In this document: positions 1-64,000 of the stretch, piece after piece | Layout: each line of letters opens with the position of its first letter | Position numbering within the stretch: the stretch's first letter is position 1 | DNA from: Sphingosinicella sp. | GTDB lineage: Bacteria; Pseudomonadota; Alphaproteobacteria; Sphingomonadales; Sphingomonadaceae | Length of the DNA: 64,000 bases | Reading direction: 5' to 3' | NCBI RefSeq assembly: GCF_013911755.1 | Contig: NZ_JACESP010000012.1 | Location: 1 to 64,000 of the forward strand | Made by a program: the position numbers and the translations under genes | Notes under the pieces: model-generated | What the model was told of the DNA's origin: nothing | Databases searched by the model: none | What the model saw: only the letters and a program-made list of their open reading frames with translations

Positions 1-168
1 GCGATCGACCGCATTCGGGCGATGCACCGCACGGCCGCAGGACAAGCCCTGATCCCGCAGCTGCTTGCCGAAGGCGAGCGCTGGCTGAACCGCATCGAAC
101 TCATCCGTGAGGGCGCGATCGGTGCCCGCATCCTGATCGCGACGCGGCGGGACCGCGCGAGGCGCTAG
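1..168 (+). CDS. C-terminal 55 residues of an unrecognised protein (5' truncated by window edge)
   Basis: An open frame runs from the first base to a TAG stop at 166-168. The visible tail is Arg- and Leu-rich and ends in a basic stretch (ATRRDRARR). I recognise no domain in it. It converges on serB: its TAG and the serB stop share the bases CTAG (165-168). The frame has the same high-GC codon use as its neighbours. It could be a shadow frame, but its stop abutting the serB stop resembles other convergent pairs in this window. Confidence 0.45.
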   Translation, partial: AIDRIRAMHRTAAGQALIPQLLAEGERWLNRIELIREGAIGARILIATRRDRARR

Positions 169-1046
169 GCGGAAAACCAGTCAGCGCGGGGGATGCCGAG
201 CGCGTGGAGAAGCACGGTAAGATCGCCGCGACGAATCCGCATGTCTGCCGCATCAGCAAGCTTGGGCTTCGCGTGATAGGCGACGCCGAGGCCCGCCGTC
301 TCCACCATCAGCAGGTCGTTGGCGCCGTCGCCGATGGCGATCGTCTCGGCGAGCGCTATGCCTCTCTCCTGCGCCGCGCCGGTCAATGCCTCGCGCTTGG
401 CATTCGCGTCAACGATCGGCGGCACCACCTTGCCGGTGAGCACGTCGCCATGCGTTTCGAGCACGTTGGCGCGCGCTTCGTCGAAGCCGATCATTTCCGC
501 AACCGGACCGGTAAAGCGCGTGAAGCCGCCCGAAACAAGCAGCGTGTAGACACCGTGCCGCCGGAGCGTCCGCACAAGCGTCTGCGCGCCGGGCGACAGG
601 CGCACCCGGTCGCGCAGGCAATCGTCTATGGCCGCGACAGGGAGTTCGGCAAGCAGCGCAACGCGGCCTTCGAGCGCACCGATGAAATCGATCTCGCCGC
701 GCATCGCCGCCTCGGTCACTGCGCTGATCTCGGCCTTGAGCCCCGCGTAATCGGCAAGCTCGTCGATGCACTCGACCGTGATCATCGTCGAATCCATGTC
801 GGCGATGAAAAGCCGCCGCCTGCGTTCCGCTGCCGCCTGAACGATAACGTCGGCGTGCGGCACCGCAGCCTCCACGGCGTCGCGTACAGCGGCGGCGGGA
901 CCGGTTCCCGAGAACTCGGCGACAGCTTCAGCTTCCGTCCAGCGCGCTGCCCCTGCGTCCATACCGGCAGCGGCAGCGGCATCGCGCGCCGCGCTCACAT
1001 CGCCCGCGGATAGACGCTCCGATCCCACGATTGTAACAAGCTTCAT
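165..1046 (-). CDS. serB: Phosphoserine phosphatase SerB
   Basis: Catalyses the last step of L-serine synthesis, O-phosphoserine to serine, in the cytoplasm. The 293-residue protein has the HAD-family catalytic motif DMDST at about residues 83-87 (nucleophile Asp83, acid/base Asp85), a SGGFTRF motif in the middle and the Mg-binding GDGANDL motif near residue 240, all in family order. I start at the ATG at 1046 because GGAAGG and GAGG lie just upstream and the protein then opens MKLVTIVG. Reading further upstream would run into miaA. The start codon overlaps the divergent miaA start codon (shared CATG). With glyA and metF/metH it links serine to one-carbon metabolism. Confidence 0.95.
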   Translation of the reverse strand: MKLVTIVGSERLSAGDVSAARDAAAAAGMDAGAARWTEAEAVAEFSGTGPAAAVRDAVEAAVPHADVIVQAAAERRRRLFIADMDSTMITVECIDELADYAGLKAEISAVTEAAMRGEIDFIGALEGRVALLAELPVAAIDDCLRDRVRLSPGAQTLVRTLRRHGVYTLLVSGGFTRFTGPVAEMIGFDEARANVLETHGDVLTGKVVPPIVDANAKREALTGAAQERGIALAETIAIGDGANDLLMVETAGLGVAYHAKPKLADAADMRIRRGDLTVLLHALGIPRADWFSA

Positions 1047-1920
1047 GACCTCGCCTTCCTTGCCGCCGCTGGCGGTCATTGCAGGACCGACTGCCAGCGG
1101 CAAGTCAGCATTCGCGCTGCGCATGGCGGAAACGCGGCGCGGTGTCATCATCAATGCGGACGCAAGCCAGTGCTATCGCGACCTCAGCATCCTCTCCGCC
1201 CGTCCCTCACCCGCCGAGACCGCGCGCGCGCCGCACCGGCTCTATGGATTCCTCGAGGCCAAAGCTCCGCTCGGTGCCGCAGGGTGGGCCGCCCTCGCAC
1301 GGCGCGAGATCGCGCGCGCGCACGATCAGGGCCTGCTTCCGATCCTTGTCGGCGGCACAGGCCTTTATCTGCGCACGCTGCTTCAAGGTATCGCGCCGGT
1401 CCCCGAAATCGACCCGGACGTCCGCGCCCTGGTCCGTGCGCTCGATACCGCAGCACTCGCGCAGGCGCTTGCCCGCGAAGACCCGGCCATGGCCGCGCGC
1501 CTCCACCCCAACGACACGCAGCGCATGGCGCGTGCGCTGGAAGTGAAACGCAGCACCGGCGTCTCGCTCGGCGATCATCAGGCGCAGCTTTCGGGCGGAT
1601 TGCTTGGCACGGTGGCGCTGGAGCCCGCCGTCGTCGAGATCGACCGGGACGAACTCGGCCGCCGCTGCGACGCGCGCTTCGATACGATGCTGGCGGACGG
1701 CGGCCTCGACGAGGCCGTGCGGCTGCTCGCCATGCACCTCGACCCGGCGCTCCCCGTGATGAAGGCGATCGGCGTCCCGCCGCTCATCGCTCATCTCAAG
1801 GGTGAAGGTACGCTGGAAGCAGCGATCCTACGCGCGAAGCTCGATACGCGGCGCTACGCCAAGCGCCAGCGCACGTGGTTCAGGAACCAGACGCCGGATT
1901 GGCCGCGGCTTCAACCTTAG
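1045..1920 (+). CDS. miaA: tRNA dimethylallyltransferase MiaA
   Basis: Transfers a dimethylallyl group to N6 of A37 in tRNAs that read UNN codons. The 291 residues show the P-loop GPTASGKS (14-21), a DASQCYRDLSI segment in place of the usual DSMQVYRG-like motif, GGTGLYLR, NDTQRMARALEV and the C-terminal [14 protein letters not shown], as in the family. The ATG at 1045 leaves the normal short lead before the P-loop. There is no clear Shine-Dalgarno sequence, because the upstream DNA is the start of serB on the other strand. The last 41 bases overlap the 3' end of the convergent histidine kinase gene. Confidence 0.95.
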   Translation: MTSPSLPPLAVIAGPTASGKSAFALRMAETRRGVIINADASQCYRDLSILSARPSPAETARAPHRLYGFLEAKAPLGAAGWAALARREIARAHDQGLLPILVGGTGLYLRTLLQGIAPVPEIDPDVRALVRALDTAALAQALAREDPAMAARLHPNDTQRMARALEVKRSTGVSLGDHQAQLSGGLLGTVALEPAVVEIDRDELGRRCDARFDTMLADGGLDEAVRLLAMHLDPALPVMKAIGVPPLIAHLKGEGTLEAAILRAKLDTRRYAKRQRTWFRNQTPDWPRLQP

Positions 1921-3913
1921 ACGCTTGATCGAGGGTCTCGCGCACCTTCTGGGCGAGGCCCTCCATCGTATACGGCTTGCGGACGGTCGCGGCTGGCGGA
2001 TCGAGCGGCTCGCCATCAACACCCGTGCGGGCGAAACCGCTGGTGTAGAGAATGCCAAGCTCAGGCCAGCGCGACAGCGCCTCTCGTGCCAGTTCATCGC
2101 CGTACATGCCGGGCATTACGATATCGGTGAACAGCAAGTGGATGCCCGGGTGTTCGTCGAGGATTTCGAGCGCTTCCTTGCCGTTCGCGGCGTGGCGCAC
2201 CGTGTAGCCGAGCTCGCGCAGGTTCTCGACCGTCACCATGCGGAGCTGGTCCTCATCCTCCACCACAAGGATCGTCTCTTCGGAGCTTCCACCCGCGAGC
2301 GGCCCTTCCGCACGCGGGACCGATGGAACGACGCGCCCGATGATCTGCACGGGCAGATAGATATCGACACGCGTGCCTTCGCCCGGCGTGGACTCGATCG
2401 AGATATGACCGCCGGATTGATGGACGAAGCCATGCACCTGGCTGAGACCGAGGCCGGTTCCCTTGCCCACGGCCTTTGTCGTGAAGAAGGGCTCGAAAAC
2501 ACGCTCGACCACCTCCGGCGGCATTCCCTGCCCCGTGTCGGTGACGCTGATCAGCGCGTAGGCGCTTGCCGCCTCGCCTTCCGGGAGCGGTTCGCCGTTC
2601 GGCACATAGCGCGTGGTCTCGATCCGGAGCGTGCCGCCGTCGGGCATCGCGTCGCGCGCATTGGCGGCGAGGTTAATGATGACGTTCTCAAGCTCTCCGG
2701 GATCGACGAACACCGGCGGAATATCATCTCCGAATTTCGTTTCCACGGCTATTCGCTCGCCGAGCGTGCGGCCAATCAGATCGACGACGCCTTTCATCAG
2801 CGTGTTCACTTCGACAGTCTGCGGATTCAGCGACTGACGCCGTGAAAACGCGAGCAACCGCGCCGTCAGGGACGCGGCGCGGGTCGCTCCCTCGCGGGCA
2901 TTATCGATCAACTTCAAGACACGCGCATCTTCCGTGCTGATCCGCCGCTTCAAAAGGTCGAGGCTGCTGATGATGACCGCGAGCATGTTGTTGAAATCGT
3001 GCGCGATACCGCCAGTGAGCTGGCCGACGGCCTCCATTCGCTGCGCCTGACGAAGGCGATTTTCGGCCGCCTCGCGCGATGCGATTTCGGCGCGGAGCGC
3101 GACGTTCGCCTGCGTCATTTCATGCGTGCGGGCAGCGACCGCCGCCTCCAGCACGTTCCGCCTGATCTCCCCGGCTTCCTCGCGCTCCAGCGCCAGCTTG
3201 GTGCGGTACACCATGTAAGCGAGCGCGATCATGGAAATGAGCGCCGCCACCAGCAGCGCAACACCGAGCGCCGCCAGCCTGTAGAGCGACTGCGCGCCGA
3301 GCTGGTCGCGCTTTACAACCTCCTGCTGCCGCCGGTCGAGAACGGCGCGCTGCTCGGCGACGATCTCGTTCATCATCGCCTGAATCTCGTCCATCAGGCG
3401 ACGGCCGTAGCCCGAGGCGACGTCGATCCGCGCCTCCTCCATGCGGCCCCGGCGGGTCATCTCCACCGACCGTGCCATTTCCTCCAGCTTGAGCGCGATG
3501 AGCCGCCGCAGCACGACGAAGCGCGCCGTCTGCCGCTCGTCGCCTTCGCCGATTCTGGTCTGCATGTCATCGAGCACGGTCGAGCTACGCGCGATCGCAG
3601 CCTCATAGGGCTCAAGGAACACCGGGTTTTCGGTGAGCACATAGCCGCGCTGACTGCGCTCTGCCTCCTGAAGCGCATTGATCGCACGCTCTGCAGCAAC
3701 AAGGCTCTCGAAACCCTCGCTGGTGCGGGCAACGGCTTCGGTGCGCGTGCGTTCGATGTCGACCGCGCGTTGAAACGCGGCAAACGAAATCGCACCGATG
3801 CCTATGAGCGCGGCAAGCAGCGCGAAGACCCCAACGACAAAATGCCAGGTCCGGGTTCCGGTACGGCGATCCTCGAACCCGGTGGAAACGGTAGCGTCAT
3901 CCATCCGGCGCAT
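1880..3913 (-). CDS. Membrane hybrid histidine kinase (CHASE3-like sensor, HisKA, HATPase, receiver)
   Basis: A sensor kinase of about 677 residues. Order: TM1 (about 24-47); a helical periplasmic region with charged heptads resembling CHASE3 (about 50-205); TM2 (about 211-236); a coiled-coil linker; phosphoacceptor His305 in [10 protein letters not shown]; ATPase boxes N ([14 protein letters not shown]), G1 (DTGQGM) and G2 (GTGLGLS); and a C-terminal receiver with acceptor Asp near 597 ([11 protein letters not shown]). The stimulus cannot be read from sequence and no response regulator gene is adjacent. I use the ATG at 3913. A GTG at 3958 and an ATG at 3904 are possible and none has a strong ribosome site. 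Divergent from ilvB; 3' end overlaps miaA. Confidence 0.9.
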
Positions 3914-4020
3914 CTTGCCGAACTTGACGATCGAAGGCGAGGCCTCAAAGCGCCACACCTATTTTGCATCTATCATGCGCTATTAAATTTAAATTTGTAC
4001 GAATATTTCAAGAGGTGGGG

Positions 4021-4049
4021 TTGCCCTGAACGTTTTAATCTCGTACATG
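4021..4049 (+). promoter_or_regulatory. Candidate sigma-70-type promoter for ilvB-ilvN
   Basis: TTGCCC (4021-4026) and TACATG (4044-4049) are separated by 17 bases, just upstream of ilvB. The surrounding 110-base gap is the AT-rich stretch between the divergent kinase and ilvB. I found no isoleucine/valine-rich leader peptide here, so attenuation like that of leuA is not evident. Confidence 0.4.
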
Positions 4050-4071
4050 CGCGGGCCGAATCAAGGAAACC

Positions 4072-5822
4072 ATGGCTGTGAACGAACAGAAAACCGGAGC
4101 GGAAAATCTCATCCAAGCGCTGACCGAGCTCGGCGTCGATACCGTTTTCGGCTATCCGGGCGGCGCCGTGCTGCCGATCTATGACGCGCTGTTCCAGCAG
4201 TCGGTGATCAAGCACGTCCTTGTCCGCCACGAGCAGGCCGCAGTCCATGCAGCTGAGGGCTATGCACGTTCGACCGGCAAACCCGGCGTCGTGCTCGTCA
4301 CCTCCGGCCCCGGCGCGACCAATGCCGTCACCGGCATCACCGACGCGCTGCTTGATTCCATCCCGGTCGTCGTGCTCACCGGGCAGGTCGCCACGCACCT
4401 CATCGGGTCGGACGCCTTTCAGGAGTGCGACACGGTCGGCATCACCCGCCACTGCTCCAAGCACAACTATCTGGTGAAAGATCCGGAGCGGCTGGCGGAC
4501 ATCGTCCACGAGGCGTTCCACATCGCCACCTCCGGCCGCCCCGGCCCCGTCGTCATCGACATTCCGAAGGACGTTCAGGTCGCGCGCGCGGGCTACCGCA
4601 AGCGTTCGGCGCTGCATAACGGCTACAAGCTGCAGCTGAAGGGCGAACTGAAGGACATCGAAGCCGCCGTCGAAATGCTGGCGAAGGCCGAGCGTCCGAT
4701 CCTCTACACGGGCGGCGGCGTCATCAATTCCGGCAACGGCGCCGCGCAGCTTCTGCGCGAGCTGGCCCGTGTCACGGGTGCGCCCGTCACCTCGACGCTA
4801 ATGGGCCTCGGCGCCTTCCCAGCCGCCTCGCCGCAGTGGCTCGGTATGCTTGGTATGCACGGCACCTATGAAGCCAACATGGCGATGAACGAGTGCGACC
4901 TGATGCTGTGCATCGGCGCCCGCTTCGACGACCGCGTCACCGGGCGCCTCGACGCCTTTTCGCCGAATTCGAAGAAGATCCACATCGATATCGACCGCTC
5001 CTCGATCAACAAGAACGTGAAAGCGGACCTCGGCATCGTCGGCGACGTCGGCCACGTCCTTGAAGACATGCTGAAGATCTGGAAAGCGCGCGCCCACAAG
5101 GCCGTCGACCAGAAGGCATGGTTCGCGAAGATCGACGCGTGGCGGACGAAGGACAGCCTCGGCTTCCGGCAGACCGGCAAGGAAATCCTGCCGCAATACG
5201 CGATCCAGCGCCTTTACGAGGCGACGAAGGCGAAGGCGCCGATCATCACCACAGAGGTCGGCCAGCACCAGATGTGGGCCGCGCAGCATTTCCATTTCGA
5301 ATCGCCGCGCAAGTGGCTGACCTCGGGCGGGCTCGGCACGATGGGTTACGGGCTCCCTGCCGCAATCGGTGCGCAGATGGGCAATCCCAGGGCGCTCGTC
5401 ATCGACATCGCGGGCGAGGCCTCGATCCTGATGAACATTCAGGAGATGTCCACGGCCATCCAATATCGCCTGCCCGTGAAGGTGTTCGTGCTCAACAACG
5501 AGTATATGGGCATGGTCCGTCAGTGGCAGCAGCTCACCTACGAGAGCCGCTATTCCGAAAGCTACAGCGAGGCGCTCCCCGATTTCGTGAAGCTCGCGGA
5601 GGCATACGGCTGGAAGGGCATCCGCATCGAGGACGTTGATGGCCTCGACGCCGGGATCGCCGAGATGCTGGCGTATGACGGCCCCGTGTTCGTCGATTGC
5701 CGCGTCGCAAAGCTGGAGAATTGCTTCCCGATGATCCCGTCCGGCGCCGCCCATACGGAAATGCTTCTGAATTCGTCCGACGTGAAGGGCGAACTCGACG
5801 AAGACGCGCAGGCGCTCGTCTG

Positions 5823-5823
<1 letters not shown>
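4072..5823 (+). CDS. ilvB: Acetolactate synthase large (catalytic) subunit
   Basis: Condenses pyruvate with pyruvate or 2-oxobutyrate, the first common step of valine, leucine and isoleucine synthesis; needs ThDP, Mg and FAD. The 583 residues have the N-terminal ThDP-binding part with catalytic Glu54 (VRHEQAAVHAAEG), the central FAD domain with RFDDRVTGR, and a C-terminal ThDP-binding segment GEASILMN followed by LNNEYMGMVRQWQ. AAGGAAAC precedes the ATG. The stop codon overlaps the start of ilvN by one base (TGATG), so the two subunits are probably translationally coupled. Confidence 0.97.
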
Positions 5824-7401
<1,578 letters not shown>

Positions 7402-7433
7402 CACGCTCCGTCACAAGAGCTTCGGTTGACAGG

Positions 7434-7480
7434 AACGGCGCCCGCGGCACAGGCTGCGGGCGCCGTTTCCCGTTTCAGGA
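7434..7480 (+). terminator. Rho-independent terminator of ilvC
   Basis: A perfect 12-bp stem (7434-7445 with 7456-7467, arm AACGGCGCCCGC) with a 10-base loop, then TTTCCCGTTT. It sits 33 bases after the ilvC stop and separates the ilv operon from the yceI-like gene. Confidence 0.65.
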
Positions 7481-7488
7481 GCCCCGCC

Positions 7489-8094
7489 ATGAAAGCCCAG
7501 CTTGTCGCCCTCGCCCTCATCGGCCTCACAGCCCCCGCATTCGCCCAGGGCCAGCAGGGCGCAGAGGCCGCCGCGAAAGTCGCCGCCGGCACCTATACGG
7601 TCGATACCGATCACACGCAGATCGCGTGGGGCATCAACCACCTCGGCTTCAATGTCTATTACGGCATCTTCGGCGGCACGACCGGCACGTTGACGCTGGA
7701 CCCCGCGAAACCGGCGTCTGCGAGCGTCTCGCTGACCATACCGGTCGACCAGGTGACGACGACCAGCGAAAAGCTGAACGCACACCTCAAGACCGCCGAC
7801 TTCTTCGACACCGCGAAGTTCCCGACCGCCACCTTCAAATCGACGGCGGTCGTCGTCGACGGCCTCAAGGCGAAGATCACCGGCGATCTCACGATCAGGG
7901 GCATCACAAAGCCGGTTGTGCTGGATGCGCGCTTCACCGGCGCGGGTCCCAACCCGATGAGCAAGATCGAAACGGTGGGCTTCGAGGCGCGCGCCACCAT
8001 CAAGCGCAGCGATTACGGTATCAACTATGCGCTCCCCGTGCTCGGTGACGAGGTCAGCCTGCACATCACCGCCGCTTTCGAACGCCGCCCGTGA
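7489..8094 (+). CDS. YceI-family periplasmic lipid-binding-fold protein
   Basis: A 201-residue secreted protein. It has a signal peptide (first 20 residues, ending PAFAQ) and then a YceI-like beta-barrel domain: TYTVDTDHTQIAWGINHLGF near the mature N-terminus, DFFDTAKFPTATFKS in the middle and DLTIRGITKPVVLD toward the end, the recognisable landmarks of the family. Members bind isoprenoid-like lipids, but the ligand cannot be read here. The ATG at 7489 follows AGGAGCC. A 9-bp hairpin (8083-8091 with 8098-8106) holds the stop codon in its loop but has no U-tract. Confidence 0.9.
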   Translation: MKAQLVALALIGLTAPAFAQGQQGAEAAAKVAAGTYTVDTDHTQIAWGINHLGFNVYYGIFGGTTGTLTLDPAKPASASVSLTIPVDQVTTTSEKLNAHLKTADFFDTAKFPTATFKSTAVVVDGLKAKITGDLTIRGITKPVVLDARFTGAGPNPMSKIETVGFEARATIKRSDYGINYALPVLGDEVSLHITAAFERRP

Positions 8095-8146
8095 TCGCGG
8101 GCGGCGTGTCGGGCAAACTTACAGAGAGATTATAGCTAACGCGCTG

Positions 8147-8156
8147 TTAACTATCG
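8147..8156 (+). promoter_or_regulatory. Shared upstream box TTAACTATCG (candidate activator site)
   Basis: TTAACTATCG begins 42 bases before the GG of the -24 element of the PEP-CTERM gene. A 9-of-10 copy (TTAACCATCG, 9019-9028) begins exactly 42 bases before the -24 GG of the next gene's promoter. Identical spacing suggests a common activator. No known regulator motif was matched. Confidence 0.35.
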
Positions 8157-8187
8157 TCTATCGTGCAAAAGCTCAACTCTTCGATTC

Positions 8188-8203
8188 TGGCATCGTCCCT
8201 GCA
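8188..8203 (+). promoter_or_regulatory. Sigma-54-like -24/-12 promoter of the PEP-CTERM gene
   Basis: TGGCA (8188-8192) and CTGCA (8199-8203) place the invariant GG (8189-8190) and GC (8201-8202) 10 bases apart, the spacing required by RpoN. One base of the -12 consensus TTGCA differs. The predicted start near 8214 leaves a leader of about 29 bases containing the AGAGG ribosome site. Confidence 0.5.
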
Positions 8204-8242
8204 TCTGATGGACCGAACACGGTTTGATCAGAGGATTATGTC

Positions 8243-8911
8243 ATGAAGTATGCTTTCGCTTTTGCCGCCATGCTCGCTTCCACCAGCGCGGCGGCTGCTG
8301 TGATCTCGTCGTCCGTGGGCGGCGTCCCGGTCGGCGCCAACGTCTACGAGAGCTTCGACGCGATCGGCCCCGGCGGCACGACTGCGAGCGGTATCACCGT
8401 CTCGTTCTCCGGCACGGATGCTGGCACGGCTTCGCTTCCGAACGTCGGCGGCAAGTATGCGGCGCCCTATGTTTCGGGCGGCAACGGCACGCTGTTCGGC
8501 AACGCGCAGGCGGATGGCCAGGACGTCACCCAGTATCTGACGACCGGCATCGGCAGCGTCACGCTCGATCTTGGTGACGATCACCAGTATTTCGGCATCC
8601 TGTGGGGCTCGGTCGATACCTACAACTCGCTGGCCTTCTATGCGGGCGACACACTGCTCTTCACCTATTCCGGGTCTGATGTGGCCGCAGTCGCCAACGG
8701 CGATCAGGGTGCAGCCGGCACCTACTACGTGAACATCAATTCGGACACGGCCTTCAACAAGGTGGTCGCCTCCAGCTCGGGCTATGCGTTCGAGTTCGAT
8801 AACGTCGCGCTCGCCTACAAGCCGATCACCGACGTGCCCGAACCGGGCGCGCTCGCGCTCTTCGGTCTCGGCGCGATCGGCATTGCCGCCGCGCGTCGCC
8901 GCAAGGCCTGA
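8243..8911 (+). CDS. PEP-CTERM sorting-domain surface protein
   Basis: A 222-residue secreted protein. It has an N-terminal signal peptide (about 1-19, ending SAAAA), a Gly/Ser/Thr/Asp-rich central part without cysteines, and a C-terminal sorting signal of about 26 residues: VPEPG, a hydrophobic helix, then the basic cluster ARRRKA. In the known system an exosortase cleaves near PEP and the protein goes to the outside, often with exopolysaccharide. No exosortase gene lies in this window. The start follows AGAGG. Transcription is probably RpoN-dependent from 8188-8203 and ends at a strong hairpin. Confidence 0.9.
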   Translation: MKYAFAFAAMLASTSAAAAVISSSVGGVPVGANVYESFDAIGPGGTTASGITVSFSGTDAGTASLPNVGGKYAAPYVSGGNGTLFGNAQADGQDVTQYLTTGIGSVTLDLGDDHQYFGILWGSVDTYNSLAFYAGDTLLFTYSGSDVAAVANGDQGAAGTYYVNINSDTAFNKVVASSSGYAFEFDNVALAYKPITDVPEPGALALFGLGAIGIAAARRRKA

Positions 8912-8931
8912 ACAGCTTCGTTCTCAGGTGG

Positions 8932-8960
8932 AAAGGGCGACCTCCGGGTCGCCCTTTTTC
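8932..8960 (+). terminator. Rho-independent terminator of the PEP-CTERM gene
   Basis: A perfect 11-bp stem (8932-8942 with 8947-8957, arm AAAGGGCGACC), a 4-base loop and a T-rich tail (TTTTTC). It lies 20 bases after the stop. Confidence 0.85.
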
Positions 8961-9018
8961 TTTGTGTTCACAAGATGCTGTCGCCCATTTTTACAGTTCC
9001 GTGATCGTTCCTTCTGCC

Positions 9019-9028
9019 TTAACCATCG
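9019..9028 (+). promoter_or_regulatory. Shared upstream box TTAACCATCG (candidate activator site)
   Basis: A near-copy of the box at 8147-8156, with the same 42-base distance to the -24 GG of the promoter that follows. See that entry. Confidence 0.35.
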
Positions 9029-9059
9029 AAACGGTTGATGTGGCACGCGGCGGGAACGC

Positions 9060-9075
9060 TGGCACTGCTTTTGCA
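9060..9075 (+). promoter_or_regulatory. Sigma-54 -24/-12 promoter of the small secreted-protein gene
   Basis: TGGCAC (9060-9065) and TTGCA (9071-9075), with exactly 10 bases between GG and GC, match the conserved core of the RpoN consensus. The predicted start near 9086 gives a 26-base leader that contains GGAGAGGA. Confidence 0.6.
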
Positions 9076-9111
9076 TTCACACTGTACAAGACAGTGGAGA
9101 GGAAACCGGCA

Positions 9112-9390
9112 ATGATCGTTCGGTATGGTATAGCAGCCTTGGCAACCCTTCTGGCAGCGGCCCCGGTCGCCGCTGAGCCCGTGGAAAACGGTTCGGAAGT
9201 CGCCGCCCTCCTCTCCGATCTCGAGGGTCGCTGCTGGGCCGTGGACATCGACGGTGCCATTCTCGATGCAGACGCCATGGCGCAGATCGAAGGCCCCATC
9301 GATATCGAACTCGAATGCGTGATGAGTGAAATCAAACCCGCATCCGCCAGTCCGAACCACAAGGTGCCGCTGCCCGCGAACGTCATCTGA
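9112..9390 (+). CDS. Small secreted protein of unknown function (92 aa)
   Basis: I do not recognise the family. It has a clear signal peptide (about 1-21, ending PVAAE), a short acidic mature region with two cysteines (41 and 69) that could form a disulfide, and no transmembrane segment or sorting signal. GGAGAGGA precedes the ATG at 9112. It lies downstream of the PEP-CTERM gene, separated by a terminator, and has its own near-consensus sigma-54 promoter sharing an upstream box with that gene. The two are therefore probably co-regulated, which hints at a role at the cell surface. Confidence 0.7.
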   Translation: MIVRYGIAALATLLAAAPVAAEPVENGSEVAALLSDLEGRCWAVDIDGAILDADAMAQIEGPIDIELECVMSEIKPASASPNHKVPLPANVI

Positions 9391-9403
9391 CGCCGTTCGG
9401 GGC

Positions 9404-9433
9404 TGGACAAACCCGGCCGTTTCCCACATAGAC
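9404..9433 (+). promoter_or_regulatory. Candidate promoter for the leuA leader
   Basis: TGGACA (9404-9409) and CATAGA (9428-9433) are separated by 18 bases. Transcription would begin around 9440-9443, at or within a few bases of the leader-peptide ATG, implying a leaderless leader RNA. Confidence 0.4.
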
Positions 9434-9442
9434 TGCCGCCCA

Positions 9443-9514
9443 TGATGCGGCACAACAGCCTCGCCCTTTCTCAGCGCGCTCTTCTCGCGCTCCTTCGACT
9501 TACGCGCCCTTAGG
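9443..9514 (+). CDS. Leucine-rich leader peptide of leuA (attenuator peptide, 23 aa)
   Basis: A 23-codon frame beginning ATGATG and ending at TAG 9512-9514. It encodes seven leucines (positions 7, 9, 14, 15, 17, 18 and 20), four of them in the cluster ALLALL. It precedes leuA, is followed by competing hairpins and a terminator, and so has the layout of a leucine attenuator: with scarce Leu-tRNA the ribosome stalls in the cluster and lets an alternative RNA structure form. There is no Shine-Dalgarno sequence, in keeping with leaderless leader peptides known for trp attenuators in some alphaproteobacteria. Confidence 0.75.
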
Positions 9515-9602
9515 CGCGCGGGTTTTGCTGTCTGGCGCTCTGGACGCGCCGCCGCCTAAGGGTCTCGATCGAACCGAACCGCAAAGGTTCGCATCTGTTT
9601 TT
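9508..9602 (+). terminator. leuA attenuator: long-range hairpin and terminator
   Basis: A 10-bp perfect pairing joins CCCTTAGGCG (9508-9517, overlapping the leader stop codon) to CGCCTAAGGG (9554-9563). A second hairpin (GATCGAACC at 9568-9576 with GGTTCG-C-ATC at 9587-9596, one bulged C) is followed by TGTTTT (9597-9602) and ends 21 bases before leuA. The first is a candidate switch helix and the second the terminator. How they exclude each other is not obvious by eye. Confidence 0.55.
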
Positions 9603-9623
9603 CCGAGATTTTGAAGGTGTGCC

Positions 9624-11180
9624 ATGTCCAGCCAGAACTATGTGAAGATTTTCGATACCACGCTGCGCGACGGCGAGCAGTCTCCCGGCTGCTCGATGAA
9701 CCTCGCCGAAAAGCTGCGCGTCGCGGAACAACTGGAGGCGCTTGGCGTCGATATCATCGAAGCCGGCTTCGCCATCGCTTCGGAGGGTGATTTCGAAGCC
9801 GTGCAGGCCGTTGCTCGTCAGGCGAAGAAGGCCACGGTCGCCAGCCTCGCGCGCGCTGCCGTCGGCGACATCGACCGCGCTTGGGCCGCGCTCAAAGACG
9901 CGAAGAGCCCGCGTATCCATACGTTCATTGCCACCTCGCCGCTCCACATGCGCGTGAAGCTGGAGATGGAGCCGGAGGCGGTGCTGGAGAAGATCCGCGC
10001 CTCGGTCAGCCATGCCCGCAACCTTTGCCCCGACGTGGAATGGTCGGCGGAAGACGCGACGCGCAGCGACCTCGACTTTCTCTGCCGTGCGGTCGAAACC
10101 GCGATCCGCGCCGGTGCCTCCACGATCAACTTGCCCGACACGGTCGGCTACGCGACGCCCGAGACCTACGGCGCGATGTTCCGCGACGTGATTTCACGCG
10201 TTCCCAACGCGGATCAGGCGGTCTTCTCCACCCATTGCCACAATGACCTCGGCCTCGCCGTCGCCAACACGCTGGCGGCAGTCGCGGGCGGCGCGCGGCA
10301 GGTGGAATCGACGATCAACGGCATCGGCGAGCGTGCGGGCAACGCCGCGCTTGAAGAGATCGCCATGGCCCTACGCGTGCGCCACGACGTCATGCCTTAC
10401 GAAACCGGCGTCGAGACGCGCGAGATCACCCGGGCATCGCGGCTCGTCTCGGCCGTCACCGGCTTCCAGGTGCAACCCAACAAGGCGATCGTCGGCGCCA
10501 ACGCCTTCGCGCATGAAAGCGGCATCCATCAAGACGGGATGCTGAAGGACGCGAGCACCTACGAGATCATGACGCCGGAATCGGTGGGACTCTCCGAATC
10601 CAGCCTCGTCATGGGCAAGCACTCGGGCCGCCACGCCTTCCGCCAGAAGCTGGAAGAGTTGGGCTACAAGCTCGGCGACAACGAGTTCCAGGACGCCTTC
10701 AAGCGCTTCAAGGATCTCGCCGACGCCAAGAAGCACGTCTACGACGAAGACATCATCGCACTCGTCGATGACGAGACGATGCGGGACAATCAGGCGATCC
10801 AGTTCAAGGAGCTGGAAATCTACTGCGGCTCGCACGGTCCCCAGCGCGCCATCCTGACGCTTGAGGTTGATGGCGAGGAGCAGACCGTCACCACGCGCGG
10901 CAACGGCCCTGTTGACGCCGTGTTCAAGGCGATGCGCAAGATCGTGCCGCACGACGACGCGCAGCTGACGCTGTACGAGGTCCATGCCGTCACCGAGGGC
11001 ACGGACGCGCAGGCGACGGTCAGCGTCGTGCTCGCCGAGGACGGCCGCACCGTGCGCGGCACGGGTGCGCATGTTGATACGATGGTCGCGTCCGCGAAAG
11101 CTTACGCAAATGCGCTCAACAAGCTGATCGTGAAACGCGGCCGCAGTGAACTTCCGGCGGTGGCGCGCGCAGGCAACTGA
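9624..11180 (+). CDS. leuA: 2-isopropylmalate synthase
   Basis: Condenses 2-ketoisovalerate with acetyl-CoA, the committed step of leucine synthesis. The 518-residue protein is the long form. The HMGL-like TIM barrel begins [17 protein letters not shown] (metal and substrate Arg-Asp), has [18 protein letters not shown] (metal-binding His pair) and [14 protein letters not shown]. The C-terminal LeuA regulatory domain, site of leucine feedback inhibition, is present. AAGG lies before the ATG. Controlled in cis by the leader peptide and terminator upstream. It takes the ketoisovalerate made through ilvB-N-C. Confidence 0.97.
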
Positions 11181-11262
11181 ACGCCGACGGCTGAACGCTG
11201 ATTTCCGGCATCCGGGCGGGCGCACGGTTGCGCCGCCCGCGAAGTCATGGTTACCAGCGGCC

Positions 11263-12366
11263 ATGTCGTTGGGGTCGCGCATCAAAATCTGCCTGGCGTT
11301 TCTGATTGTCGCAGCGGCCCTCCCCGCTTCGGCGGGTACGGTCGCGCGTTTCCAGGACAACAGGCTCGCACTCTACAGCGAGAATGGCGACGCGCGCGTC
11401 CTGCGCCGCAGCGACCTGACACCGCTGCTGCGTGGAAAACCGGACTGGTCGGTGACTGCGGACATCGCCGCGCTCGGCAAGGCCGAGAAGAAGTCGTGGC
11501 ACCTCGTCGATGCCGATTGCCTGCCGCCGACATTCGAGCGTTGCCTGCTGTTCCTTGCGGAAACCGGTCGTCCTGGTGTCACGCTGCGCGAATACGACGC
11601 GCAGGCGGGCGGTTTCGTGCCGAACGGCTTCAGGCTTCCGCCGGGGCCGACGCAGGCGATCTGGTACGACGACAGTCGCATTCTCATCGCCGCCAACACC
11701 GGGCCCGGATCCCTGACGAGCGCCGGCGTGCCGCGCCTGCTCAAGCTCTGGACACGCGGCCAGCCCGTGTATGTGGCAACGACGATCCTCGCCGCACCGT
11801 TCGATGCGCGCGGCATCCGACCGTTCTTCTCGCTCTCGGGCGGCGGCCTTTTCCACGCCGCCGAGGTGACGACCGCGAGCGGCGCGCATGAACTTTATCA
11901 CTTCGGCTGGGCGCAGAATTTCCGTCGGTCGCAGTTGCCGACCGACGCGCGGCTGCTCGACTTCTTCCAGGGCCGCGCGATCGCCGTGCTTGGCGACGGC
12001 GGCTGGATGACATCGGACGGCCGCCTTCCGCCGGGCAGCCTCGTCGCCTATCCGATGGCACCACTGCTCGGCCCCGCCAGCCAGACGCTGCCCGAGCTTG
12101 CCTACACGCCGCCCGCAGGGTTCCGCATCATCGCCGCGAAGGCCGGTCGAGACACGCTTTACCTCCACCTGCGCGGTGCATCGGGCGACCGGCTGGTTTC
12201 GCTCAGAAAAGGCGCGCCGAGCTGGCCCGCCGCAAACATCGCGCTGCCCTCCGCCGGCGCGCTCGAACTCGTCGCGGCGAGCGATCTTGCGGACATCGCG
12301 CTCGTCGTCAGCGGCAGCGAATTCCATATTGTGGGTCGGGGGCGAACGCGTACCATAACGCCATGA
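11263..12366 (+). CDS. Secreted protein of unknown function
   Basis: I do not recognise the family. From the ATG at 11263 the 367-residue product has a signal peptide (about 1-24, ending LPASA) and a Gly-, Arg- and aromatic-rich mature part without transmembrane segments. Repeated short beta-like stretches (LPPGPTQAIWYDD, RLPPGSLVAYPMA) would fit a beta-propeller-like fold, but that is a guess. Its stop overlaps the start of the next gene by 4 bases (ATGA), so the two are coupled and probably work together at the envelope. Confidence 0.75.
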   Translation: MSLGSRIKICLAFLIVAAALPASAGTVARFQDNRLALYSENGDARVLRRSDLTPLLRGKPDWSVTADIAALGKAEKKSWHLVDADCLPPTFERCLLFLAETGRPGVTLREYDAQAGGFVPNGFRLPPGPTQAIWYDDSRILIAANTGPGSLTSAGVPRLLKLWTRGQPVYVATTILAAPFDARGIRPFFSLSGGGLFHAAEVTTASGAHELYHFGWAQNFRRSQLPTDARLLDFFQGRAIAVLGDGGWMTSDGRLPPGSLVAYPMAPLLGPASQTLPELAYTPPAGFRIIAAKAGRDTLYLHLRGASGDRLVSLRKGAPSWPAANIALPSAGALELVAASDLADIALVVSGSEFHIVGRGRTRTITP

Positions 12367-13127
12367 CGTCTTCCGCCCCGCTCGATCTCATCGCCGCTCT
12401 CCGGCTCGCACTCACGATCTTCTGGCGGCAGTTCGCGCCGATCATCCTGCTCGGCCTCGTTTTCCTTACCCTGCCTGCCGTTGCGCTCCGTACGCTCAGC
12501 ATTGCCACAACCGACGCGCCCGATCCGGCGCTCGGCACCATCGCCGAAACGATGCGCTGGCTGCTCGTGATGATCTTCTTCTGCGCCGTCACCGGCGGCA
12601 TTCTCGCCCGCACGAGCGATCCGCGCACGTTCATGCGCGCAGGGCTCAGCCGGCTCCAGCCGGGACTCGTCGTCGCTCTCATCATCGGCATCGGCCTCAT
12701 GACGATGCGCATCATCCTGCTGCTGGCCTCGCGCCTGCTGCAACTGGGGCAGATGAACTCGCTGCTGTTCACCGCCGCCTGCATTGCCGTCTTCGCCGTA
12801 TGGGTGCTCGCCATTCCTGCGGCGCTCCAAGAGCGGCAATGGCCGATGGTCGCGTTTCAACGCTCAGCCGAGCTCACGCGCGGCAACCGCTGGCGCCTGT
12901 CCGCGCTGTGCATCCTCATCGCGCTCGCCTTGATGCCGGTGGTCATGGCCGTCCGCTTCGTCGTCTTTCACGCCGCGCAGACGCCGCAGCAAGTCGCTGC
13001 GATCGTCCAGTCGATGACGATCACCTCGCCCGCGCTCTGGATCATCCAGCTCTCCACGCTACTCGTTTACGGGCTGCTGTCGGTGGTGCCGGCGGCGCTC
13101 TACCTGACGCTTGCGGGGCGCAGATAG
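12363..13127 (+). CDS. Multi-pass inner-membrane protein of unknown function
   Basis: A 254-residue protein with about six hydrophobic segments (about 23-43, 62-80, 100-122, 133-152, 178-197 and 220-248) and few charges outside the loops. It contains a QERQWPMVAFQRSAELTRGNRWRL segment before the last helices. Such a charged stretch resembles membrane proteins of the glycerophosphodiester phosphodiesterase membrane-domain/YciC type, but I cannot assign it firmly. It overlaps the preceding secreted-protein gene by ATGA and ends at a bidirectional terminator shared with rpsD. Confidence 0.75.
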   Translation: MTSSAPLDLIAALRLALTIFWRQFAPIILLGLVFLTLPAVALRTLSIATTDAPDPALGTIAETMRWLLVMIFFCAVTGGILARTSDPRTFMRAGLSRLQPGLVVALIIGIGLMTMRIILLLASRLLQLGQMNSLLFTAACIAVFAVWVLAIPAALQERQWPMVAFQRSAELTRGNRWRLSALCILIALALMPVVMAVRFVVFHAAQTPQQVAAIVQSMTITSPALWIIQLSTLLVYGLLSVVPAALYLTLAGRR

Positions 13128-13133
13128 AAAAAG

Positions 13134-13162
13134 GGCGCCGCCTTCCGGCAGCGCCCCGTTTT
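13134..13162. terminator. Bidirectional terminator between the membrane-protein gene and rpsD
   Basis: The stem GGGCGC/GCGCCC (13134-13139 with 13152-13157) plus GCC/GGC, with one mismatch and a TTCC loop, has CGTTTT on the plus side and a run of A on the left that reads as TTTTTC for the minus strand. It serves both convergent genes. Confidence 0.8.
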
Positions 13163-13180
13163 CCGCAAAAGCCGTGAGGC

Positions 13181-13795
13181 TTAGCGCGAGTAGAACTCGA
13201 CGACGAGGTTCGGTTCCATGCGGACCGCATAGGGCACCTCGTCGAGCGTCGGCACGCGCACGTAGGTCGCCTTGCCGTCGCCGTCGACCGAGACATACTC
13301 GGGAACTTCACGCTCGCTGAGGCCCTGCGCCTCGAGAACCAGCGCCATTTCCTGCGCCTTCTTGCGCAGCGAAAGCACGTCGCCCGGCTTCACGCGGCGG
13401 CTGGCGATGTTGCACTTCTCGCCGTTCACCTCGATGTGGCCGTGGTTCACGATCTGACGCGCGGCGAAAATCGTCGGCGCCCACTTGGCGCGGTACACGA
13501 CCATGTCGAGGCGCTGCTCAAGGAGACCGATCAGGTTCTGCGAGGTATCGCCCTTCATGCGGACGGCTTCCTCATAGACCTTGCGGAACTGCTTCTCTGT
13601 AACGTCGCCGTAATAGCCCTTGAGCTTCTGCTTGGCGCGGAGCTGGATGCCGAAGTCGGAAAGCTTGCTCTTGCGGCGCTGACCGTGCTGGCCGGGGCCG
13701 TATTCGCGCTTGTTCACCGGGCTCTTCGGACGGCCCCAGATATTCTCGCCCATGCGGCGATCGAGCTTGTACTTTGCACTGCTGCGCTTCGACAT
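13181..13795 (-). CDS. rpsD: 30S ribosomal protein S4
   Basis: Primary 16S rRNA-binding protein that nucleates small-subunit assembly. The 204 residues match full-length S4. They begin [20 protein letters not shown] and include the S4 RNA-binding domain ([30 protein letters not shown] region). There is no N-terminal zinc-binding cysteine cluster, as in the zinc-free form. The ATG at 13795 follows AAAGGATG. It has its own promoter at 13906-13934 and ends at a shared terminator. Confidence 0.98.
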
Positions 13796-13905
13796 GCGCC
13801 ATCCTTTCAATTCGCGTTCAAAAGTGCCCGGAACCGCACCATCCTGCCATTCACAGAATGCGGCGCCTGCTTCACCGGACGTGCAGGGCCAATTGCGAAG
13901 GCGCG

Positions 13906-13934
13906 CGTCTAGCGGGGCTGTTAAAGACTGTCAA
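13906..13934 (-). promoter_or_regulatory. Sigma-70-type promoter of rpsD
   Basis: On the minus strand, a consensus TTGACA (13934-13929) is followed after 17 bases by TAGACG (13911-13906). The 5' leader would be about 105 bases, long enough for translational control, though I see no obvious S4-binding structure. Confidence 0.6.
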
Positions 13935-14007
13935 CGTGTTTACCGCCCACGGCCTCCGCAGAACACCGATCCAGCCTTGCAAAGACGCCAATCAAGGAGA
14001 TAGTTTC

Positions 14008-15981
14008 TTGCAAGCAACGGTGGGGCGAGTCATGAAGAATCAGTTGTGCGCGGCATATGCGTTCTTACTCTCAGCCCTTCTTCCATTTCACGCTATTGCA
14101 GAAATGTCCGACGCAGCCCGACTTTTTGGTGCGCGCGAAAGCATGGAATCCGTCAGCTTGTCGCCGCTCGGCGATTATGTTGTTTACAAGACACCCGCCA
14201 GTTCGCGCGGAACACACTTCATTGCGGCCCATATCGCCACGGGTAAGCAAAATCTCGTCACTACGTCATCGTTCGAACGGGCACGCGTCTCGGACTGTGA
14301 ATGGGCGAAAAACGATCGACTTACGTGCCTTGTCGAGGGCGAACAGCGACTGGCCGGCACGCCGATCGGGTTCTCGCGAATGTTCGCCGTTGGCCGCGAC
14401 GGCTCCAACCTGAGGATTATCGGCACACGAAGCAACGAGCGAACGCTTGAAATCAATCAGTTTTCAGGTGGCATTATCGACATGTTACCCGACGACAAAG
14501 AGAACGTGCTCATGCAGGTACCCATCCTTGAGGAACAGTCGACCGGCACACGTCTCATCGCTCCAGAATCGGGAATCGGCGTCAAGCGTTTCAATATCTA
14601 CAAGGGCACGTCCGCCATCGAAGAGCGCGCCGGAGAAAACGTGAGCCGCTACATAACCGACGGGGATGGCCGCGTGCGCTATCGCATCGTGCGCGTGGTC
14701 GACCGCAATCAGAATTATACCGGCAAGAGCAATCACTGGTACCGGAGCCGGGACGACAAAAAATGGAAGCCGATAAGCCTCTCCGATGAAGCCTACGTCT
14801 ACGGTTTCGATGACAGTGGTGACAGCATTTACGTTACGGAGCCGGTGGATGGCCGCGATGCGCTCGTAAAGATCACACTCGAAAGCGGTGCCAAGCAAAC
14901 GGTGTTCGCGCACGACCGGGTCGATGTCGCCGGCCTTGCGCAGATCGGCAAAAGGAAACGTCCTGTTGGCGTCTATTACTTCGATGAATACCAGCACATC
15001 GAATATTTCGATCCGACACTGAAGGCGCTTACCAAAAGCCTGTCGAAGGTGCTGCCGGGCAAAACCATCACGCTCCTCAACACGTCATGGGATGAAAACC
15101 GCATTCTCCTGCTCGCGAACGCGGACGATGATCCGGGGAAATATTACGTTTTCGATCGCACGAGCCGCGAACTCATGCTCATCAGCGGCGCACGAGACCA
15201 ACTTGAAGGCAAGACGCTCGCAAAGTCTAAGCCGGTGAATATCCCCGCTGCTGACGGAACCCGTATTCCCGGCTATCTGATGCTCCCGCCGGGGATGGAA
15301 GGCAAGCGGCTGCCGCTTGTGGTCATGCCGCATGGCGGTCCCTCATCTCGCGACACCTGGGGATTCGATTGGCTTCCTCAGTACCTCGCCGCAATCGGTT
15401 ATGCGGTGCTCCAACCCAATTACCGCGGCTCATGGGGTTATGGAGACGAATGGCTCGGCGAGAACGGTTTCCAGGGCTGGCGCCAGGCGATCGGCGACAT
15501 CAACGACAGTGCCCGCTGGGCCGTTGCGAGCGGGATCGCAGACCCAGGACGCCTGGCGATCGTGGGATGGAGCTATGGCGGGTACGCTGCCCTGCAATCA
15601 AACGTCGTCGATCCCGCGCTCTACAAGGCTGCCGTCGCGATCGCCCCGGTCACGGATTTTGCGCAACACGTCAATGATAAGCGAAATTTCGTAACAGGCC
15701 GCCTCGTCAGAAATCTTGTCGGCAGCGGGCCGGAGCTTAACACCGCCTCACCCGCGAAGAACGCCGCCGCCATTCGCGCCCCTGTCTTGATGTTTCACGG
15801 CTCGATCGACCTCAATACGAACGTCAATCAATCGCGCTCCATGGCGCGCGAGCTTCGCAAAGAAGGCAAGTCGGTTGATTATGTCGAGTATGACGGGCTT
15901 CAGCACGGTCTTATCGATAGCGACGCTCGCATCGACATGCTGACGCGCATCCGCGCGTTCTTGCAGGACAATCTGCGCTAG
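14008..15981 (+). CDS. Secreted S9-family (prolyl oligopeptidase-like) serine peptidase
   Basis: An exopeptidase-type alpha/beta hydrolase with an N-terminal beta-propeller-like region (about 30-390) and a C-terminal catalytic domain. The triad is Ser522 in GWSYGGY, Asp601 in HGSIDLNTN and His633 in GLQHGL; the oxyanion-hole region is PHGGPSSRD. A signal peptide (hydrophobic core AYAFLLSALLPFHAIA) suggests periplasmic action on small peptides. I place the start at TTG 14008 because AAGGAG lies 8 bases upstream; GTG 14020 and ATG 14032 are in frame but have weaker sites. The gene is visibly richer in A and T than its neighbours, so recent acquisition is possible. Confidence 0.88.
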   Translation: MQATVGRVMKNQLCAAYAFLLSALLPFHAIAEMSDAARLFGARESMESVSLSPLGDYVVYKTPASSRGTHFIAAHIATGKQNLVTTSSFERARVSDCEWAKNDRLTCLVEGEQRLAGTPIGFSRMFAVGRDGSNLRIIGTRSNERTLEINQFSGGIIDMLPDDKENVLMQVPILEEQSTGTRLIAPESGIGVKRFNIYKGTSAIEERAGENVSRYITDGDGRVRYRIVRVVDRNQNYTGKSNHWYRSRDDKKWKPISLSDEAYVYGFDDSGDSIYVTEPVDGRDALVKITLESGAKQTVFAHDRVDVAGLAQIGKRKRPVGVYYFDEYQHIEYFDPTLKALTKSLSKVLPGKTITLLNTSWDENRILLLANADDDPGKYYVFDRTSRELMLISGARDQLEGKTLAKSKPVNIPAADGTRIPGYLMLPPGMEGKRLPLVVMPHGGPSSRDTWGFDWLPQYLAAIGYAVLQPNYRGSWGYGDEWLGENGFQGWRQAIGDINDSARWAVASGIADPGRLAIVGWSYGGYAALQSNVVDPALYKAAVAIAPVTDFAQHVNDKRNFVTGRLVRNLVGSGPELNTASPAKNAAAIRAPVLMFHGSIDLNTNVNQSRSMARELRKEGKSVDYVEYDGLQHGLIDSDARIDMLTRIRAFLQDNLR

Positions 15982-16013
15982 GGCCGTAGAAATCCGAAAA
16001 GGGTCCGCGTTCG

Positions 16014-16280
16014 CTATTGCGACAGCGAACTGCCGACAGTGCGGTGCCGACGGAAATGATCTTCGGCGGCGTTCTTGTGGATCGCTCCCTCGGCTTCCCA
16101 TACACTCTTGGGCTTGCAAACCTTCGCTGGCCGCAAGCGGGTGCCGACCTCAGGCTCGGGTCGCTTGCAGACCATCGGGTCAGCCTCTTCGCCAGCCGCA
16201 GAATCCCGTTCCGGAGACGCAAAGGCCAAGCCGCCGAAACCAAATACGACCCATACGGCTGCCAAAATCCTAGCTCTCAC
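16014..16280 (-). CDS. Small secreted protein with a conserved-looking cysteine pair (88 aa)
   Basis: From the GTG at 16280 (AGGGAG 6 bases upstream) the product has a signal peptide (about 1-22, core ILAAVWVVFGFGGLAFA). The mature part contains ADPMVCKRPEPEVGTRLRPAKVCKP: two cysteines flanking a TGS/GTR-like turn. Small secreted proteins of this VCRR..TGSRL..KKVC type are, as far as I recall, widespread in sphingomonads and of unknown function. The gene lies between the S9 peptidase and the RNA methyltransferase, on the minus strand with the latter. Confidence 0.7.
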   Translation of the reverse strand: MRARILAAVWVVFGFGGLAFASPERDSAAGEEADPMVCKRPEPEVGTRLRPAKVCKPKSVWEAEGAIHKNAAEDHFRRHRTVGSSLSQ

Positions 16281-16333
16281 ACGATACTCCCTGTGACTTC
16301 GGGGCTGCAATTCTACCCGGATAGCGCGCAACT

Positions 16334-17065
16334 TCAATTCCGCTCTTTCGTCAGCGCCGTGATGACGCCCCTCAGCGTTCGTACCTCCTTTGCCGAGTAG
16401 CCCGGACGGGTAAGCATGTTCCTGAGCGTGCGGCGCGAGGCGGGTGCGCGGCTTTCGACGCGGAAATATTCCGCCGCATCCAACGCTGTCTCGAGCTGGC
16501 CGATGAGGCCTTCGAGGTCGGCCTGGGGGGCCGGGCCTTCGTAGTTGTCGAAAGTAGACGCCTCGCCCACGCCGGCTTTCGACCATTCGTAGGCGAAGAG
16601 GATGACCGCCTGCGCGAGATTGAGCGACCCGAATTCGGGGTTCACCGGCACGGTGAGGATCGCCTGCGCGAGCGCGACATCGTCGGTTTCAAGGCCCGAG
16701 CGTTCGGGGCCGAACAGGATCGCGGTGCGCCCGGCGCGGCCGCGCGTGTCCTGCGCGGCCTTTCCGGGGCCGACGACTTCCTTGGTGAGCCCGCGCTTGC
16801 GCACGGTGGTGGCGTAGACGAACGCGCAGTCCGCCACAGCGTCGGCGACAGTTTCGTAGACGCGGGCATTTTCGAGCACGATGTCGGCACCGCTCGCCGC
16901 CGGACCCGCATCGGGGTTCGGCCAGCCGTCGCGCGGGGAGACAAGGCGCATCTCGGCGAGCCCGAAGTTGAGCATTGCGCGGGCGGCCTTGCCGATATTC
17001 TCGCCCAGCTGCGGCCGCACCAGCACAATGGCGGGCGGCGGCGGACCGGCCGCCGCGCCGGTCAC
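16334..17065 (-). CDS. SPOUT-family RNA 2'-O-methyltransferase (TrmJ/TrmH type)
   Basis: A 243-residue SAM-dependent methyltransferase with the knotted SPOUT fold. Visible motifs are [17 protein letters not shown] near the N-terminus, [14 protein letters not shown] (motif 2) and [12 protein letters not shown] (motif 3). The N-terminal motif and a C-terminal helical extension fit the TrmJ branch (tRNA position 32), but the exact target is inferred. The start is a GTG whose bases overlap the nrdR stop (GTGA), so translation is coupled. Last gene of the rpiB-glyA-nrdR operon. Confidence 0.88.
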
Positions 17066-17532
17066 TTCGCCCCCGTCCTCGCGACGGTTTCGATGGCGCC
17101 GATGAACTCCTCGAAGTCCTTCGCCTCGCGGAAATCGCGATAGACGCTGGCGAAACGCACGTAGGCGACGGCGTCGAGGGTCTTCAGCCCTTCCATCACC
17201 GCCTGCCCGATCACCTCGGCCTCGATCTCGGCCTCGCCGATCGCCTCCATCTGGCGGACAATGCCGGACACCAGCCGCTCGATGCGCTCGGGCGCGATCG
17301 GCCGCTTGCGGCAGGCGATCTCGATGGAGCGGGCGAGCTTGTCGCGCTCGAAGACTTCCTTGTCGCCGGACTTCTTGAGGATCACCAGCTCGCGAAGCTG
17401 CACACGCTCGAACGTCGTGAAGCGCGCGCCGCACGCCGGACACTGACGACGACGGCGGATCGCGCTGCCGTCTTCGGTCGGACGCGAGTCCTTGACCTGG
17501 CTATCCTCGCCTCCGCAAAACGGGCAGCGCAT
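17062..17532 (-). CDS. nrdR: Transcriptional repressor NrdR
   Basis: Regulates ribonucleotide reductase genes in response to ATP/dATP. At 156 residues it has the family's usual length. A zinc ribbon comes first (CPFCGG at 3-8, [12 protein letters not shown] at about 31-42), then an ATP-cone domain that starts around residue 49 ([21 protein letters not shown]). It lies 30 bases after glyA and overlaps the methyltransferase gene by 4 bases. No nrd genes are in the window. Confidence 0.97.
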
Positions 17533-17562
17533 CGCTCGTCCCCCCTTCCCCGACCTTGTGCG

Positions 17563-18870
17563 TCAGAGCCCCGGATAGATCGGGAAGCGGTCGCAAAGCG
17601 CCTTCACGCGCGCCCGCACGTCCGCCTCGACCGCACCATTGCCCTCGGCGCCGTTTGCGGCAAGACCATCGAGCACATCGGCGATCATGTCGGCGATCAG
17701 CGTGAACTCGGCCTGCCCGAAGCCGCGCGTCGTTCCGGCGGGCGAGCCGACGCGGATGCCGCTCGTTTTCGTCGGCGGGAGCGGATCGAACGGCACGCCG
17801 TTCTTGTTGCAGGTGATGTGGCTGCGCTCCAGCGTCTCGTCGGCATCCTTGCCGGTGAGGCCCTTGGGGCGAAGGTCGATCAGCGCGAGGTGCGTATCCG
17901 TGCCGCCCGCGACGACATCGCAGCCGCGCTCCTTGAGGCGACCAGCGAGTGTCTTCGCATTGGCGATCACCGCCTGCGCATAGACCTTGAAGCTCGGATC
18001 GAGCGCCTCCCCGAACGCCACGGCCTTCGCGGCGATCACGTGCATCAGCGGGCCGCCCTGAAGGCCGGGGAACACCGCCGAGTTGATCTTCTTTCCGATC
18101 GCCTCGTCATTCGAGAGCACCATGCCGCCGCGCGGGCCGCGCAGTGTCTTGTGCGTGGTGGTGGTGACGACATGCGCGTGCGGCAGCGGGCTCGGGTGCA
18201 GCCCCGCCGCGACGAGACCGGCGAAGTGCGCCATGTCGACGAGCAGATACGCGCCCACCTTGTCGGCGATCTCCCGGAAGCGCGGGAAATCGAGCGTGCG
18301 CGGATAGGCCGAGCCACCCGCGATGATGAGCTTCGGCTTGTGCTCCAGCGCCAGCCGCTCGACCTCGTCGAAGTCGACGAGGTGATCGCTTTCGCGCACG
18401 CCGTATTGCACGGCGTTGAACCACTTGCCGGACTGCGCGGGCGGCGCGCCGTGTGTCAGGTGGCCGCCGGCGGCGAGGCTCATGCCGAGGATCGTCTCGC
18501 CCGGCTGTACCAGCGCCATCATCACCGCGCCGTTCGCCTGCGCGCCGGAGTGCGGCTGCACGTTGGCATAGGCGCAGTCGAAGAGCTTGCGCGCGCGGTC
18601 GATGGCAAGCTGCTCGACCTCGTCCGAAGGGGCGCAGCCCTGATAGTAGCGCTTGCCGGGATAGCCCTCGGCATACTTGTTGGTGAACACGCTGCCTTGC
18701 GCTTCCAGAACGGCGCGGCTGACGATATTTTCGGAGGCGATCAGCTCGATCTGGTCGCGCTCGCGGGTCAGTTCCCTGGTGATCGCGTCGAAAACCGCCT
18801 TGTCGGCAGTGGCGACACCGTCCGTGAAAAACCCGTCCTGGGCAAGCGGCGTGGCGGCGGCGGTGCTCAT
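17563..18870 (-). CDS. glyA: Serine hydroxymethyltransferase
   Basis: A PLP enzyme that converts serine and tetrahydrofolate to glycine and methylene-THF, feeding MetF and purine synthesis. The 435 residues carry the PLP-lysine motif [30 protein letters not shown] near the N-terminus and [21 protein letters not shown] lies 9 bases before the ATG. It sits between rpiB (20-base gap) and nrdR (30-base gap) in a tight operon. Confidence 0.98.
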
Positions 18871-18890
18871 GCTCGTATCTCCTTCGTGGG

Positions 18891-19322
18891 CTACGCCGAC
18901 AATTTGTCGACGCGCCGCTGGTGACGTCCGCCCTCGAAGGGCGTGTTCAGAAATTCATTGAGGCAGTCGCGCGCCGTCTCGATGCCGATCAGGCGTTCGC
19001 CGAGCGCAAGGATGTTCGCATCGTTGTGCTGGCGCGACAGCCGGGCCATCAGCCCGTTCATGCAGAGCGCAGCGCGCGCGCCCTTCACGCGGTTCGCCGC
19101 GATCGAAATGCCGATGCCGGAGCCGCAGACGACAACGCCCTTCTCGGCCTTGCCAGAGGCGACTGCTTCGCCGACCGCGCGGCCGAAATCCGGGTAATCG
19201 ACGGACTCGCCGCCGTTCGTGCCGAGGTCGAGCACCTCGTGACCGGCTTCCTTCAGCCAGTCCGCAACAGCGGACTTCAGGACGTAACCGGCGTGGTCGC
19301 TGCCAATGGCGATAACGGACAT
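18891..19322 (-). CDS. rpiB: Ribose-5-phosphate isomerase B
   Basis: Interconverts ribose-5-phosphate and ribulose-5-phosphate. The 143-residue RpiB/LacA fold shows [10 protein letters not shown] at the N-terminus, the active-site Cys in [15 protein letters not shown] and the [20 protein letters not shown] segment. I start at the ATG at 19322, just before the conserved [10 protein letters not shown]. First gene of the rpiB-glyA-nrdR-methyltransferase operon. Upstream lies a long inverted repeat, at 19427-19507. Confidence 0.96.
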
Positions 19323-19426
19323 GGAGCGGCGGGCCTCATGCAAGCTGCGGGTGCGATTCGCGTGAGCGCACTATCTAGGGGAGCGACCCTTCCGGCGCTA
19401 CCAAGAATTGTAACACAGGGCTGCGC

Positions 19427-19507
19427 TGTGCGTCCCTCGACTTCGCTCGGGATGAAAACCCTTCTTACGCGACGATCATCATCCCGAGCGAAGTCGAGGG
19501 ACGCACA
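19427..19507. repeat. 29-bp perfect inverted repeat (palindromic repeat element)
   Basis: Arms 19427-19455 and 19479-19507 are exact reverse complements around a 23-base loop. The arm core is CCCTCGACTTCGCTCGGGAT. Such GTCCCTCGACTTCGCTCGGG-type palindromes are dispersed in many alphaproteobacterial genomes, as I recall. It lies between the 3' end of the patatin gene (9 bases from its stop) and the start of rpiB, and would fold into a very stable hairpin in either RNA. No T-tract follows. I saw no second copy in the window. Confidence 0.85.
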
Positions 19508-19516
19508 ACCTCTACG

Positions 19517-20533
19517 CTATTCAAAAATCCCCCTCAGATCGAGCGTCGCCGTCTTCCCCACGGCCCCGTAGTTCGCCTTCAGCCACTGCTCCGCCTTCAC
19601 CCGCCCCAGGTCGCGCAGGGCGGTGAGGAAAGGCCAGTCCGCATTTACCTTGGTCGCCGGCGAATAGGCGGCAAGCTCCTCCCCGCCGTCGACACGGTGC
19701 ATCAGGATCTTGCGATACCGCCTCCCCGCGACGATCTGGCCGGTCTCGATCAAGCGGTCGACGAACTCGACGGCGCGCAGTTCGCGCAGAAGCGAGCCGT
19801 TGAAGGCGATCTCGTCAATGCGGTTGTCGATGTCCTCGACGCTGGTGGGCAGCTGTCGGCGCTCGATCGGGCTGACCTGCACCAGCAATATGTCTTCCGG
19901 CCCCGGGTGGTAGAACAGCGGGAACAGTGCCGGATTGCCCATGTAGCCGCCATCCCAGTAGGGCTCGCCGTCGATCTCGACCGCCTGAAAGAGCTGCGGC
20001 AGGCAGGCGGAGGCGGCGAGCACATCCGCCGTTACCTCGTGACCCGAGAACACGCGCACCTTGCCCGTGAACACGTTGGTGGCCGCGATGAACAGCGTCA
20101 GCGCCCTGCAACTCCCGATCTTCTCGAAATCGAAGGAGTCAGCAACGATATCGCGCAGCGGATTGAAACCCGCGGGATTGAACTGATACGGGCTCATGGC
20201 ACGCGATACCTGCCGGAGGATTTCGCGGCCCGACGTGCCGTGCCCGGTCCACGCCGCCCACCAGTCGCTCCACGGCGTATCGCGCACGGGCACGAACATC
20301 GCCGCGTCGGAAACACGCTTCCAGAAGCGGTCGAGACATTCCCGCGCGCCGTCGCGACCGCCCGTCATCCAGCCCTGCGCAAGCGCGGCGGCGTTCATCG
20401 CGCCCGCGCTGGTGCCCGAAATGGCGGAGAGTTCGATGCGCTTGTCCTCGAGCAGCCGGTCGAGAACGCCCCAGGTGAACGCGCCGTGGCTGCCGCCGCC
20501 CTGAAGCGCGAGGTTGATGGTTTTCGTCGCCAT
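19517..20533 (-). CDS. Patatin-like phospholipase
   Basis: A 338-residue serine acyl hydrolase. The oxyanion loop GGGSHG (12-17), the nucleophile Ser42 in GTSAG and the catalytic Asp in DGGYMGNP (about 206) form the Ser-Asp dyad of the family. There is no signal peptide or transmembrane segment, so it probably acts on lipids in the cytoplasm or at the membrane face. Substrate unknown. Divergent from the DUF5694-like gene; a palindrome lies between the two. Confidence 0.92.
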   Translation of the reverse strand: MATKTINLALQGGGSHGAFTWGVLDRLLEDKRIELSAISGTSAGAMNAAALAQGWMTGGRDGARECLDRFWKRVSDAAMFVPVRDTPWSDWWAAWTGHGTSGREILRQVSRAMSPYQFNPAGFNPLRDIVADSFDFEKIGSCRALTLFIAATNVFTGKVRVFSGHEVTADVLAASACLPQLFQAVEIDGEPYWDGGYMGNPALFPLFYHPGPEDILLVQVSPIERRQLPTSVEDIDNRIDEIAFNGSLLRELRAVEFVDRLIETGQIVAGRRYRKILMHRVDGGEELAAYSPATKVNADWPFLTALRDLGRVKAEQWLKANYGAVGKTATLDLRGIFE

Positions 20534-20576
20534 GACGGGAGCTTAGCGTGCGCGGTGCGGCTTGCCTATCGAGGAA

Positions 20577-20598
20577 GTGTATTGCATAAATAATACAC
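20577..20598. promoter_or_regulatory. Operator-like palindrome between patatin and DUF5694-like genes
   Basis: GTGTATT (20577-20583) and AATACAC (20592-20598) are exact inverted copies with 8 bases between them, in an AT-rich spot in an otherwise GC-rich window. It lies 44 bases upstream of the patatin start and 15 upstream of the DUF5694-like start, where a dimeric repressor could act on both genes. Confidence 0.4.
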
Positions 20599-20613
20599 AA
20601 ACAGGGAGGTTCC

Positions 20614-21429
20614 ATGCGCATTGCCACGCTTGCCCTCATCGGGGCCGTCATCGCCTTCCCGGCTGCCGCCGCGGACACTTCAATCATGGTGCTCGGCACC
20701 TACCATTTCTCGAACGCCGGTATGGACAAGGCGAACGTGAAGGCGGACGACGTGACCGCCCCTGCCCGGCAGGCGGAACTCGAACGGCTGACGGACGCGC
20801 TCGCGGCGTGGAAGCCCGACAAGGTGCTGGTGGAATGGCAGTATCCCCAGCCGTTCACGGTTCCCGGATACCGAGCATTCAAGCCCAAAGACCTGGAGAC
20901 GAAGACCAACGAGGTCGTCCAGATCGGCTTCCGGCTGGCTCGAAAGCTCGGCCACGCCGAGGTCTACGGCTTCGATGAGCAACCCGGACCCGGCGAGCCC
21001 GACTACTTTCCGTTCGGCCCAGTGGAAGTCTTCGCCACCGCCCACGGACAGAAGGGCGAACTCGACGCGGTGTTCGACTATTTCCGGCGGCAGGCCGAGG
21101 CGCAGACGAAGGCGCAGGAAACTCAGTCGATCTCCGAACTGCTGCTCACCATCAACGACCCTGCCCGCAACGCGGCCGAACACGCGAAAGGCTACTACGG
21201 CATGCTCCGCTTCGGCGACGGCGAGGATCAGCCGGGCGCCGTGCTGAACGCCATGTGGTACATGCGAAACGCCAAGATGTTCGCCAAGATCGGCCTTATC
21301 GCGAAGCCGGGCGAGCGCGTGCTGGTGCTCGTCGGATCAGGCCACAAATACTGGCTGGAGCATTTCGCCGGAACGACGCCGGGTTTTGTTGCCGTAGACC
21401 CGCGTCCGTATCTCGAAAAGGCCCGTTAG
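20614..21429 (+). CDS. Secreted DUF5694-type protein
   Basis: A 271-residue protein with a signal peptide (about 1-20, ending FPAAAAD). It has the pattern [69 protein letters not shown], which I recognise from proteins annotated DUF5694, distantly like TraB/ChaN haem-handling folds. The HF and GSGH histidines suggest a metal or haem site, but the function is unknown. GGGAGG precedes the ATG. Its stop shares the bases TTAG with the convergent hemA stop. Confidence 0.8.
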
Positions 21430-22640
21430 GCCGCGATGCGCATTTCCAGGCGGTCCCAGATTTCCGCGAGCGCGCGGACGAGGTCGTCCATCATCGCTTC
21501 GCTGTGATTGGGGCCCGGGGTGAAGCGCAGACGCTCCGTGCCGCGCGGCACTGTCGGGTAGTTGATCGGCTGCACGTAAACGCCGTACTCGATGAGCAGG
21601 ATGTCGCTGATCTTCTTGCACTTCGCGGGATCGCCGACGAGCAGCGGCACGATGTGCGTGGTGGACGGCATCACGGGTAGACCCGCGCCCTGCATCTTCG
21701 TCTTCAGCATCTCGGCGGCGGCCTGTTGACCCTCCCGCTCGACGGAGGACGATTTCAGGTGGCGCACACTGGCGAGCGCGCCGGCGACGAGCACCGGCGC
21801 AAGGCTGGTCGTGAAGATGAAGCCCGGCGCGTAGCTGCGGATCACGTCCGTCAGCGTCTTGGACGCCGCGATGTAGCCGCCCATGATGCCGAACGCCTTG
21901 GCGAGCGTGCCTTCGATGATGGTCAGGCGGTGCGCGACACCGTCCCGCTCCGAAATACCGCCGCCGTGGTCGCCGTACATGCCGACCGCGTGGACCTCGT
22001 CCAGATACGTCAGCGCGTTATACTTGTCGGCGAGGTCGCAGATTTCGGCGATCGGCGCGATGTCGCCGTCCATCGAGTAGACGCTTTCGAACGCGATCAG
22101 CTTCGCAGCGTCCCTTGGCGCCTCGGCAAGCAGCTCTTCGAGATGTTCGAGATCGTTGTGACGGAACACGCGCTTCTCGCAGCCCGCGCCGCGGATGCCC
22201 GCGATCATCGAGGCGTGGTTCAGCTCGTCCGAAAACACGATGCAGCCCGGCAGCAGCTTGCCGAGCGTGGAAAGCGTCGCCTCGTTCGAGATATAGCCCG
22301 AGGTGAAGAGCAGCGCGGCTTCCTTGCCGTGAAGCTCGGCAAGCTCGTTCTCAAGCTCCAGGTGATAGTGCGTGTTGCCGCCGATGTTGCGCGTGCCGCC
22401 CGAGCCCGCGCCGACGTCGCGCAGCGTCTCTTCCATCGCGGCGATCACGTCCGGATGCTGGCCCATGCCGAGATAGTCGTTCGAGCACCAGACGGTGATC
22501 GGGCGCGCGCCGTTATGGCCGGCGAAGCAGCGCGCGTTCGGGTAGTTGCCCCGATTGCGCAGGATGTCGATAAAAACGCGGTAGCGGCCCTCGGCATGAA
22601 GGCGATCGATCGCGTCCTGGAAAATGCGGTTGTAATCCAC
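21426..22640 (-). CDS. hemA: 5-aminolevulinate synthase (C4 pathway)
   Basis: A PLP enzyme that condenses glycine and succinyl-CoA, the first step of haem and tetrapyrrole synthesis in alphaproteobacteria. The 404 residues show [37 protein letters not shown] and the PLP lysine in [14 protein letters not shown]. The start is a GTG (MDYNRIFQ) with AGAGAG upstream. Its substrate comes from the sucA-D genes in this window, and hemB lies at 28 kb. Confidence 0.97.
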
Positions 22641-22726
22641 GCTCTCTAACCCGTCCTGCCCGCCGTTTTGACCGCTTTACATCGGAGGTGGCATCGCCGT
22701 CACCCCACTTTATGTCGCAGCCTTCT

Positions 22727-22745
22727 GTTGCGATTTATTCGCAAC
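22727..22745. promoter_or_regulatory. Inverted repeat upstream of hemA
   Basis: GTTGCGA (22727-22733) and TCGCAAC (22739-22745) with a 5-base AT spacer lie 87 bases before the hemA start. The spacing does not fit FNR (TTGAT-N4-ATCAA) or NnrR (TTGCG-N4-CGCAA) boxes. It may be an operator or a small hairpin after the toroid gene. No T-tract follows. Confidence 0.3.
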
Positions 22746-22767
22746 TTTAACGAGGAGCTGGAATGAC

Positions 22768-23910
22768 TTAGATCAATTTCTCGACAAGAAAGCTGTCGAT
22801 GGCGAATTTCGCGGCCCAGTTGAGGTACGCCCACTGGCCGTATTCACCGTCGATCGGGAACGAGCCGCGCACGCCGCCGACGAGATCGGGATTGCCGTCC
22901 ACGGCGATCGTGCGGCGCACGAAGCCATTCAGACCCTTGCCTGCCTTGACGAAAGCGTCGCCGCCGCCGAGCGGAGCGAGATAGAACAAGCTTTCGGCAA
23001 TCTGCACATTGCCGGTGAGGCACGACCACTCGACCGCCGCCGACCAGTCCGACCTGAGACGGCCCGGAAGTGCGCCGTCGCCGCGGAGCGCGCCGACGAG
23101 GGCGCGCGCCATCTTCAGCGCCGCGTCGAGGTAGCGCTGCTCGCCCGAAAGCCGGTGCGCCTCGACAACGCCGCGCAGGTAGTAGCCGAGCGTGTGTGTG
23201 AGCGGCTTGTCCTTGTGCTGCAGGCAGCAATCATCGACCCAGCCGTTTGCCTGCATCTTGCCCAGCGCCCAATCGACCTGACGCAGCCCGGCTGCGCCAT
23301 AGCCTTCGCCGGGCGTGGTGCGCTCGGCTTCGAACAGGCCCCACGATACGTGCGTTTCATAGGCCTTTTCACCCGCGTGCGTGAACGGCGACGGGTGCGA
23401 ACGCCAGCAGCCGTCGGGATCGAGCGAATCCCGGAGGAAGCGCGCGGCGCCGTGCATGGCGTCCAGATACTTGGCGTCGCCGAACGTGCGGGCGCCGATG
23501 GCGAGGCCGATCAGGATCTGGCCGGTGTTGAAGGTGACGGACTTCACCGGCACGGCATCGATCTTGCCGCCCTGGAAGCCGCCGTCTTCGAGCTGGATCG
23601 CGCAGAGCCAGTCGAGCATCCGCCGCGCGCGGGCTTCCTCGCCCAGCACCAGCAGCGTCGGGATGATGTAGCCGGTGGTTTCGGGGTAGCTCGTCGCCCA
23701 ACCCTTCGCGACGTGATAGTCGCGCGCGACGCCGCCGTCGGCAGTGGCCGAGCAATCCTGCGCGCGGCCGAGCCATGCGGTGCAGGCCGCCACGGCAGCA
23801 TCGATACCGGGATCGGCGAACGGCAGCCCGGCTGCGTCGCGTTTCTTTGCCTCGCGCTCGGCGGGGGCAAGCTGGAAGTCGTTGTAGAGCGATTTCAAAG
23901 TATCGAGCAT
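22768..23910 (-). CDS. Alpha/alpha-toroid protein of unknown function
   Basis: A 380-residue protein with repeated helix-pair signatures typical of (alpha/alpha)6 barrels: YPETTGYIIPTLL, LEDGGFQGGK, FNTGQILIGLAIGA, DPDGCWRSHPSP, DDCCLQHKDKPLTHTLGYYLRG, and GEYGQWAYLNWAAKF at the end. These resemble terpene-cyclase/prenyltransferase and six-hairpin glycosidase repeats, but no catalytic set of either is evident. There is no signal peptide. I start at the ATG at 23910, which follows GGTGGAG. It lies 31 bases behind an ATP-grasp gene and ends a six-gene minus-strand string. A joint role with the ATP-grasp enzyme in modifying an envelope molecule is only a guess. Confidence 0.8.
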   Translation of the reverse strand: MLDTLKSLYNDFQLAPAEREAKKRDAAGLPFADPGIDAAVAACTAWLGRAQDCSATADGGVARDYHVAKGWATSYPETTGYIIPTLLVLGEEARARRMLDWLCAIQLEDGGFQGGKIDAVPVKSVTFNTGQILIGLAIGARTFGDAKYLDAMHGAARFLRDSLDPDGCWRSHPSPFTHAGEKAYETHVSWGLFEAERTTPGEGYGAAGLRQVDWALGKMQANGWVDDCCLQHKDKPLTHTLGYYLRGVVEAHRLSGEQRYLDAALKMARALVGALRGDGALPGRLRSDWSAAVEWSCLTGNVQIAESLFYLAPLGGGDAFVKAGKGLNGFVRRTIAVDGNPDLVGGVRGSFPIDGEYGQWAYLNWAAKFAIDSFLVEKLI

Positions 23911-23941
23911 GGGCTCCACCTAGCTGGAGTCGGTTAAGGTT

Positions 23942-25069
23942 TCATCGCCGTCCGGCGAGGCCGAGCTTGCGTGCGATACGATTGCCGCCGACGGAGAACC
24001 AGGGGCCGGGATCGTCAGCGCGCCAGAGTGCGTCGACCGCCCGCCAACCGGAGCCCGATTTGGGCACGACCGCGCCGGATGCGACCGCGCCGGGATCGCG
24101 CCAGCCTAACCGGTGTTTCGGCTGGGCGTCGGGCAGCGGCAGGCGCATCTGATCGGCGAACTGCACCGCGGGCAGATTCACACCGTTCAGCGTCGCCAGC
24201 TCCGATTGATAGTCGGTACGGCAAGCGGTCGGCTCGATCATGATGAACGCGCCCGTTATCGCGTGGCGCTTGAATTCGAGGCTGCCCATGCCCTGAAAGC
24301 GCGCCGCGGCGAAAAACGCCTGCGTGTCGGCGGCGAGGCGCGCGTGCGCTTCGGGCGCGGGCGCACAGCCTGCCGTGCCGCCCACGCGCGGCGGCCAGCT
24401 TGCCGTCTTGTAGCCCGTGTAGGCGGCGAGCATGTCGCTCTCCGCGCCGAAATAGCCGAGGCAGAAGAACACGCTGCCGTCGTCCCCCGGCACATATTCC
24501 TGCGCCACGAGTTCGCCCGCAGCAGCGAGCATGTCCGGGATCATCGGGGCGGCGTCGGCGGCGCTGTCGAACACGTACGCCTTCTTGAAGCGCGCCTGAT
24601 AGGCGGCGACGTGTTCGCTCGGCTTCACGATCAGAGGCGGCGTAAGCGTGTCCAGCAGCGCGAGATCATCGGCGCTGCGCAGCGTCACCGTGCGCGGCAC
24701 GGAAAGCCCGGCACGCGCCGCAATGGGCATGAACCGGTCCTTGTTGACCATCGCCTCCACGACGTCGCGGTCCGGCATCGCGATGCGATAGCCGGCAATC
24801 CGGTCCCGGTTCGCTGCCACCGTGGCAACGCTGTCCTCGCGCGTCAGTAACAGTACGGGGTCGTGATCGAGCCGCGCGCGGTATGCCGCGAGCGCTTCGA
24901 CAAGCCCTTCGCCAGCAAGCGGCGCCCTCGCCTTCGTGCCGTGGCGCGTTGCTGTATAGGGCCCCATCGTGTCGTCGAAAGCGTGCACGCGGATGCCCGC
25001 CGCCGCCAGCGACCGCACGACGCCGAGGCCATTGAGGCCAAGGCCGACGACAAGTGCGCTGCCATTCAA
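23942..25069 (-). CDS. ATP-grasp family ligase (carboxylate-amine type)
   Basis: About 375 residues. An N-terminal Rossmann-like start (ALVVGLGLNGLGVVRSL) is followed by an ATP-grasp domain: KDRFMPIAARAGLSVPRT, LIVKPSEHVAAY (ATP lysine) and LEFKRHAITGAFIMIEPTACRTDYQSELATLNGVNLP, where Glu and Asn would bind Mg. Such proteins occur in polysaccharide and peptide-modification clusters; the substrate here is unknown. I choose TTG 25069: it overlaps the preceding stop by TTGA and has GGGGAG 9 bases upstream. A GTG at 25087 is the alternative. Followed by the toroid gene. Confidence 0.85.
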   Translation of the reverse strand: MNGSALVVGLGLNGLGVVRSLAAAGIRVHAFDDTMGPYTATRHGTKARAPLAGEGLVEALAAYRARLDHDPVLLLTREDSVATVAANRDRIAGYRIAMPDRDVVEAMVNKDRFMPIAARAGLSVPRTVTLRSADDLALLDTLTPPLIVKPSEHVAAYQARFKKAYVFDSAADAAPMIPDMLAAAGELVAQEYVPGDDGSVFFCLGYFGAESDMLAAYTGYKTASWPPRVGGTAGCAPAPEAHARLAADTQAFFAAARFQGMGSLEFKRHAITGAFIMIEPTACRTDYQSELATLNGVNLPAVQFADQMRLPLPDAQPKHRLGWRDPGAVASGAVVPKSGSGWRAVDALWRADDPGPWFSVGGNRIARKLGLAGRR

Positions 25070-26094
25070 AAGCTGAGGTCTCCCCACGCCGGCGGCGCAA
25101 AGTAGCCGTCCACCATTTCATCGGTCACGTCGCGGAGCGCGGCGGGACGCCAGCGCGGCGACTTGTCTTTCTCGATGAGCTGGGCGCGGATCCCTTCGAA
25201 GAAATCATGGCCGGACTTGATCGCGGAAACCAGCCGGTATTCGCGGCGAAGGCATCCGGCGAGGTCGTCGCCTTTCGCTTCACGGAGCGCGCGGAGGCTG
25301 ATTTTCATGCTCGTCGGCGACATCTTCATCAGCACGTCGCGCTGCGCCACCGCCCAGTCGCTGCCGAGTGAGAGCGATTCCATGATCGCCTCCACCGTAT
25401 CGAAGGCGAAGTGCCGATCGATCTCGGCGCGAACCGCCTCAAGCGGCGCAGGCCCCGCATCCGAATGGAAGGCGTTCAGCGTCTCGGGCACATCGCCGCC
25501 CTGCGCGAGCGCATCGGTCAGCGCCTCGATCCGAGCGCTGGCGGTGTGGTGCGTGCCGTAGCCCGCATACATGCAGTCCGCGGCTTTCAGACGCGCGCCG
25601 GTGAGGCCGAGATAGGTGCCGACCTCGCCCGGCATCTGCGCGAGCGCGTGCGTGCCGCCGACGTCGGGAATTAGGCCGATGCCGGTTTCAGGCATGGCGA
25701 ACAGCGTCTTTTCGGTAACGACGCGGTACGGCGCGTGGACCGAGACGCCGACACCGCCGCCCATGCTGAAACCGTCGACAAGTGCCACGTAGGGCTTCGG
25801 AAACGTGCCGATGGCAAGGTTCATGCGGTATTCGTCCGCGAAGAAGCCTTCCCACTCCGACGTGCCTTCCTTGCCGGAATGGTAGAGGCCTACCACGTCG
25901 CCGCCCGCGCAGAACGCCTTTTCACCCGCGCCGCGAATGATCACCACCGAAACCGCGTCGTCGCCGGCCCACGCATCGAGTTGACGGTGCAGCGCGAGGC
26001 ACATCTCGCGATTGAGCGCATTCAGCGCTTGCGGTCGGTTCAGTGTGATCAGTCCGGCGCATCCGCGCCTTTCAAACACGATGTCGTCGGTCAT
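25066..26094 (-). CDS. 3-hydroxyisobutyryl-CoA hydrolase (enoyl-CoA hydratase/isomerase family)
   Basis: A crotonase-fold enzyme of 342 residues, longer than simple enoyl-CoA hydratases and matching HIBCH, which acts in valine breakdown. It has TLNRPQALNALNREM, AFCAGGDVVGLY, the oxyanion-hole and acid residues in GGGVGVSVHAPYRVVTEKTLFAMPETGIGLIPDVGG, and the HIBCH-type C-terminal RREYRLVSA..HDFFEGIRAQLIEKDKSPRW. The ATG at 26094 follows GAGGGAAG. It is 19 bases behind the thioesterase and overlaps the ATP-grasp gene by TTGA. A hydroxyisobutyrate dehydrogenase-like gene lies 7 kb away. Confidence 0.9.
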   Translation of the reverse strand: MTDDIVFERRGCAGLITLNRPQALNALNREMCLALHRQLDAWAGDDAVSVVIIRGAGEKAFCAGGDVVGLYHSGKEGTSEWEGFFADEYRMNLAIGTFPKPYVALVDGFSMGGGVGVSVHAPYRVVTEKTLFAMPETGIGLIPDVGGTHALAQMPGEVGTYLGLTGARLKAADCMYAGYGTHHTASARIEALTDALAQGGDVPETLNAFHSDAGPAPLEAVRAEIDRHFAFDTVEAIMESLSLGSDWAVAQRDVLMKMSPTSMKISLRALREAKGDDLAGCLRREYRLVSAIKSGHDFFEGIRAQLIEKDKSPRWRPAALRDVTDEMVDGYFAPPAWGDLSF

Positions 26095-26113
26095 CCAGCT
26101 TCCCTCAAGTCGT

Positions 26114-26542
26114 TCAGAATGCACGCGGCGCGGCGGTGGAGGTCATACGCGCAAGGAGCGCGCCTTCGCCATCGAAAAGGTCGGCCTCAAGAAACGCGAT
26201 CATGCGACCGCGCTTGATGACGCGCCCCTCCGCATAGAGTTTCCCGGCCTTCGCGGGCAGCAGGAAGCTCACCTTCATCTCGATCGTCGCGACGAAGATG
26301 CGCTTGCCCGCATCGGCAACGCAGGCCATCTCCGCCGCGTCGTCGAGCATCGCGGCAACGATACCGCCTTGTACGGTTCCGTTGGGGTTGCAGAACGCGG
26401 GCGTCGCGACGAACGACATGCGAACGCGACCCGACGGGTCCAGCTCCAGAATCTCGGCGCCGAGCAAAATACCGGTCGGCGGCAGATCGGCGTTGAGGCG
26501 CGCAAGCAATTCCTCATGCGTCGTCATAAAATTCGCCGCCAT
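26114..26542 (-). CDS. PaaI-type hotdog-fold thioesterase
   Basis: A 142-residue single hotdog domain with the catalytic-helix region NPNGTVQGGIVAAMLDDAAEMA and a C-terminal half MKVSFLLPAKAGKLYAEGRVIKRGR typical of the family. The usual HGG before the helix is QGG here. It probably hydrolyses an acyl- or aryl-CoA; the substrate is unknown. Start is the ATG at 26542; an in-frame ATG at 26527 (MTTHEELL) is equally plausible, because AAAGGG abuts the first ATG too closely. It lies 8 bases after murI. Confidence 0.87.
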   Translation of the reverse strand: MAANFMTTHEELLARLNADLPPTGILLGAEILELDPSGRVRMSFVATPAFCNPNGTVQGGIVAAMLDDAAEMACVADAGKRIFVATIEMKVSFLLPAKAGKLYAEGRVIKRGRMIAFLEADLFDGEGALLARMTSTAAPRAF

Positions 26543-26550
26543 CCCTTTGT

Positions 26551-27342
26551 TTACAGATAATCAACGTCAAGTCCGCGTTCTGCCAATGAAGGCCCAAGCG
26601 CAGCGGCCTTTTCGTCTCTCGCCGTGAAAACGGCAAGGCCTGCCGGTTCGCACCCTGTCCAATCCGCATCGCGCAGCAGGTGCGCGACGCGGCGCGCGAT
26701 CCCCTGACCGCCGTGGACGAACCGCATGGGACGGCGGGCGGCGGCGGCAAGTTCGTCCTCGACCAGCGGGAAGTGCGTGCAGGCGAGTACGACGATATCC
26801 ATATCCTCGCCGTGCGGCTGCCCGCTGAGGCCCGCCATCGCCGCCGCATAGTCCTCCGCCGGAACCGCCTCCCCACGCAGCTTCGCCTCTGCCATTGCGG
26901 CAAGGTCGGGTGCTCCGTGGCGGAGCACGACGCAGTCCGACGCGAACTCGGCGGCAAGATTGTCGACATAGGCCTGCCGCACCGTGGCGGGCGTGCCGAG
27001 CACGCCGATCACCTTCGTTTTCGTCGCCTCGGCTGCGGGCTTGATCGCGGGCACGGTGCCGACAACCGGAACGTCGAGCGCGGCGCGCACATGCGACAGC
27101 GCGATCGTGGAGGCGGTGTTACAGGCAATGACGATGAGCCGGGGCCGGTAGCGTTCCGTCAGCCGCCCGAGCAGCGCGGGCACGCGTGCGGCGATTTCCG
27201 CCTCGCTCTTGCTGCCGTAGGGAAACCCGGCGTTGTCCGCCACATACACCACCGGCGCCTGCGGCAGCGCGGCGCGGATCGGCGCCAGCACCGAGAGGCC
27301 GCCCATGCCCGAATCGAAAACGAGAATGGGCGGACAGGTCAC
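26551..27342 (-). CDS. murI: Glutamate racemase
   Basis: Provides D-glutamate for peptidoglycan. The 263-residue protein has FDSGMGGLSVL near the N-terminus, the first catalytic Cys in VIACNTASTIAL and the second in VVLACTHFPLVEDEL, in the expected order. I start at GTG 27342: it overlaps the MOSC-gene stop (GTGA) and has GGAG 6 bases upstream. A longer ATG start at 27369 would lie deeper in the MOSC gene. Confidence 0.95.
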   Translation of the reverse strand: MTCPPILVFDSGMGGLSVLAPIRAALPQAPVVYVADNAGFPYGSKSEAEIAARVPALLGRLTERYRPRLIVIACNTASTIALSHVRAALDVPVVGTVPAIKPAAEATKTKVIGVLGTPATVRQAYVDNLAAEFASDCVVLRHGAPDLAAMAEAKLRGEAVPAEDYAAAMAGLSGQPHGEDMDIVVLACTHFPLVEDELAAAARRPMRFVHGGQGIARRVAHLLRDADWTGCEPAGLAVFTARDEKAAALGPSLAERGLDVDYL

Positions 27343-27983
27343 GCCAAACTCCGCGCGCGGTCGCGCCATTCGGCGGAGAGCGGCTTCAGCCCCGCAAGCG
27401 TCTTGAGCGACGCGGGATCAGCCTTGCCCGCGCCGCCGACGATCAAACCGAAGACACGCGCCACGGCCCATTCGGGATACGGCCTGCGTTCGAGCGTCAG
27501 AACGTCGCCGACCGCGACGACGCCGGGCTCGATCACACGGTAATACCAGCCCGAGCGACCCGTCTTGACGATCTCGGCGACGAGCGCGGGCCGCCCCAGC
27601 CGGTGCGCCGGTTTCCAGCAGGGCTGGCGGCCCTGCGAGATTTCGACGAGCGCGGTGCCGAGCCGGTAGCGATCGCCGATGCAGGCGGTGTGCTCGTCGA
27701 GTCCCGTCGTCGAGATGTTCTCGCCGAACGCCCCCGCAGCGTCGAGCAGCGGCTGATCAGGCATCCGTTCCATCCACCACGCATAATGATCGCGCGGATA
27801 GTGGTGGATCGCCATGTCGATGCCGCCGTGGTGGACGGTATCCGCCTGCTCATCGCCATCAAGGCCGAGCGGCTTCACGACCACCGCGCCGTGCCGGGGG
27901 GCCTTGGCGATCGCGCTCATCTCTTCGCCGCGCAGCGGGCGCGCGGTGCCGGTGAGCACGGCTTCTATCGTGAGTCCCGTCAT
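27339..27983 (-). CDS. MOSC domain protein (YiiM-like)
   Basis: A 214-residue MOSC (MoCo sulfurase C-terminal) domain protein. It has the DGDEQADTVHHGGIDMAIHHYPRDHY segment, GAFGENISTTGLDE and the conserved Cys in ISQGRQPCWKPAHRLG, followed by a C-terminal 3-alpha-like region. Such proteins handle molybdenum cofactor-linked sulfur or detoxify N-hydroxylated bases (YiiM); the exact role is unknown. The ATG at 27983 has no clear ribosome site. It heads the minus-strand string and its stop overlaps murI. Confidence 0.9.
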   Translation of the reverse strand: MTGLTIEAVLTGTARPLRGEEMSAIAKAPRHGAVVVKPLGLDGDEQADTVHHGGIDMAIHHYPRDHYAWWMERMPDQPLLDAAGAFGENISTTGLDEHTACIGDRYRLGTALVEISQGRQPCWKPAHRLGRPALVAEIVKTGRSGWYYRVIEPGVVAVGDVLTLERRPYPEWAVARVFGLIVGGAGKADPASLKTLAGLKPLSAEWRDRARSLA

Positions 27984-28055
27984 GATCCGCGCTTAGCGCC
28001 CGCGCCGCACCCCGGTAAAGCCCGTGCTTCTCAAGGCGTGCGTTTTCGACCATAG

Positions 28056-29072
28056 ATGCCGCCCATGTCTCCCGTCCTCAAATCCGCCGCCGCCTATCCC
28101 GCCACCCGCCTGAGACGCCCCCGCGCGCACGCCTGGTCGCGCGCGCTGTTCGCGGAAGTGACGCTCTCTCCGGCCGATTTCATTTGGCCGCTGTTCGTCA
28201 CCGAAGGCACGGGCGAGCGCACGCCGGTGCCGACGATGCCGGGCGTCGAGCGCCTGTCGGTCGATCTCGTCGCCGAGGCTGCGAAGGAAGCCGAAAGCCT
28301 CGGCATCCCGTGCATCGCGCTCTTCCCCAACACGCCCGCCGAACGCCGTACCGCCGACGGCCGCGAGGCGCTGAACCCCGACAACCTCACCTGCCGCGCG
28401 ATCAAGGCCATCAAGGCGGCCGCGCCCGGCGTCGGCGTGCTGACGGACGTTGCGCTCGATCCCTACACGACGCACGGCCACGACGGGCTGCTTTCGGACG
28501 ACGGCCGCATCCTCAACGACGAGACGATCGAGATGCTTCAAGGCCAGGCGCTCGTGCAGGCGCGCGCCGGAGCGGACATCATCGCCCCGTCAGACATGAT
28601 GGACGGCCGCGTCGGCGCGATCCGCAAGGTGCTGGAGGCAGGCAGCTTCCACGACGTTCAGATCATGAGCTACGCCGCGAAATACGCCTCCGCCTTCTAC
28701 GGCCCGTTCCGCGATGCGGTCGGGTCGGGCGGCTTCCTGAAAGGCGACAAGAAGACGTATCAGATGAACCCCGCGAACGCCGACGAGGCGCTGCGCGAAG
28801 TCGCGCTCGACATCGCCGAGGGGGCCGACTGCGTGATGGTGAAGCCAGGGATGCCCTATCTCGACGTGATCGCCCGCGTGAAGGACGCATTCAACATCCC
28901 CTTGTTCGCCTATCAGGTCTCCGGCGAGTACGCGATGCTGGAGACCGCCGCGCGGGCCGGCCTCATCGAGCGCGACAGGATGATCATCGAGGCGCTGATG
29001 GCGTTCCGCCGGGCGGGTTGTTCGGGCATCCTCACCTATTACGCGCGCGACGCGGCGCGGTTGCTCGGATGA
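28056..29072 (+). CDS. hemB: Porphobilinogen synthase (delta-aminolevulinate dehydratase)
   Basis: Joins two 5-aminolevulinate molecules into porphobilinogen, the step after HemA. The 338 residues carry the two active-site lysines (SYAAKYASAFYGPFR and VMVKPGMPYLD). The metal site reads DVALDPYTTHGHDG, with Asp where the zinc enzyme has Cys, so it is the Mg/K-dependent type. The ATG is at 28056; a second in-frame ATG at 28065 is possible, and no strong ribosome site helps decide. The stop overlaps the next gene by ATGA. Confidence 0.97.
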   Translation: MPPMSPVLKSAAAYPATRLRRPRAHAWSRALFAEVTLSPADFIWPLFVTEGTGERTPVPTMPGVERLSVDLVAEAAKEAESLGIPCIALFPNTPAERRTADGREALNPDNLTCRAIKAIKAAAPGVGVLTDVALDPYTTHGHDGLLSDDGRILNDETIEMLQGQALVQARAGADIIAPSDMMDGRVGAIRKVLEAGSFHDVQIMSYAAKYASAFYGPFRDAVGSGGFLKGDKKTYQMNPANADEALREVALDIAEGADCVMVKPGMPYLDVIARVKDAFNIPLFAYQVSGEYAMLETAARAGLIERDRMIIEALMAFRRAGCSGILTYYARDAARLLG

Positions 29073-31306
29073 CAGCTGCCGAGGGCGCACTGTCGCGGGG
29101 ATTGGCGGCGCGGCCGCTGTTCATCGCGACGATCTTCCTCGGCTCGTTCCTCCTGTTCCTCATCCAGCCGATGCTCGGTCGCATGGCGCTGCCGACACTG
29201 GGCGGCGCGCCCGCGGTGTGGAACGTCGCCATGCTGTTCTACCAGGCGATGCTGCTCGCGGGATACGTCTACGCCCATGCGATCAGCCGCATGGCGCAGC
29301 GGCGGCAGACGATCGTCCACCTCGCGGTCTTCGCCGTCGCGGCGCTCACGCTGCCGATCAGTCTCGCCGACGTCGGCGGACGCGAGACGCTGCCGCCGAT
29401 GCTGTGGCTGCTGGCGCTGCTCGGCGCCTCGATCGGCCCGGTTTTCTTCGTCGTCGCGGCGCAGGCGCCGCTGATGCAGTCGTGGTACGCGCGCGTTGAT
29501 GATCCAGCGGCGGCGGACCCCTATTTCCTCTATGCGGCGAGCAATGCGGGAAGCCTGCTCGCGCTCCTCGCCTATCCATTCGCGGTCGAACCGTATCTGC
29601 GGCTGAAGGAGCAGGCGTGGCTCTGGTCGGGCGGCTTCGTGATCCTCGCGCTGCTCGTCGCCTTCTGCGCTCGGCGCCCGGCACGCGACCCGGCGCCTGC
29701 TGCCGAGGCCGCTCCGCCCGCCACGTGGCGCGAGCGCGCGGTCTGGACGGTGCTTGCCGCCGTGCCATCGGGCCTGCTGCTCTCCACGACGACGCACCTG
29801 ACGACGGATATCGTCGCCGTGCCGCTGCTCTGGGTGGTGCCGCTCGCGCTCTACCTCGTCACCTTCATTGTCGCTTTCTCGATGGGCGGGGCGATCTTCG
29901 TGAAGCAGGCGAAGATGGCATCACCTATCCTGCTGCTCCTGCTCGGCGGCTACACGTTCCTCGCGCAGGGCGTGTTCGCGCTGCTGATGGCGCTCACCAA
30001 CCTCGTCCTGCTGTTCGTTGTCGCACTGGCGCTGCACGGCCATCTCGCGGAGCGGCGCCCACCACCGTCGCAGCTCACCGACTACTACCTCTGGATCTCT
30101 TTGGGCGGCGTCATCGGCGGCTTTTTCTCCGCGATCGTCGCGCCGCTGGTGTTCGACTGGGTGTACGAGCATCCGATCCTCCTCGTCTGCGCGGCGGCGC
30201 TGATCCCCGCGAAGCCGCTGACGAAGCGCATCGGGATGCTCTGGAAAGGTCGCAGGGGCCTCGTCCTCGACATCGTCTTGCCGCTCGTCTCGCTCGTCGC
30301 CTCATGGTGGGTGCACACCGAACTGATCCTGGCCGATCGCGCCGAAACCGCCGCGCCCGCGCTGGCCATCATCGCGCTTGCCGCCGTGCTCTCGATCGGG
30401 CGGCGGCTCACCTTCGCGGCCTGCTTCGGCGCGCTGATGCTCGGCCTGGGCGGCTGGCAGGCGATCGCGATCAGCCGCATCGAACTGGCGCGCGAGCGCA
30501 GCTTCTTCGGCATCTACACCATAAAGGCCGATGGCGCGCGGCTCATCCGCCAGCTCGAGCACGGCACGACGCTGCACGGCGTGCAGAGCCTGATCCCCGA
30601 CCTGCAGAGCGAGCCGCAGTCCTACTACGCGAAGGGCAGCGGCGTCGCCGAAGCGTTCGCGGCCTTGCCGAAGATCGCCGGGCGCTTCGCCAAAGTCGGC
30701 TATGTGGGGCTGGGCGCGGGCTCGCTCTCCTGCTTCGCGCAGCCGGGACAGGGCTGGACCGCGTTCGAGATCGATCCGCTGGTCGTCCGGATCGCGAGGG
30801 ACGAGCGGCTGTTCACCTATATCTCGCGCTGCACACCGGACCTGCGCGTGGTGATGGGCGACGCGCGCCTGTCGCTCGCGAAGGAGCCCAGGCACACCTA
30901 CGACCTCATCGCCATCGACGCCTTCACGTCCGATGCGATCCCCATGCACCTGATGACCGAGGAGGCGTTCAAGGTTTATGCGGGCGCGCTGAAACCGGAC
31001 GGCGTGCTGATGGTGCACATCTCGAACCGCCATATCGACCTGCAGCCGGTGATCGCATCAATCGCAAACGACATGGGCTGGACGGCGCGCGTGCGCGACC
31101 ACACGCCCTACGATCCGGGTCTTGCGGGGATAGACTATTCGCGCTCGATCTGGGTGGCACTCACCCCCACCGAAACGCGGATGCAGGACCTTATGTACGG
31201 CGGCGGCGCGGGGCCGGCGGGCTGGGCGTTGCTGCGCGAAAGGCCGGGACTCGAACCATGGACCGACGATTTCGCGAGCATCATCCCGGTTTTGAAACAG
31301 CAGTAG
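29069..31306 (+). CDS. Fused multi-TM transporter-like / spermidine synthase-like protein
   Basis: A 745-residue fusion. About 13 hydrophobic segments fill roughly residues 1-465. A C-terminal Rossmann methyltransferase-type domain follows, with spermidine-synthase motifs: YVGLGAGSLSCFA, FEIDPLVVRIA, VVMGDARLSLA, YDLIAIDAFTSDAIPMHLMT. Fusions of this kind are known in bacteria as fused MFS/spermidine synthases, with unproven function. The start codon overlaps the hemB stop (ATGA), so it is co-translated with hemB. No other polyamine genes are seen. It ends 6 bases from the convergent amidohydrolase gene. Confidence 0.88.
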   Translation: MTAAEGALSRGLAARPLFIATIFLGSFLLFLIQPMLGRMALPTLGGAPAVWNVAMLFYQAMLLAGYVYAHAISRMAQRRQTIVHLAVFAVAALTLPISLADVGGRETLPPMLWLLALLGASIGPVFFVVAAQAPLMQSWYARVDDPAAADPYFLYAASNAGSLLALLAYPFAVEPYLRLKEQAWLWSGGFVILALLVAFCARRPARDPAPAAEAAPPATWRERAVWTVLAAVPSGLLLSTTTHLTTDIVAVPLLWVVPLALYLVTFIVAFSMGGAIFVKQAKMASPILLLLLGGYTFLAQGVFALLMALTNLVLLFVVALALHGHLAERRPPPSQLTDYYLWISLGGVIGGFFSAIVAPLVFDWVYEHPILLVCAAALIPAKPLTKRIGMLWKGRRGLVLDIVLPLVSLVASWWVHTELILADRAETAAPALAIIALAAVLSIGRRLTFAACFGALMLGLGGWQAIAISRIELARERSFFGIYTIKADGARLIRQLEHGTTLHGVQSLIPDLQSEPQSYYAKGSGVAEAFAALPKIAGRFAKVGYVGLGAGSLSCFAQPGQGWTAFEIDPLVVRIARDERLFTYISRCTPDLRVVMGDARLSLAKEPRHTYDLIAIDAFTSDAIPMHLMTEEAFKVYAGALKPDGVLMVHISNRHIDLQPVIASIANDMGWTARVRDHTPYDPGLAGIDYSRSIWVALTPTETRMQDLMYGGGAGPAGWALLRERPGLEPWTDDFASIIPVLKQQ

Positions 31307-31312
31307 GCGGGG

Positions 31313-32947
31313 TTAATCCCGGGCGTAGACACGCGTTCCGGCAAGCCACGTTTCCAGCACCCTCACCTTCCAGATATCGCCCGCGGGCATCTTGAAAATG
31401 TCGCCGTCGACGAGGATGAAGTCCGCCCACTTGCCCGGCGTAAGCGTGCCGACCGCGCGCTCGTGCTGCCCGGCGTAAGCCGCCCCGGTCGTGAAGGCTG
31501 CGAACGCTTGTTGGCGGGTGAGCGCCTCGTTCGCATACCAACCTTTCGGCGGCTCTCCGCCCCGATCCTGCCGCGTGACGGCGGCGTGGAGACCGTAGAA
31601 GGGATTCGCGGGCTCCACGGGGAAATCCGATCCGCCCGCGATACGTGCGCCGCTGTTCACAAGCGATTTCCATGCGTAGCCACCCTTGATCCGCTCCGGC
31701 CCTACGCGAGCTTCCGCCATTGCCTTGTCGGAGGTGGCGTGCGTTGGCTGGATCGAGGCGATCACGCCGAGCTTGCCGAAACGGGCGAGGTCATCCGGCG
31801 CGATGATCTGTGCGTGCTCGATGCTGGGGCGCACCAGCGGCTGACCCATCTTCTGGACGTCCGCGAACGCGTCCAGCACCTCGCGGTTCGCCTTGTCGCC
31901 AATAGCGTGGACGTTCACCTGAAAGCCGCGCATCGAGGCGGACGCGATCACGTTGCGCAGCTTGGCGCCCTCAATCATCGTCAGCCCGGTGTTTTCGGGG
32001 TCATCGCTGTAGGGTTCGAGCATCGCCGCGCCGCGCGAGCCGAGCGCGCCGTCCGCGACCAGCTTGACCGTGTTCAGCGCGAGGCGATCTTCATAGAGCC
32101 AGCCGGTCGCCCCTTTCGGTGCGATCGCCCGCAGCGCATCGGCGCCGCCCGCCATGGCGGAGATGCGCGCGGTCAGCTTGCCGTCTTTCGCGAACTGCTC
32201 GTAGAGCGACCACGTCGCCGGATCGATGCCCGCGTCATGAACGCCGGTAAGTCCGACGGACGCCATGATCTGGAGCGCCGTTTCAAGCGCGGCGGCGTTT
32301 TCCGCTGCGGTCGGCGGCGGCAGCTTCTTTTCCACAAGTTCCATCGCCGTATCGACGAGAACGCCGGTCGGCTCGCCGTCCGCATCGCGCTCGATGCGGC
32401 CGCCTGCGGGGTCGGGCGTCTTCGCGGTGATGCCGCTTGCCTTCAACGCCGCCGAATTCGCCCAGCCCGCGTGGCCGTCGACACGGGTCAGCCAGACCGG
32501 GCGGTCCGCCACGGCAATGTCGAGGTCTTCGGCGGTCGGGAAACGATCGAGCCCCCAGCTCACCTGATTCCAGCCGCCGCCGACAATCCATTTCCGGTCG
32601 GGAGTCGCAGCCGCATGTGAGGCGATCTTCGCGAGCGCATGGTCGATGCTCGTCGTGTCCGACAGGTCGATCTGAAGCGCCAGGAAGCCAAGGCCCAGGA
32701 CATGGCCGTGCGCGTCAATAAGACCGGGCAGCAGCGTCCTGCCCCCCGCGTCGATCACATCACCGTCGACCGTCTCGCCGGGTTTCAGCAGGCGCTCGAC
32801 GCGACCGTCGTCGCCGATGACGAGTCCTCCGAATTTCTGAAACCTGCCGATATCGTCGAGCGTGTAGCCGTTCGCATTGACGATCAAGGTTCGCGCGTCC
32901 ACCGCGCCTGCCGAGAGGAGAGCCGCAAACGCAAGCGCGATCCGCAT
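31313..32947 (-). CDS. Secreted YtcJ-like metal-dependent amidohydrolase
   Basis: A 544-residue amidohydrolase_3 family member with a signal peptide (about 1-18, ending GAVDA). The N-terminal beta-sandwich part ([26 protein letters not shown]) leads into the metal motif [13 protein letters not shown]. Later come [17 protein letters not shown] (metal His) and [24 protein letters not shown]. Members cleave amide or carbamate bonds; the substrate here is unknown. AGGGGA precedes the ATG. It lies 5 bases after the dehydrogenase gene, so the two form an operon. Confidence 0.9.
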
Positions 32948-32952
32948 GGTTC

Positions 32953-33819
32953 TTATCCCCTGAACCGTCTGAGCAGCGAGGACGTGTCCTGCCGCCCTCC
33001 GCCCATGTTCTGGACGTCGGCGTAAAACTGGTCAACCAGCGCGGTGAGCGGCATCGAGAGCCCAAGGTTTCGCGCTTCGCCGAGCACCAGCGACAGATCC
33101 TTGCGCATCCAGTCGACCGCGAAGCCGAAGTCGTACTCGCCCCTGATCATCGTCGGCGCGCGGTTTTCCATCTGCCAGCTTTGCGCCGCCCCCTTGGAGA
33201 TCACGTCAACGACGGCGTTGGCATCGAGCCCCGCTTCCATCGCGAAGTTCACAGCCTCGGCGAGGCCCTGCAAAACGCCGGCGATGCAAACCTGATTGAC
33301 CATCTTGGTAAGCTGGCCCGCACCCGCCGGCCCCATCAGGCCGACGCGCTGCGCATAGGCCTGCATCACCGGCTCGCCGCGCGCGAAGCTCTCGGCGTCG
33401 CCGCCGACCATGATCGTCAAGCGACCATTCTCCGCGCCCGCCTGCCCGCCCGAAACCGGTGCATCGAGCACGCCGATACCGCGCTCGGCCCCCGTCTCGG
33501 CAAGTTCGCGCGCGATGGCAGCGGAAACCGTTGTATGATCAATGTAGAGACTGCCCGGCGCCATCGCCGCGAACGCCCCGTCCGGCCCCAGCGTCACGGC
33601 GCGCAGATCATCGTCGTTACCAACACAGGTCAGCACGACCTCAGCGCCGTTCGCGGCTTCGGCAGGGGTTTTGGCGAACGCGCCGCCGTTAGCGGCGACC
33701 CAGCTTTCCGCCTTGGCGCGCGTGCGGTTATAGACGGTAACATCGTGGCCCGCCGCCTTCAGATGCCGCGCCATCGGCGCACCCATCACACCCATTCCAA
33801 GAAATGCGACCCGCGCCAT
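32953..33819 (-). CDS. Beta-hydroxyacid dehydrogenase (3-hydroxyisobutyrate dehydrogenase family)
   Basis: A 288-residue NAD(P) enzyme. It has the Rossmann fingerprint FLGMGVMGAPMARHL at 5-19, YNRTRAKAE, the substrate loop DAPVSGGQAGAENG and the catalytic Lys in GQLTKMVNQ. The family includes 3-hydroxyisobutyrate dehydrogenase, tartronate semialdehyde reductase and glyoxylate reductase, which cannot be told apart here. AGGAGT lies 8 bases before the ATG at 33819. Next to the amidohydrolase and divergent from the threonine dehydratase. Confidence 0.92.
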   Translation of the reverse strand: MARVAFLGMGVMGAPMARHLKAAGHDVTVYNRTRAKAESWVAANGGAFAKTPAEAANGAEVVLTCVGNDDDLRAVTLGPDGAFAAMAPGSLYIDHTTVSAAIARELAETGAERGIGVLDAPVSGGQAGAENGRLTIMVGGDAESFARGEPVMQAYAQRVGLMGPAGAGQLTKMVNQVCIAGVLQGLAEAVNFAMEAGLDANAVVDVISKGAAQSWQMENRAPTMIRGEYDFGFAVDWMRKDLSLVLGEARNLGLSMPLTALVDQFYADVQNMGGGRQDTSSLLRRFRG

Positions 33820-33926
33820 CGGCTGACTCCTGTTCAATCCGTTCGCGCGGCTTGGTAGCCGCTGTTTGCCTCGGCTTCCAGATCGGCTATGGCGCCGGTG
33901 CAAATTTCGTATGTCAGGACGGTCAG

Positions 33927-35165
33927 ATGGGCGATTCTCAGGGTGTGGCGGCTTTGCCGGTGACGTTTGCCGATATCGAGGCAGCGCACATGGCGATCAT
34001 GCCGCACATCATCCACACGCCCTGCCTGAAATCGCGCACGCTTTCCGATATCCTCGGCGCCGAAGTGTGGCTGAAGTTCGAAAATCTTCAGTTCACGGCC
34101 GCCTATAAGGAGCGCGGCGCGCTCAACACGCTGCTTTCACTCACCGACGAACAGCGCAAGAAGGGCGTCATCGCCGCGTCGGCGGGAAATCACGCGCAGG
34201 GCATCGCCTATCACGGCACGCGCCTCGGCATCCCCACGACGATCGTGATGCCGCGTTACACGCCCGTGGTGAAGGTGCAGCAGACCGAAGGCCACGGCGC
34301 GACGATCGTACTCCACGGCGACAACTTCGACGAAGCCTATGCCCGCGCCCGCGAGCTTGAAGTCGAGCGCGGCCTCACGTTCGTGCACCCGTTCGACAAC
34401 CCCAAGGTGATCGCCGGGCAAGGCACGGTCGCGGTCGAAATGCTCAACGACGCACCGAAAATCGATACGCTTGTCGTGCCGATCGGCGGCGGCGGTCTCA
34501 TCTCCGGCATGTCGATCGCGGCGCGCGCAATGCGCCCCGATGTCGAGATCATCGGCGTGCAGGCGGCACTCTATCCTTCGATGGCCGCGAAGATGAAGGG
34601 CGAGACGCTGCCCTGCGGCGGCGACAGCATCGCCGAAGGCATCTCGGTCAAGGAACCGGGAACCATCACGCAGGGCATCGTTCGTCAGCTAGTGAAAGAC
34701 ATCCTGCTCGTTGACGAGTCTAAGCTCGAACAGGCGACCGCGATGCTGCTCAACATCGAAAAGACCGTCGTGGAAGGCGCCGGCGCAGCGGGCCTTGCCG
34801 CCCTCCTCGCTTATCCAGAGCGCTTCAAGGGCCGCGTCGTCGGACTGCCGCTCACGGGCGGCAACATCGACACGCGCCTGCTTGCGAACGTGCTGCTCCG
34901 CGATCTCGCCCGCGCGGGTCGCCTCGCGCGGCTGCGTATTCGCCTCAACGACCGGCCGGGACAGCTCTTCGGCGTCGCGCGCATCTTCGACGACATGCAG
35001 GTCAACATCGTGGAGGTGTATCACCAGCGCGTGTTCACCAACCTCTCCGCAAAAGGTATCTATGCCGACATCGAATGCGAAACGCGCGACCGCGACCATC
35101 TCGACCGCCTGATCGAAACGCTGAAGGAAAGCGGCTACGAAGTCTCTTCGGTCGAGATCGCCTGA
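33927..35165 (+). CDS. ilvA: Threonine ammonia-lyase (threonine dehydratase)
   Basis: A PLP enzyme making 2-oxobutyrate from threonine, the entry to isoleucine synthesis. At 412 residues it has the PLP lysine in FTAAYKERGAL, the SAGNHAQGIAYH loop, the Gly-rich phosphate cradle PIGGGGLISGM and a C-terminal ACT-type domain (LARLRIRLNDRPGQLFGVARIF). The single regulatory domain resembles the approximately 400-residue class; biosynthetic or degradative use is uncertain, so the symbol is tentative. AGGA precedes the ATG at 33927. Its product would feed IlvB-N. Confidence 0.9.
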   Translation: MGDSQGVAALPVTFADIEAAHMAIMPHIIHTPCLKSRTLSDILGAEVWLKFENLQFTAAYKERGALNTLLSLTDEQRKKGVIAASAGNHAQGIAYHGTRLGIPTTIVMPRYTPVVKVQQTEGHGATIVLHGDNFDEAYARARELEVERGLTFVHPFDNPKVIAGQGTVAVEMLNDAPKIDTLVVPIGGGGLISGMSIAARAMRPDVEIIGVQAALYPSMAAKMKGETLPCGGDSIAEGISVKEPGTITQGIVRQLVKDILLVDESKLEQATAMLLNIEKTVVEGAGAAGLAALLAYPERFKGRVVGLPLTGGNIDTRLLANVLLRDLARAGRLARLRIRLNDRPGQLFGVARIFDDMQVNIVEVYHQRVFTNLSAKGIYADIECETRDRDHLDRLIETLKESGYEVSSVEIA

Positions 35166-35173
35166 GTTCAAGC

Positions 35174-36019
35174 ATGACCCAAATCTGCATCCTGACGCCA
35201 GATAGCGGCTACGAGTCCTTTGTGCCGCGCGCCGAAGACGAGTTCCGCGCGCTCCTGGGCGAAAGCGTCCGCTTCCAGCCGTGGATAGCGCCGCTCAGCG
35301 CGGCTGACACCATCATCTTGCCGCTCCTCGCGTGGGGTTATCAATCGCGCGGTGACGACTGGTCGGCTGCACTCGACGCATGGGAAGCGGCGGGCATGCA
35401 GATCGCAAACCCCGTGCCGCTGATGCGCTGGAACACCGACAAGCGCTACCTCTTCGATCTGGAAGCGAAGGGCGTACCGGTAATTCCGACCGTCTTCGCT
35501 CCGGCGCTTTCCGACGCGGATATAGCGGAAGCCCGCGCCCGCTTCGGCGACACGGTGATCGTGAAGCCCCCGGTATCGGGCGGCGCGGACGGCACCTATC
35601 GGCTGGCTGCCAACGATCCTCTCCCCAACGACGTGCGCGGCAAGCCGATGCTGATCCAGCCGATGATGGCGGCGATCGCCACGGAGGGCGAATATTCGCT
35701 ATTCTACTTCGGCGGCGCATTCAGCCATGCGATCCTGAAAGTGCCCTCCGCCGGGGATTTCCGTGTGCAGGAGCAGTTCGGCGGACGCGAGATCACCGTC
35801 GAAGCCCCCACCGAGGCCCGCGCGGTGGCCCAGCAGGCCCTGCGGGCCGCCCCCGGCGAAGCGCTCTACGCGCGCATCGACATGGTGCGCGGTGCCGACG
35901 GCGGGCTTCGGCTGATGGAACTGGAGCTAATCGAACCGGCGCTGTTCCTCTCGCACGCGCCGGACGGCGGAAAACTGTTCGCAGACGCGCTTAGCGCCCG
36001 CTTAACCTCCGCCCGCTAA
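35174..36019 (+). CDS. ATP-grasp superfamily protein (glutathione synthetase-like)
   Basis: A 281-residue protein with an N-terminal Rossmann-like part (TQICILTPDSGYE) and an ATP-grasp core: NTDKRYLFDLEAKGVPVIPT, VIVKPPVSGGADGTYRL (ATP lysine), MLIQPMMAAIATEGEYSLFYFGGAFSHAILK and LRLMELELIEPALFL (Mg-binding acid and Glu). It resembles short ATP-grasp proteins compared to glutathione synthetases or the cycloserine ligase DcsG. The substrate is unknown. It follows the threonine dehydratase by 8 bases and precedes the motB-like gene by 13 bases. Confidence 0.85.
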   Translation: MTQICILTPDSGYESFVPRAEDEFRALLGESVRFQPWIAPLSAADTIILPLLAWGYQSRGDDWSAALDAWEAAGMQIANPVPLMRWNTDKRYLFDLEAKGVPVIPTVFAPALSDADIAEARARFGDTVIVKPPVSGGADGTYRLAANDPLPNDVRGKPMLIQPMMAAIATEGEYSLFYFGGAFSHAILKVPSAGDFRVQEQFGGREITVEAPTEARAVAQQALRAAPGEALYARIDMVRGADGGLRLMELELIEPALFLSHAPDGGKLFADALSARLTSAR

Positions 36020-36032
36020 ACTCGGCGGCGCC

Positions 36033-36830
36033 ATGGCCAGCCGTCATCTCCGTCCCGCCGCGAACGCGCGTCCCCTTATTCGGCGTCGTGCGCGTCAGGC
36101 GCCGCGCGGCGTGCGGCCGGTGAACGTGCAGTGGAAGGTCGCCTACGCCGACTTCGCCACTGCGATGATGGCGTTCTTCATGCTGCTCTGGCTCATTTCG
36201 AGTTCGGACAAGGTGTCGCTGCAAGGCATTGCCGACTATTTCACGCCCTCGCCTGCGCTCACGAGCGGCGGGTCCGAGCCGATCATGCTGGCGCCGAGCG
36301 ACGCGGGCCGTGCCCGGTCCGACGCCCTGCTTCGCGATATCCGCACCGCCTTCGCCATCGATCCGGACCTTGCGCCGCTTGCCGACAACGTCCTCCTCGC
36401 GCCGTCCGCCGACGGGATCCACATCGAACTGACCGACACCGCCCTTCGCCCGATGTTCGCGCAGGGCAGCGCCCTGCCCCTCGCGCCCGAGGCGTTTCGC
36501 GCGGTCGCGGCACGGATCGGCAGCCTGCCAAACCGCATCGCCGTCGAAGGGCACACCGACAGTGCCGGAGAAGGCGACGACTGGCAGCTTTCCGCACGCC
36601 GCGCGGTCGCCGTGCGCGATATCCTCGCGGCCGGCGGCATCCCCGCGGACCGCTTCGCCGCCGTGACCGGCCGCGCCGCAAGCGCGCCGCTGCTGCCCGA
36701 TGCCCCCGCCCGGCCCGAAAACCGGCGCATCACGATCATCCTTCTTGACGAACCGCCCGCGCTCGCCCCGAGTGCCGGGCGACGAGCCGTGCAGGCGATG
36801 CCTTCCCAAACCGGCAACATCGCACCATAA
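36033..36830 (+). CDS. MotB-like flagellar stator / OmpA-domain protein, without adjacent motA
   Basis: A 265-residue protein with a basic N-terminus and then the stator signature WKVAYADFATAMMAFFMLLWLI (34-55), including the proton-path aspartate Asp40. A plug/linker follows, then an OmpA peptidoglycan-binding domain with EGHTDSAGEGDDWQLSARRA. This is the arrangement of MotB, which pairs with MotA. No motA and no other flagellar gene is seen in the window. It lies 9 bases ahead of bpt. It could be a real MotB away from the flagellar cluster, or a related MotB-type channel subunit. Confidence 0.85.
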   Translation: MASRHLRPAANARPLIRRRARQAPRGVRPVNVQWKVAYADFATAMMAFFMLLWLISSSDKVSLQGIADYFTPSPALTSGGSEPIMLAPSDAGRARSDALLRDIRTAFAIDPDLAPLADNVLLAPSADGIHIELTDTALRPMFAQGSALPLAPEAFRAVAARIGSLPNRIAVEGHTDSAGEGDDWQLSARRAVAVRDILAAGGIPADRFAAVTGRAASAPLLPDAPARPENRRITIILLDEPPALAPSAGRRAVQAMPSQTGNIAP

Positions 36831-36839
36831 TTCGCAGCC

Positions 36840-37592
36840 GTGACAGACCAGACGTTCCGATTCCCGCGATTTTTCGTGACGGCGCCCAGCCCCTGCCCAT
36901 ATTTGCCGGGCAAGCTGGAACGCAAGGTCTTCACCGAGCTGCGCGGCGAGGACGCCGTTGAGCTGAATGAGGCGCTGTCACGCATCGGCTTCCGGCGCAG
37001 TCAGAACGTCGTCTACCGGCCGAGCTGCGAAGGCTGCAACGCATGCGTTTCGGTGCGGGTGCTGGCACAGCGCTTTGCGCCGAGCCAGACGCAGCGCCGC
37101 ATCATGCGCCGCAACGACGATATCGAAGTCAGCATCTGCGAGCCGTGGACGACGCCCGAGCAGTTCGATCTGCTGCGCGCCTACCTCGGCCAGCGCCATC
37201 CCGAGGGCGGCATGACGCGCATGGACGCCTACGACTATGCCGAGATGGTCGAGCAGACGCCCGTCAACACGCTCATTATCGAGTACCGCGAGCCGATGGT
37301 CGATGGCCGGCAGGGGCGCCTCATCGGCTGCTGCCTTACCGATCGGCAGGCGGACGGGCTCTCGATGGTCTACAGCTTCTTCGACCCCGCGCACCCTACG
37401 CGATCAGGCCTCGGCACATTCATCATCATGGATCATATCCGGCAGGCGACTGCCGCCGGGCTCGACTTCGTCTACCTCGGCTACTGGATCGAAGGCTGCG
37501 AGCGGATGAGCTACAAGACCCGCTTCCGCCCGATCGAACGACTCACGACGCGCGGGTGGAAATCCGTGGAGGCCGCCGAAACCTTCGGCTGA
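36840..37592 (+). CDS. bpt: Arginyl/leucyl-protein transferase (aspartate/glutamate leucyltransferase)
   Basis: A 250-residue transferase of the ATE/Bpt family, which adds an N-degron residue (Leu in bacteria) from charged tRNA to proteins that start with Asp or Glu, marking them for ClpS-ClpAP. It contains [16 protein letters not shown], the cysteine-rich [16 protein letters not shown] and [26 protein letters not shown]. The start is a GTG at 36840, 9 bases after motB. The preceding sequence has no clear Shine-Dalgarno. Confidence 0.93.
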
Positions 37593-37743
37593 ACGAAATG
37601 TGCCGGAAATAAGGCAGGCCGAAGGGAACTCCGTTCCCATCCGCCTCGCAGGGCGTTTCATCGCCGCGCCGGTTGCCTGAACCCGCCGCCCGACCAACCT
37701 TTGCCGTGCCGGGGGGCGAACCGGACAGACAAAGGTGATTGCA

Positions 37744-37980
37744 ATGAAAATCGAAAAGCTCCTTGGAGCGGCGCTCGGCGCCTTGATGGTTGCCGGTGTA
37801 CCGGCTGTGGCGCTCGCACAGAGCGCGGATGCACCGCCCACGATCGACACGAACGGCGACGGCAAGCCCGACGCATGGGACACGAACGGCGACGGCAAGG
37901 CCGATGCATGGGACACGAACGGCGACGGCAAGCCTGACGCGGTCGATGCCGATGGTGACGGCAAGCCCGACGCTCAATAA
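37744..37980 (+). CDS. Small secreted protein with four DxNGDGxxD calcium-binding-like repeats
   Basis: A 78-residue protein: a signal peptide of 26 residues (ending ALAQ) and a mature part that is essentially four tandem 11-residue units, DTNGDGKPDAW-like, at 35-78. DxNxDGxxD is the calcium-binding loop found in thrombospondin type-3 repeats, dockerins and EF-hands. The DNA repeat unit is 33 bases (37846-37977), the first three nearly identical, so the gene can change copy number by slippage. AAAGGTG lies before the ATG. A very strong terminator follows. Partner unknown. Confidence 0.8.
   Translation: MKIEKLLGAALGALMVAGVPAVALAQSADAPPTIDTNGDGKPDAWDTNGDGKADAWDTNGDGKPDAVDADGDGKPDAQ
37846..37977 (+). 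repeat. Four 33-bp tandem repeats inside the calcium-binding-repeat gene
   Basis: Units start at 37846, 37879, 37912 and 37945. The first three differ at only a few bases; the fourth is more diverged (GATGCCGATGGTGACGGC). Each unit preserves the reading frame, so gain or loss of units changes the protein length without a frameshift. Confidence 0.85.
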
Positions 37981-38016
37981 CACCCGGCCGTTTTCCCTTT
38001 CCCTCAATCCCGGATG

Positions 38017-38053
38017 CGCCGGTGGATCATGTGATCCGCCGGCGTTTTTTTTT
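38017..38053 (+). terminator. Strong rho-independent terminator after the calcium-binding-repeat gene
   Basis: A 12-bp stem (38017-38028 with 38033-38044, one G-U pair), a 4-base loop ATGT, then a run of nine T. It points along the plus strand. metH, on the opposite strand, ends 5 bases beyond it. Confidence 0.92.
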
Positions 38054-38057
38054 CGTG

Positions 38058-40667
38058 TCAGAGGTTGGGGCGAAGCCAGCGTTCCGCGTCCTCGACCGGA
38101 AGACCGCACCGCGCGGCATAATCCTCAAGCTGATCACGGCCGATACGCGCGACACCGAAATACGATGCCTCCGGATGCGCGAAATAGAAGCCCGAAACAC
38201 TCGCGGTAGGAAGCATCGCGAGCCCCTCGGTGAGCACGATCCCCGTCGCCGCCGTCGCGCCGAGCAGGCGAAACAGCTCGGGCTTCAGCGTGTGATCCGG
38301 GCACGCCGGATAGCCGGGCGCCGGGCGTATGCCCTTGTAGCGCTCCTTGATCAGTTCCTCATTCGTCAGCCGCTCATCGGGCGCATAGCCCCAAAGCTCG
38401 CGGCGCACGCGCTCGTGCAAGTATTCGGCGAAGGCTTCGGCGAGGCGGTCGGCGAGCGCCTTCAGCATGATGTCCGAATAGTCATCATGCGCGCGGCGGA
38501 AGCGTTCGGAATGAAGGTCGATCCCCTCTCCGCCCGTTACCGCGAAGCCGCCGATCCAGTCCGCCTCGGGCGAGATGAAATCGGCAAGGCACATGTTGGG
38601 ACGGCCTGCGCGCTTCTCGATCTGCTGGCGGAGCATGGCGAAGCGGCCGATCGCCTTCGAGCGACTTTCGTCCGCGTACACGACGATATCGTCGCCCTCG
38701 CGCCGCACCGGCCAGAAGCCGACAACGCCGCGCGCGCTCAGCCAGCGTTCGCCCGCGATCTGCTCCAGCATCTTTTGCGCGTCGGCAAACAGCGACCGCG
38801 CGCTTTCGCCCACCACCGCGTCATTCAGGATGGCGGGGTAGTTGCCTGCGAGTTCCCACGCGCGGAAGAACGGCGTCCAGTCGATGTACGGGATCAGCGT
38901 ATCCACGGTCACGTCGTCAATCACGCGGACGCCCGACGTCGCTGGCTTCACCGGCGGATGCGCCGCGAAATCCGCCGGGAAACCATTCGCGCGCGCGTCG
39001 GCGATGCTCACCAGCTTGCCCTCGCCCCGGCTCGCGCGCTCCTCGCGGATCATCGCATATTCGGCGCGCGTCTCCTCGACGAGCTTGCCCTTCATGTTGT
39101 CGGACGTCAGCGCACTCGCCACGCCCACCGCGCGGCTCGCATCGAGCACGTGCAGCGTCGGCCCCGAATAAACGGGTTCGATCTTGAGCGCGGTGTGTAC
39201 GCGGCTTGTGGTCGCGCCACCGATCAGAAGCGGCATGGTGAACCCCTCGCGCTCCATCTCGGCCGCCACCGTCACCATCTCGTCGAGCGAAGGCGTGATG
39301 AGGCCGGAAAGCCCGATCATGTCGGCGTTCTGTTCGCGCGCTGTTTTCAAGATCGTCTGGAACGGCACCATCACGCCAAGGTCGATGACCTCGAAGTTGT
39401 TGCACTGAAGCACGACGCCCACGATGTTCTTGCCGATATCGTGAACGTCCCCCTTCACGGTCGCCATCACGATGCGGCCCTTAGCGCGCGAGCCCTCTTC
39501 CTTTTGCGCCTCGATGAACGGAATGAGGTGCGCGACCGCCTTTTTCATCACGCGCGCCGATTTCACCACCTGCGGCAGGAACATCTTGCCCGAACCGAAC
39601 AAATCGCCGACGACCGACATGCCCGCCATCAGCGGACCTTCGATCACCTCGATCGGCCGGGCGAACTGCTGCCGCGCTTCTTCAGTATCCTCGACGACAT
39701 ACGCGTCGAGCCCCTTCACCAGCGCATGTTCCAGGCGTTTCTGCACGGGCAGCATCCGCCATTCCTCTGTCGCCTTCTCGGCAACCTGGCCATCGCCGCG
39801 GAAGCGCTCGGCGATCTCCAACAAACGCTCGGTCGCATCCGGGCGGCGATTGAGAACCACATCCTCGCACGCTTCGCGCAGTTCGGGGTCGATCGTGTCG
39901 TAAACGTCGAGCTGGCCCGCGTTGACGATCGCCATGTCCATTCCCGCCGGAATGGCGTGATACAGGAATACGCTGTGCATCGCGCGGCGCACGGGCTCGT
40001 TGCCCCGGAAACTGAAGGAGAGGTTGGAAAGCCCGCCCGAAATATGCACGTACGGGCAGCGTTTCCGAATCTCGCGCGTCGCCTCGATGAAATCAACGCC
40101 GTAGTTGTTGTGCTCCTCGATCCCCGTCGCCACCGCGAAGATGTTGGGGTCGAAGATGATATCTTCGGGCGGAAAGCCGTTGGCGGTGAGGAGCTTGTAA
40201 GCGCGCTCGCAGATCTCGACCTTGCGCGCGGCGGTATCCGCCTGCCCCACCTCGTCGAATGCCATCACGACGGCAGCGGCGCCATAGGCACGCACCTTGC
40301 GCGCGGCCTCAAGGAAGGCTTCCTCGCCTTCCTTCATGCTGATCGAATTCACGATCGGCTTGCCGGTCACGCACTTCAGGCCCGCCTCGATCACGCTCCA
40401 TTTGGAACTGTCGATCATCACCGGCACGCGGCTGATATCGGGCTCCGCCGCGATGAGCTTCAGGTATGTCTCCATTGCGTGTTCGGCGTCGAGCAGGCCC
40501 TCGTCCATGTTGACGTCGATGATCTGTGCGCCGTTTTCCACCTGATCGCGCGCGACCTCGATGGCGGCGGTGTAATCGCCCGCCATGATCAGCTTCTTGA
40601 ACTTCGCCGATCCGGTAACATTGGTGCGCTCGCCGATATTGACGAAACGCGCGGTGTTCTGTGTCAT
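38058..40667 (-). CDS. metH: Methionine synthase, C-terminal part (folate-, B12- and activation domains)
   Basis: Carries the pterin-binding, cobalamin-binding and SAM-activation modules of MetH as a separate 869-residue protein. Order: pterin-binding barrel ([16 protein letters not shown] start, [13 protein letters not shown]); cap domain (about 330-390); B12 domain with [14 protein letters not shown] (DxHxxG, the axial His) and [10 protein letters not shown]; and an activation domain with [15 protein letters not shown]. The start is the ATG at 40667, 10 bases after the N-terminal gene. The homocysteine-binding barrel is encoded separately upstream, a split found in many alphaproteobacteria. 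Confidence 0.96.
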
Positions 40668-40677
40668 GATGTGCAGT

Positions 40678-41724
40678 TCAGGCGAGTGTGAAGGCGTCGA
40701 GACCGGCAAGATGCATCGCCGGTTCGAGGTGCGGAATGGCGCGGGGTGGCAGCCCCTCAACGGCTTTGGCCATCGCGGCGATATGCGCAGCAGTCGTGCC
40801 GCAGCAGCCGCCGACGATGTTGATAAGCCCCGACTCCGCCCATTCGTGGATCATGCCGCCGGTGGTATCGGGCGCCTCGTCATACTGCCCGAGTTCATTC
40901 GGAAGCCCCGCGTTCGGATAGACCATCACCAGCGTATCGGCGATGCGCGACAATGCCTGCACGTGCGGGCGCAGTTCCTTCGCGCCGAACGAACAGTTGA
41001 GCCCGATCGTCACCGGCTCGGCATGGCGCACCGCATACCAGAACGCTTCCACCGAATGACCCGAAAGATTGCGGCCCGACATGTCGGTGATCGTCATCGA
41101 TATCATCATGGGGATGCGTGCGCCGCGCGTTTCGCCGAGTTCGATAAGCCCCATGATCGCGGCCTTGGCGTTCAGCGTGTCGAAGATCGTTTCAATGAGG
41201 ATGAAATCCGATCCCGCATCGAGCAGTGCTTCGGCCTGCTCCTTGTAAACCTCCTTCACCTCGTCGAACGTCACGGCGCGGAAGCCCGGATCGTTCACGT
41301 CGGGCGACAGCGACAGCGTCTTGTTCGTCGGCCCGATCGCGCCCGCGACGAAGCGGGGCTTCCCGTCGCGCGCAGTTGCGGCATCCGCCTCTTCGCGTGC
41401 GATGCGGGCGGCGCCGTGGTTCATCTCCGCGACCAGATGCTCCGCACCGTAATCCGCCTGGCTGATCCGGTTGGCGTTGAAGGTGTTGGTGGCAAGGATA
41501 TCCGCGCCCGCATCGGCATAGCCGCGCGTGATTGCGCGCACGATGTCGGGGCGGGTCAGGACCAGAAGGTCGTTGTTGCCCTTCTGATCGTGGCCGAGAT
41601 CGTAATTGCCGCGATAGGCTGCTTCATCCAGCCCATAGGTCTGGATCGCCGTGCCGAACGCGCCGTCGTTGATGAGGATGCGCTTCGCAGCTTCCGCGCG
41701 CAGGCGCTCTGCTGCGTTCGTCAT
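40678..41724 (-). CDS. metH: Methionine synthase, N-terminal part (homocysteine-binding domain)
   Basis: A 348-residue homocysteine S-methyltransferase barrel. It has [12 protein letters not shown] near the start and the zinc-binding cysteines in GLNCSFGA and GGCCGTT, the set that holds homocysteine-zinc. It covers only the first domain of full-length MetH, the rest being in the next gene. The ATG overlaps the metF stop by 4 bases (ATGA), so MetF and both MetH halves are made together. Confidence 0.95.
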
Positions 41725-42650
41725 GCCTGTTCTCCGTTCGCGCGCTTCCCGAGCATGTGGCATATCGCGTAGCTGAGATCAGCGCGGTTCAATGTGTAGA
41801 AATGGAATTCGCGAACCCCGCCCGCGTAAAGGCGCCGACAGAATTCGGCGGCGACGGTGGCGGCGACGAGACCGCGCGCTGCGGGCCGCTCTTCCAGCCC
41901 TTCGAACAGCCGCCCCATCCAGCCGGGAATCGCCGTGCCGCACATCTCGGCCATGCGTTTCGTTTGCGCGAAATTGCTGACCGGCAGGATGCCGGGCACG
42001 ATCTCGGCGTCGAGACCTGCCGCAGCCGCATTATCGCGGAAACGGAAATAGGTTTCGGGCTCGAAGAAGAACTGCGTGATCGCGCGGTGGGCGCCCGCAT
42101 CGAGCTTGCGCTTCAGATTGTCGAGATCCTGCGCGATGCTCGCGGCCTCCGGGTGCATTTCCGGGTAGGCTGCAACGCTGATCTCGAAGTCCGCGACGCG
42201 GCGAAGCCCCGCGACGAGTGCGGCGGCGTTCTCATATCCGTCCGCGCGCGGCACGAAGCGTTCGCCCGCGCGCGGCGGATCACCGCGTAGCGCCACGATA
42301 TGCCGAACGCCCGCATCCCAATAGGCGCGTGCGACGTCATCAATCTCGCCGCGCGAGGCATCGACGCAAGTTAGATGCGCGGCAGGTGTCAGCGTCGTTT
42401 CGCGCACGAGGCGCGAAACCGTGGCGTGCGTGCGCTCCCGCGTCGATCCGCCCGCACCGTATGTGACGGAGACGAAACGCGGATGCAGCGGTTCAAGCGT
42501 CTTGATCGACTCCCACAGCGTCTCCTCCATTTTCTCCGTCTTGGGCGGGAAGAATTCGAACGACACGCCGATGTCGCCGCGCAGATCCGCGAACAGGGGC
42601 TGGCGGACAGCATTCTGCGCTTCCGTCATCTGATCGAGTGTCAGGATCAT
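41721..42650 (-). CDS. metF: Methylenetetrahydrofolate reductase
   Basis: An FAD enzyme reducing methylene-THF to methyl-THF, the donor for MetH. The 309 residues include VSFEFFPPKTEKMEETLW, SVTYGAGGSTRERT, LRGDPP and THAITQFFFEPETYF-like text (HRAITQFFFEP). The ATG at 42650 overlaps the preceding regulator stop (ATGA); an internal ATG at 42629 is less likely. GlyA in this window supplies its substrate. Confidence 0.96.
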   Translation of the reverse strand: MILTLDQMTEAQNAVRQPLFADLRGDIGVSFEFFPPKTEKMEETLWESIKTLEPLHPRFVSVTYGAGGSTRERTHATVSRLVRETTLTPAAHLTCVDASRGEIDDVARAYWDAGVRHIVALRGDPPRAGERFVPRADGYENAAALVAGLRRVADFEISVAAYPEMHPEAASIAQDLDNLKRKLDAGAHRAITQFFFEPETYFRFRDNAAAAGLDAEIVPGILPVSNFAQTKRMAEMCGTAIPGWMGRLFEGLEERPAARGLVAATVAAEFCRRLYAGGVREFHFYTLNRADLSYAICHMLGKRANGEQA

Positions 42651-43594
42651 GCCGCTTTCCTTTTCACGAGCGGGGTCTTTTCCCCAAGCCAGATGCTGAC
42701 GGTCAACGTGCCCCCTTTCAGATGATCCATAACACGGCCTTCAAGGCCGCTTTCGCGCATCCAGCCAAGCACGGCGTCGTCGGCGAACCCGAGACGCGTG
42801 TGCGCGTGGTTCGCGCGCAGTTCTTCGAGCGTATGCGGCGCGAAATCGACAACAAGCAGACGTCCGCCCGGCGCGAGCACGCGCGCGGCTTCTGCGATCG
42901 CACCCGAAGGATTGTCCGCATAGTGCAGAACCTGGTGCAGCAGCACCGTATCGATGCTGCCGTCTGCCTGCGGGAGGGCATACATATCGGCTTGCCGCAC
43001 CTCGCAATGTCCGAGCTGCGCCGCCTCCAGCTTGCCGCGCGCGACGCGAAGCATGTCCGCGCTGCGGTCGACGCCGATCGCGCCGCGCGACCCCGGCGCG
43101 AGCAGCTCCAACATCCGCCCCGTCCCCGTGCCGACGTCCAGCAGATAGCCGACCGGGCGCGCAGCAAGCGCGCGCAGAATCGCCGCCTCGACCTCATCAT
43201 CGGAAACGTGCATCGAACGGATACCGTCCCAGCCTTCGGCATGGGCATCGAAATAGCTGCGCATTTCGGCGACCCGGCGCGCGCGAATCTCGTCGAGCCG
43301 CCGCGTGTCCGCCGCGACAGCGGCGCTGCCGTCCAGCATACGGTCCAGAAGCCCGCCGACCTCGCCGGCAAGCCCCGCGCCTTCGATCCGCAGGAAAACC
43401 CAGGCGCCTTCCTTGTGCCGCACCAGAAGCCCCGCCTCGGCCAGGATACGCACATGCCGCGACACGCGCGGCTGCGATTGCCCGAGCACCTCGGCAAGTT
43501 CGCCGATCGACAGCTCCATCGAGCGCACGAGCGCCATGATCCGAAGCCTTGACGGATCGGCGAGAGCGCGGAAAAGGTCGAGCGCGGGCTGCAT
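42647..43594 (-). CDS. ArsR-type HTH regulator fused to a SAM methyltransferase domain (SahR-like)
   Basis: A 315-residue protein: an ArsR winged helix (LFRALADPSRLRIMALV, ELAEVLGQSQPRVSRHVRILAEAGLL; about 1-90), then a class I methyltransferase fold with LLDVGTGTGRMLEL (SAM loop), GVDRSADML and LLHQVLHYADNP. Heading the metF-metH operon, it fits the SahR type of regulator, which senses S-adenosylhomocysteine and represses methionine-cycle genes; that assignment is by analogy. A palindrome overlaps its promoter, so autoregulation is likely. There is no ribosome site before the ATG at 43594. Confidence 0.87.
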   Translation of the reverse strand: MQPALDLFRALADPSRLRIMALVRSMELSIGELAEVLGQSQPRVSRHVRILAEAGLLVRHKEGAWVFLRIEGAGLAGEVGGLLDRMLDGSAAVAADTRRLDEIRARRVAEMRSYFDAHAEGWDGIRSMHVSDDEVEAAILRALAARPVGYLLDVGTGTGRMLELLAPGSRGAIGVDRSADMLRVARGKLEAAQLGHCEVRQADMYALPQADGSIDTVLLHQVLHYADNPSGAIAEAARVLAPGGRLLVVDFAPHTLEELRANHAHTRLGFADDAVLGWMRESGLEGRVMDHLKGGTLTVSIWLGEKTPLVKRKAA

Positions 43595-43601
43595 GAAAAG
43601 G

Positions 43602-43630
43602 GATATAAAGATTTCTTTATATGAGGTCAA
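43602..43630 (-). promoter_or_regulatory. Promoter and palindromic operator of the methionine operon
   Basis: On the minus strand, TTGACC (43630-43625), 17 bases, then TATATC (43607-43602). A 20-base palindrome, ATATAAAGA-TT-TCTTTATAT on the plus strand (43603-43622), fills most of the spacer and the -10, an ideal repressor position. Only 7 bases separate the -10 from the ATG, so the mRNA is predicted to be leaderless or nearly so. Confidence 0.65.
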
Positions 43631-43709
43631 TGAACGAAATACGTTGTCACAGACCATCGTGGAACTCTAGGTTCCGCGCCTTGTCGCCCAGCGTTATTCG
43701 GGAAGCCTC

Positions 43710-44573
43710 ATGTCCGCACGCACCGTCCCACTCGTCGCCCTCCTCGCCGCCCCGCTTCTTGCCGGCTGCGTCACAACACCGGGCGGCGTTTCGGAGGCAG
43801 AGCTCGACCGGTTCGAAAAGACCAATCGGGCGATCTATTCATTCAACAAGGGCGTCGACACGGCCGTCATCAAGCCCGTGACCCAAGGCTACCGCGCTGT
43901 CGTTCCCGGCATCGCGCGGCGCGGCGTCTCGAACGCGCTCGACAATGTCGACGAGCCGCTTTCGTTCATCAACGCTGTGTTGCAGGGCAAGTTCAAGGTC
44001 GCCTTCCGGGCGGTCGATCGGTTCATGATCAACTCGACGTTCGGCGTTGCCGGCCTCTTCGACCACGCGACCGAAATGGGGCTTCCCAAGCAGGAAGAGG
44101 ATTTCGGCCAGACGCTCGCGGCGTGGGGCGTCGGATCGGGGCCTTACATCATGCTCCCGCTGCTCGGCCCCTCCACGCTTCGCGACACCGTCGGCTTCGG
44201 CGTCGACTCGGTTACGGACCCGTGGCCCAAGTTCCAAAAGGAGGTCGCCGGCCTGAGCGGCACGGAGCGGCTCGGCGTCACTGCCGGCGAGGCGATCGAT
44301 CTGCGCTCACGCCTCGTCGACACGGCCGACCCGCTGCTCGCCACGGCCCTCGATGAATATGCGACCGTTCGCGCCGCCTATCTCCAGCAACGCCTCCACG
44401 ACATCTACGATGGCGACCCGCCTGAAGACAATTTCACGCCGACCTTCGATGACGAGACGCCAGCCCCCACCGCGCCGGTCGAAGACGCCGTGGCGTCCGA
44501 ACCCGCGACAGAGGAAGCGCTCGCGCCCGCATCTGATACGGACGAGCCCAAGGCCCAAACCGTCACGCCGTAA
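43710..44573 (+). CDS. mlaA: Phospholipid-binding lipoprotein MlaA (VacJ)
   Basis: An outer-membrane lipoprotein of the Mla system, which removes mislocalised phospholipids from the outer leaflet. The 287 residues have a lipoprotein signal (LAGC, Cys20), DRFEKTNRAIYSFNKGVDTAVIKPVTQGYRAVVP, FGVAGLFDHATEMGLPKQEEDFGQTLAAWGVGSGPY and LPLLGPSTLRDTVG, the family landmarks. The C-terminal 40 residues are Pro/Ala/Glu-rich and of low complexity. GGGAAG precedes the ATG. No other mla gene is nearby. Divergent from the methionine operon. Confidence 0.95.
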   Translation: MSARTVPLVALLAAPLLAGCVTTPGGVSEAELDRFEKTNRAIYSFNKGVDTAVIKPVTQGYRAVVPGIARRGVSNALDNVDEPLSFINAVLQGKFKVAFRAVDRFMINSTFGVAGLFDHATEMGLPKQEEDFGQTLAAWGVGSGPYIMLPLLGPSTLRDTVGFGVDSVTDPWPKFQKEVAGLSGTERLGVTAGEAIDLRSRLVDTADPLLATALDEYATVRAAYLQQRLHDIYDGDPPEDNFTPTFDDETPAPTAPVEDAVASEPATEEALAPASDTDEPKAQTVTP

Positions 44574-44910
44574 GGGCGCGAATGCCGTCCGCGAATCGCG
44601 CCGGCCCGTCTTCGCATACCGAATTTATCGTGCCGAATCCGATACCTGCGGCATTTGGAGCGCTTCAGCCATGCGCCGGCCCGATCCGCCGGCGCATGGC
44701 GCACCCCCCCAACCCGAAGAATATCTATTGTTTTACAAGACATTAAGTGGGCGCCCGTGAAGCAGACTGCGGATCGCGAAAGTTCTTCACAAAAATATTT
44801 TGCGCGGCGGCATCAAATCTCTTCCCACAGACAAGGTTTTCCGTGACAATCCGCGCCGCTCCCATTATTGGGCGCAGGGTCAATACAAACTGTTCTAGGG
44901 GAACAAGTCG
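44574..44910. other. 337-base gene-free stretch
   Basis: After mlaA there is no convincing gene. A perfect 13-bp inverted repeat (44668-44680 with 44688-44700, arm GCCATGCGCCGGC, loop CCGATCC) forms a strong hairpin without a T-tract on either strand. Beyond it the DNA becomes AT-rich (44730-44840), a likely promoter region for the lipoprotein at 44911. GTGACA-N17-TATTGG near 44843-44870 is the best promoter candidate, and it is weak. Confidence 0.55.
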
Positions 44911-45213
44911 ATGCGCAATGTTACCAAGGGTTTCGCAGCTCTCGCGCTCGTCGCCGGCCTCGGCCTCGCCGCTTGCAGCGAGAAGACCGAAGAAGCCGCC
45001 GACGCGACCGTGGATGCCGCGGCTGAAGACGCTGCTGTTGCTGCTGATGCCGCTGTCGCCGAAACCGACGCCGCGATGGATGCGACTGCCGACGCGACGG
45101 CCGATGCCGCTGCTGGCGCCGCTGACGCCGCTGCCGGTGCCGCCGACGCAGCCGCTGCCGGTGCCGACGCTGCTGCGGACGCCGCTGCTACGGCCGAAGA
45201 AGCTGCTCAGTAA
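44911..45213 (+). CDS. Alanine/aspartate-rich small lipoprotein (100 aa)
   Basis: A lipoprotein signal (LAAC, Cys22) is followed by about 78 residues made almost only of Ala, Asp, Glu and Thr, in repeats such as ATADATADAAAGAADAAAGA. The composition predicts a single acidic helix or disordered spacer attached to a membrane. The DNA is built of repeated GCC/GAC/GCT codons, so slippage is likely. GGGGAAC lies before the ATG and a perfect terminator follows the stop. Function unknown; similar low-complexity lipoproteins may span the periplasm. Confidence 0.75.
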   Translation: MRNVTKGFAALALVAGLGLAACSEKTEEAADATVDAAAEDAAVAADAAVAETDAAMDATADATADAAAGAADAAAGAADAAAAGADAAADAAATAEEAAQ

Positions 45214-45238
45214 GCTTTACTGACAGTTCGGAAAAAAG

Positions 45239-45275
45239 AACGGGCCGCATCTTCGGATGCGGCCCGTTTCTTTTT
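45239..45275 (+). terminator. Rho-independent terminator of the small lipoprotein
   Basis: A perfect 13-bp stem (45239-45251 with 45256-45268), a stable TTCG tetraloop, then TTCTTTTT. It lies 25 bases after the stop. Confidence 0.9.
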
Positions 45276-45310
45276 GCCCGTTATCGATCTCGATTGATGA
45301 TAGGCAAGAA

Positions 45311-45340
45311 AAAGGCCGCCGGGATCACCCGACGGCCTTT
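45311..45340 (-). terminator. Rho-independent terminator of groES-groEL
   Basis: Stem AAAGGCCG/CGGCCTTT (45311-45318 with 45333-45340) plus CGGG/CCCG, with one mismatch and an ATCA loop. On the minus strand it is followed by TTTTTC, 24 bases after the groEL stop. On the plus strand it is followed by CTTTT and may back up the lipoprotein terminator. Confidence 0.85.
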
Positions 45341-45363
45341 CTTTTGACTGCAGCTGACTGGAC

Positions 45364-47013
<1,650 letters not shown>

Positions 47014-47052
47014 CTACCCTTTCCTGGGATCTGAAATGAAAAAAGCGCGCTC

Positions 47053-47340
47053 TCAGCCGATGATGCCGAGAATGTCGCTTTCCTTCATGATGAGCAGGTC
47101 TTCACCGTTGACCTTGACCTCGGTGCCCGACCATTTGCCGAACAGAATGCGGTCGCCAGCCTTCACGTCGAGCGGGGAAACCTTGCCCTCTTCGTTCTTG
47201 GCGCCCGCGCCGGCGGCGACAACTTCGCCTTCCTGCGGCTTTTCCTTGGCGGTATCCGGGATGATAATACCCCCGGCGGTCTTTTCGTCAGCCTCGATGC
47301 GGCGGACCAGCACGCGATCGTGCAGAGGACGGAAGCCCAT
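47053..47340 (-). CDS. groES: Co-chaperonin GroES
   Basis: The 95-residue heptameric lid of GroEL. It begins [33 protein letters not shown], which includes the mobile loop, and ends [22 protein letters not shown] lies before the ATG at 47340. Expressed from a sigma-70-type promoter whose start overlaps a CIRCE operator. Confidence 0.98.
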
Positions 47341-47377
47341 TCGTGTCACCCTCTCGTTCAAGTTTCGAATTCCGATA

Positions 47378-47404
47378 TTGGCACTCACAGGGAGCGAGTG
47401 CCAA
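47378..47404. promoter_or_regulatory. CIRCE operator (HrcA site)
   Basis: TTGGCACTC (47378-47386), 9 bases, GAGTGCCAA (47396-47404): a perfect inverted repeat of CIRCE form (consensus TTAGCACTC-N9-GAGTGCTAA). It lies 37 bases upstream of groES, covering the transcription start, so HrcA repression of groES-groEL is expected. Confidence 0.95.
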
Positions 47405-47412
47405 CGCGGTGG

Positions 47413-47441
47413 GATATGTGCCCCACCCCCCGGGGTGTCAA
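47413..47441 (-). promoter_or_regulatory. groES-groEL promoter
   Basis: On the minus strand, TTGACA (47441-47436), 17 bases, CATATC (47418-47413), followed 8 bases later by CIRCE. The -35 is a perfect match to consensus. No clear heat-shock sigma-32 signature was found. Confidence 0.75.
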
Positions 47442-47538
47442 CGGCCGGCCTGTGAATTTTTTTGTAACGCTCGGGGGCCTATCCTTGGCCTTCAAAGCCC
47501 ATGCCGCTACACCGGCTCAATCCTCTTAAGGAAACACC

Positions 47539-49416
47539 ATGGCGATCCTGCGCGGTTTCTGGCGATTTCTGGTCGGCGTCAAGGACGGGCTGGCGCTCCT
47601 TTTCCTGTTGTTGCTGCTGTTTGCGATCCTCGCGCTAAGACAAGGTGCGGCCCCGATCAGCGTGCCGGAAGGCGGCGCGCTCGTGCTCAACATCGAAGGC
47701 TATGTCGTCGATCAGGCCACCGACCCCGATCCGCTCTCGATGTTGACGGGCGGCCCGAGCCTCCCCGGCGAGACTGAGGCTGCCGACGTGATCCACGCGA
47801 TCAACGCGGCCGCGAAGGACAAGCGCGTCAAGACGCTGGTGCTCGATCTTGACGGCTTCTGGGGCGGCGGCCTTGCGAACCTGCAGTCGATCGGCTCCGC
47901 GCTCACCGCATTCAAGACCAGCGGCAAGAAGGTCTACGCCTTCTCCTCCGCCTACCTCGACGACGGCTACTACCTCGCCGCGCACGCCGACGAGGTATGG
48001 CTCGCGCCGCTCGGCGCGGTGCTCCTCACCGGCCCCGGCGGCTCCGGCCTCTATTTCAAGGACGCGCTCGACAAGTTGAAAATCGACGTCAATGTGTTCC
48101 GCGTCGGCACCTTCAAGTCCGCGGTTGAACCCTTCACGCGCACCGAAGGGTCGCCCGAGGCGAAGGCCGCCGATCAGGCGCTCGTCGACAGCCTGTGGGA
48201 AACCTGGATGACGGACGTCTCGACGCGTCGCAAGAGCGCCGATGTCCGCACCTACATGCAATCCCTCCCCCGCCTGCTCTCCGCCTCCGGCGGCGGCTTC
48301 GCACAGGCCGCGCTCAAGGGCGGCATGGTCGATCACATCGGCACGCGCGTCGCGTTCGGCGAGATGCTGGCGAAGGTCGTGGGAAGCGGCGACGATGGCG
48401 CGCCGGGGGGCTTCAATGGCATCGCCCTTGCCGATTATCGCTATGCACACAGCGCTGCAGGACCGATGGGCGGCGGCGATGCTGTCGGTATCGTCTATGT
48501 TTCCGGCGAGATCGTCGACGGCGAGGCGCCGTCTGGCACGGCAGGCGGGCAGACCATCGCGGGCCTGATCGACGAGGCGCTTACCGACGACAGCATCAAG
48601 GCGCTCGTCGTGAGGATCGATTCCCCCGGCGGCTCGGTCACGGCGTCGGAGCAGATTCGCGAGGCGCTGATGACCGCGAAGTCGCAGGGTCTGCCCGTTG
48701 TTGCTTCGTTCGGCCCGGTCGCAGCGAGCGGCGGCTACTGGATCGCAACCGCCGCAGACGAGATCTATGCGCAGCCCTCCACGATCACCGGCTCGATCGG
48801 CGTGTTTGCGATCATCCCGACCTTTCAGCGCACACTTGAAGAATTAGGGATCAATGCCGACGGCGTGAAGAGCACGCCCTTTTCCGGCGCCCCGGACGTG
48901 CTCGATGGCATCACGCCCGAGGTCGGCGCGCTGCTGCAAGCCTCGGTGGAGGATATGTACGCGCGCTTCATGCGGATCGTCGGCGCAGCGCGGAAACTCC
49001 CGGTTGAGCGCGTCAATGCGATCGGCCAGGGCCGCGTGTGGGACGGCGGCACCGCGCGGCAACTGAAGCTCGTTGACCATTTCGGCGGCCTCGACGCCGC
49101 GGTCAACGCCGCTGCGAAGCGTGCCGGCCTGCAGCCCGGCAATATCCGCACCGTGGACGTCGAGGTCGCCCCGCCGATCCCGTTGCAAGTGCTGAACAGC
49201 CTGTTTTCCGCCGACGAAGGCGAAGCCGCGCCGCCCGATGCGCTCACGCGGCTCGCACGCGTGCAGCAGATGAAGAGCCTGTCGATGCTTGCCGAAACCA
49301 GCGCGATCGCCTCCGGTCCTTCCATGCAGGCGCGTTGCATCGCTTGCGCGGGATTACGCCCTGTCTCGGTGGCCGCGAAAGCACCGCCCGCTTGGTTGAA
49401 GTGGCTGTTTCGCTGA
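47539..49416 (+). CDS. sppA: Signal peptide peptidase SppA, 67K type
   Basis: A membrane-anchored serine protease that degrades cleaved signal peptides. The 625 residues contain one N-terminal transmembrane helix (about 17-34) and the two tandem S49 domains of the long form. The Ser-Lys dyad is split between them: Lys193 in RVGTFKSAVEPF and Ser397 in GPVAASGGYW. AAGGAAAC precedes the ATG. The C-terminal 40 residues are a low-complexity extension. Divergent from groES. Confidence 0.96.
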   Translation: MAILRGFWRFLVGVKDGLALLFLLLLLFAILALRQGAAPISVPEGGALVLNIEGYVVDQATDPDPLSMLTGGPSLPGETEAADVIHAINAAAKDKRVKTLVLDLDGFWGGGLANLQSIGSALTAFKTSGKKVYAFSSAYLDDGYYLAAHADEVWLAPLGAVLLTGPGGSGLYFKDALDKLKIDVNVFRVGTFKSAVEPFTRTEGSPEAKAADQALVDSLWETWMTDVSTRRKSADVRTYMQSLPRLLSASGGGFAQAALKGGMVDHIGTRVAFGEMLAKVVGSGDDGAPGGFNGIALADYRYAHSAAGPMGGGDAVGIVYVSGEIVDGEAPSGTAGGQTIAGLIDEALTDDSIKALVVRIDSPGGSVTASEQIREALMTAKSQGLPVVASFGPVAASGGYWIATAADEIYAQPSTITGSIGVFAIIPTFQRTLEELGINADGVKSTPFSGAPDVLDGITPEVGALLQASVEDMYARFMRIVGAARKLPVERVNAIGQGRVWDGGTARQLKLVDHFGGLDAAVNAAAKRAGLQPGNIRTVDVEVAPPIPLQVLNSLFSADEGEAAPPDALTRLARVQQMKSLSMLAETSAIASGPSMQARCIACAGLRPVSVAAKAPPAWLKWLFR

Positions 49417-49599
49417 TCGGGAGCATTGGTCCACAGCGGCTCCACTGTATGCCTCGCGCCACAGTGTGATATTTTCGTCGACATTAGGAAGATGTTTGTC
49501 GAATCCGTACAATATTCCGGAGCCGGTCCGGCGTATATGGCCGCAGATGCGGTGATCGTGCCGCGAGGGGCTGGGGAAGAGTGAACGAGGACAGAGGAC

Positions 49600-49893
49600 G
49601 TGAGCCAGTCTCTACGCATAACCGTTGGCGCGGTGATGCTGGTGCCGGTGGTCGCAGCTTTCCTGCTTACCGGTTTCCCGGCCAAAGCCGCCGCTAAAGA
49701 CCAATCGGCGCATCTCGCCGACCCGAGCATTCACACACGCATCGACGAAGACGTGAAGCAAAGCTGCCGCAACGAGCGGAAGGGCAGCGTCGAGCATTCG
49801 ATCTGCGTTGCCGAACGTCGCAAGGATGCCTGGCGTACCGTGGCGCAAACACGGTCGGACGACCGCAAGCAGCCGTCGCTTTCGCTGCGCTGA
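49600..49893 (+). CDS. Small secreted protein of unknown function (97 aa)
   Basis: From the GTG at 49600 the product has a hydrophobic signal-like segment (ITVGAVMLVPVVAAFLLTGFPAKA) and a charged, Arg/Lys/Asp-rich mature region with two cysteines (QSCRNERKG, HSICVAERRKD). Nothing matches a family I know. GAGGACAGAGGAC lies before the start. It stands alone between sppA and the convergent lpd gene. Confidence 0.6.
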   Translation: MSQSLRITVGAVMLVPVVAAFLLTGFPAKAAAKDQSAHLADPSIHTRIDEDVKQSCRNERKGSVEHSICVAERRKDAWRTVAQTRSDDRKQPSLSLR

Positions 49894-49925
49894 GGCAGCG
49901 ACCGGCCCTCCCGGATCAGAGTCGT

Positions 49926-51320
49926 TCAGACGTGGATGGCTTTGCCTTCCACGGCCATCGCTGCTTCCTTGAGCGCTTCGGAATGCGTCGGATGCGCGTG
50001 GCAGGTGAGCGCGATATCCTCGCTGGAGGCGCCGAACTCCATCGCCTGCGCGGCCTGCGCGATCATCGTGCCCGCGAGGCTGCCGACGATGTGAACGCCG
50101 AGCACGCGGTCGGTGGCCGCATCAGCGATAACCTTCACGAAGCCGTCCGTGTCGCGGTTGGTCTTGGCGCGGCTATTGCCCGCGAACGGGAACTTGCCGA
50201 CCTTGACCGCGACACCCGCCGCTTTCAGTTCGTCTTCGGTCTTCCCGACGCTCGCTGCCTCCGGCATCGTGTAAACGACCGCCGGGATCACGTCGTGGTT
50301 CACATAGCCGACACGGCCCGCGAGGAAATCTGCCACTGCGACGCCTTCGTCTTCAGCCTTGTGCGCGAGCATCGGCCCCGGCGTCACGTCGCCGATCGCG
50401 TAGATGCCTGCGACGCCGGTTTCGAACTTGTGACCGACCTCAATCTGGCCGCGCGCGTTCAGCACCACGCCCGCCTTGTTGAGGTCGAGGCCTTCAGTGT
50501 TGGGGCGGCGGCCGATGGAGACGAGCACCGCGTCCGCTTCCAGCGTTTCTGCCGCACCGCCTGCCGCAGGCTCCACCGTCACCGCGGCCGTACCCTTGGC
50601 GACCTTCACGCCCGTCACCTTGGTGCTGGTGCGGAATTCCATGCCCTGCTTCTTCAGAAGGCGCGCCATGTCCTTGCGCACGTCCCCGTCCATGCCGGGG
50701 AGAATCTGGTCCAGATACTCGACGACCGTAACCTTCGCGCCGAGACGCATCCACACCGAGCCGAGCTCGAGGCCGATCACGCCGCCGCCGATGACGACAA
50801 GGTGCTTCGGCACCTTCGGCAGCGACAGCGCGCCGGTGGAATCGACGACGACCTTCTGGTCGATCTCCACTCCCGGCAATGGGGTCACCGATGAGCCCGT
50901 CGCGATCACGATCGATTTCGCCGTATACGCCGCGCCGCCCACGTCGATGCTCGACTTGCCGGTGAAGCGCGCGCGGCCCTTCAGCCACGTTACCTTATTC
51001 TTCTTGAACAGGAAGGCGATCCCATCGGTCAGGCCCTTCACTGCTGCCAGCTTTTCATCCAGCATAGCGCCCAGGTTCAGCTTCACGCCCGAGGTTTCAA
51101 CGCCAAACTTCGCAAGGCTGCCGTCCGCCGCGTGCGCATAGAGCTCCGAGGCGTGGAGGAGCGCCTTCGAGGGGATGCAGCCGACGTTGAGGCAGGTTCC
51201 GCCCAGCGTTTCGCGGCTTTCGACACAGGCCACCTTGAGCCCGTGCTGCGCCGCCCGAATGGCGGCGACATAACCGCCGGGGCCTGCACCGATCACGATC
51301 ACGTCGAACTCTTCAGCCAT
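49926..51320 (-). CDS. lpd: Dihydrolipoyl dehydrogenase (E3)
   Basis: An FAD disulfide reductase that reoxidises lipoamide on SucB and other 2-oxoacid dehydrogenase complexes. The 464 residues have the FAD fingerprint VIGAGPGGYVAA, the redox pair Cys43-Cys48 (GGTCLNVGCIPSK), the NAD fingerprint VIGGGVIGLELGSVW and the catalytic His-Glu in CHAHPTHSEAL. The ATG at 51320 follows AAGGTTG. It is on the same strand as sucB but separated by a divergent oxygenase-like gene, so it is probably transcribed on its own. Confidence 0.97.
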   Translation of the reverse strand: MAEEFDVIVIGAGPGGYVAAIRAAQHGLKVACVESRETLGGTCLNVGCIPSKALLHASELYAHAADGSLAKFGVETSGVKLNLGAMLDEKLAAVKGLTDGIAFLFKKNKVTWLKGRARFTGKSSIDVGGAAYTAKSIVIATGSSVTPLPGVEIDQKVVVDSTGALSLPKVPKHLVVIGGGVIGLELGSVWMRLGAKVTVVEYLDQILPGMDGDVRKDMARLLKKQGMEFRTSTKVTGVKVAKGTAAVTVEPAAGGAAETLEADAVLVSIGRRPNTEGLDLNKAGVVLNARGQIEVGHKFETGVAGIYAIGDVTPGPMLAHKAEDEGVAVADFLAGRVGYVNHDVIPAVVYTMPEAASVGKTEDELKAAGVAVKVGKFPFAGNSRAKTNRDTDGFVKVIADAATDRVLGVHIVGSLAGTMIAQAAQAMEFGASSEDIALTCHAHPTHSEALKEAAMAVEGKAIHV

Positions 51321-51416
51321 CGTCAACCTTGCCTGTCTAATGTGGGAGATCAGGGATTCGGGCCGCTCTTAACGCAGTGGGTGGCGATTTAGAAGCGAAC
51401 ATGAAATGATAATGGG

Positions 51417-51442
51417 TACGAAACGAATTTCGTCGATTCGTA
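51417..51442. promoter_or_regulatory. Nested palindromes upstream of the putative oxygenase gene
   Basis: TACGAA (51417-51422) and TTCGTA (51437-51442) enclose a second palindrome ACGAA-T-TTCGT (51423-51433), 19 bases before the oxygenase start and in the region divergent to lpd. It may be an operator; the regulator is unknown. Confidence 0.35.
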
Positions 51443-51461
51443 ACGGGGGTGTTCAGCAGGC

Positions 51462-52259
51462 GTGACACGTATCGAGTTCATCAATCGCAGTTCGGCATCG
51501 AACGTCGCGAGCCAGATCAACCTGTTTGCAGCGCCGCTGCTGATTTTCCGCTGGGAAGAGGCGGAATACTGGCAGGCGGAGATCCTGGCCGCCATCGAGA
51601 AGCGCCGGCGCATCTCCAAGGGAATGCAGCGCACGAACGTCGGCGGCTGGCATTCGAAGCGCGACCTTCCTGGCTGGGAGGACCGCGCGACGCGAATGCT
51701 GGCGCAATGGGCAGCCGCGCGCGCCACAGACGCGACCGCGCAGTGGCGGCAGGGCGAGCAGCAGCCTGCGCCCCGGCAGTGGCGCATGGACGGCTGGGCC
51801 AACGTCAATCCGCCGGGCGGCGCGTACAACCGCGCCCACGACCATGTGATGCTCAACTGGAACTGGTCGGCCTGCTACTATGTGGCAGGCGCGCCTTCGA
51901 ATGCCGACAAGGGCGGCGACATCGTGTTTGAAGACCTTTGGAGCGGCGTGCAGACGCTCCAGTCCGCAACGCGTCGCAGCTTCCGCTATGCGCCTTCGAA
52001 CGGCGAAATGTTGATGTGGCCCTCGTGGGTCTCACACCGCGTCGAGCCCCACGAGGGCGACGGCGACCGCGTTTCGATCGCGATGAACTTCCACAGCCCA
52101 TGGCTCGAACGCTCGCGCTACTGGACGCACCGCCCCGGCTTCATGTGGCGAAACATGCCCTGGCTGATGCGACCGCTGGCACGGTTGCGCGGCAGCTGGG
52201 ACCAGAGCCCGGCAGGCGCGCCGCCGGGCTTCGATATCGACGTCGACGAGACCGTTTAG
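51462..52259 (+). CDS. Putative 2-oxoglutarate/Fe(II)-dependent oxygenase-like protein (TIGR02466-like)
   Basis: A 265-residue protein that I recognise as a TIGR02466-type putative 2OG-Fe(II) oxygenase. The barrel shows [28 protein letters not shown] (first His cluster), [10 protein letters not shown], and [33 protein letters not shown] (distal His and Arg for Fe and 2-oxoglutarate). The target is unknown. The start is a GTG. It sits head-to-tail against sucB (stop bases shared, TTAG) and opposite lpd, amid genes for the 2-oxoglutarate dehydrogenase complex, whose substrate it would share. Confidence 0.82.
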
Positions 52260-53425
52260 AGGTCGAGCACCAGCCGGGTCGGATCTTCCAGCGCTTCCTT
52301 GACGCGCACGAGGAAGGTCACCGCTTCGCGGCCATCGATCAGGCGATGATCGTAGCTGAGCGCGAGATACATCATCGAGCGCACGACGATCTGGCCATCG
52401 CGGACCACCGGACGCTCCTCGATGCGGTGCATCCCAAGCACGCCGGACTGCGGCGGATTGAGGATCGGCGTCGAGAGCAGCGAACCGAACACGCCGCCAT
52501 TCGAGATCGTGAAGGTGCCGCCCTGCAGTTCCTCGATCTTGAGCTGACCGTCACGCGCGCGGCGGCCGAAGTCACCGATCGCCTTCTCGGTTTCCGCAAA
52601 CGACAATGCATCGGCGTTGCGCAGGATCGGCACGACGAGGCCGCCCGGTGAGCTGACCGCGACGCCGATGTCGGCGTAGTTGCGATAGACGATCTCGTCG
52701 CCTTCGATCGTGGCGTTGACCGAGGGGACGTCCTTCAGCGCAAGGCAGCAGGCCTTGGTGAAGAAGCTCATGAAGCCGAGGCGAACGCCATGCTTCTTTT
52801 CGAACATGTCCTTGTAGCGGTCGCGCGCTTCCATCACCGCCGTCATGTCAACGTCGTTGAAGGTCGTGAGCATGGCGGCGGTGTTTTGCGCTTCCTTGAG
52901 GCGGCGCGCGATCGTCTGGCGCAGGCGCGTCATGCGCACACGCTCTTCCTGACGGGCACCGGCAGCAGGCGCCGCAGCAGCAGGCGCCGGGGCTGTCGCC
53001 GCGCTCCGCACATCGGCCTTCGTGAGGCGTCCGTCCTTGCCCGTACCCTGCACGTTCGCGGCGTCGACGCCGGTTTCGGCGAGGGCAACAGTGACAGCGG
53101 GAGACTGCTTGGCTTCGGCGGGCGCGGCTGCCTTGGCAGGCGCTGCAGCCTTCGGAGCCGTGGCCTTCGCAGGCGCGGCGGCGACACCGCCCGCTTCAAG
53201 GCGCGCGATCACCGCACCGACATTCACCGTATCGCCCACCGCGGCGAGCTGTTCGGAGAGCACACCCGCGGACGGCGCCGGCACCTCGACCGCGACCTTG
53301 TCGGTCTCGAGGCTGACGATCGGCTCATCCGCCTTCACGGCCTCGCCCGGCTTCTTCAACCATTCGCCGACAGTGGCTTCGGTGATCGATTCACCAAGCG
53401 CAGGGATAACGACGTCGATAGCCAT
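52256..53425 (-). CDS. sucB: Dihydrolipoyl succinyltransferase (E2 of 2-oxoglutarate dehydrogenase)
   Basis: Transfers succinyl from lipoamide to CoA. The 389 residues comprise an N-terminal lipoyl domain with Lys43 in ETDKVAVEV, an Ala/Pro linker, a peripheral-subunit-binding domain ([21 protein letters not shown]) and a catalytic domain ending [16 protein letters not shown]. Follows sucA by 9 bases. Confidence 0.97.
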
Positions 53426-53434
53426 GATCTCTCC

Positions 53435-56320
53435 TCAACCTTCGATATCGTGGCCGAGCGCCTGCGCCACGAGCTTTTTCTGTTCGGCGGCATGCCGCTT
53501 GGCAAGTCCAGTCGCAGTCGCGGCGGCGGCGGCGCGGCCCGCATAGACCGGCTCGGTCTTCACACCGGCTTCCTTGAGCGCGCATTCGAGATAGGAACGC
53601 ACGAAACTCCAGCTGCCTGCGTTCTTCGGCTCTTCCTGAGCCCACACGACCGTCTTCAATTTTTTCATCCGCTTCAGGCGCACGACAAGCGCTTCAAGCG
53701 GGAACGGATAGATTTGCTCGATACGCACGATCGAGGTGGCTTTGTCACCAGCCGCGTCGCGGGCATCGGCGAGGTCGTAGTAGACCTTGCCCGAGCAGAG
53801 CACGAGCCGTTCGATCTTGTCGTCCGCTGGCGGGTTCGTGTCGGACTTGATGCGCATGAAGTGCGAATCGCCCGTGAACTCCTCGATCCGCGATACCGCC
53901 GACTTGTGCCGGAGCAGCGACTTGGGCGTCATGATGATGAGCGGCTTGCGGAACGGGCGCAGCATCTGGCGGCGCAGCACATGGTAATAGTTCGCCGGCG
54001 TCGTGATGTTGCAGACCTGCATATTGTCTTCGGCGCAAAGCTGGAGATAGCGCTCCAGTCGTGCCGAGGAGTGCTCCGGCCCCTGCCCTTCGTAGCCGTG
54101 CGGCAGCAGCATGACGAGGCCGTTCGCCCGCAGCCACTTGATCTCGCCGGACGCGATAAACTGGTCGATGATGACCTGTGCACCGTTCGCGAAGTCGCCG
54201 AACTGCGCTTCCCACAGCACCAGCGTCTTCGGATCGGTGAGCGCGTAGCCATATTCGAAGCCGAGCACGCCAAACTCGCTAAGCGGCGAGTCGAGCACCT
54301 TGAAGCGCGGGTTCATGTCATGCAGCGGGATATACTTGCCGCCCGTCTTCTGATCGACCCACACGGCATGGCGCTGGCTGAACGTACCACGGCCCGAGTC
54401 CTGGCCCGAAAGCCGGACGCCGAAACCGTCCTGCAGCAGCGTGCCGAAGGCGAGCGCCTCCGCAGTCGCCCAGTCGATACCTTCTCCGGCTGCGATCGTT
54501 TCGCCGCGCGCGGCGATGACACGCTTCAGCGTCGGGTGAATCGAGAAGCCTTCAGGAACGGTGGTCAGCACCTTGGTGACGGCTTCGATGCGATCCTGAG
54601 AAACGCCGGTATCGGCCGCGCGACGCGCCGTTTCAGGGTCGGCAGGGCGGCCGAGGCCTTCCCAGCGCCCCTCGAACCAGTCCGCCTTGTTGGGCTTGTA
54701 GCCCGGCGCGGCCTCGAAATCCTTGTCGAGACGATCAACATAGGCCTTCGTCGCGCCTTCGACCCACGCCTCGTCGATCACACCTTCGGCGATCAATCGA
54801 CCCGCGTAGACTTCGCTCACTTTCGGCTTGGTCTTGATGGCCTTGTACATCAGCGGCTGCGTAAAGCTCGGCTCGTCGCCCTCGTTGTGGCCGAAGCGGC
54901 GGTAGCACCACATGTCGATCACGACATCGCGGTTGAACTTCTGCCGGAATTCGGTCGCGACCTTCGTGGCGAAGGTGACGGCTTCGGGATCGTCCCCGTT
55001 CACGTGGAAGATCGGCGCCTGCACGGTGCGCGCCACGTCCGACGGATAGGGCGAGGAGCGCGCGAACTGCGGGCTCGTCGTGAAGCCGATCTGGTTGTTG
55101 ATGATGAAATGAACGGTCCCGCCGGTGTTGTAGCCATCGAGGCCCGAGAAGCCGAGGCACTCCGCGATGATGCCCTGCCCCGCGAACGCCGCGTCGCCGT
55201 GCAGGAGCAGCGGCAGCACCTCGTCGCGTTCCACGTCGCCGCGCAGCTGCTGGGCAGCGCGTACCTTGCCGAGAACGACCGGATTGACCGCTTCGAGGTG
55301 CGAAGGGTTCGGGGTGAGCGACAGATGGACAGGGTTGCCGTCAAAATCGCGGTCCGTGGAGGTGCCGAGGTGGTACTTCACGTCGCCCGATCCGCCGACG
55401 TCGTCGGGGTTTGAGGAACCGCCTGCAAACTCGTGGAAGATCGCCTGGAACGGCTTCTGCATGACGTTCGCGAGCACGTTCAGGCGCCCGCGGTGCGCCA
55501 TGCCGATGACGATTTCCTTCACGCCGCCGGCGCCCGCATACTTGATGACGCTTTCCAGCGCAGGCGCCATCGCCTCGCCGCCGTCGAGTCCGAAGCGCTT
55601 AGTACCGACGTACTTGCGGCCAAGGAAGCTTTCGAACTGCTCGGCTTCGATGATCTTGTTGAGGATCGCCTTCTTGCCTTCGTTCGTGAAGTGGATCTCG
55701 GCGTTACGGCCCTCGATCCGCTCCTGAATGAAGCGGCGCTCCTCCAGATCGTTGATGTGCATGTACTCGACACCGACATGCTCGCAGTAATTGTGCTTCA
55801 GGACTGCGACGAGCGCGGAGATCGTCGTTTCCTCGAAGCCCATCACACCGCCGAGATAGACGGTGCGGTTCTGCGCATCGCCCACGAAGCCGTGATATTC
55901 GGGGGTCAGTTCCTCCGGGAACGGGCGTTCGGCGAGGCCGAGCGGATCGAGATGCGCCGCGAGGTGCCCGCGCACGCGGTACGTGCGGATCAGCGTCATG
56001 GCGCGGATCGCATCGTCCGCCGCCTGGCGGACCGCCTCGGCGGAGAGCGGCGCGGCCCCGCCGCCCTTCTTCGCCGCAGCTTTCGGCTCCGGCGTCATCT
56101 GCAGCGGATCGAGCGCCGCCGTCAGATCGTCGGTCGTGGTATCCGGCCAGCCCTTGCGCTGCCACGACGGCCCGGAAGCCACGCTTTCCAGCCCCGCGAA
56201 GTGGCGCTGCCACTCCGGATCGACGGACGCCGGGTTGGCCGAATACTGGCGATAGAGGGATTCAACGAACGAGGCGGAGACGCCTTCGAGAGCGGAGGGA
56301 GGCTGTCCTTCGAAACCCAT
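53435..56320 (-). CDS. sucA: 2-oxoglutarate dehydrogenase E1 component
   Basis: A ThDP-dependent decarboxylase of the 2-oxoglutarate dehydrogenase complex, 961 residues. It has SLYRQYSANPASVDPEWQRHF near the N-terminus, EQFESFLGRKYVGTKRFGLDGGEAMAP, the ThDP and Mg site GDAAFAGQGIIAE and the C-terminal MLLPHGYEGQGPEHSSARLERYLQLCAEDNMQV. The ATG at 56320 follows AGGAATAACAGGAACC. A hairpin and a possible internal promoter separate it from sucD. Confidence 0.98.
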   Translation of the reverse strand: MGFEGQPPSALEGVSASFVESLYRQYSANPASVDPEWQRHFAGLESVASGPSWQRKGWPDTTTDDLTAALDPLQMTPEPKAAAKKGGGAAPLSAEAVRQAADDAIRAMTLIRTYRVRGHLAAHLDPLGLAERPFPEELTPEYHGFVGDAQNRTVYLGGVMGFEETTISALVAVLKHNYCEHVGVEYMHINDLEERRFIQERIEGRNAEIHFTNEGKKAILNKIIEAEQFESFLGRKYVGTKRFGLDGGEAMAPALESVIKYAGAGGVKEIVIGMAHRGRLNVLANVMQKPFQAIFHEFAGGSSNPDDVGGSGDVKYHLGTSTDRDFDGNPVHLSLTPNPSHLEAVNPVVLGKVRAAQQLRGDVERDEVLPLLLHGDAAFAGQGIIAECLGFSGLDGYNTGGTVHFIINNQIGFTTSPQFARSSPYPSDVARTVQAPIFHVNGDDPEAVTFATKVATEFRQKFNRDVVIDMWCYRRFGHNEGDEPSFTQPLMYKAIKTKPKVSEVYAGRLIAEGVIDEAWVEGATKAYVDRLDKDFEAAPGYKPNKADWFEGRWEGLGRPADPETARRAADTGVSQDRIEAVTKVLTTVPEGFSIHPTLKRVIAARGETIAAGEGIDWATAEALAFGTLLQDGFGVRLSGQDSGRGTFSQRHAVWVDQKTGGKYIPLHDMNPRFKVLDSPLSEFGVLGFEYGYALTDPKTLVLWEAQFGDFANGAQVIIDQFIASGEIKWLRANGLVMLLPHGYEGQGPEHSSARLERYLQLCAEDNMQVCNITTPANYYHVLRRQMLRPFRKPLIIMTPKSLLRHKSAVSRIEEFTGDSHFMRIKSDTNPPADDKIERLVLCSGKVYYDLADARDAAGDKATSIVRIEQIYPFPLEALVVRLKRMKKLKTVVWAQEEPKNAGSWSFVRSYLECALKEAGVKTEPVYAGRAAAAATATGLAKRHAAEQKKLVAQALGHDIEG

Positions 56321-56347
56321 GGTTCCTGTTATTCCTGGCGTGCGGAG

Positions 56348-56404
56348 GGTCCTGCGCGCCTCCCTACGCAGGACCTTCCTAAAAAGCACCTAAAAACTTG
56401 ACAA
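56348..56404 (-). promoter_or_regulatory. sucD-sucA intercistronic hairpin and candidate internal promoter
   Basis: On the minus strand, TTGTCA (56404-56399), 17 bases, TAGGAA (56381-56376) could be an internal promoter for sucA-sucB. It is followed by a perfect 9-bp hairpin (56348-56356 with 56367-56375, arm GGTCCTGCG) with no T-tract, more likely an RNA-stability or processing element than a terminator. Confidence 0.4.
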
Positions 56405-56415
56405 TTCTGCCATGT

Positions 56416-57291
56416 TTAGTTGCCGAGCACCTTCGCAAGGGTAGTGCCAAGCTCGGACGGGCTCGGCGAAACGACAATGCCCGCCGCTTCCATCGCCTTG
56501 ATCTTGTCCTCGGCGCCGCCCTTGCCGCCCGAAACGATGGCGCCGGCGTGGCCCATGGTGCGTCCCTTCGGGGCGGTGCGGCCCGCGATGAAGCCCACCA
56601 TCGGCTTCTTGATCGGGTGCGATTTCAGGAACTCGGCTGCGTCTTCCTCAGCCGAGCCGCCGATTTCACCAATCATGATGATGGATTTGGTGTCGGGATC
56701 GTTCAGGAACAAGTCGAGCACGTCGATGAAGTTGGTGCCGTTCACCGGATCGCCGCCGATGCCGACCGCGCTGGTCTGGCCGAGGCCGACCGCAGTCGTC
56801 TGGTGCACCGCTTCATAGGTGAGCGTGCCGGAGCGGGAGACGACGCCGACCGAGCCCTTCTTGAAGATGGAGCCCGGCATGATGCCGATCTTGCACTCGT
56901 CCGGCGTCAGCACACCAGGGCAGTTCGGGCCGATGAGCCGCGATTTGGAGCCCGAGAGTGCGCGCTTCACCGGCACCATGTCGAGCACCGGAATGCCCTC
57001 GGTGATGCAGATGATCAGCGGCACTTCCGCTTCGATGGCTTCGAGGATCGAGTCCGCCGCGAATGCCGGCGGCACGTAGACAACGCTGGCGTCGGCCTTG
57101 GTTACGTCCATCGCCTCGCGCATCGTGCCGAACACGGGGAGGCCCAGATGCTCCTGCCCGCCTTTACCCGGAACCACGCCGCCGACCATCTTCGTGCCGT
57201 AGGCGATGGCGGCTTCGGTGTGGAACGTGGCGGTTGCGCCGGTCAGGCCCTGACAGAGAACCTTGGTGTTCTTGTTGATGAGAATGCTCAT
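56416..57291 (-). CDS. sucD: Succinyl-CoA synthetase, alpha subunit
   Basis: Makes succinate and ATP or GTP from succinyl-CoA with SucC. The 291 residues have the CoA-binding fold ([19 protein letters not shown]), [10 protein letters not shown] and the phosphohistidine region [17 protein letters not shown]. Follows sucC by 4 bases. Confidence 0.98.
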
Positions 57292-57295
57292 TGGG

Positions 57296-58495
57296 TCAGG
57301 CCGCCTTCTTCACTTGCGCCACGATCTTCTTCGCCGCGTCGCCGAGGTTGTCGGCGCTGACGATCGGCAGGCCGCTGTCCGCGAGGATCTGCTTGCCGAG
57401 TTCGACGTTCGTGCCTTCAAGGCGAACGACGAGCGGAACCGAGAGGTTCACCTCGCGCGCCGCCGCGACGATGCCTTCCGCGATGATGTCGCAGCGCATG
57501 ATGCCGCCGAAGATGTTGACGAGGATGCCCTCGACCGCCGGATCGTTAAGGATGATCTTGAACGCCGCCGTCACCTTCTCCTTGGTGGCACCGCCGCCGA
57601 CGTCGAGGAAGTTGGCGGGCTCGGCACCGTTCAGCTTGATGATGTCCATCGTCGCCATGGCGAGGCCCGCGCCGTTCACCATGCACCCGATGTTGCCGTC
57701 GAGCTTCACGTAGGCGAGGTCGTACTTCGACGCCTCTATCTCCATCGCGTCCTCTTCGGTGAGGTCGCGCAGTTCCATGATGTCCGGGTGGCGGAACAGC
57801 GCGTTGCCGTCGAAGCCCATCTTCGCGTCGAGGACGATGAGCTTGCCGTCCGTCGTCTCGACGAGCGGGTTCACTTCGAGCAGCGCAGCATCCGTGGCCT
57901 TGAACGCCGTGTAGAGCTGCTGCGCGATCTTCGCGGCCTGCTTGGCGAGGTCGCCTTCCAGCTTCAGCGCCGCCGCGACGCCGCGGCCGTGGTGCGGCAT
58001 GAAGCCCGAGGCCGGATCGATGCGAATGGTGTGGATCTTCTCGGGCGTGTGCTCGGCGACCTCCTCGATATCCATGCCGCCTTCGGTGGAAACCACGAAA
58101 GCGACACGGCCGACGGCGCGGTCCACGAGCAGCGAGAGGTAATATTCCTTTGCAATCGGCGCGCCCGCTTCGATGTAGAGTCGGTTCACCTGCTTGCCGG
58201 CATCGCCCGTCTGGTGCGTCACGAGCACGCGGCCCAGCATTTCGGCGGCGTTGGCCTTGACCTCTTCAACCGACTTGACGACGCGCACGCCGCCCTTGGC
58301 GTCCGCACCGAGGCCGTTGAAGCGACCCTTGCCGCGTCCGCCCGCATGGATCTGCGACTTTACGACATAGACGGGTCCGGGAAGCTGCTTCGCCGCCGCC
58401 TCGGCCTCATCGGCGGTAAAGGCCGGGAAACCGGCAGAGATCGGCGCGCCGAACTTCGCCAGCAGCTGCTTGGCTTGATATTCGTGGATGTTCAT
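57296..58495 (-). CDS. sucC: Succinyl-CoA synthetase, beta subunit
   Basis: The nucleotide-binding partner of SucD. The 399 residues show an ATP-grasp fold: [20 protein letters not shown] at the start, [19 protein letters not shown], and [37 protein letters not shown]. It lies 9 bases after mdh and 4 before sucD. Confidence 0.98.
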
Positions 58496-58504
58496 CAGCG
58501 ATCC

Positions 58505-59476
<972 letters not shown>

Positions 59477-59529
59477 TCACTGAAGGCGATGCGTGGAACG
59501 CCGACCGGACGACCGGCGAAAACGCGATC

Positions 59530-59558
59530 CCGATAGCCCCTGATTCGCGGCGCTGCAA
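59530..59558 (-). promoter_or_regulatory. Candidate promoter of the mdh-suc operon
   Basis: On the minus strand, TTGCAG (59558-59553), 17 bases, TATCGG (59535-59530). It gives a 5' leader of about 55 bases before mdh. Confidence 0.5.
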
Positions 59559-59626
59559 CCGTTCGTAAAAATCCGCACAGCGCAATTTTCTCATTACTGT
59601 GTGCGATGCAGCAAATAAGCCGGGCC

Positions 59627-60745
59627 TTAGGCGGTCCTTACACCATGCCCTTCGGCCATGTAGTCGGCGGACTGCATCTCCATCAGCCGGGAAACCGTGC
59701 GCTCGAATTCGAAGGAATAATCACCGGCAGGATAGAGTTCGGCGGGCGACGCGTCCGCCGCCATCAGCAGCTTTACCCGGTATTCGTAAAGCGCGTCGAT
59801 CAGCGCCACGAAGCGCGTCGCCTCGTTGCGCTTCTCCGGCCCCATCTTCGGCACGCCGACGATGATGACCGTGTGATAGCGCTGCGCGACCGCGAGATAA
59901 TCCGCCGCCCCCCGCGGTTCTCCGCACAGCCGCTTGAACGAGAAGACCGCGACGCCTTTCAGCGACTTGGGCACATACAGCGTGCGTCCGCCGCCCACGT
60001 CGATTGTCTCGGTGGGGACGTGGGCACGGTCCTCGGGCGGGTAGTCGGTGAGGCGGAAAAAGGCTTCGGAGAGCGCGGCGGTCGCTTCGGGGCCGTTCGG
60101 CACGTAGTAGGTCGGCATTCCGGCGAGCCGATCGAGCCGGTAGTCGGTCGGTCCGTTGAGGCTGACGACGTCCAGTTCGCGCTCGATGAGATCGATGAAC
60201 GGCACGAAAAGCTCTCGGCTGAGGCCGTTCTTGTAGAGGTCGCGCGGCGGGCGGTTGGAGGTCGCGACCACAGTGACGCCGTGCGCCATGATCGCGGTGA
60301 ACAGGCGCGAGAGGATCATCGCGTCGGCGACGTTCGTGACTTGAAGCTCGTCGAAGGCGAGCAGGCGCACATCCTTCGCGATATCGTCAGCGACGCGCAG
60401 GATCGGATCGTCGACGTTCTGTTCCCGCCATTTGTGCAGCGCGGCGTGAACCTCCAGCATGAAGGCATGGAAATGCACGCGGCGCTTGGGAATGGCGGGT
60501 GCGGCCTCGTAGAAGAGGTCCATCAGCATCGATTTGCCGCGCCCGACCGCGCCCCACATGTAAATGCCGCGCGGCGCGGCGCGTTCTGCCTTGTTGAACA
60601 GCCGGGAGAGCAGACCGTTCTTTGGCGGACCCGCACGCAGTTCGGCTTCGAGCTTGCCGAGCCGCGCTGCGGCGGCGGCCTGATCGGGATCGGCCTTCAG
60701 TTCATTCGCCGCAATAAGCGCGCTGTACGCCTCGACAACGCTCAA
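59627..60745 (-). CDS. zapE: Cell division ATPase ZapE (AFG1-like)
   Basis: A 372-residue AAA-type ATPase linked to Z-ring constriction and, in relatives, to membrane-protein quality control. It has Walker A GAVGRGKSM, HFHAFMLEVHAALH, Walker B LLAFDELQVTNVADAMIL and the sensor region VATSNRPPRDLYKNGL. The start is a TTG at 60745 that overlaps the upstream thioesterase stop (TTGA), so translation is coupled. Confidence 0.94.
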   Translation of the reverse strand: MSVVEAYSALIAANELKADPDQAAAAARLGKLEAELRAGPPKNGLLSRLFNKAERAAPRGIYMWGAVGRGKSMLMDLFYEAAPAIPKRRVHFHAFMLEVHAALHKWREQNVDDPILRVADDIAKDVRLLAFDELQVTNVADAMILSRLFTAIMAHGVTVVATSNRPPRDLYKNGLSRELFVPFIDLIERELDVVSLNGPTDYRLDRLAGMPTYYVPNGPEATAALSEAFFRLTDYPPEDRAHVPTETIDVGGGRTLYVPKSLKGVAVFSFKRLCGEPRGAADYLAVAQRYHTVIIVGVPKMGPEKRNEATRFVALIDALYEYRVKLLMAADASPAELYPAGDYSFEFERTVSRLMEMQSADYMAEGHGVRTA

Positions 60746-61173
60746 CGCGGCGCGACCTTCCTCAGTACGCCGGAAAAGGACGCGACGGGGCCGTTCTGCT
60801 CGACCATACCGCGCAGGAACAGCAGCTTGCCCGTCTCGCGCGTCACCTCGCCGTGGCCGAAGATATCCTCCCCGGGCACGCCAGCGCCCAAGAACTCGGT
60901 GTTGCAGGTGAGTGTGACGCCGCGGTGCGTGACGAGATGGGGCGCTGCGATGGCGAACAGCGCCTGATCGATAAACGCCATGATGTAGCCGCCGTGCAGC
61001 CGGTCCTGCATATTGCTGTGCGCACGCGCCGTTTCGGAGCGAAACTCGGTCACGCCGTCAGCGCGACGGCGAAAGTAGATATGCCCGATCAGATCGGAGA
61101 AACGTCCCTCGTCAAGCTGACGCCAGCGCTGCCAGCCCTTCAGCGGCCCCTCGGCAATCTCAATGGTCGGCAT
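60742..61173 (-). CDS. Hotdog-fold thioesterase (PaaI type)
   Basis: A 143-residue single hotdog domain with the catalytic-helix motif DRLHGGYIMAFIDQALFAIA and CNTEFLGAGVPGEDIFGHGEVTRETGKLLFLRG. It probably hydrolyses an acyl-CoA; the substrate is unknown. The ATG at 61173 lies 10 bases after the ParA-type gene. Overlaps zapE by TTGA. It differs from the thioesterase at 26.1-26.5 kb in having the usual HGG motif. Confidence 0.88.
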   Translation of the reverse strand: MPTIEIAEGPLKGWQRWRQLDEGRFSDLIGHIYFRRRADGVTEFRSETARAHSNMQDRLHGGYIMAFIDQALFAIAAPHLVTHRGVTLTCNTEFLGAGVPGEDIFGHGEVTRETGKLLFLRGMVEQNGPVASFSGVLRKVAPR

Positions 61174-61183
61174 CGCGTGGCGG

Positions 61184-61933
61184 TCAGGCCTTTCGCGGCC
61201 GCGCCGGGCGGGTGAGCTTGCGTTCGACAGCCGTGACCAGCTTCGAAAACTCCTTGGTTTCCACGGCATCGGGCGCAATCTCGGCGAGCGGCAGACAGTA
61301 GACCGCCATTTCCTCGACCTTGCTCGAATACGGAATCGCGTGGACGTCGGGGCATGCTTCCAGCGTCTCGCGGTGCAGCGCGCGGCGTTTGTCCACCATC
61401 GTGAACACTGGAATTACCGGCGGCTCGCCCTTGTGGTGCCGCGTCAGATGCTCGGCGAGCTGCTCGTTGGTGCGCGCCGAGAGCGGCGACATCGTCATCG
61501 GCTCGACGATGAGGTCCGCCGCGCGGAAGATCTGGTCGGCGAGCAGGCCGAAGCCCGGCGGGCAATCGAGCACGACGCGGTCATAATCTTCTGCGACCGC
61601 CGCTAGCCGCTTCGCCAGCAGCTTCGCGCGCTGCGATTCGACGAGCTGGACATCGAGCTTGCGGAGCGATTCGTCCGCCGCGAGCACATCGAGGCCCGGC
61701 CACTTGCTCGGCACGATATAGGCCTCGATATCGCCGCCGCCGCTTCCGGCGAATAGCTTGCGGGCCTTCTTGCTGGGTTCGACCTGCAACAGGTCCGATG
61801 CCGCGCCCTGCGCGTCGAGATCCCAGAGCAGCGTGCGCCGCTTGGCCTGCGTTGCAAGGAGGTGTGCGAGATTGACAGCCACGGACGTCTTGCCGACGCC
61901 GCCCTTGAGGCTGAAGACTGCGATGACTTTCAT
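61184..61933 (-). CDS. ParA/MinD-type Walker ATPase
   Basis: A 249-residue P-loop ATPase with a deviant Walker A KGGVGKTS (10-17), a WDLDAQGAASDLL motif and VVLDCPPGFGLLADQIF (Walker B region). It lacks an N-terminal HTH and has no parB beside it, so it is more likely a chromosomal positioning or MinD/MipZ-like factor than a plasmid partition protein. GGCGGAG precedes the ATG at 61933. It precedes the thioesterase and zapE on the same strand. Confidence 0.88.
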   Translation of the reverse strand: MKVIAVFSLKGGVGKTSVAVNLAHLLATQAKRRTLLWDLDAQGAASDLLQVEPSKKARKLFAGSGGGDIEAYIVPSKWPGLDVLAADESLRKLDVQLVESQRAKLLAKRLAAVAEDYDRVVLDCPPGFGLLADQIFRAADLIVEPMTMSPLSARTNEQLAEHLTRHHKGEPPVIPVFTMVDKRRALHRETLEACPDVHAIPYSSKVEEMAVYCLPLAEIAPDAVETKEFSKLVTAVERKLTRPARPRKA

Positions 61934-62017
61934 GCCGCTCCGCCGTTGACGTCCTGTTTTTCCATGGCACTCATGTGGCATTTATAAGCCACGTAGCCAA
62001 CAGGGGAATCGCCACCT

Positions 62018-63301
62018 ATGACATCGCAATCCGGGTTCGACCGTCGCAGCCTCCTTGGCGGAATCGCCGCTTTCGGCGGCCTCGCCCTGCTCCCGGCTTG
62101 CGCCGCGACGTCCCGAAGTGCTGCCCCTGCCGCCTCACGCGTCCGCAACTGGGCCGCGCTGACAGCGCTTGCCGAGCGCTATGTGGCGGAGCGCAAGGTG
62201 GCGGGCATGATCATCGGCGTGGGCAACGGCGACGCCCCCGCCTTCTATACTGGCGCGGGAACGCTCGGTTTGCAGCGCGAGACCCCGGTCGATGCAAAGA
62301 GCATCTGGCGGATCTATTCGATGACGAAGCCGGTCACGGGCGTGCTTGCCGCGCAGATGATCAGCGAAGGCGCGCTCGGCCTCGATCAGCCGATCGCCGA
62401 CATCCTCCCGGCGTTCAAAGCCATGAAGGTCGCGATCGACCCCGCAACCAGCCTCGAGGCCCGCGCGGCGAGCGGACCGATCACCGTGCGCCACCTGCTG
62501 ACCCACACCGCGGGGCTCACCTACCACTTCATGCCCAGCGCGGTCGGCAAGGCCTATCGACGTTTCGGACTGATGCCGGGCATGCGCACGGTCGGGCGCG
62601 AGCCGGGCGACGGCGAATCGCCGAGCAGCCTGCAGGCCTTCGCGAACGCTGTTGCCGAATTGCCCCTCGTGGCCGACCCCGGCACGGCATGGAACTACAG
62701 CATTTCGCTCGATGTGCTCGGCGCCGTCATCGAAAAAGTCGCGCGGAAGCCCTTTGAAACGGTGCTGCAGGAACGGCTGCTGACGCCGCTCGCCATGCAC
62801 GACACGGGCTTCTCCGTCCCCGCCGCGTCGATGAACCGGCTGGCGACCAACTATCTGCTGCACAGCAACAACCTCGTGCCCGTCGATGCCCCGCCGAAGA
62901 CCGAGTATGCCGTGCCCGCCAGCTACCCGGCAGGCGGCGGCGGGCTCGTGTCGACGGCGGACGATTACATGCGTTTCATGCGGATGATCACGAACGGCGG
63001 GCAACATAGCGGCAAGCAGATCATTTCGCCCGAAGCCGCGAAACTCGTGGTTTCGAACCTCCTCCCCCAGGGCGTATTCTATGAAGGCAATCAGGGATAC
63101 GGCGCGGGCGGGCGCGTCGTGATTGCGCCCGGACCGGGTCTCATCCCCGGCAGCTACGGCTGGGGCGGCGCGGCAGGCACGCTCGCCTCAGCGCTGCCGG
63201 CGCAGAAGCTCAGCGTCGTGCTGATGACGCAGTACATGCCGCAGCAGGCCTATCCGCTTCCCGAAGAACTGGGGAAAGCGCTCGCCGCAGATCTAGCGTG
63301 A
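62018..63301 (+). CDS. Beta-lactamase-family serine hydrolase, Tat-type lipoprotein
   Basis: A 427-residue penicillin-binding-fold hydrolase (class C beta-lactamase/EstB family). The N-terminus carries twin Arg (RRSLLGG, 9-15) and a lipobox ending in Cys28 (LLPAC), suggesting Tat export and lipid anchoring. The catalytic motifs are SxxK (Ser101, Lys104 in YSMTKPV) and a Tyr motif WNYSISLDVLG; the third motif may be GWGGAAG. Such proteins are often esterases or D-amino peptidases, so antibiotic resistance should not be assumed. Its stop overlaps the pheA end by 9 bases. Confidence 0.9.
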   Translation: MTSQSGFDRRSLLGGIAAFGGLALLPACAATSRSAAPAASRVRNWAALTALAERYVAERKVAGMIIGVGNGDAPAFYTGAGTLGLQRETPVDAKSIWRIYSMTKPVTGVLAAQMISEGALGLDQPIADILPAFKAMKVAIDPATSLEARAASGPITVRHLLTHTAGLTYHFMPSAVGKAYRRFGLMPGMRTVGREPGDGESPSSLQAFANAVAELPLVADPGTAWNYSISLDVLGAVIEKVARKPFETVLQERLLTPLAMHDTGFSVPAASMNRLATNYLLHSNNLVPVDAPPKTEYAVPASYPAGGGGLVSTADDYMRFMRMITNGGQHSGKQIISPEAAKLVVSNLLPQGVFYEGNQGYGAGGRVVIAPGPGLIPGSYGWGGAAGTLASALPAQKLSVVLMTQYMPQQAYPLPEELGKALAADLA

Positions 63302-64000
63302 GCGCGCCTGCGCATAGGTGCCGAGCATCCGCACCCACTTGGTGTGGTATTTGAGCTCGTCGAGTGCGCGTTCGACATTGGGATCGTCGGGGCGCCCCTC
63401 GATGTCCACGTAGAACTCGGCGGCCTGGAACTGGCCGTCACGCATGTAGCTTTCGAGCTTGGTGAGGTTGACGCCGTTGGTGGCGAAACCGCCAAGCGCC
63501 TTGTAGAGCGCGGCGGGCACCGAACGCACTTCGAACAGCAGCGAGGTCATGGCCGGAAGCCCCGCCTCCGGCATCGACGGTTCACGCGCAAGCGACACGA
63601 AGCGCGTGGTGTTGTGCGCCTCGTCCTCGATCCCCTCGGCAAGCGGCGTGAGACCGTAGAGTTGCCCTGCGAGCTGCGAAGCGACTGCGGCCACAGTCTT
63701 GTCGCCATCGTCCGCGACCTTCGCGGCTGAAGCAGCGGTATCGAACGACGCGACCGGGCTGATGCCCCATTCGCGCAGCCGCTTCCGGCATTGGCCGAGC
63801 GCCTGCGGGTGGCTGATCGCGACCTTGACGTCCGAAAGCGCTGCTCCCGGTACCGCGAGCAGCGAGTGCCGCACGCGCACGAAATGCTCGGCAACGATCC
63901 ACAGCCCCGACTCCGGCAGCAGGAAGTGAATGTCGGCGACGCGGCCGTGCAGCGAGTTCTCGATCGGGATGATTGCACGCCCCGCACGCCCCTCGCGCAC
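63293..64000 (-). CDS. pheA: Prephenate dehydratase (5' part beyond window edge)
   Basis: The visible 235 residues are most of a monofunctional prephenate dehydratase, which makes phenylpyruvate for phenylalanine. IIPIENSLHGRVADI, the substrate-binding NTTRFVSLAR, and the C-terminal ACT domain (TSLLFEVRSVPAALYKALGGFATNGVNLTKLES) are present. The first 50-60 residues, with the GPxGTFS-like start, lie beyond 64000. Confidence 0.94.
   Translation of the reverse strand: MREGRAGRAIIPIENSLHGRVADIHFLLPESGLWIVAEHFVRVRHSLLAVPGAALSDVKVAISHPQALGQCRKRLREWGISPVASFDTAASAAKVADDGDKTVAAVASQLAGQLYGLTPLAEGIEDEAHNTTRFVSLAREPSMPEAGLPAMTSLLFEVRSVPAALYKALGGFATNGVNLTKLESYMRDGQFQAAEFYVDIEGRPDDPNVERALDELKYHTKWVRMLGTYAQARSR

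Follow-up and report, generated by a model that had tools for sequence, protein, structure and literature searches.

Our analysis makes it rather probable that two adjacent genes of the window, by which we mean the whole 64-kb stretch of DNA analysed here, belong to the PrsK-PrsR/RpoN regulon and that a conserved box upstream of both is a third promoter element, with CtrA as the most likely protein to bind it. What we read from the sequence of the source genome (3.63 Mb, in 48 contigs) and its relatives is the presence, spacing and conservation of the three elements together with the RpoN, PrsK, PrsR, PrsT and CtrA genes, and from these we infer the binding events. Both genes would be part of the exopolysaccharide (PEP-CTERM) regulon, in which phosphorylated PrsR would bind a TGTCG-N6-TTTACA box ending 64 bases, or about six helical turns, upstream of the promoter, loop to the RpoN-RNA polymerase at -24/-12 and drive melting. 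The third element, noticed in an earlier note on this DNA, lies between enhancer and promoter in helical register with both, and it would most likely be recognized by CtrA, as a half-site at gene 2 and as a near-full TTAA-N7-TTAAC at gene 1. CtrA-P bound there would modulate loop formation and so couple matrix output to the CckA-ChpT-CtrA phosphorelay.

The features of the two genes are collected in Table 1. The PEP-CTERM domain of gene 1 reached 34.9 bits with Pfam (cut-off, 20.7), and its Npun_F0296 domain reached 77 bits with NCBIfam (cut-off, 29). A YceI-family protein (positions 7489-8094; Pfam, 159 bits) is encoded directly 5' of this gene. The protein of gene 2 has, by eye, a signal-peptide-like start; no Pfam or NCBIfam family exceeded its cut-off, and the PEP-CTERM domain, which is typical of the regulon but not required, is absent. 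The terminator that had been placed between the genes was found again as the single terminator-like site there (shuffles gave a mean of 1.3).

Table 1. Features of the two genes and their upstream regions (positions in the window)
Feature	Position	Strand	Sequence	Remark
PEP-CTERM box of gene 1	8107..8123	+	TGTCGGGCAAACTTACA	Haft motif 1, predicted PrsR site
CtrA-like site of gene 1	8136..8151	+	CTAA-N7-TTAAC	One mismatch to TTAA-N7-TTAAC
Third-element box of gene 1	8147..8156	+	TTAACTATCG	Starts 41 before TGGC
Sigma-54 -24/-12 promoter of gene 1	8188..8203	+	TGGCATCGTCCCTGCA	Predicted start near 8214
Gene 1	8243..8911	+		222-aa PEP-CTERM protein with Npun_F0296-type exosortase-dependent surface protein domain
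Terminator-like stem-loop between gene 1 and gene 2	8930..8959	+		
PEP-CTERM box of gene 2	8979..8995	+	TGTCGCCCATTTTTACA	Predicted PrsR site
Third-element box of gene 2	9019..9028	+	TTAACCATCG	Includes the CtrA half-site TTAACCAT; begins 41 before TGGC
Sigma-54 -24/-12 promoter of gene 2	9060..9075	+	TGGCACTGCTTTTGCA	Predicted start near 9086
Gene 2	9112..9390	+		92-aa protein with two conserved Cys (RCWA, ELEC)

A search of 298 family genomes found the 92-aa protein in five of the six listed genomes of the same genus, our own included, and gave weak matches in five genomes of other genera (E from 9e-6 to 0.009), while the source genome itself has a weak second match with an internal stop. 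The weak match in genome G005 is a 90-aa protein with a local score of 75, against 54 for the best of 500 shuffles. Its gene is preceded by the PEP-CTERM box (motif 1) with a spacer of 64, by TTAACC at -41 and by CGGCACGGTGTTTGC, while the remainder of the third-element box differs. That a distant homologue from another genus shares this promoter layout speaks for a genuine family of small secreted proteins in the regulon.

The -24/-12 promoters are where they had been described, with GG and GC ten bases apart at both genes, and leaders of 29 and 26 bases follow arithmetically from predicted starts 12 bases past the -12 GC. No sigma-70-like promoter was found between positions 8050 and 9500. 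Taken alone, the -24/-12 pattern was not enriched in the genome, with 24 sites where the reversed pattern gave 23; six of the 24 stand before PEP-CTERM genes. A listing of the regions 5' of -24/-12 sites revealed a second shared motif that had been overlooked, TGTCG-N6-TTTACA, and both copies end 64 bases 5' of TGGC. The TTTACA end is exact at gene 2 and one base off (CTTACA) at gene 1. At gene 1, 15 of the 17 positions are invariant by eye in five congeners, and at gene 2 TGTCGC and TTTACAGTTC are invariant in five congeners. In the PEP-CTERM/EpsH regulon, a 17-nt motif 1 ending in TTTACA is followed by a sigma-54 motif 2 (PMC1569441), with a mean spacer of 62.8 and a range of 32 to 92 (Haft et al. 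2006, PMC1569441). The spacer of 64 fits this mean, and we equated our motif with motif 1 by its published description (17 nt, TTTACA end and spacing).

The source genome encodes the whole circuit, including the rpoN, prsK and prsR homologues for which a check had been proposed. RpoN scored 414 bits (cut-off, 277), and PrsR (702 bits), PrsK (628), PrsT (551) and the XrtA-associated glycosyltransferase EpsB_2 (531) all exceeded their NCBIfam cut-offs and are encoded side by side in one stretch of the genome. Seventeen PEP-CTERM genes exceeded the Pfam cut-off. Counted without a shuffled control and allowing up to two mismatches, 11 of the 17 have a -24/-12 site and nine of the 17 have motif 1 as well; the remaining six have at best four to six mismatches in each motif. 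The combined pattern of motif 1, spacer and -24/-12 matched ten times in this genome and never in the reversed control. The ten comprise the promoters of gene 1, of gene 2 and of three other PEP-CTERM genes, a pair of orphan promoters and three sites with a weaker TGACA end, which may be chance matches. Gene 2 thus shares motif 1, spacing and -24/-12 with its neighbour, which bears out the proposal of a small secreted partner without PEP-CTERM domain in the same circuit.

Aquincola tertiaricarbonis, a betaproteobacterium, offers one comparison. Its PEP-CTERM gene pepA depends on RpoN1 and, like the genes studied here, is preceded by a sigma-54 promoter with an enhancer predicted upstream, whereas no CtrA-like element is described in the part of that report considered here (PMC9850573). 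In a DAP-chip experiment with the Desulfovibrio regulator DVUA0057, all five PEP-CTERM targets that had been predicted were enriched (PMC3333781); this regulator is probably an orthologue of PrsR. A circuit of this kind outside the betaproteobacteria had been put forward as an extension of what was known, but PrsK/PrsR and the box were already described across the Proteobacteria in 2006, with Rhodospirillum rubrum among the examples (PMC1569441). Motif 1, the sigma-54 motif 2 and PrsK/PrsR/PrsT are common to that regulon and to ours, while the helical quantisation of the spacer and the third element found here are not in the account as excerpted (PMC1569441). Haft et al. noted a few motif 1 sites before genes other than PEP-CTERM genes (PMC1569441). 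In contrast, members without PEP-CTERM recur here, as the 92-aa secreted protein, a membrane protein of about 76 aa and a small RNA. The core of the regulon is thus known, and it is the composite promoter architecture and these kinds of member that, judged by sequence, look new.

Enhancer and promoter keep a strict phase. Motif 1 followed by a spacer of 40 to 70 bases to TGGC and by -24/-12 was found in 105 of 149 family genomes, against one of 149 for the reversed pattern. Among the matches listed, 142 distinct promoters were analysed, seven of them from the source genome. Their spacers fall at 41 to 44 (39 promoters), 51 to 55 (24) and 61 to 66 (79), and none of the 142 has a spacer of 45 to 50, 56 to 60 or 67 to 70. 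At a period of 10.5 bases, the full set of 142 gave a Rayleigh R of 0.86 and the 55 PEP-CTERM-type promoters one of 0.85; because many of the promoters are orthologous, p-values for this phasing are overstated, and the empty gaps are the plain result. When spacers of 69 to 99 bases were allowed, 24 matches appeared in 13 of the 149 genomes, 17 at 72 to 76 and seven at 84 to 87. A series of about 43, 53, 64, 74 and 85 means whole helical turns, so that enhancer and promoter would keep the same face of the DNA.

Two kinds of member beside the PEP-CTERM genes stand behind many of these promoters in relatives. One is a conserved protein of about 76 aa with, by eye, two membrane helices (L082, L083, L092, L101, L107, L282 and others), which was found by way of its PrsR-type promoter. 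For five members examined, no Pfam or NCBIfam family exceeded its cut-off, and there was one weak AAA_27 match (13.9 bits of 22). The other is a small RNA. In many relatives, a promoter with a spacer of 64 or 65 is followed by no likely gene and then by a stem, GAGGCGGGRCC/GGYCCCGCCTC, with the loop CUGGUCUCC and the tail CUCCCCGAA, often with a terminator (loci including L081, L086, L110 and L247-L276). The RNA and a glutaredoxin gene are often convergent: a glutaredoxin motif lies on the opposite strand within 700 bases of 28 of the 37 RNA-class promoters, and the one such gene tested encodes Grx4 (TIGR00365, 152 bits against 117). L209, L225 and L235 were left out before the RNA alignment. 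A MAFFT alignment of 25 of the 34 RNAs misaligned the stem, and 13 of the 34 were kept for a covariance model; in this chosen subset, seven of ten predicted pairs showed compensatory change. The model found one copy of the RNA in each of 44 genomes out of the 149 of the family and, with stricter filters, found no such RNA in the source genome.

Thirty RNA loci were returned, of which 12 had not been examined before and L253 and L266, near contig ends, were left unscored. All 12 fresh loci have GG-N10-GC at the expected place (11 by script and L268 by eye). A loosened motif 1 was found by script in nine of the 12 and by eye, with one or two further changes, in three, and the third-element box likewise in nine by script and in a weaker form by eye in three. 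At the Rfam gathering score, 18 sources (the window and 17 loci) gave only tRNAs, and below threshold the RNA was overlapped by CcsR1 (17.8 bits, with 65.3 needed), Thr_leader (25.2, with 55 needed) and Leu_leader (19.3, with 50 needed). A literature search with unspecific terms returned nothing visibly on such a structured small RNA. The RNA may have a C-rich, possibly anti-Shine-Dalgarno loop and tail in common with alphaproteobacterial small RNAs of the CcsR and GsrN type, but it differs from these in its PrsR/RpoN-type promoter.

The third element is the box TTAACYATCG, which indeed lies 42 bases before the GG at both genes. These are the only exact copies in the 64-kb window; with up to one mismatch there are three matches against 2.07 expected, and 36 of 100 shuffles reach three. 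The count alone is therefore no excess, and the evidence for the box is its position and its conservation. In five congeneric genomes, our own included, the gene 2 box region CCTTAACCATCGAA is invariant while the surrounding sequence varies, and the gene 1 box region TGTTAACTAT is invariant as well, as are the first eight bases of the box at gene 1. To judge from these footprints, the box is an element of its own, lying between enhancer and promoter. The box is not the regulon-wide activator site, since only gene 1 of the 17 PEP-CTERM genes has it at the tested offsets. That it might itself be the PrsR site was also considered and rejected, because motif 1 stands at the published spacing and at nine of the 17 PEP-CTERM genes, against one of the 17 for the box. 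Within the source genome, the half-site TTAACCAT also occurs at -33 (counted by eye), off the usual offsets, before the PEP-CTERM gene L068.

Across the family, 21 of the 29 promoters of the 76-aa membrane protein have the box, with up to two mismatches, at -41 or -31 from TGGC, as do 21 of 37 RNA-class promoters, six of 55 PEP-CTERM-type promoters and six of 21 others, these classes having been assigned by simple rules, with at least three of the 37 (L209, L225 and L235) looking misassigned. At all other offsets of the 142 promoters, 13 matches were found in 6279 positions. The expectation that the box would be typical of exported proteins does not fit this distribution, and its absence from most PEP-CTERM-type promoters indicates that the circuit can do without it. 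When 84,980 genomes were scanned for the complete composite, 72 stretches were found, with a gap from box to TGGC of 20 to 21 in 26 and of 30 to 32 in 46 and nothing else, although 16 to 40 was allowed; the scan required the box and so speaks to its position, not its frequency. Sixty-eight of the 72 come from taxa that we take to be Sphingomonadales, and four come from unspecific MAG or uncultured sources. On sequence grounds, the box marks few members of the regulon in the source genome and, family-wide, above all the small RNA and the small membrane protein.

CtrA is known to bind a full site, TTAA-N7-TTAAC, or the half-site TTAACCAT (PMC3692519). CtrA is encoded in the source genome (NF045991, 424 bits; cut-off, 350). 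The half-site is exact at gene 2, where the upstream TTAA half is missing, and the gene 1 promoter of congener G085 has a perfect TTAA-N7-TTAAC. Among the RNA-class promoters, TTAA stands at -52 in seven of 37 (N7 from the box) and at -51 in six of 37 (N6); these 13 of 37 have it 11 or 10 bases 5' of the box start, and it occurs once elsewhere upstream of -43, as the bipartite site of CtrA predicts. In five stretches of the source genome (143.6 kb), TTAACCAT occurs twice, at gene 2 and 59 bases before the start of a gene whose product is a sigma-54 activator lacking a receiver domain. No named model reached its cut-off for this activator (FlbD, 297 bits; cut-off, 750); several identities are possible, FlbD among them but not demonstrably the right one. 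The same five stretches hold one TTAA-N7-TTAA, away from any likely start, and no CtrA-type site was found before ctrA itself in the stretch checked.

The box shares its half-site, and at gene 1 a near-full site, with the CtrA regulons of alphaproteobacteria (PMC3692519), but it is placed differently. In most CtrA-activated promoters, the site is at -35 (PMC11264516), whereas the box lies between enhancer and sigma-54 promoter, starting about 67 bases before the predicted start, with no overlap with the -35 of a CtrA-activated promoter. Upstream CtrA sites repress or delay at pilA of Caulobacter (PMC11264516), and CtrA is reported to influence exopolysaccharide and motility in sphingomonads (PMC8921679). 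As to the sign of the effect here, delay or repression would be more likely than activation.

A less probable but credible alternative keeps the same PrsR-RpoN promoters and lets the box bind another, dedicated factor, which might be a bending protein of the IHF kind, a MucR- or SciP-like protein or even PrsR. Two features, the CG conserved next to TTAACCAT, which is outside the published CtrA consensus, and the extension CCGCAGAAA, speak against CtrA. The extended box, TTAACCATCG-N4-CCGCAGAAA, had six matches in 149 genomes, four of them at PrsR-type promoters, two of which had shaped that consensus. A factor dedicated to this regulon would explain this concentration no less well than a global one, and these counts also led us to reject the idea that the extended box serves CtrA generally. 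The strict helical register would also suit an architectural protein. The reverse strand at gene 2 reads ATCAR-N4-TTC in four of five congeners by eye, near an IHF consensus, but neither gene 1 nor the family consensus shows an IHF-like core by eye; with no consistent core, the IHF reading was rejected. The TTAA at N6 or N7 and the exact TTAACCAT fit CtrA better than a dedicated factor.

Two further explanations appear very unlikely. The box could be a chance resemblance of neighbouring promoters, with only the -24/-12 and PEP-CTERM boxes mattering, and it had itself been flagged as a post hoc match. Its absence from most PEP-CTERM promoters of the source genome and the ordinary one-mismatch count in the window would agree with this, but the footprints at both genes in five genomes largely refute it. 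The fixed offsets in the 72 composites speak against it too, and so does the occurrence of the box with up to one mismatch at -31 in 13 of 29 promoters of the membrane protein and at -41 in 10 of 27 promoters of the RNA, where the best of 500 shuffles gave one. Descent from a local duplication, rather than selection, would account for two adjacent genes that have the same spacing (64) and the same box offset (41) but not for the lack of any likeness, by eye, between the upstream regions outside the elements or for the same layout before unrelated genes in other genera.

With CtrA as the preferred candidate for the box, these results turn a bioinformatic prediction from 2006 into a sharp promoter grammar, in which enhancer, third element and -24/-12 would stand at integral helical turns. 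The alphaproteobacterial cell-cycle phosphorelay gains a candidate link to the exosortase matrix system, and non-PEP-CTERM members are brought out, including a structured RNA without Rfam match across many sphingomonad genera. More speculatively, Sphingomonadales may possess a PrsR/RpoN sub-regulon gated by CtrA through a helix-phased site, whose most widespread outputs would be the small RNA and small exported or membrane proteins, the RNA layer coupling the cell cycle to matrix assembly; we regard this wider scheme as possible but doubtful.

Some promoters of this type stand apart from the classes above. In genomes G005, G035 and G099 (L089, L140, L198-L214, L236 and L237), they precede proteins whose last 30 residues have VPAP instead of VPEP or that end in GRRRR without a visible PEP. 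Two orphan PrsR-type promoters of the source genome (L115, C4:101,006-101,090, and L118, C44:5,846-5,930) have a spacer of 53 and share AATGCGCGCTTTCC between box and promoter, and start codons accompanied by a word like a ribosome site first appear about 310 to 320 bases downstream. Another orphan PrsR-type promoter of this genome (L037, C1:305,701-305,818) has a spacer of 86 and carries TTAACCAT at -52, by eye one helical turn from -41. A strongly folding stretch follows it (fold z, -5.1), and this promoter may drive another RNA.
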